Origin: Acidimicrobiaceae bacterium
GTDB taxonomy: Bacteria > Actinomycetota > Acidimicrobiia > Acidimicrobiales > RAAP-2
Assembly (NCBI GenBank): GCA_003131665.1
Contig: PKWA01000021.1
Location: 1,824 to 21,664, forward strand
DNA length: 19,841 nt
Reading direction: 5' to 3'
Shown here: piece by piece, positions 1-19,841 of the stretch
How the letters are laid out: each line of letters opens with the position of its first letter
How positions within the stretch are numbered: the stretch's first letter is position 1
The notes under the pieces: generated by a model
Database searches by the model: none
What the model was told of the DNA's origin: nothing
Seen by the model: the letters and a program-made list of their open reading frames with translations, nothing else
Program-made: the position numbers and the translations under genes

Positions 1-651
1 GCCATCGGCGGCAAGACCGGTGTCAATCTCGCGGCGGGCAAGAATCTGGTCGGCGCGTTCCATCAGCCCCTCGGCGTGCTCTGTGACCAGAGTGTGCTCT
101 CGACGCTGCCCGAGCGAGACCGCGTGAGCGGTTTGGGTGAGATCGCCAAGTGTTGGCTCTTAGAAGGACGTGATGAGAAGTCCCTTTCAACGGCCTCGTT
201 GGCCACTCTGGTCGAGGTGTCGGTCGGCCTCAAGGTCGCCCTCGTCTCGGGCGACGAGCGTGATGAGGGATCGAGATCACTGTTGAATTACGGTCATACC
301 CTCGCGCACGCCCTTGAAAAACTCGCGCTGCGGCGAGGTCCAGATGAGTTGCGCCACGGCGAGGCCGTCGCCATTGGTCTCGCCTTCGCGGTGCGATTGG
401 CGCACGAACTCGACCGGGTAGAGGCGAGTGAGATCGTCAGTCACGACGCCGTTTTGGATCACTTCAAGCTCGTGCGACGTCTGCCGTCGTACGTGGACAC
501 CGGTGCGATCATTGATGCCATGGGTCACGACAAGAAGGCCCATCACGATCTGAGTTTCGTGCTGGCGGGGCCCGATGGGTTTGCGGTGGTGGCGGGAGTC
601 GACCCCACGATCGTGCGCGACGTACTAGACCGATTCCAAGGAGAACCATGA
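1..651 (+). CDS. aroB: 3-dehydroquinate synthase, 3' part (5' end outside window)
   Basis: Second step of the shikimate pathway: converts DAHP to 3-dehydroquinate, using NAD and a divalent metal in the cytoplasm. The frame is open from base 1 and gives 216 residues; the family is about 350-370 long, so roughly the first 140 residues lie outside the window. The visible part begins at the very typical block GGKTGVNLAAGKNLVGAFHQ. Metal-site blocks follow: the Glu in GLGEIAK, the His in NYGHTLAHALE and the His in RHGEAVAIG, then DKK near the C-terminus. A GTG at base 76 is only an internal in-frame codon, not the start. The stop overlaps the aroQ start (ATGA at 648-651), so the two are translationally coupled. 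Recognition is firm. Confidence 0.95.
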   Translation, partial: AIGGKTGVNLAAGKNLVGAFHQPLGVLCDQSVLSTLPERDRVSGLGEIAKCWLLEGRDEKSLSTASLATLVEVSVGLKVALVSGDERDEGSRSLLNYGHTLAHALEKLALRRGPDELRHGEAVAIGLAFAVRLAHELDRVEASEIVSHDAVLDHFKLVRRLPSYVDTGAIIDAMGHDKKAHHDLSFVLAGPDGFAVVAGVDPTIVRDVLDRFQGEP

Positions 652-1091
652 GCGGCGAAATTCTATTGTTGTCGGGTCCCAACCTCGACCAACTCGGTAC
701 GCGCAGTCCCGAGATCTACGGCACGTCGACCTTGGCCCAGCACGTCGAGCGTTTCGACGCGCTGGCGAGTGCCGCGGGCTATAGCGTGCGCCACCTCCAG
801 TCCAATTTTGAGGGTGACTTGATCGAGGCGGTGCGCGACGCGCGCGAGCGCAGCGCGGCCATTGTGGTGAACGCCGGGGCGCTCACGCACTCGTCGTGGG
901 CTCTCGCCGACGCGCTGGACGCATTCGAGGGCGTCAAGATTGAGGTGCACCTATCGAATCCCGCCGCGCGCGAGCCGTTTCGTCACGTGAGTACGATCGC
1001 GGCGGTCGTCAACGGCACCATCGCGGGCTTTGGCGCGCTCAGCTACGACCTAGCGTTCGACGCGGTTCGCCGTCTGCTCGAAGGTCCGTAG
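648..1091 (+). CDS. aroQ: 3-dehydroquinate dehydratase, type II
   Basis: Third step of the shikimate pathway: trans-dehydration of 3-dehydroquinate to 3-dehydroshikimate by a small dodecameric cytoplasmic enzyme. The 147 residues match the usual length. Visible are SGPNLDQLGTR near the N-terminus, the active-site Arg19 and Tyr24 (in RSPEIYG), Asn75, His81, and the catalytic His101 in EVHLSN, followed by the C-terminal GTIAGFG block. The loop usually written NPGAYTHTS reads NAGALTHSS here, with the catalytic Asn and His kept, so activity is expected. The ATG lies inside the aroB stop (4-base overlap). The next gene, efp, is 64 bases downstream and probably has its own promoter. Confidence 0.95.
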   Translation: MSGEILLLSGPNLDQLGTRSPEIYGTSTLAQHVERFDALASAAGYSVRHLQSNFEGDLIEAVRDARERSAAIVVNAGALTHSSWALADALDAFEGVKIEVHLSNPAAREPFRHVSTIAAVVNGTIAGFGALSYDLAFDAVRRLLEGP

Positions 1092-1114
1092 TTCGAGCGA
1101 CGTGGGGCGTTGCC

Positions 1115-1120
1115 TAGACT
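1115..1120 (+). promoter_or_regulatory. putative -10 element upstream of efp
   Basis: TAGACT matches the actinobacterial TAnnnT pattern and lies in the 64-base gap between aroQ and efp, about 36 bases before the efp ATG. The -35 position (around 1092, TTCGAG) is weak. A very similar TAGAGT precedes pyrR (13019) and the small membrane gene at 11542, which raises my confidence slightly. Confidence 0.35.
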
Positions 1121-1155
1121 GGGCTGCGCACGAATCGCGAAAGGCACATTGGCCC

Positions 1156-1719
1156 ATGGCCGCCATCTCTACCTCGGACCTTAAAAACGGCATCACCCTC
1201 AAGATTGACGGCGGACTCTTTACCGTGTTGGAGTTTCAACACGTCAAGCCCGGAAAAGGGGGCGCCTTCGTTCGCACCAAGCTGCGTAACGCGCGCTCCG
1301 GCGCCGTGATTGAGCGCACCTATCGCGCCGACGAGCGCCTCGAGCAGGCCATCATCGACAAACGTGACACCCAGTACCTCTATCGCGACGGCGACGACTA
1401 CATCTTCATGGACCAGATCAACTTCGATCAGGTGCCGGTCTCGTCCAAGAGTCTGGGCGACGCCACGAACTTCTTGAAAGAGACCGGCAAGGCCATGCTG
1501 ATCTCCTACGACGAGGAGATCATCGGGGTGGAACTGCCGGCGTCGGTGGAACTTACGATTGCCGAGACCGAGCCGGGCGTGCAGGGCGACCGCGTGTCGG
1601 GCGCGCGCAAGTCGGCCACGCTCGAAACGGGTTTCGTGGTCCAAGTGCCACTTTTTGTCGGACCGGGCGAGGCCATCAAAGTCGACACCCGAACCGGTGA
1701 GTACATGACCCGAGCGTAA
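1156..1719 (+). CDS. efp: translation elongation factor P
   Basis: EF-P binds the ribosome between the P and E sites and relieves stalling at polyproline stretches. The 187 residues from the ATG at 1156 are the normal length. The reading frame is open further upstream to a GTG at 1102, but the extension is unlike EF-P, whereas MAAISTSDLKNG is the standard beginning. The loop that reaches the peptidyl-transferase centre reads KPGKGGAF with Lys34 at its tip, the residue modified in several bacteria. The C-terminal signature is GPGEAIKVDTRTGEYMTRA. A Shine-Dalgarno sequence is weak (GAAAGG is about 11 bases away). nusB starts one base after the stop, a common partnership in Actinobacteria. Confidence 0.96.
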   Translation: MAAISTSDLKNGITLKIDGGLFTVLEFQHVKPGKGGAFVRTKLRNARSGAVIERTYRADERLEQAIIDKRDTQYLYRDGDDYIFMDQINFDQVPVSSKSLGDATNFLKETGKAMLISYDEEIIGVELPASVELTIAETEPGVQGDRVSGARKSATLETGFVVQVPLFVGPGEAIKVDTRTGEYMTRA

Positions 1720-1720
1720 G

Positions 1721-2119
1721 TTGAGCGAACTCGGTCGACGTCGTCACCGCGCTCGCGAGCGCGCACTCGAACTCGCCTACGAAGCGAACATGAAGAGCCG
1801 CGCGCTGACGCTGATCGTCGGGGAGCTGCCGCTCACGCCTGATCCCTACACGGTCTTGATCTTGACCTCCGCAGAGGAGAATCGAGCTCGCATCGACGAA
1901 CTGATCCAAGAGTCCTCGCACGAATGGACCCTCGATCGACTCGCCGTCGTCGATCGATTGATCATGACCTTGGCGCTCGCCGAGTTGATCTTGGACGATC
2001 CTCCGCCCACCGCGGTCGTGCTGGACGAAGCGGTCGAACTGGCCAAGGTGTATTCCACCGCGGAGTCGGCATCGTTCGTCAACGGCGTTCTCGCCTCGTG
2101 TGTTGAGCACCTACAGTGA
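1721..2119 (+). CDS. nusB: transcription antitermination factor NusB
   Basis: NusB binds boxA RNA with S10 (NusE) in rRNA antitermination and processing. The 132 residues are all-helical and of usual length. Recognisable are the basic N-terminus with RARERALELAYEA, then WTLDRLAVVDRLIMTLALAEL, and the C-terminal block DEAVELAKVYSTAESASFVN ending in NGVL. The only reasonable start is TTG at 1721, two bases after the efp stop; the next in-frame ATG would delete the first helix. Translation is therefore probably coupled to efp. In related genomes pyrR or a regulator follows closely; here an oxidase-related island begins 30 bases downstream. Confidence 0.93.
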   Translation: MSELGRRRHRARERALELAYEANMKSRALTLIVGELPLTPDPYTVLILTSAEENRARIDELIQESSHEWTLDRLAVVDRLIMTLALAELILDDPPPTAVVLDEAVELAKVYSTAESASFVNGVLASCVEHLQ

Positions 2120-2148
2120 GTGAAAACATCTCGTAAGGGGGACGCGTC

Positions 2149-3885
2149 GTGCCGGGCATGAGTCCCAAGTCAATCGATTTGACTAATTCGCTCATTGTGT
2201 CGATGTTCCGTCACTCGCTTTTTGTCACGGGCGTTTTGTGGCTGACCGGTCTCGCGGTAGTACTGATGCTCGTGGTCGCCTTGACCCGAGTCATCTTGCG
2301 CTTCAATCTCTCGGAAGAGGGACTCGACGAACCTCGGGCCCGCACGTATCTTCGATGGGCCTTTGGCGCGATTTGGTTGATTGACGGGATCCTGCAGTTC
2401 CAGGCCTCGATGCCCTTGGGACTGGCAAACAACGTGGTGGCCCCCACGACCGTGAACACGCCCTCGTGGCTGCACGCGCTCATGGAGCACGGGATCTACC
2501 TATGGAATAGCCATCCCATTACCTTGGCGGTGGGGGTGGCGTGGTTACAGATCGGCATCGGACTCATTTTGCTGGTCTCGAATGGTCGCACCGGTCGAAT
2601 AGTCGGGGGAGTTTCGGCGGTGTGGGCGGCCCTCATCTGGCTTATCGGCAACGGCGCGGGTGGCATCTTCATCTCCGGCGCGTCGTTTCTCTTTGGCTGG
2701 CCCGGGGCCACACTCTTTTACGTCGTGGCCGGGGCGTGGCTGTTCGTCAAGCCCGACACGTTTCGTCGGTTCTTTTCGACCGTCACCCTTCGTTTCTTAA
2801 GTGTCGTCTTAGTATTCGCGGCTCTCTTGCAGTCCTTACCGTCCAACGAGTTCTGGCACGGCGGCAACTCCAATGCCCTCACGGCGATGACCACCTTCAT
2901 GACCGGCATCGCTCAGCCGCATTGGTTGGCCTGGGCGGCTCGTCACGTCGGCTCACTGTCGGCGTCAATGGGCGGTGGGTTCAATCTCGTGGTCATCATG
3001 TGGCTCTTGGTGTGCGCGGGAGGTCTGTGGATGTCGGTGGAGCGACGTTGGAGTTGGCCGGTGTGGACGCTCGTCGTCGGCTGCGTCTTCTTCTGGTTCG
3101 TGACCGAGGACACCGCACTCTTTGGCGGCCTGGCGACCGACGTGAACTCACTCATTCCCGTGGCTGTTCTTGCTGGTTGCGCGTCCTCGAAACTGCGTGG
3201 GCTCGGACCACGAGAACGTCGATTCCCTCGAGAGATTACGAGCAGCGCCGGCGCCGTCGTGGCCACCTTCTCGTCGGCGATGATCCTCTTTTCAGCTGTG
3301 ACGATGGCCGGCGCCACGTTCGCCAGTGCCGAGACGACCCTCTACGAAGCGCAAAACGGGCCGGCCTCGGCGACGACGGGCCAGGCGCCAACCTTTACCT
3401 TGACCGATCAGTTCAACAAGACATATTCATTAGGTGAACATCCAGGTCGGGTCACGCTGTTGACCTTTCTCGATCCTCGGTGCTGGACCGACTGCCCGTT
3501 GCTCGCTCAACAACTCGAGCACGTTCGTGCCCAGCTCTCCGCTAACGCCCAACTCGACATCGTGGCCGTGGCGGCCGATCCCTATCACGAGAAGCTGTCT
3601 GATCTCCGCAACTTCATTGCGACCCGAGGTCTCACGAACGTCAAGAATTTTTACTACGTGACGGGCAAACTGTCAGACGTTCGAAAGGTCTGGAACAAGT
3701 ACGGCATCGGCGTGTCAATGACGCGCACGGACAAGATGAGCATTCACTCGGACTTCATGTTCATCATCAACGCCAAGGGATCGCTGCGCTGGATCATCCC
3801 CGATGACCCGTTGTCGAGTTCGTCGGGCCAGGCGTCGGCGGTCTCAGAGTTACGCAGTCTCTTGGCTTCTGTCAACGTGCACTGA
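2149..3885 (+). CDS. fusion of a DoxX-like multi-pass membrane region with a SCO1/SenC copper-chaperone domain
   Basis: This is a 578-residue protein in two parts. Residues 20-390 hold about nine to ten hydrophobic helices and include LRWAFGAIWLIDGILQFQA and FGGLATDVNSLIP, a pattern I associate with a DoxX-like actinobacterial membrane family of unknown role. After the last helix (about 367-391) comes an extracytoplasmic thioredoxin fold (about 410-578) with the SCO1 copper motif CxxxCP (Cys445, Cys449, in FLDPRCWTDCP) and the distal copper ligand His533 (SIHSDFMFIIN). SCO proteins help to build the CuA site of oxidase subunit II. The start is GTG at 2149, which has AAGGGGGA 6-7 bases upstream; an ATG at 2158 is too far away. 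It lies 30 bases after nusB and heads the oxidase island. The SCO assignment is firm; the role of the membrane part is unknown. Confidence 0.85.
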   Translation: MPGMSPKSIDLTNSLIVSMFRHSLFVTGVLWLTGLAVVLMLVVALTRVILRFNLSEEGLDEPRARTYLRWAFGAIWLIDGILQFQASMPLGLANNVVAPTTVNTPSWLHALMEHGIYLWNSHPITLAVGVAWLQIGIGLILLVSNGRTGRIVGGVSAVWAALIWLIGNGAGGIFISGASFLFGWPGATLFYVVAGAWLFVKPDTFRRFFSTVTLRFLSVVLVFAALLQSLPSNEFWHGGNSNALTAMTTFMTGIAQPHWLAWAARHVGSLSASMGGGFNLVVIMWLLVCAGGLWMSVERRWSWPVWTLVVGCVFFWFVTEDTALFGGLATDVNSLIPVAVLAGCASSKLRGLGPRERRFPREITSSAGAVVATFSSAMILFSAVTMAGATFASAETTLYEAQNGPASATTGQAPTFTLTDQFNKTYSLGEHPGRVTLLTFLDPRCWTDCPLLAQQLEHVRAQLSANAQLDIVAVAADPYHEKLSDLRNFIATRGLTNVKNFYYVTGKLSDVRKVWNKYGIGVSMTRTDKMSIHSDFMFIINAKGSLRWIIPDDPLSSSSGQASAVSELRSLLASVNVH

Positions 3886-3899
3886 ACGCACGGGGCATT

Positions 3900-3930
3900 C
3901 GCCACCTGCCACTGGCGTGGGCATGTGGCG
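3900..3930. terminator. nested hairpin between convergent genes, possible bidirectional terminator
   Basis: CGCCAC (3900-3905) pairs with GTGGCG (3925-3930). Inside, TGCC/GGCA and AC/GT pair around a TGGC tetraloop, with one mismatch and one bulged G, for 12 base pairs in all. It lies 15 bases after the fusion gene and before the stop of the minus-strand gene at 3991, where a shared terminator is expected. There is no clear T-run on either side. Confidence 0.45.
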
Positions 3931-3990
3931 TGGGGTTGGATTCGTTCTCTCTGGCCGTTGAAACCCCTCATCAGGTCGATCGAGGCGGAG

Positions 3991-4323
3991 TCAGCGAGTC
4001 TCTCTCGAGCGAGCACCCGTCGCGTCGGGAGCGCGCTCATGAACCGACCGCAGATAGTCGTTGTAGCTCGCTAGAGCCTGGTCGCTGCCTTCGGGGGGTA
4101 ACTTCTCGACTCGAAAAGGATCTTCGCTCTCATCTTTTAGCAACTTGTGCCACATGTAGAGCGCATACGCAGCGAACAGGGGCCACTCGAACACGTACGC
4201 CCACGAGAGCGTATTTCCAGAGCGGGCCCGAAGAAACTCGATGGTAAAGCCGGAAATACAGATTGTTTCAGCCAAAACTAGGCCCAAATGAGTCCAGACA
4301 GTTTTCTTCTTGTTTTGGCCCAC
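3991..4323 (-). CDS. small two-helix membrane protein, SWAYVFEWPL family (copy 1)
   Basis: I cannot name a function. The 110-residue product has two hydrophobic segments (about 12-30 and 42-60) around the block GNTLSWAYVFEWPL (36-49) and YMWHKLL (56-62), then a hydrophilic tail. The protein at 11542 shares this block almost exactly, so the two are paralogues flanking the oxidase genes. The start is GTG at 4323; AAAGG lies only three bases before it, so initiation is uncertain. It is divergent from the cupredoxin gene at 4403 and convergent with the SCO fusion. The plus-strand open frame at 3930-4247 over the same DNA has no recognisable content. A role in oxidase assembly or as a small subunit is only inferred from position. 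Confidence 0.75.
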   Translation of the reverse strand: MGQNKKKTVWTHLGLVLAETICISGFTIEFLRARSGNTLSWAYVFEWPLFAAYALYMWHKLLKDESEDPFRVEKLPPEGSDQALASYNDYLRSVHERAPDATGARSRETR

Positions 4324-4328
4324 AAGCC

Positions 4329-4357
4329 TTTACATTAGTGACGCCGCTCTCTAGTCT
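4329..4357 (+). promoter_or_regulatory. predicted promoter of the oxidase operon
   Basis: TTTACA (4329-4334), five of six matches to the -35 consensus TTGACA, and TAGTCT (4352-4357, fitting TAnnnT) are separated by exactly 17 bases. Transcription would start near 4364, giving a leader of about 40 bases before the ATG at 4403. It lies in the 79-base divergent gap, which must also carry the promoter of the minus-strand gene. Confidence 0.5.
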
Positions 4358-4402
4358 TGCTTTGACGTTGCAATAGCCACGCCTTGTCGAAAGGGGTGAA
4401 CT

Positions 4403-5086
4403 ATGTCAATGGGGGGCAGGCTCGCGGGAGTCCTCGGGCTTTTTTTAGTTGCGGTCGGACTGGTGGTGTGGGGTGTGGCCACCTTGATCACACCAGGCGT
4501 ATCGGGTGGACTTGTCAACTTCACCCATACACAAGCGGCGGGCCAGCCGGTCAACCTCACGGTGGAAACGGTGGGCTCGATCGGCTACGGTGCCCACCCG
4601 ACGTGGGTTTCCTACTTAACCAAAGATCCGCACACGGGCAAGTACGTCCACGAAACGTCGTGGGAGTTACCAGCTAACACGGTCGTTGATATGACGGTGT
4701 ACCAATACGACAGCGGAAGCCCGCTGCGCAATCAGCAGTGGGGTCAGGTCGAAGGCACGATCGGCGATGACGCCACATTGAACGGCAAGGACTTCACTAC
4801 CTACGACTCGAACACCGGCACGGGAGTCGGCCACACCTTCGCCATTCCAGCGCTCAACTTGATCGTCCCGTTGGTTGGCGTGGGCGGCAACAACATCTGC
4901 GGTATGGCGCCGTGTCTGCCGTCCGCGTTCCCACACAACACCGAGACCTTCAGCTTTAAAACGCCGGGGCCCGGCACCTACAACTGGCAGTGCTTCGTGC
5001 CGTGCGCGTTGGGCTATCTGTTTGGCAATGGCGGAGCGATGTCAACGCAGGGCTACATGGGTGGCGAACTGGAAGTGGTGAGCTGA
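4403..5086 (+). CDS. membrane-anchored cupredoxin-like copper protein, first gene of the oxidase operon
   Basis: The 227-residue protein has one N-terminal hydrophobic anchor (about 8-30) and an extracytoplasmic beta-rich domain. The C-terminal part resembles a cupredoxin: His144 in VGHTFAIPALNL, then a Cys197-x3-Cys201 pair in YNWQCFVPCALGYL, Met213 and Met219. This recalls the CuA order His...CxxxC...His...Met, but the second His is absent, so a mononuclear site or a degenerate CuA is possible. A second Cys pair (166, 171; CGMAPC) could form a disulfide. The start has AAAGGGGTGA about six bases upstream. Subunit II begins two bases after the stop, so it is probably an electron carrier or extra subunit of the same oxidase. 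The cupredoxin fold is likely; the exact metal is unproven. Confidence 0.75.
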   Translation: MSMGGRLAGVLGLFLVAVGLVVWGVATLITPGVSGGLVNFTHTQAAGQPVNLTVETVGSIGYGAHPTWVSYLTKDPHTGKYVHETSWELPANTVVDMTVYQYDSGSPLRNQQWGQVEGTIGDDATLNGKDFTTYDSNTGTGVGHTFAIPALNLIVPLVGVGGNNICGMAPCLPSAFPHNTETFSFKTPGPGTYNWQCFVPCALGYLFGNGGAMSTQGYMGGELEVVS

Positions 5087-5088
5087 GA

Positions 5089-6078
5089 ATGGCCGAAGAG
5101 AACTCCACCGACACCGACTCTCATTTCCGTCGCATCACGATCATCTGGCTCGTTCTTTCGGTCGTTTTGGATCTGCTCTACTGGTTCCTCGTCGGCCCTC
5201 ACGTACCGCCCGGGCGCATGACCTCAACCGCCAGGGCGGACCAGTTCGACTTCAACGTGCTCTTTGTGGTCGCGCTGCCCGTGTTGATCGGCATCTGGGA
5301 GTTCATGCTGTACTCGGTGTTCACGTGGAGATCAAAGCGAGCCGGTGTACCCGAGCCCGTGGGTGGGCCCACGGCGGCGGGCAACAAGCGAGCCGAAGTC
5401 TCTTGGATAGTGATCACCTCGGTCGTGGTGTTGCTCCTCGCCGCCTTTGGCACGGTCAGTGTCATCACGGGCAAGGGCTCGGGCGGTGGCGAGGTACCCA
5501 ATCCGCTGTGGTCGCCCTCGGGATCAGTCAAAGCCGAGACGGCGGCCCTGGCAGGTACCGGAACGTGGGCACCGAACACGAACGCCGTCCTACCGGTGCA
5601 GGTCATTGGGCAACAGTGGAAGTGGACGTACCGCTATCCGACCTTCGGGGGCTTCGAGTCGTCCCAGCTGATTTTGCCCGATAACACGAATATCGAATTC
5701 AACGTCACGTCGCTCGACGTGATCCATAGCTTTTGGGCCTATCAGCTCGAGGTTAAGGCGGACGCCAACCCCGAAGAGAACAACGTGGCATTTACGAAGA
5801 CTGAACAGTTAGGTAGCTTCGTGGTCCGCTGCAGTGAACTCTGCGGTATTTGGCACGGCGCCATGTTCAACTACGGCAAAGTGGTCAGCCAAACGGCCTT
5901 TATGACGTGGGCGACCCAGACCGAAGCCGCGAACGCGACGAACACGGAGGATCTGCCCATCTTCGCGTGGACGTACGTGCCCGACGCCAATGGTGCCGCG
6001 GGCGGTTACTACCCAGACGGAAAGTTGACGCCGTACAGCTCAGACGAGGTCTACGGATCGAAGCAGCCCGGTTCATGA
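5089..6078 (+). CDS. ctaC: cytochrome c oxidase subunit II with complete CuA site
   Basis: This is the electron-entry subunit of a heme-copper oxidase, located in the membrane with the CuA domain outside. From the ATG at 5089 it has 329 residues. An upstream in-frame ATG at 4990 would overlap the cupredoxin gene by 97 bases and is rejected. Three hydrophobic segments appear at about 15-35, 55-78 and 105-126, one more than the usual two. The CuA domain has the aromatic entry patch QQWKWTYRYP (Trp177-Trp179) and all ligands: His213, Cys248, Glu250, Cys252, His256 and Met259 (VRCSELCGIWHGAMF). This argues for cytochrome c or a cupredoxin as donor rather than quinol. The C-terminal 60 residues after the CuA domain are unusual. 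The stop overlaps a mini-ORF leading to subunit I. Confidence 0.93.
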   Translation: MAEENSTDTDSHFRRITIIWLVLSVVLDLLYWFLVGPHVPPGRMTSTARADQFDFNVLFVVALPVLIGIWEFMLYSVFTWRSKRAGVPEPVGGPTAAGNKRAEVSWIVITSVVVLLLAAFGTVSVITGKGSGGGEVPNPLWSPSGSVKAETAALAGTGTWAPNTNAVLPVQVIGQQWKWTYRYPTFGGFESSQLILPDNTNIEFNVTSLDVIHSFWAYQLEVKADANPEENNVAFTKTEQLGSFVVRCSELCGIWHGAMFNYGKVVSQTAFMTWATQTEAANATNTEDLPIFAWTYVPDANGAAGGYYPDGKLTPYSSDEVYGSKQPGS

Positions 6079-6140
6079 TGGAGGACCGCGTGACATCTGA
6101 CCGGGCACTGACTAGGCAAGAAACGGAGATTGCGCGATGA
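6075..6140 (+). CDS. possible 21-codon coupling mini-ORF between subunits II and I
   Basis: An ATG at 6075 overlaps the subunit II stop as ATGA, and the mini-ORF stop at 6138-6140 overlaps the subunit I start, again as ATGA. It encodes MMEDRVTSDRALTRQETEIAR, a hydrophilic peptide with no membrane segment. Its exact fit between both genes suggests translational coupling through a leader peptide, but a 66-base frame can arise by chance and subunit I has its own GGAGAT Shine-Dalgarno sequence seven bases upstream. Confidence 0.3.
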   Translation: MMEDRVTSDRALTRQETEIAR

Positions 6141-8107
6141 CACTGAGCGCTGAACGGCCGCACGAAGTTGAGAAGGAGAGCTTCGTGCCGCCGGCGTCGA
6201 ATGCGGTGTCGCGCCGAAGGGGCGGCGGGTGGCTCAGTCAACACGTCGGCACCGCCATCGTGGCGGGGTTCCTCGGCTATCTCTTGGGACACTGGCTAGG
6301 CAACTACATCTCGAGCGGGTATCCCGTGGTGACCAACACGGGTCAGAACTCCATTGCCGATCTCATGGCGCTGATCTTCATGGTGGTCGGTTGGCTCGCG
6401 GGAATCGGCGCGTTGAACTATCCACTAGCCAAACTGGTCGGTCGTGAAGCGAAAGACGACGTCGAACTGACGGGTTGGAGTAAGTATTTCCGATTCAATC
6501 TTGACCACAAGGTGGTGGGACTGCAGTACGTCCTAGGCGTGCTGCTCTTTCTCTTTACGGGCGGACTGCTCGCCATGGCAATTCGAACCGAGCTGCTCAA
6601 TCCGACGACTCACGTCTTTAGCGCCGACACCTATATCAAAATCGTCAGTGAACACGGAACCATCATGATGATGATGGCCTCATCGGTAGTAATCGGGCCG
6701 CTCGGAAACTACTTCGTCCCCTTGATGATTGGCGCTCGACGCATGGCGTTCCCGCGCATCGAAGCTTTCAGCCTCTGGGTCTTTCTCGCCGGTTACATGG
6801 TCATCTTTTCGGCGCTGCCTTTTGGCGGTTTCCCCACCGGATGGACCGGCTACGCGCCGCTGCAGACCCAAGCCGGGCCGGGGATGGTTTCGTATCTCTT
6901 CGGTTTCTTCGTCATCGGGCTCGGCATGATGGCAGCCGGATTCAATCTCGCGGCGACCATTATCAACTATCGCGCCCCGGGCATGACCTGGAGCCGCGTG
7001 CCCGTCTTCGTGTGGTCGATTTTGGCCACGGCGGCCCTGCTCACGCTCGCGACACCCGTACTGGTCGCGGGAGGTCTCTTCGGTCTGCTCGACAAGACGG
7101 TCCAGACCGCCTTTTACGTCACCGAACACGGAGGCAGCTCGTACCTGTGGCAGAACCTGTTCTGGTTCTTCGGTCACCCCGAGGTGTACATCATGGCGCT
7201 GCCGGGTTTTGGCATCGTGGGTGAGATTATTCCAGTCTTTTGTCGAAAGCCGCTCTTCGCGTATCGCATCGCCGCCGCGGGCATGATTGGCGTGGCCCTG
7301 CTGTCATTCTTCGTTTGGCAGCACCATCTGTTCCAAAGTGGTATCGACCCCGACATGCGCCCGCTGTTCATGCTCACCACCGAGCTGATTTCAATCCCCA
7401 CTGGCTTCATTTTCTTGGTCGGCATGGGAACGCTCTATCGAGCAAAAATCAGATTTGAAGTGCCGATGCTGTTCTGCATGGCGGTGTACTTCAACTTCCT
7501 CATCGGGGGAGTGTCGGGAGTCTTCCTGTCGGACGTTCCCGTCAACGTCACGGTGCACGGCGGCTTCTTCGTGCTCTCACACTTTCACTACACGATCATG
7601 GGCGGGCTGATCTTTGCGTTCATGGCCGGACTCTACTTCTGGCTGCCCAAGATGACTGGGCGAGTGATGAACAAGAGACTGGGTCTCTGGCATTTTTGGA
7701 CCATGTTCGTCTTCTTCAACCTGACCTTCTTTCCGATGTTCATTATCGGTCTGCTCGGCCAACCCCGTCGAGTCTTCACCTACGCCAAGAACCTTCAGAC
7801 GCTCAATGACTTCTCCTCGATCAGTGCGTTCTTGCTGGGTGCCTCCTTCCTCATCTTCTTCGCAAATCTCATGTGGTCCCAGTTCATCAATCCGAAGAAG
7901 TCACCGGCCAATCCCTGGGAGTCACTCGGCCTGGAGTGGCAGACGGCGACGCCCATCCCGCCCCATAACTTCGATCGAATTCCGGTCATTATGACCGACC
8001 CGTATCACTACAGCGAAGCAGGCGCTCCGGCGCTGGCGGACTTCGGTGATGATGATTTCGTCCATACCAGCAGTGGTTCCACCACGTCCGGCGACGGCTC
8101 GGCGTAG
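6137..8107 (+). CDS. ctaD: heme-copper oxidase subunit I with altered proton-channel residues
   Basis: This is the catalytic subunit, 656 residues, with the 12-helix core preceded by two extra predicted helices (about 37-56 and 72-95). Heme and copper ligands are all present: low-spin heme His173 and His484, CuB His347 with His396-His397, high-spin heme His482, and the active-site Tyr351 in GHPEVY. Arg543-Arg544 (GQPRRVF) face the propionates. Glu349 (bovine Glu242) is kept. By motif alignment, however, the D-channel Asp (bovine Asp91, in GAPDMAFPR) is Arg202 in GARRMAFPR; the K-channel Lys (bovine Lys319, in PTGVK) is Ile425 in PTGFIF; and the Mg-site Asp369 is Gly475 in VHGGFF. The start has GGAGAT seven bases upstream. 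It is an O2 reductase by active site; pumping ability is uncertain. Confidence 0.93.
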   Translation: MTLSAERPHEVEKESFVPPASNAVSRRRGGGWLSQHVGTAIVAGFLGYLLGHWLGNYISSGYPVVTNTGQNSIADLMALIFMVVGWLAGIGALNYPLAKLVGREAKDDVELTGWSKYFRFNLDHKVVGLQYVLGVLLFLFTGGLLAMAIRTELLNPTTHVFSADTYIKIVSEHGTIMMMMASSVVIGPLGNYFVPLMIGARRMAFPRIEAFSLWVFLAGYMVIFSALPFGGFPTGWTGYAPLQTQAGPGMVSYLFGFFVIGLGMMAAGFNLAATIINYRAPGMTWSRVPVFVWSILATAALLTLATPVLVAGGLFGLLDKTVQTAFYVTEHGGSSYLWQNLFWFFGHPEVYIMALPGFGIVGEIIPVFCRKPLFAYRIAAAGMIGVALLSFFVWQHHLFQSGIDPDMRPLFMLTTELISIPTGFIFLVGMGTLYRAKIRFEVPMLFCMAVYFNFLIGGVSGVFLSDVPVNVTVHGGFFVLSHFHYTIMGGLIFAFMAGLYFWLPKMTGRVMNKRLGLWHFWTMFVFFNLTFFPMFIIGLLGQPRRVFTYAKNLQTLNDFSSISAFLLGASFLIFFANLMWSQFINPKKSPANPWESLGLEWQTATPIPPHNFDRIPVIMTDPYHYSEAGAPALADFGDDDFVHTSSGSTTSGDGSA

Positions 8108-8122
8108 TGGCGAGTGGAGAGT

Positions 8123-8166
8123 AAGGGCATGAGCGACGCGATCAGAAACTCAAAGGGCATGAGCGA
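8123..8166 (+). repeat. 14-base direct repeat across the subunit III start
   Basis: AAGGGCATGAGCGA occurs at 8123-8136 and again at 8153-8166, exactly 30 bases apart and in the same frame, so the protein begins with SKGMSD twice if read from the upstream GTG. Each copy contains a possible ATG start (8129 and 8159). Confidence 0.8.
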
Positions 8167-8785
8167 TACTCCCGAGGAGCGTGAGTTTGAACTGCGCGCC
8201 CATATCGGCTCGATTTGGAGTGGGGGGCGTCTCTTCATTGGTATGTACACGTTTTTGTTCGCGTCCTTGGCCTTCAGCTACTTCTACCTGCGCTCGAGCA
8301 ATAACGGTTTGCTATGGCGGCCGGATCACGTCACGGCGCCGACCAGTTTTGGTTGGTCCATCTATTCGTTGATGCTGTTGACGGCGCTGATGGCAGTGTA
8401 CGGGCAGCGGCGTCTTCGACGAGGCGCCGTCACCGACTTCCAATTGGCCGGCTGGATCGGCGTGTGCGCCGGCCTGGCTGCGCTCTTTTTACAGCTGTGG
8501 GACTACACGGCGGTGCCGTTCTATCCGGGTTCGAGCGGCTACGCGTCAACGTTCATCGGTTTCACCGTTCTCAACATCGCCACGATTATCGCCGGAACCT
8601 ATTGGCTGGAGACCACGCTGGCGCGTTCGTTGCGCCTGCGTAAGGAACTCGGGGGCGTGAAGCCAGAACTCTCGATGCATCCCTCCGCGCAGTCCTTTCG
8701 GGCCAACGTTGCGTCCATGGCCTACTTCTGGGGTTTCCTCGCGTTGGCGAGCACGCTGTTGTTCGCAATGTTTTATCTGCTGTGA
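8129..8785 (+). CDS. ctaE: cytochrome c oxidase subunit III, five-helix type
   Basis: A membrane subunit that supports subunit I, 218 residues from the ATG at 8129. I chose this start because GGAGAG lies seven bases before it; a GTG at 8114 and an ATG at 8159 are also in frame, and the latter lies in the second copy of a direct repeat. Five hydrophobic segments are seen (about 35-53, 70-85, 100-118, 128-150 and 190-215 from this start), the short form lacking the first two helices of mitochondrial COX III. The first helix ends in FSYFYLRS, like the family pattern FAAYFYLR, but the Glu that usually precedes it (bovine Glu90) appears to be Tyr. It follows subunit I by 21 bases. Family assignment is good; the Glu loss is my own alignment. 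Confidence 0.85.
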   Translation: MSDAIRNSKGMSDTPEEREFELRAHIGSIWSGGRLFIGMYTFLFASLAFSYFYLRSSNNGLLWRPDHVTAPTSFGWSIYSLMLLTALMAVYGQRRLRRGAVTDFQLAGWIGVCAGLAALFLQLWDYTAVPFYPGSSGYASTFIGFTVLNIATIIAGTYWLETTLARSLRLRKELGGVKPELSMHPSAQSFRANVASMAYFWGFLALASTLLFAMFYLL

Positions 8786-8858
8786 GATGTTTTGTTTTAG
8801 AAGGCCGTACAGTAAGTTGCCAGACTGCACGTCGATCGTTAAGAACTAGGTGGTCATA

Positions 8859-8972
8859 ATGCAAGGTGTCGATATATACATTGGTCCTCAGGTCCAGACC
8901 CTTGTCGTGCTGTTGGGTGTATTTATTGGTGTTGTCCTCTGGGGATTCTTCCAGCACCATCATTCGGAGTGA
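8859..8972 (+). CDS. 37-residue single-helix membrane protein, probable small oxidase subunit
   Basis: The product has a short polar start (MQGVDIYIGPQVQ), one hydrophobic helix of about 17 residues (14-31) and a C-terminal tail HHHSE. It has AGGTGG six bases before the ATG. Its stop overlaps the GTG of the next gene by four bases (GTGA at 8969-8972), a strong sign of real translation in a compact operon. Length and one-helix form resemble tiny accessory subunits such as CcoQ or actinobacterial subunit IV forms, though I recognise no specific family. The three His residues could touch metal or lipid heads; that is a guess. Confidence 0.65.
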   Translation: MQGVDIYIGPQVQTLVVLLGVFIGVVLWGFFQHHHSE

Positions 8973-9790
8973 CGGAAGAGCCTCGCCAAGGTTTTCTTCA
9001 CCATCGCGGTCACCGCTTAAGGGCCGTTTCCGTCGTGGTCGCCCTGACTGCGTGGGTGCTCGCGCTGGTACCTCCGTTCGTCACCTGGTCTACTCGTTAC
9101 GAATTCGCTCAAGCCATCCAATTTGGACTTTTCGCCGTCGCCGTTCCCGCCATGGTGGTCGCCGGCGGCCCGTGGAGATGGCTGGGCTTGGCGTCGAAAC
9201 GGCCACTTCAGTTTGATAGCGACGGAAGGCTTCTCTCGACCGCACCCTTGCGACCCGTTGATCGAATCGCGTCGAGAAGACTGAATGAACTCGGTCATCG
9301 ACGCGCGATTGTCCTCGTGCTGGTCTTCGTCGCCCAGACGATCCTCTGGCGATCGTCGCCGGTGGTCAACGCCCTGGTACGCCACCCGTGGCTTGAAGTG
9401 ATCGAGTCACTGGCGCTCGTGGGCGCGGGCGTCTTGCTATGGCTGGATTTGATTGAGTCCGCGCCCTTTCGTCCACGAACGACCCGGCCGTTTCGAATCG
9501 GCATGTCGGCGACGGCCATGTGGGCCGTGTGGGTGACGGCGTACTTGATGGCCATGTCGCACAACTCGTGGTATCCGGCGATTCACCACGAGGCGGGCCG
9601 CGGCCTCTCCCAGTCAGCGGATCAGCAGATCTCGGCGGCAATCTTGTGGTTTACGTCAGCAGTCGCCTTCATGCCGGTGGTGTTTTCAAACTTGATTCGT
9701 TGGCTCCAGTCCGAGGACGATCCGGACGACGAGCTCTACCAACTCGTTCGCCAACATCGGACGAGAGGATTCTTTGGTACGAATCCCTAG
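8969..9790 (+). CDS. CtaG-like membrane protein lacking most conserved histidines
   Basis: This 273-residue multi-pass protein aligns with the CtaG encoded at 12047: VAGGPW against VAGAPW, GVLLWLDLIES against GVLFWLQIIDS, and ADQQISAAILWF against ADQQIGAAILWV. CtaG is a membrane factor needed to insert copper into the CuB site of caa3-type oxidases. Against copy 2, His76 and His80 are Gln48 and Phe52, His150 is Arg128, and His165 and His170 are Leu142 and Ser147; only His207 matches His231. It therefore probably does not bind copper in the same way and may be structural or regulatory. The GTG start overlaps the 37-residue gene, so it belongs to the oxidase operon. The next gene is convergent. 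Confidence 0.78.
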   Translation: MTEEPRQGFLHHRGHRLRAVSVVVALTAWVLALVPPFVTWSTRYEFAQAIQFGLFAVAVPAMVVAGGPWRWLGLASKRPLQFDSDGRLLSTAPLRPVDRIASRRLNELGHRRAIVLVLVFVAQTILWRSSPVVNALVRHPWLEVIESLALVGAGVLLWLDLIESAPFRPRTTRPFRIGMSATAMWAVWVTAYLMAMSHNSWYPAIHHEAGRGLSQSADQQISAAILWFTSAVAFMPVVFSNLIRWLQSEDDPDDELYQLVRQHRTRGFFGTNP

Positions 9791-9822
9791 AGCGTGTGGT
9801 TCGCGGGCTCGTCAGGGGTCGT

Positions 9823-10500
9823 TCAGGTGCCAATCAAATGAGGCAACACCGGCAGTTTCACGCTGACCAGTGTGATCCCCAGCACTGCTTCGGCGTCGGA
9901 GACGTCGCTATTTGCCAACTGGCGATTGGCGGCGAGGCGAGTCTGCTGAAGAGTTAGGTCGTGAAGCTTCGCACTGTCGCCGGGATGGGAAAAGAGGTAT
10001 TGAATGTCCTCAATGGAGGCCAGGGCGTTGTTCGTCATCCACCTCTGAACGACACTTAACATCCGGTCAATGTGTTTACCGGCGGTGGTGTCAAGCACTT
10101 GAATATTGTTGGTCAAGTCGTACACCGGTTGGCTCGCGAACGAGCAAGCCGTCTGATCACCGGTGAGCAGCGAAGGAACCTGACCCAAGTCTGCCTTTGT
10201 CAACTTCCCTTGTACGTTTCGATTGTAAAAATCGAAGGACTCGTTGACCGCGAACGCGCACGGCTTGAGGTCGTTATTGATCGTTCTCAAGGTGGCGTCC
10301 TGAGAAGCGGCGTCCTGCGCCTTGGTTAACGGGTGAGGGAGATCGGTGATGACCGAAATCGCCACGATGAGAAGGATCGCGACGGTGACGAGAAACCACG
10401 GTCGCTTGTACCAAACGGCCTTGGCCATGCCCAGCGACGATGTCGCCATCGAGGCCGGATCGAAGGGAATCTCTTCGAAGCCCGAGAGGTCATCGCTCAC
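9823..10500 (-). CDS. unknown single-pass anchored protein, partner of SCO1
   Basis: I do not recognise this 225-residue protein. It has a cytoplasmic N-terminus of about 35 residues (SDDLSGFEEIPFDP), one hydrophobic helix (about 36-53) and an extracytoplasmic domain that looks mainly helical, with two cysteines (Cys81 in KPCAFAVNE and Cys119 in DQTACSFASQ) that could pair. The GTG start at 10500 overlaps the SCO1 stop by four bases, so the two are co-translated, which points to a role beside copper delivery or CuA thiol handling. It ends 32 bases from the convergent CtaG-like gene. Confidence 0.75.
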   Translation of the reverse strand: MSDDLSGFEEIPFDPASMATSSLGMAKAVWYKRPWFLVTVAILLIVAISVITDLPHPLTKAQDAASQDATLRTINNDLKPCAFAVNESFDFYNRNVQGKLTKADLGQVPSLLTGDQTACSFASQPVYDLTNNIQVLDTTAGKHIDRMLSVVQRWMTNNALASIEDIQYLFSHPGDSAKLHDLTLQQTRLAANRQLANSDVSDAEAVLGITLVSVKLPVLPHLIGT

Positions 10501-11372
10501 GGCATCAGACTAACTGCCGTCTCCGCAATCGCTTGAGCGTAGTGATGAATACTCGAATCGTTCAGCGAGAATCGTCCGGAGTTGCTTTCCGTCGCGAACG
10601 GCATGGCGTACGCGTCCAACTGTCCATCAGGTCCGATGAAGTACAGCACATTGTTGTGCGTGACTTCATTGGCCCTGGATCCGACGTCGACCTTGACGCC
10701 GTACATTGTCCAGACGCGGTCCAAGTTCGTGAGGTTTCCGGTAAGAAAGGACACGGAGTTGACCTTCGAAAGCCCAGGTTCAAGCAACGCCTCACTTTGG
10801 GGCGAAGCGGAGAGTTGATTGGGATCGGTATTGACGATGGCGAACACCACCTTGGAACTTTGGAGACCGAGTAGTTGGTGCGCCTCTCTGATCTCGGCGC
10901 CCAGAACCGGGCAGATGTCGTTGCAGATCGAGTTATAGAAGGTCAAGACCACTACTTTGCCCTTTTGCGAGGCGAGGCTCCACGGCTGAGTCGCCTGATT
11001 TGTCAGCGAGAACGTGCCGGCCTTCGCGGATCCGATCAATTTAAGGCCCATGTACCCCTCGAGAGCGACGAGACCATCTCCCTTGGAAGGAGTGGTTGTG
11101 GTCGATACGTGAAGATCGGGTGACACTAGCGACGTGGCGGTCACGTTGCCGCCGAAGCTGCCGAAGTAGTGATCAATGATTTCGCCCGCGAGGCCGATAG
11201 CCAACAAAATGGCGACAGTCCAAAGAATGAACCTTGGTGGTACGGGCACTCGGCCCGTTCGAAACGCCGCGCTTCGATCCGCCTTCGTGTTGGCGGCCCT
11301 GAAAATTGAAGTTCTTTGCTCTTCGGTGAGTTCACCGGAGACATCAGAACGCTCGCCATTCGTATCAGCCAT
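10497..11372 (-). CDS. SCO1/SenC-type copper chaperone, membrane anchored
   Basis: A 291-residue protein with a cytoplasmic N-terminus, one anchor helix (about 47-65) and an extracytoplasmic thioredoxin-like domain (about 115-290). The copper motif CxxxCP is present (Cys150, Cys154 in NSICNDICPVLG) together with the distal ligand His239 in VTHNNVLYFIGPDG. SCO proteins deliver copper to, or reduce the thiols of, the CuA site of subunit II. It is the second SCO domain in the window, after the fusion protein. The N-terminal cytoplasmic region of about 45 residues is longer than usual for the family. It lies on the minus strand, divergent from the gene at 11542, and is coupled to the unknown protein downstream. 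Confidence 0.92.
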   Translation of the reverse strand: MADTNGERSDVSGELTEEQRTSIFRAANTKADRSAAFRTGRVPVPPRFILWTVAILLAIGLAGEIIDHYFGSFGGNVTATSLVSPDLHVSTTTTPSKGDGLVALEGYMGLKLIGSAKAGTFSLTNQATQPWSLASQKGKVVVLTFYNSICNDICPVLGAEIREAHQLLGLQSSKVVFAIVNTDPNQLSASPQSEALLEPGLSKVNSVSFLTGNLTNLDRVWTMYGVKVDVGSRANEVTHNNVLYFIGPDGQLDAYAMPFATESNSGRFSLNDSSIHHYAQAIAETAVSLMP

Positions 11373-11391
11373 CTAATTGCCGATCACTCTT

Positions 11392-11410
11392 AGTTATTTT
11401 TACTATAACT
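11392..11410. promoter_or_regulatory. AT-rich inverted repeat upstream of the minus-strand SCO1 gene
   Basis: AGTTAT (11392-11397) and ATAACT (11405-11410) are perfect 6-base inverted arms with a 7-base spacer, in an AT-rich patch 20 bases before the SCO1 start. Read on the minus strand it contains TATAGT, a good -10 candidate. It may be promoter, operator or both. The rest of the 169-base divergent gap holds no gene that I can see. Confidence 0.35.
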
Positions 11411-11529
11411 TTCGTATTCCAATGAGCTCGCCGCCAAAGAGAAACTGATGGATTCCCACGACCACGCTTCACAATCCCGGAGTCCATGTTCGTTCATCGA
11501 CGTCGCGTGATTCGTCGTTTCGTCCGAGG

Positions 11530-11535
11530 TAGAGT
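11530..11535 (+). promoter_or_regulatory. putative -10 for a leaderless transcript
   Basis: TAGAGT ends six bases before the GTG at 11542, the spacing expected when transcription starts at the start codon. No Shine-Dalgarno sequence is present. Leaderless mRNAs are common in Actinobacteria. The element sits in the spacer of a short inverted repeat GAGGT...ACCTC (11526-11541). Confidence 0.4.
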
Positions 11536-11541
11536 GACCTC

Positions 11542-11958
11542 GTGAACGGGGCTGAAGATGCCAATGACGCTGAATTGAGATCTGAGACCGTGTCGCGCTT
11601 AACCGGAGCGGCTGCCTACAAGACCCACCTCACCCTGCTTTTGGGCTTGGCGTTGTGCGCGGGAGCCTTTTGGTTCGAACTTGGGCGAGCGGAGCGGGGC
11701 AACGGTCTCAGTTGGGCGTACGTATTTGAATGGCCGCTGCTAGGAATTTTCGCGGTCTACATGTGGTGGAAACTTCTGCATCCCGGACTCGAGAGCAAGC
11801 GACGACGGCCTGGGCGTCCCGCCATCGCGCCGGAGTACGAGGGCATGCTCGCCGCTTGGCAAGATCACCAGCGAGAGCTTGAGGCGACGCAACGCGCGGA
11901 GGATCAAGATGCCGCGAGACTTCGTCGCGACCCCGATCCGACTCGGTGTTCCGATTAG
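11542..11958 (+). CDS. small two-helix membrane protein, SWAYVFEWPL family (copy 2)
   Basis: A paralogue of the minus-strand protein at 3991. The 138 residues carry a longer acidic N-terminus, two hydrophobic segments (about 28-46 and 58-78) and the shared block GNGLSWAYVFEWPL (53-66) with YMWWKLL (73-79), then a basic stretch (SKRRRPGRP) and a charged, possibly coiled tail (AWQDHQRELEATQRAEDQDA). Both copies also share a weaker tail pattern (about YEGMLAAWQDHQREL against DQALASYNDYLRSV). The function is unknown. It lies before the CtaG gene at 12047, and a hairpin follows its stop. The GTG start is probably leaderless. Confidence 0.75.
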   Translation: MNGAEDANDAELRSETVSRLTGAAAYKTHLTLLLGLALCAGAFWFELGRAERGNGLSWAYVFEWPLLGIFAVYMWWKLLHPGLESKRRRPGRPAIAPEYEGMLAAWQDHQRELEATQRAEDQDAARLRRDPDPTRCSD

Positions 11959-11960
11959 CC

Positions 11961-11988
11961 AGCGAGTACTCCCATGGGGTTCCTCGCT
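11961..11988 (+). terminator. hairpin after the small membrane gene, possible terminator
   Basis: AGCGAG (11961-11966) pairs with CTCGCT (11983-11988), with a central CCC/GGG stem and two mismatches. It begins two bases after the stop codon of the gene ending at 11958. No T-run follows, so termination is uncertain. Confidence 0.35.
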
Positions 11989-12046
11989 TACGCCAATACG
12001 GTACCTTGACGTCATCGCGTAAAAAATTGAGGGGAGGAGTCGCCAG

Positions 12047-12994
12047 GTGAAGTACATCGCTCAACACTGGTCCTTTGACCCGTTTGTCGTGATTGTAGTC
12101 ATCACGGTCATCGCGAATGAATTGGGACTTGGTCGCCTTCGTGAGCATTCACTGCCCGCGCGCACTCGAAAGCGAAGAAAACATTCGCTCGTCTTCTACT
12201 CCGGACTGGTCGTGCTGTTAATAGCGATTGACTCCCCGGTCGATTACTGGTCGTCGAACTACTTCTTCGTACACATGATCGAACACCTTCTTCTAATGTT
12301 CGCCGCGCCGATTCTGATTGTCGCAGGAGCGCCCTGGATACCACTGATGTTCGCCTTTCCGGTCGCGGCACGGCGCAGAGTCGGCCGCTTCTTCTACTTG
12401 AGCGACAAGGCTCGAGGTTTCCGTGCCTGCTGGCGGTTTGTTCGATCGCCCTGGTTTGCGGTGATCTCGTTCAACGCAACTATGGTGCTCTGGCACATTC
12501 CCGCGCTGTTTGACCTCGCGGAGCGAAATTCCTCGGTGCACGTATGGGCGATGCACGGCAGTTTCTTGGTGACGGGTGTGCTGTTCTGGCTTCAAATTAT
12601 CGACTCGTATCCGATGAAGCCCGCGCGAGGAGCAGTGTGGCAGGCTAGTTCGATCATTGCGACCAATGTCGTCATGACACTGCTCGCCATATCCATGAGT
12701 ATTTTGACCACGGTAAGTTGGTACGCCACGTACTCCCACGTCCCAGGCGTGAGCATGTCACCGTTCGCTGATCAACAGATTGGCGCCGCCATTCTTTGGG
12801 TCTGTGGTGACTTCTGGGCACTGCCGGCACTCATCGTGATTCTTCGTCGAGCGATCTCGGAAGAGGGCTCGTTCTCGAACGTGATTGATCGACTTACCGG
12901 GCGCACGTCGGCACTGACCTTGGCGTCATTTCGCCCTACGCGCCAGCCCACCGCGCCATCTAGCGACACGATGGAAGAGACCTCGGAGCCCTAG
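12047..12994 (+). CDS. ctaG: cytochrome c oxidase assembly factor CtaG (caa3-type)
   Basis: A multi-pass membrane protein of 315 residues with about seven helices. CtaG is needed for copper insertion at the CuB site of subunit I. The conserved histidines are seen at 76 and 80 (VHMIEHLLLM), 150 (LWHIPALF), 165 and 170 (VHVWAMH) and 231 (YSHVPG), followed by ADQQIGAAILWV (241-252). The GTG start has GGGAGGAGT about seven bases upstream, the strongest ribosome site in the island. It stands apart from the main oxidase operon, after a small membrane gene and a hairpin, and is the last gene before pyrR. It probably supplies the function that the histidine-poor copy at 8969 cannot. Confidence 0.88.
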   Translation: MKYIAQHWSFDPFVVIVVITVIANELGLGRLREHSLPARTRKRRKHSLVFYSGLVVLLIAIDSPVDYWSSNYFFVHMIEHLLLMFAAPILIVAGAPWIPLMFAFPVAARRRVGRFFYLSDKARGFRACWRFVRSPWFAVISFNATMVLWHIPALFDLAERNSSVHVWAMHGSFLVTGVLFWLQIIDSYPMKPARGAVWQASSIIATNVVMTLLAISMSILTTVSWYATYSHVPGVSMSPFADQQIGAAILWVCGDFWALPALIVILRRAISEEGSFSNVIDRLTGRTSALTLASFRPTRQPTAPSSDTMEETSEP

Positions 12995-13018
12995 TTCGTC
13001 AGCGGAGCGCGCTTTTGC

Positions 13019-13024
13019 TAGAGT
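13019..13024 (+). promoter_or_regulatory. pyrR: putative -10 element of the pyr operon
   Basis: TAGAGT fits TAnnnT and lies 25 bases after the ctaG stop. A weak -35 (TTCGTC, 12995-13000) is 18 bases upstream. Transcription would start around 13031, just before the PyrR-binding hairpin at 13036. Confidence 0.45.
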
Positions 13025-13035
13025 GAATCGAAGAT

Positions 13036-13070
13036 TGTCGTGAAGCAGACCCCGTGAGGTTCGTACGACA
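13036..13070 (+). promoter_or_regulatory. PyrR-binding hairpin in the pyr leader
   Basis: The lower stem TGTCGT (13036-13041) pairs perfectly with ACGACA (13065-13070). A purine-rich internal bulge (GAAGCA, 13042-13047) follows, then a short upper stem (GACC/GGTT with one G-T pair) closed by the hexaloop CCGTGA (13052-13057). This fits the known PyrR target: hexaloop CNGNGA and core CCNGNGAGGYU, matched at all 11 positions (13051-13061). The lower stem ends where the pyrR Shine-Dalgarno AGGAG (13070-13074) begins, so PyrR bound with UMP should hide the ribosome site, as known for mycobacterial pyr leaders. There is no room for a separate terminator. Confidence 0.8.
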
Positions 13071-13078
13071 GGAGTGAC

Positions 13079-13648
13079 ATGGGTACCGATGACGAACGTC
13101 AGGCGCGCGAACGCGGCCTGACGTTTTTTGCAAAGAGCCAGCTACTCTCATCGGACGACGTGGCTCGAGCGCTCAAACGGATGGCCCACGAAATCGTCGA
13201 GCGTAATCGCCTGGTGTCAAATCTGACTCTGATCGGCCTGCAGACCGGCGGAGAGCCTTTCGCTCGGAGGCTCTCGACGGTGCTGAGCGAGGTGGCCGGC
13301 GAGCCGACGTCCTTAGGTCTGTTGGACGTCTCGTTTTACCGTGACGATCTCTCACTCAACCCGGTACCTCAGACGTCGACCACGTCGATCGAACACGACC
13401 TCACGAATAGGACGGTGGTCTTGGTCGACGACGTTCTCTTCACCGGTCGAACCATTCGCGCGGCGCTCAACGCACTGACCGACTGGGGCCGTCCCCGTGC
13501 GGTTCAGCTCGCGGTGATGGTGGATCGAGGGCATCGCGAACTGCCAATCCGACCCGACTTCGTGGGTAAGAACCTTCCCACGTCCCTGGACGAAGCCATC
13601 GTCGCCACGCTCGACGGTGTTTGGATTGGCACGAGGTCCGCGCCATGA
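13079..13648 (+). CDS. pyrR: bifunctional pyr operon regulator / uracil phosphoribosyltransferase PyrR
   Basis: PyrR binds pyr mRNA in response to UMP and UTP and also makes UMP from uracil and PRPP. The 189 residues match the family. Visible are the FYRDDL block, the PRPP loop VVLVDDVLFTGRTIRAALNA and DRGHRELPIRPDFVGKNLPT near the C-terminus. The start has a strong AGGAG five bases before the ATG, at the foot of the PyrR-binding hairpin, so the protein probably represses its own operon at translation. The stop overlaps the pyrB start (ATGA). Confidence 0.96.
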   Translation: MGTDDERQARERGLTFFAKSQLLSSDDVARALKRMAHEIVERNRLVSNLTLIGLQTGGEPFARRLSTVLSEVAGEPTSLGLLDVSFYRDDLSLNPVPQTSTTSIEHDLTNRTVVLVDDVLFTGRTIRAALNALTDWGRPRAVQLAVMVDRGHRELPIRPDFVGKNLPTSLDEAIVATLDGVWIGTRSAP

Positions 13649-14628
13649 TCCAATCACTGCGTGGCGAGAGTCTGATCTCGCTCAATGATCTATCGCGCGA
13701 GGCGATTGTCGAGATACTCGACACCGCCGAATCGTTTGTTGAGGTCAATCAACGCACGATCAAGAAGGTCCCGGCGCTAAAGGGACGTGTTGTGGCTTCT
13801 CTCTTCTTCGAAGAGTCGACTCGCACGCGCCTCAGCTTTGAGACCGCGGCCAAGCGATTGAGCGCGGACGTGCTGTCACTGGCCATCGCGTCGAGCAGTG
13901 TGAAAAAGGGCGAATCGCTTCGCGACACCATCGCGACGATCGACGCGCTGGGTATCGACGCCGTGGTCATGCGTCACCAGTCCAGCGGTGCGGCCCTCCA
14001 AGTGAGTCGTTACGTACCTCACGTACGGGTCATCAACGGCGGCGATGGACAACACCAGCACCCTACTCAGGGCCTGCTCGACGCCTTCACGATTCGCCAG
14101 ATTCTCGCGGAGCGCTCGGGGACCACGGGACGAGAGTCGGGCGCCGCGCTGTTCGACGGACTGAAGATTTTGATCGTCGGGGACGTTCGCCACAGTCGCG
14201 TGGCGCGAAGTGACGTCGCGGCGTACGTGGCCCTGGGAGCTGAAGTACGCGTGGCCGCACCTGGAACTCTCCTTCCCGATGAACTTGAGAGTTGGCCCGT
14301 CACCTTGGCCACTGACTTCGACGATGCGTTGGCGTGGGCCGACGTCGTGGGTCTTTTGCGCTTGCAGCGCGAGCGGGGGTCGGGATCGTTTGTCCCGACG
14401 CTGCGGGAGTTCACCACGACCTACGGTCTGACTTTTGAGCGAGCCAAGAGGCTTCGACCCGACACGCTCATCATGCACCCCGGGCCGATGAACCGCGGCG
14501 TGGAGATTGACTCGAGGGTTGCCGATCTGGATGCCGCGGTGATCGAACGTCAGGTCGCCAACGGTGTGCCCGTTCGAATGGCCGTGCTCTATTTGAGCGT
14601 GGCGGGAACTAAAGGGGATGCGCCGTGA
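13645..14628 (+). CDS. pyrB: aspartate carbamoyltransferase, catalytic chain
   Basis: The first committed step of pyrimidine synthesis: carbamoyl phosphate plus L-aspartate to N-carbamoyl-L-aspartate. The 327 residues from the ATG at 13645 are the usual length; a TTG at 13621 would add eight unneeded residues. Motifs are STRTR (58-62) for carbamoyl phosphate, the SSVKKGESLRDT loop that reaches into the next active site of the trimer, HPTQGLLDAFTI (139-150) and HPGPMNRG (278-285). No pyrI regulatory chain is present; pyrC overlaps instead (GTGA), as in organisms where the enzyme works as a trimer or with dihydroorotase. Confidence 0.96.
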   Translation: MIQSLRGESLISLNDLSREAIVEILDTAESFVEVNQRTIKKVPALKGRVVASLFFEESTRTRLSFETAAKRLSADVLSLAIASSSVKKGESLRDTIATIDALGIDAVVMRHQSSGAALQVSRYVPHVRVINGGDGQHQHPTQGLLDAFTIRQILAERSGTTGRESGAALFDGLKILIVGDVRHSRVARSDVAAYVALGAEVRVAAPGTLLPDELESWPVTLATDFDDALAWADVVGLLRLQRERGSGSFVPTLREFTTTYGLTFERAKRLRPDTLIMHPGPMNRGVEIDSRVADLDAAVIERQVANGVPVRMAVLYLSVAGTKGDAP

Positions 14629-15938
14629 GTACCTTTGTGCTTCGTCAAGGACTGGTCGTAGGCGAGACTTCCAGTGCCGTGCGAGACGTCTGGATTGAAG
14701 ACGGTCTCATTCGTGAGGTTGCGCCGCACGTGCAGGCACCCAAGGGGTCCACCGAGATTGATGTGGAAGGCTGCTGGGTGGGTCCGGGCCTCGTTGACGT
14801 GCACACGCATCTTCGAGAACCCGGTCACGAAGAAGCCGAGACCATCGAATCCGGCGCCCAAGCTGGCGCACTGGGTGGCTTCAGCGCCGTCGTGGCGATG
14901 CCCAATACCGAGCCCGCGTTGGACAACCCGGCGCTGGTCTCGTACGTCTTGGACCGCGGCGCGCGCACGCCGATCGACGTCGCCGTCGCGGGGGCCATCA
15001 CCCAGGGTCGACGAGGCGCGTTGCTCGCGCCCATGGCCGAGATGGCCGCGCTCGGAGTGCGGCTCTTCACCGACGATGGCGTGGGTGTGCAGGATCCCTC
15101 GTTGATGCGACGAGCGCTCGTCTACGCCAAGCCCCTCGGAGTACGCCTGGCGCAGCACTGCGAGGACGAGCAGTTGGCCGGGGGAGGGACAATGAACGAA
15201 GGTGTGGTCAGTAGTCGCCTCGGCCTCGTCGGCCGACCAATGCTCGCTGAAGAGCTGATGGTGCTACGCGACATCGAACTCGTTCGATTGACGGGCTGCC
15301 CTATGCACTTCATGCACCTTTCAACAGCGCGTTCGATCGCTCTGGTGAGCGCTGCGCGTCTCGAAGGTCTGCCCGTTACCTGCGAAGTGGCGCCCCACCA
15401 CTTCACGTTGGACGAGGACTCGATGACGACCTTCGATCCGATCTTTAAGGTTCACCCGCCGCTTCGAGGCGCCGAAGAGGTAGCGGCACTTCGTGCCGCG
15501 CTGGTTGCCGGTCACGTCGACGCCGTGGCTACCGATCACGCCCCGCACGCGCCCGAGATGAAAGATCTCCCCTTTGACGAGGCGCCGCCGGGAATGTTGG
15601 GCCTTGAGCACGCGGCGGCGTTGACCTATGAAGCGCTGGGCGCGGAATCGGCGAGCCCCCTGACGTTCTTTTCACTGCTCAGTCGAGGTCCGGCGCGCGT
15701 TGCGCAGCTTCGCGCCCGTGACGCGCGTCTGCGCCATGGCGCCCACGGCGGCGCCATGCTCGCTGGCGAGGACGCGAACGTGGTGGTCTTTGATCCCAAC
15801 GTGCGATGGACGGCTCGTCGCGATGCACTTAAGAGCCGGGCCACGAATTGCCCCTACGACGGACGCGCGATGCTTGGCAGGGTGTGCGTCTTAATCGCCA
15901 AGGGTGAATTGGTTGTAAACAACGGAGCACTCGTGTGA
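14625..15938 (+). CDS. pyrC: dihydroorotase, class I
   Basis: Cyclises N-carbamoyl-L-aspartate to dihydroorotate. The 437 residues form the long class I amidohydrolase. The zinc and catalytic positions are His60 and His62 (DVHTHLREPG), Asp151 (LFTDDGVGV), His178 (QHCED), His231 (MHLSTARS) and Asp304 (ATDHAPH), the same numbers as in well-studied class I enzymes. The start is GTG, overlapping the pyrB stop, with AAAGGGG eight bases upstream. The carA start overlaps the stop by four bases. I see no missing ligand, so it should be active. Confidence 0.96.
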   Translation: MSTFVLRQGLVVGETSSAVRDVWIEDGLIREVAPHVQAPKGSTEIDVEGCWVGPGLVDVHTHLREPGHEEAETIESGAQAGALGGFSAVVAMPNTEPALDNPALVSYVLDRGARTPIDVAVAGAITQGRRGALLAPMAEMAALGVRLFTDDGVGVQDPSLMRRALVYAKPLGVRLAQHCEDEQLAGGGTMNEGVVSSRLGLVGRPMLAEELMVLRDIELVRLTGCPMHFMHLSTARSIALVSAARLEGLPVTCEVAPHHFTLDEDSMTTFDPIFKVHPPLRGAEEVAALRAALVAGHVDAVATDHAPHAPEMKDLPFDEAPPGMLGLEHAAALTYEALGAESASPLTFFSLLSRGPARVAQLRARDARLRHGAHGGAMLAGEDANVVVFDPNVRWTARRDALKSRATNCPYDGRAMLGRVCVLIAKGELVVNNGALV

Positions 15939-17026
15939 GCCGCCCACCCGCCCAACTGGTCCTCAGTGACGGAGCGACGTTCGAGGGTTACGCCGCTGGC
16001 CACCTCCCCGAGAAGGGCGTCACTTCGGGTGAGTTCGTGTTCAACACCGCGCTGAGTGGCTATCAAGAGATCATCACCGACCCGAGCTACGCCGGTCAGA
16101 TCATCTCCTTTACGTATCCGCACATCGGCAACTACGGCGTGACGCCACTCGACGAGGAGGCACTTCGTCCATGGTGCGAGGGTGTCGTAGTGCGCGACCT
16201 CACTGACGTGCCGTCGAGCTGGCGCAGCGTGGGTCCCCTCGAGGGGTTCCTTCGCCAACACGGCGTGCCGGCGATCGTCGGGCTCGACACGCGACGATTG
16301 ACTCGACACTTGCGTTCGCACGGCGCTCTGGCGGGCGCCTTTGGCCACGGTCCCCTCGACCTCGTTCAGCGAGCGGCGAGCGAGGCAAAGGGCACCGATG
16401 GCGCTGACTACGTGACCGCAGTTACCACGACAGAGCCCTACACCCGAGGCAGCGGTGATCTTCATGTCGTTGCGCTCGACTACGGCATCAAGACGACCAT
16501 GGTGCGCGAGCTCGCTCGTCGCTTTCGTCTGACCGTGGTGCCGGCGGGGGTGGGGGCCAGTGAGATCGGCGCTCTGAATCCCGATGGCGTCTTTCTCTCG
16601 AACGGGCCCGGCGATCCTGCGGCGCTCGGCGCGCAGATTCAAGTGCTGGAAGAACTGCTCGGGAGGGTGCCAATCTTTGGCATCTGCCTCGGCCACCAAC
16701 TCTTGGCGGACGCGCTCGGCGGATCCACGTTCAAGTTGCCCTTTGGTCATCACGGCAGCAACCATCCGGTCCAGGATCTCCTCACGGGCAAGATCGAGAT
16801 CACGTCGCAGAACCATAACTACGCGGTGGTCCCGGAGTCACTGCAGACTGCGATCGTCAGTCACGTCAACTTGAACGACGGCGTGATCGAGGGTATCTCC
16901 AACGCGAGCGAGCGATGCTTTTCGGTCCAGTACCACCCCGAAGCCGGACCCGGTCCTCACGACGCTCGCTATCTCTTTGATCGATTCGAATCGCTCTTGC
17001 GAACGAACTCATTGGAACTTACCTAA
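15935..17026 (+). CDS. carA: carbamoyl-phosphate synthase small (glutaminase) subunit
   Basis: Releases ammonia from glutamine and passes it to CarB. The 363 residues consist of the N-terminal CarA domain ([20 protein letters not shown], 36-55) and a class I glutamine amidotransferase domain with nucleophile Cys251 ([16 protein letters not shown]) and His334 with Glu336 ([20 protein letters not shown]). The start is GTG at 15935 inside the pyrC stop. The carB start shares the last A of the stop (TAATG). Confidence 0.96.
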
Positions 17027-19841
17027 TGCCACGCCGGAACGACATTTCGTCGATCCTGGTCATAGGTTCTGGCCCCATCGTCATTGGTCAGGCGTGCGAG
17101 TTTGACTATTCGGGAACTCAGGCCTGTCAGGTGCTGCGTAGCGAGGGCTATCGCGTGGTGCTCGTGAACTCGAATCCGGCCACAATCATGACCGACCCCG
17201 CGACCGCCGACGCCACGTACGTCGAGCCCCTCGACGCGGACGTGCTGGTCGACATCATCGAGCGAGAGCGACCGGACGCACTGCTACCCACGCTCGGCGG
17301 ACAGACCGCCCTTAACTTGACGATGGAGCTCGTTCGTCGGGGCGATCTGGAACGCCTGGGCGTCGAAGTCATTGGCGCCAGGCCCGACGCCATCGCCACC
17401 GCCGAGAATCGAGAGCGCTTCAAAGAGGCGATGGCCGAGATCGGACTTGCCGTGCCGGAGTCGGGATTCGCCCACTCGATCGACGGCGCGCTGGAAATCG
17501 CCAAGTCCATTGGTTGGCCGATCATGATTCGCCCGAGCTTCATCTTGGGCGGTGCGGGCACCGGCATCGCCATGAGCGACGACGAGTTGGTTCGCTTGGC
17601 GGGCGAGGGCATCGCCGCCTCACCCATCGGTGAGATCCTGGTCGAACGCTCGATCGCGGGCTGGAAGGAGTTCGAACTCGAGGTCATGCGTGATCACGCC
17701 GATAACTGCGTCGTCATCTGCAGCATCGAAAACATGGATCCGATGGGCGTGCATACCGGAGATTCCATCACCGTCGCACCCCAACAGACACTGTCGGACG
17801 TCGAATACCAAGAGATGCGCGACGACTCCTTTCGCATACTGCGCCGCGTGGGCGTAGAGACTGGCGGATCCAACGTGCAGTTCGCTGTGAATCCCGACAC
17901 CGGTGAGCGTCTGGTGATTGAGATGAATCCTCGCGTCTCTCGTTCGAGTGCGCTGGCCTCCAAAGCGACCGGCTTTCCCATCGCGAAGATTGCCGCCCTG
18001 CTGGCGGTTGGCTACACCTTGAACGAAATTCAAAACGACATCACCAAGGTCACGCCCGCCAGCTTCGAACCGGTGATCGACTACGTGGTCACCAAGATCC
18101 CTCGCTGGGCCTTTGAGAAGCTGCCGGGTTCGTCGCCGCATCTCGGCACTCGCATGCAGTCCGTGGGCGAGGTCATGGCCATTGGTCGGAACTTCGCGGA
18201 GTCGTTGCAAAAGGCGGTGCGCTCGCTCGAGCAAGGTCGTGAGGGTTTCGCCCTCGGTGCGGAGTCGGAGTTCGTCGCGCTCGACCTTGACGCGCTGTGG
18301 GATCGCTGCGTGGTGCCCACGCCCGAGCGGCTCTTCGCCTTGCACGAAGCGCTGTGGCGGGGGATCTCGATCGATGAACTCGCCACGCGTACGCGAATCG
18401 ACCAATGGTTCATTACTCAACTCTCCGACATCGTCGAGCGTGAACGTGAACTGGTCGGCGGAATCGACCTCGCGACCTTAGATGCGAGGGGGTGGCGGCG
18501 CTACAAGCAGTGGGGTTTTTCTGATGTGCAGATCGCCCGTTTCGCCGCGAGCACGAGTGAGCACGTCGCGGCGCTGCGCCGAGCCCGAGGGGTCGTCACG
18601 ACGTTTAAGACGGTCGACACGTGCGCCGCGGAGTTCGATGCCCAGACGCCCTATCACTACAGCACCTACGAAGACACCAGTGAGGTCCAATCGTCCTCGC
18701 GAGACCGTGTCATCATTCTCGGCTCGGGGCCCAATCGCATTGGCCAAGGCATCGAGTTCGACTACTGCTGTGTGCACACTTCACTGGCGTTGCGTGATAT
18801 GGGCTACGAGACGGTGATGGTGAACTGCAATCCCGAGACGGTCTCGACCGACTACTCCACGTCGGATCGTCTCTACTTCGAACCCCTGACGCCCGAGGAC
18901 GTGGCCGAGATCATCACCGCCGAGCAGGCGGCCTGCGTCGAAGGCGCCCAGCTCCTGGGCGTCATCGTGTCCATGGGTGGACAGACGCCACTGAAACTCT
19001 CGCACTCGATCGATCCTTCGCTCGTGCTGGGTACGCCGGTGAGTTCCATTGATACCGCGGAAGATCGAGAGCAGTGGTCGGCGATGTGCACTTCCTTGGG
19101 TCTGCGCCAGCCGCCCGGCGACGTGGCCCTCTCACTTTCCGACGCTCGGGCCATCGCTCAACGAGTGGGCTATCCACTCTTGATCCGTCCGAGTTACGTT
19201 CTCGGGGGACGGGCGATGGAGATCGTCTACGACGACACCGCGCTTGAGCGCGTGATGCGCGATCTGACCAGTGCGCACGGATCACTTGCGCGCGAAGGCG
19301 GCGTCTCACAAAGTCGTCCGATCCTGCTCGACAGCTTCCTCGAAGACGCCGTCGAAGTCGACGTCGACGCCGTTCGTGACGGTCAGGGCGACGTTTTCGT
19401 GGCGGGGATTATGGAGCACGTCGAAGAGGCTGGCGTGCATTCGGGCGACTCGGCCTGCGCGCTGCCACCCCAGACCCTCAGTGATGAGGTCGTGGCGACC
19501 TTGCACGCGCACACCAAGAAGATCGCCCACGCGCTGGGCGTGATTGGACTGATCAACGTGCAGTACGCAGTGAAGGACGAAGAGGTCTTCGTTCTCGAAG
19601 CGAACCCCCGCGCCAGTCGCACGGTGCCCTTCGTGGCTAAAGCTACGGGAGTGGCGCTGGCTCAAGTGGCCGCGCGCGTCATGATGGGCCAGACCCTCGC
19701 GGTGTTGCGCGATGAGGGGATGGTGCCCACAGGCACGCCCGTGCCCTCCTTCGTCAGCGTGAAAGAGGCGGTCTTGCCCTTCAGCCGTTTTCCGGGTGTG
19801 GACACGCTGCTCGGACCCGAGATGCGCTCGACCGGCGAGGT
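17026..19841 (+). CDS. carB: carbamoyl-phosphate synthase large subunit, 3' end outside window
   Basis: Makes carbamoyl phosphate from bicarbonate, ammonia and two ATP, feeding pyrimidine and arginine synthesis. The frame is open from ATG 17026 to the right edge (938 codons); the family is about 1070-1110 residues, so most of the C-terminal allosteric (MGS) domain is missing. The two homologous halves are seen: the first begins [20 protein letters not shown], with [20 protein letters not shown] and [20 protein letters not shown]; the second begins near residue 564 with [20 protein letters not shown], then [36 protein letters not shown] and [18 protein letters not shown]. No frameshift is visible. 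It is the last gene seen of the pyr operon. Confidence 0.96.

Follow-up and report, generated by a model that had tools for sequence, protein, structure and literature searches.

The 19,841 nucleotides of DNA from an Acidimicrobiaceae bacterium that we analysed (hereafter the window) encode a cytochrome c oxidase subunit I from a clade in which the entrance to the D proton channel has been recast, the Asp at the channel mouth being replaced by Arg or Lys and the Asn gate by Glu, in enzymes that also lack the K-channel Lys. Arg or Lys at position 202 is a trait of this clade, more than chance, and the gene is kept under selection across it. We put the chances at about even that these residues describe a working O2 reductase with one rewired D uptake route and with weak or no pumping. 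A bolder wording, namely that this is a clade-wide A-family oxidase without either textbook channel (the D channel charge-inverted, the K channel absent) which does not pump or pumps by a novel route, is one that we hold tentatively, at somewhat less than even chances.

The open reading frame has an ATG start and is intact. It matches COX1 in Pfam with 425 bits; it scores 553 bits against the CtaD model, which is below the curated cut-off of 670.75, and 91 bits against the SoxB model. HMMER matches reach at most 395 bits for A-type sequences, at most 49 for ba3, and 34 for cbb3, and thus place the protein outside the B and C types. The heme and CuB ligand histidines, Tyr351, Glu349, and the Arg pair are all retained, so the first-pass annotation was right that the active-site ligands (metal ligands and active-site Tyr) are complete. 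Subunit I is best explained as part of an acidimicrobial actinobacterium's O2 reductase, of the A family and the CuA type. Between the window gene and seven clade members, dN/dS ranges from 0.065 to 0.129 in six, and could not be computed in the seventh, where synonymous sites are saturated. Sequencing error and pseudogenisation are ruled out by the 62 sequences that share the trait and by the low dN/dS. Residue numbers were anchored on gap-free motifs in HMMER alignments to solved structures (GARRMAFPRIEA against GAPDVAFPRLNA, TELISIPTGFIFL against TMAISIPTGVKIF), and R202, E349, E416, I425, and G475 were verified in the window gene, codons included. Bovine correspondences other than D91, N98, and E242 we take from constant offsets, conserved columns, and the usual bovine numbering. 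The pairs D91/D132, N98/N139, and E242/E286 are equated in Table 1 of PMC6934443. The features of the gene on which the argument turns are the following, with counts given for the rows of an extended alignment described below.

6137 to 8107, plus strand: coxA, cytochrome c oxidase subunit I of the K-less, D-swapped clade, 656 amino acids
6245 to 6313, plus strand: extra N-terminal helix 1, residues 37-59, in the protein model (mean pLDDT 86.5)
6350 to 6406, plus strand: extra N-terminal helix 2, residues 72-90, in the protein model
6680 to 6685, plus strand: Ser182-Ser183, clade-specific new polar pair in helix II (61 clade rows: Thr 43, Ser 18 at 182; Ser 60, Ala 1 at 183)
6740 to 6742, plus strand: Arg202, replacing the D-channel mouth Asp (bovine D91, R. 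sphaeroides D132); Arg 60, Lys 1 in 61 clade rows, a group chosen on position 202; Asp in the other groups
6761 to 6763, plus strand: Glu209, replacing the D-channel Asn gate (bovine N98, R. sphaeroides N139); Glu 60, Gln 1 in 61 clade rows
6923 to 6928, plus strand: Gly263-Met264, replacing the D-channel serine pair (bovine S156, S157); in the clade Gly 54, Ser 6, Ala 1 and Met 59, Leu 2
7181 to 7183, plus strand: Glu349, the D-channel end Glu (bovine E242), retained in 61/61 clade rows
7187 to 7189, plus strand: Tyr351, the active-site Tyr (bovine Y244), retained in 61/61 clade rows
7220 to 7222, plus strand: Gly362, at the site of the K-channel Ser (bovine S255), a residue kept by no more than 1 of 61 clade rows; Ser 59, Thr 16 in 75 K-bearing rows
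7382 to 7384, plus strand: Glu416, acid on helix VIII (bovine M310 position); in 114/115 rows without Lys at 425 and 0/75 with Lys
7409 to 7411, plus strand: Ile425, replacing the K-channel Lys (bovine K319); Ile 49, Leu 8, Thr 2, Val 2 in 61 clade rows
7532 to 7534, plus strand: Asp466, acid common to the K-less groups (61/61 and 52/52 rows)
7544 to 7546, plus strand: Asn470, replacing the Asp near the heme a3 propionate (bovine D364); Asn 48, Asp 13 in the clade; Asp 72, Thr 2, Asn 1 in 75 K-bearing rows
7559 to 7561, plus strand: Gly475 (bovine D369), not a channel residue

The anchored alignment and the codons confirm that bovine Asp91 corresponds to Arg202 and Lys319 to Ile425, as first annotated, and they add five changes (bovine to window): Asn98 to Glu209, Ser156 to Gly263, Ser157 to Met264, Ser255 to Gly362, and Asp364 to Asn470. 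We counted 190 of the 201 rows of the extended alignment, having dropped 11 fragments or broken frames (among them L002, L003, L040, L044, L066, L072, L096, L108, and L159). Eighty loci are the best by likeness to the window among the matches listed and the other rows come from its class and family; the 128 Asp-keeping and 75 K-bearing rows are no census of COX1. The rows comprise 61 with Arg or Lys at 202 (the D-swapped clade, on which all per-position clade tallies rest), 52 K-less rows keeping Asp, and 75 with both Asp and Lys, with L060 and L152 apart. Cores are distinct in 59 of the 61 clade rows (L035 equals L116, and L123 equals L124), and L152 (R/E, TELIS) makes 62.

Arg or Lys stands at 202 in 62 of the 190 counted homologues, the window's own and L152 included. 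The pair 202/209 is R/E in 59, K/E in one, and R/Q in one of the 61 rows, R/E in L152, and D/N in 128 rows, L060 among them. Asn is thus found at 209 in 128/128 rows that keep Asp at 202, and no counted row is mixed. The R/Q row, L010, has no acid at either position, and a clade locus outside the counts (L044), whose frame is broken, shows Asn202 together with Glu209 in one frame. An Asp in a shifted but equivalent position, which would speak against the loss first annotated, is half present: an acid now lies seven residues on, at the Asn gate. When compared with the D-channel set of A1 oxidases in Table 2 of PMC3084760 (Asp124, Asn199, Asn113, Asn131, Tyr35, Ser134, Ser193, and Glu278, in Paracoccus numbering), the window protein retains five of eight residues (Tyr35, Asn113, Asn199, Ser134, and Glu278) and changes three (Asp124 to Arg, Asn131 to Glu, and Ser193 to Met). 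The helix IV serine positions are occupied in the 75 K-bearing rows by Ser 65, Ala 8, and Gly 2 (263) and by Ser 43, Ala 22, Thr 6, Gly 3, and Val 1 (264). Glu349, correctly annotated as the retained bovine Glu242, is missing in 22/52 Asp-keeping K-less rows and in 21/75 K-bearing rows; its invariance in the clade, though it is often missing elsewhere, suggests that the D route still ends there. We do not claim Ser182 and Ser183 as stand-ins for the lost helix IV serines, since helix periodicity gives no clear channel-facing side. Two other clade-specific residues are Glu172 (6650-6652), beside the heme a ligand His173, in 57/61 clade rows, and Gln395 (7319-7321), beside the CuB His pair, in 61/61.

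The K channel of A1 oxidases comprises Lys354, Thr351, Ser291, and Tyr280 (PMC3084760, Table 2); in the window enzyme Lys354 is Ile and Ser291 is Gly, the Thr and Tyr being retained, with T422 at bovine T316. Glu416 had been described as lying next to the K-channel position, which is loose (it stands nine residues before the Lys position and one after Thr415, R. sphaeroides T352), and had been proposed as a possible substitute. As a substitute peculiar to this enzyme it finds no support: Glu416 marks the whole K-less group, including enzymes that keep the D-channel Asp and Asn, and the sole K-less row without it is L060 (Binataceae). The 52 Asp-keeping K-less rows were chosen on Glu416 and have it by definition, 114/115 being the free count. 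Because the E416/K and R/E patterns each need few changes on the tree, these counts show conservation and not independent events. Glu416 presumably lies near the active site, judging from helix numbering and from known oxidase structures. Gly475 was rightly matched with bovine Asp369, yet it says nothing of a channel loss: the position is absent from the D- and K-channel list of PMC3084760, and Gly occurs there in 10/75 K-bearing and 30/52 Asp-keeping K-less rows.

Two trees, both rooted at their midpoints and built without B, C, NOR, eNOR, or sNOR sequences, place the window enzyme on a divergent branch outside the ordinary A1 oxidases sampled, as had been suspected, and rule out its placement within A1. 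In a quick tree of 130 rows, the 42 D-swapped rows form one clade (SH-aLRT 99), which adjoins 11 Glu349-bearing K-less oxidases, nine of them from the window's family (join 99), and together with these sisters lies inside the K-less group (support 95). A careful tree of 41 chosen rows gives 100/100 support to the D-swapped clade (11 rows), 92/89 to the sister relation between D-swapped and Glu349-bearing K-less rows, and 100/100 to the separation of the K-less group (26 rows) from 15 K-bearing A1/A2 rows, which leaves the window enzyme outside the latter. On midpoint roots, this nesting implies that the lineage was already K-less, with Glu416, before the D channel was swapped, a change that falls on a single long stem branch (0.49-0.56 changes per column). 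A K channel lost along the way and one missing from the outset would follow from different roots. Relative to the A1 oxidases of Paracoccus, Rhodobacter, and cattle, the window enzyme is without the K-channel Lys and Ser, the D-channel Asp, the Asn gate, and the second serine.

These features resemble those of the 2TM COX1 class, put at the base of A1 and A2 by Degli Esposti et al. 2021; that work (PMC8239418) also describes K-channel losses and variants in family A, and a type 0 heme A synthase in iron-oxidiser members of the class. The window protein model has the two extra N-terminal helices, as first annotated; they are a mark of this published class (PMC8239418), and for the relatives this trait was compared as N-terminus length only. 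Our branch likewise stands apart from A1 and A2 as the class does in PMC8239418, no sequence of which is knowingly in our tree. We infer that the K-less group is the 2TM class, with the D-swapped clade next to or in it. The window's clade has also changed its D channel, from Asp/Asn to Arg/Glu; for bacterial members of the class the main text of PMC8239418 does not go down to the residues of the K or D channel. The swap may already appear in the supplement of PMC8239418; we found no description of it in the literature searched, which included few subscription journals.

The gene lies in an oxidase cluster with the following members:

4403 to 5086, plus strand: cupredoxin-like partner protein, 227 residues, with CxxxC and a later Met, conserved beside coxB
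5089 to 6078, plus strand: coxB, subunit II with the CuA motif CSELCGIWHGAM; ATG start at 5089 inferred
8114 to 8785, plus strand: coxC, divergent subunit III-like membrane protein, assigned by position
8969 to 9790, plus strand: CtaG-like oxidase assembly factor (PF09678)

The cupredoxin-like protein has no Pfam match at E up to 5 and no second CuA His, matches auracyanin weakly (E 0.085), and keeps its place next to coxB in the clade as well as in the K-less relatives L048 and L063; it may carry electrons by copper or be a second subunit resembling the CuA type. Even inside the clade the coxC candidate is poorly conserved, and Pfam gives it no match under E 0.001. The cluster also includes a second, different Caa3_CtaG-like assembly factor (12047-12994, plus strand). 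The window further encodes a long membrane protein that ends in a fused SCO1/SenC domain (2149-3885, plus strand), and a second SCO1 protein (10497-11372, minus strand). The cluster is flanked by two small proteins of no Pfam family (3991-4323, minus strand, and 11542-11958, plus strand), which are alike (43-53% identity by cross-matches in L034).

The best named match among the matches listed is the MAG Acidimicrobiaceae bacterium palsa_653, identical over a 101-residue query and about 89% over the gene, and thus from a genome close to the window's own but distinct from it. A search of 120 genomes of the window's family gave a match of at least 67% identity to the window protein in 51, with the window's own genome among them; the 50 of these that were read all have Arg202 and Glu209, except L159, which lacks the region. 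One clade member, L008, is by indirect match putatively Acidimicrobium ferrooxidans, a cultured ferrous-iron-oxidising acidophile with optimal growth at pH 2 (PMC3035218). At positions 202, 209, 416, and 425 its oxidase reads Lys, Glu, Glu, and Leu, respectively, and it keeps Asp at the bovine D364 position; the neighbours are the same in a different arrangement (efp-nusB, cox cluster, pyrR-pyrB, and aroB-aroQ), and the genome also encodes an ordinary D/N/K oxidase (L192). Ordinary paralogues from 18 genomes of the same genus or order (L180-L197) have D, N, and K in 18/18; 11 of these genomes also carry a D-swapped oxidase and seven a K-less one keeping Asp. Fragments of an ordinary oxidase lie on two contigs of the window's own genome (L002 and L003). 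Within the window's genus (e.g. L022, L025, and L028-L031), genomes have either a D-swapped or an Asp-keeping K-less oxidase, with only about 40% identity, and most members carry an ordinary oxidase beside it, a patchy exchange within one genus.

RuBisCO was found in none of four window-genus genomes searched, the window's own being 80% complete, and in two of seven overall (G014 and G134); iron oxidation is therefore not an evident role there. A rusticyanin model gave no match in 7/7 genomes, the control having matched only 1/14 named genomes, below the cut-off. On these searches iron oxidation as a shared role is unsupported for the window's genus. No bd oxidase matched in the window's own, incomplete genome. 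Heme A synthase (PF02628, CtaA), present in 17/18 same-genus relatives, was not found in that 80% complete assembly, probably a gap in it.

How would such an enzyme handle protons? The same D-channel positions are changed in laboratory mutants of the D pathway, namely N139D and D132N of R. sphaeroides and, reportedly, the decoupled Paracoccus mutant of PDB 3ehb. The clade's swap differs from them in being natural, in affecting both positions at once, in using Glu with Arg or Lys and not Asp with Asn, and in being fixed clade-wide. Three sites relevant to coupling are changed in the window enzyme. First, at the Asn gate, N139D uncouples pumping and keeps activity (PMC6934443). Second, at the mouth Asp, D132N blocks D uptake (PMC4321873). 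Third, enzymes mutated at the heme a3 propionate Asp, the site of Asn470 here, are decoupled (PMC4321873).

The first-pass annotation left a new proton path and an absence of pumping as alternatives; the sequence favours a rewired D path, its acid at 209 and no longer at 202, combined with the loss of several residues that decouple laboratory enzymes when mutated. We favour a scheme in which 1) mouth Asp to Arg or Lys, Asn gate to Glu, and helix IV serines mostly to Gly-Met would have rewired the D channel; 2) cytoplasmic protons would most likely reach the active site by this altered route, from Glu209 to Glu349; 3) the route would carry mainly protons consumed in making water; 4) pumping would be weakened or lost; and 5) the enzyme would serve acidophiles that already carry a large proton gradient. 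Where an acidophile combines a steep proton gradient with a high-potential donor, a non-pumping oxidase would make thermodynamic sense. Several observations go against this scheme: Asp364 is kept in 13/61 clade rows, L010 has no acid at 202 or 209, and the serine pair above the gate is mostly gone, any replacement for it being putative. Arg202 could close the channel mouth by pairing with Glu209. Simulations of R. sphaeroides show hydrogen-bond connections between D132 and N139, direct or through water, so Arg202 and Glu209 are probably near each other (PMC10341450).

Such an ion pair might seal the D channel altogether, with protons taking an undescribed route via Glu416, Asp466, and Glu172, perhaps from outside, and with no pumping. 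The joint change of four D-channel positions, two of which became apolar, the presence of Asp466 in 113/113 rows of the two K-less groups and of Glu416 in 114/115 K-less rows, and the published reading of the low turnover of D132N as a proton leak through the exit side (PMC4321873) would all fit. However, K-less relatives whose D channel still has its Asp and Asn carry Glu416 and Asp466 too; these two acids therefore did not arise as replacements for the D-channel Asp, and Glu349 is still invariant in the clade. A sealed channel strikes us as rather unlikely.

We regard as improbable the opposite case, a fully pumping oxidase in which Glu209 simply takes over from the mouth Asp and coupling is normal. 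An acid is retained within the D channel, as are both other channel Asn and the Tyr, and the R. sphaeroides double mutant D132N/N139D (PNAS 2006) is reportedly active, with pumping restored. The natural R/E pair may resemble this double mutant and, by that analogy, would speak for pumping and against our preferred reading. Full pumping fits poorly, however, with Asn at the Asp364 position in 48/61 clade rows, the mostly lost serine pair, the absent K-channel Lys, and the clade member without the new acid. Least credible of all, and rejected on motifs, is a nitric-oxide-reductase-like enzyme of the eNOR/sNOR kind: helix VIII does carry an extra acid, 19 residues past the second CuB His and close to the place of the NOR-motif acid, 21 past it, but the window protein has HPEVY, and HHLFQ with Glu at +19, in place of H-X-(Arom)-X-E and HHX(Arom)(Arom)X17E (PMC3084760); it also retains the active-site Tyr, is accompanied by a CuA subunit II, and scores 553 bits to CtaD, though below the cut-off.

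Work on how the D channel couples O2 reduction to pumping has relied mostly on mutants of a handful of model enzymes. Here, evolution made coordinated changes at the same places, in 62 fetched sequences of a gene under selection. In a 2011 census of 1216 heme-copper oxidases and NORs, only 4 lacked the channel residues of their type, and all 4 were assigned to B type (PMC3084760). The proton stoichiometry of a clade enzyme bears directly on whether pumping in the A family needs the Asp/Asn pair and the K channel. If the bolder wording given at the outset is true, the clade would be nature's own version of the uncoupling and recoupling mutants made in the laboratory, present in an iron oxidiser that can be grown (putatively A. 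ferrooxidans). Its enzymes may show how oxidases work without the standard proton pump.
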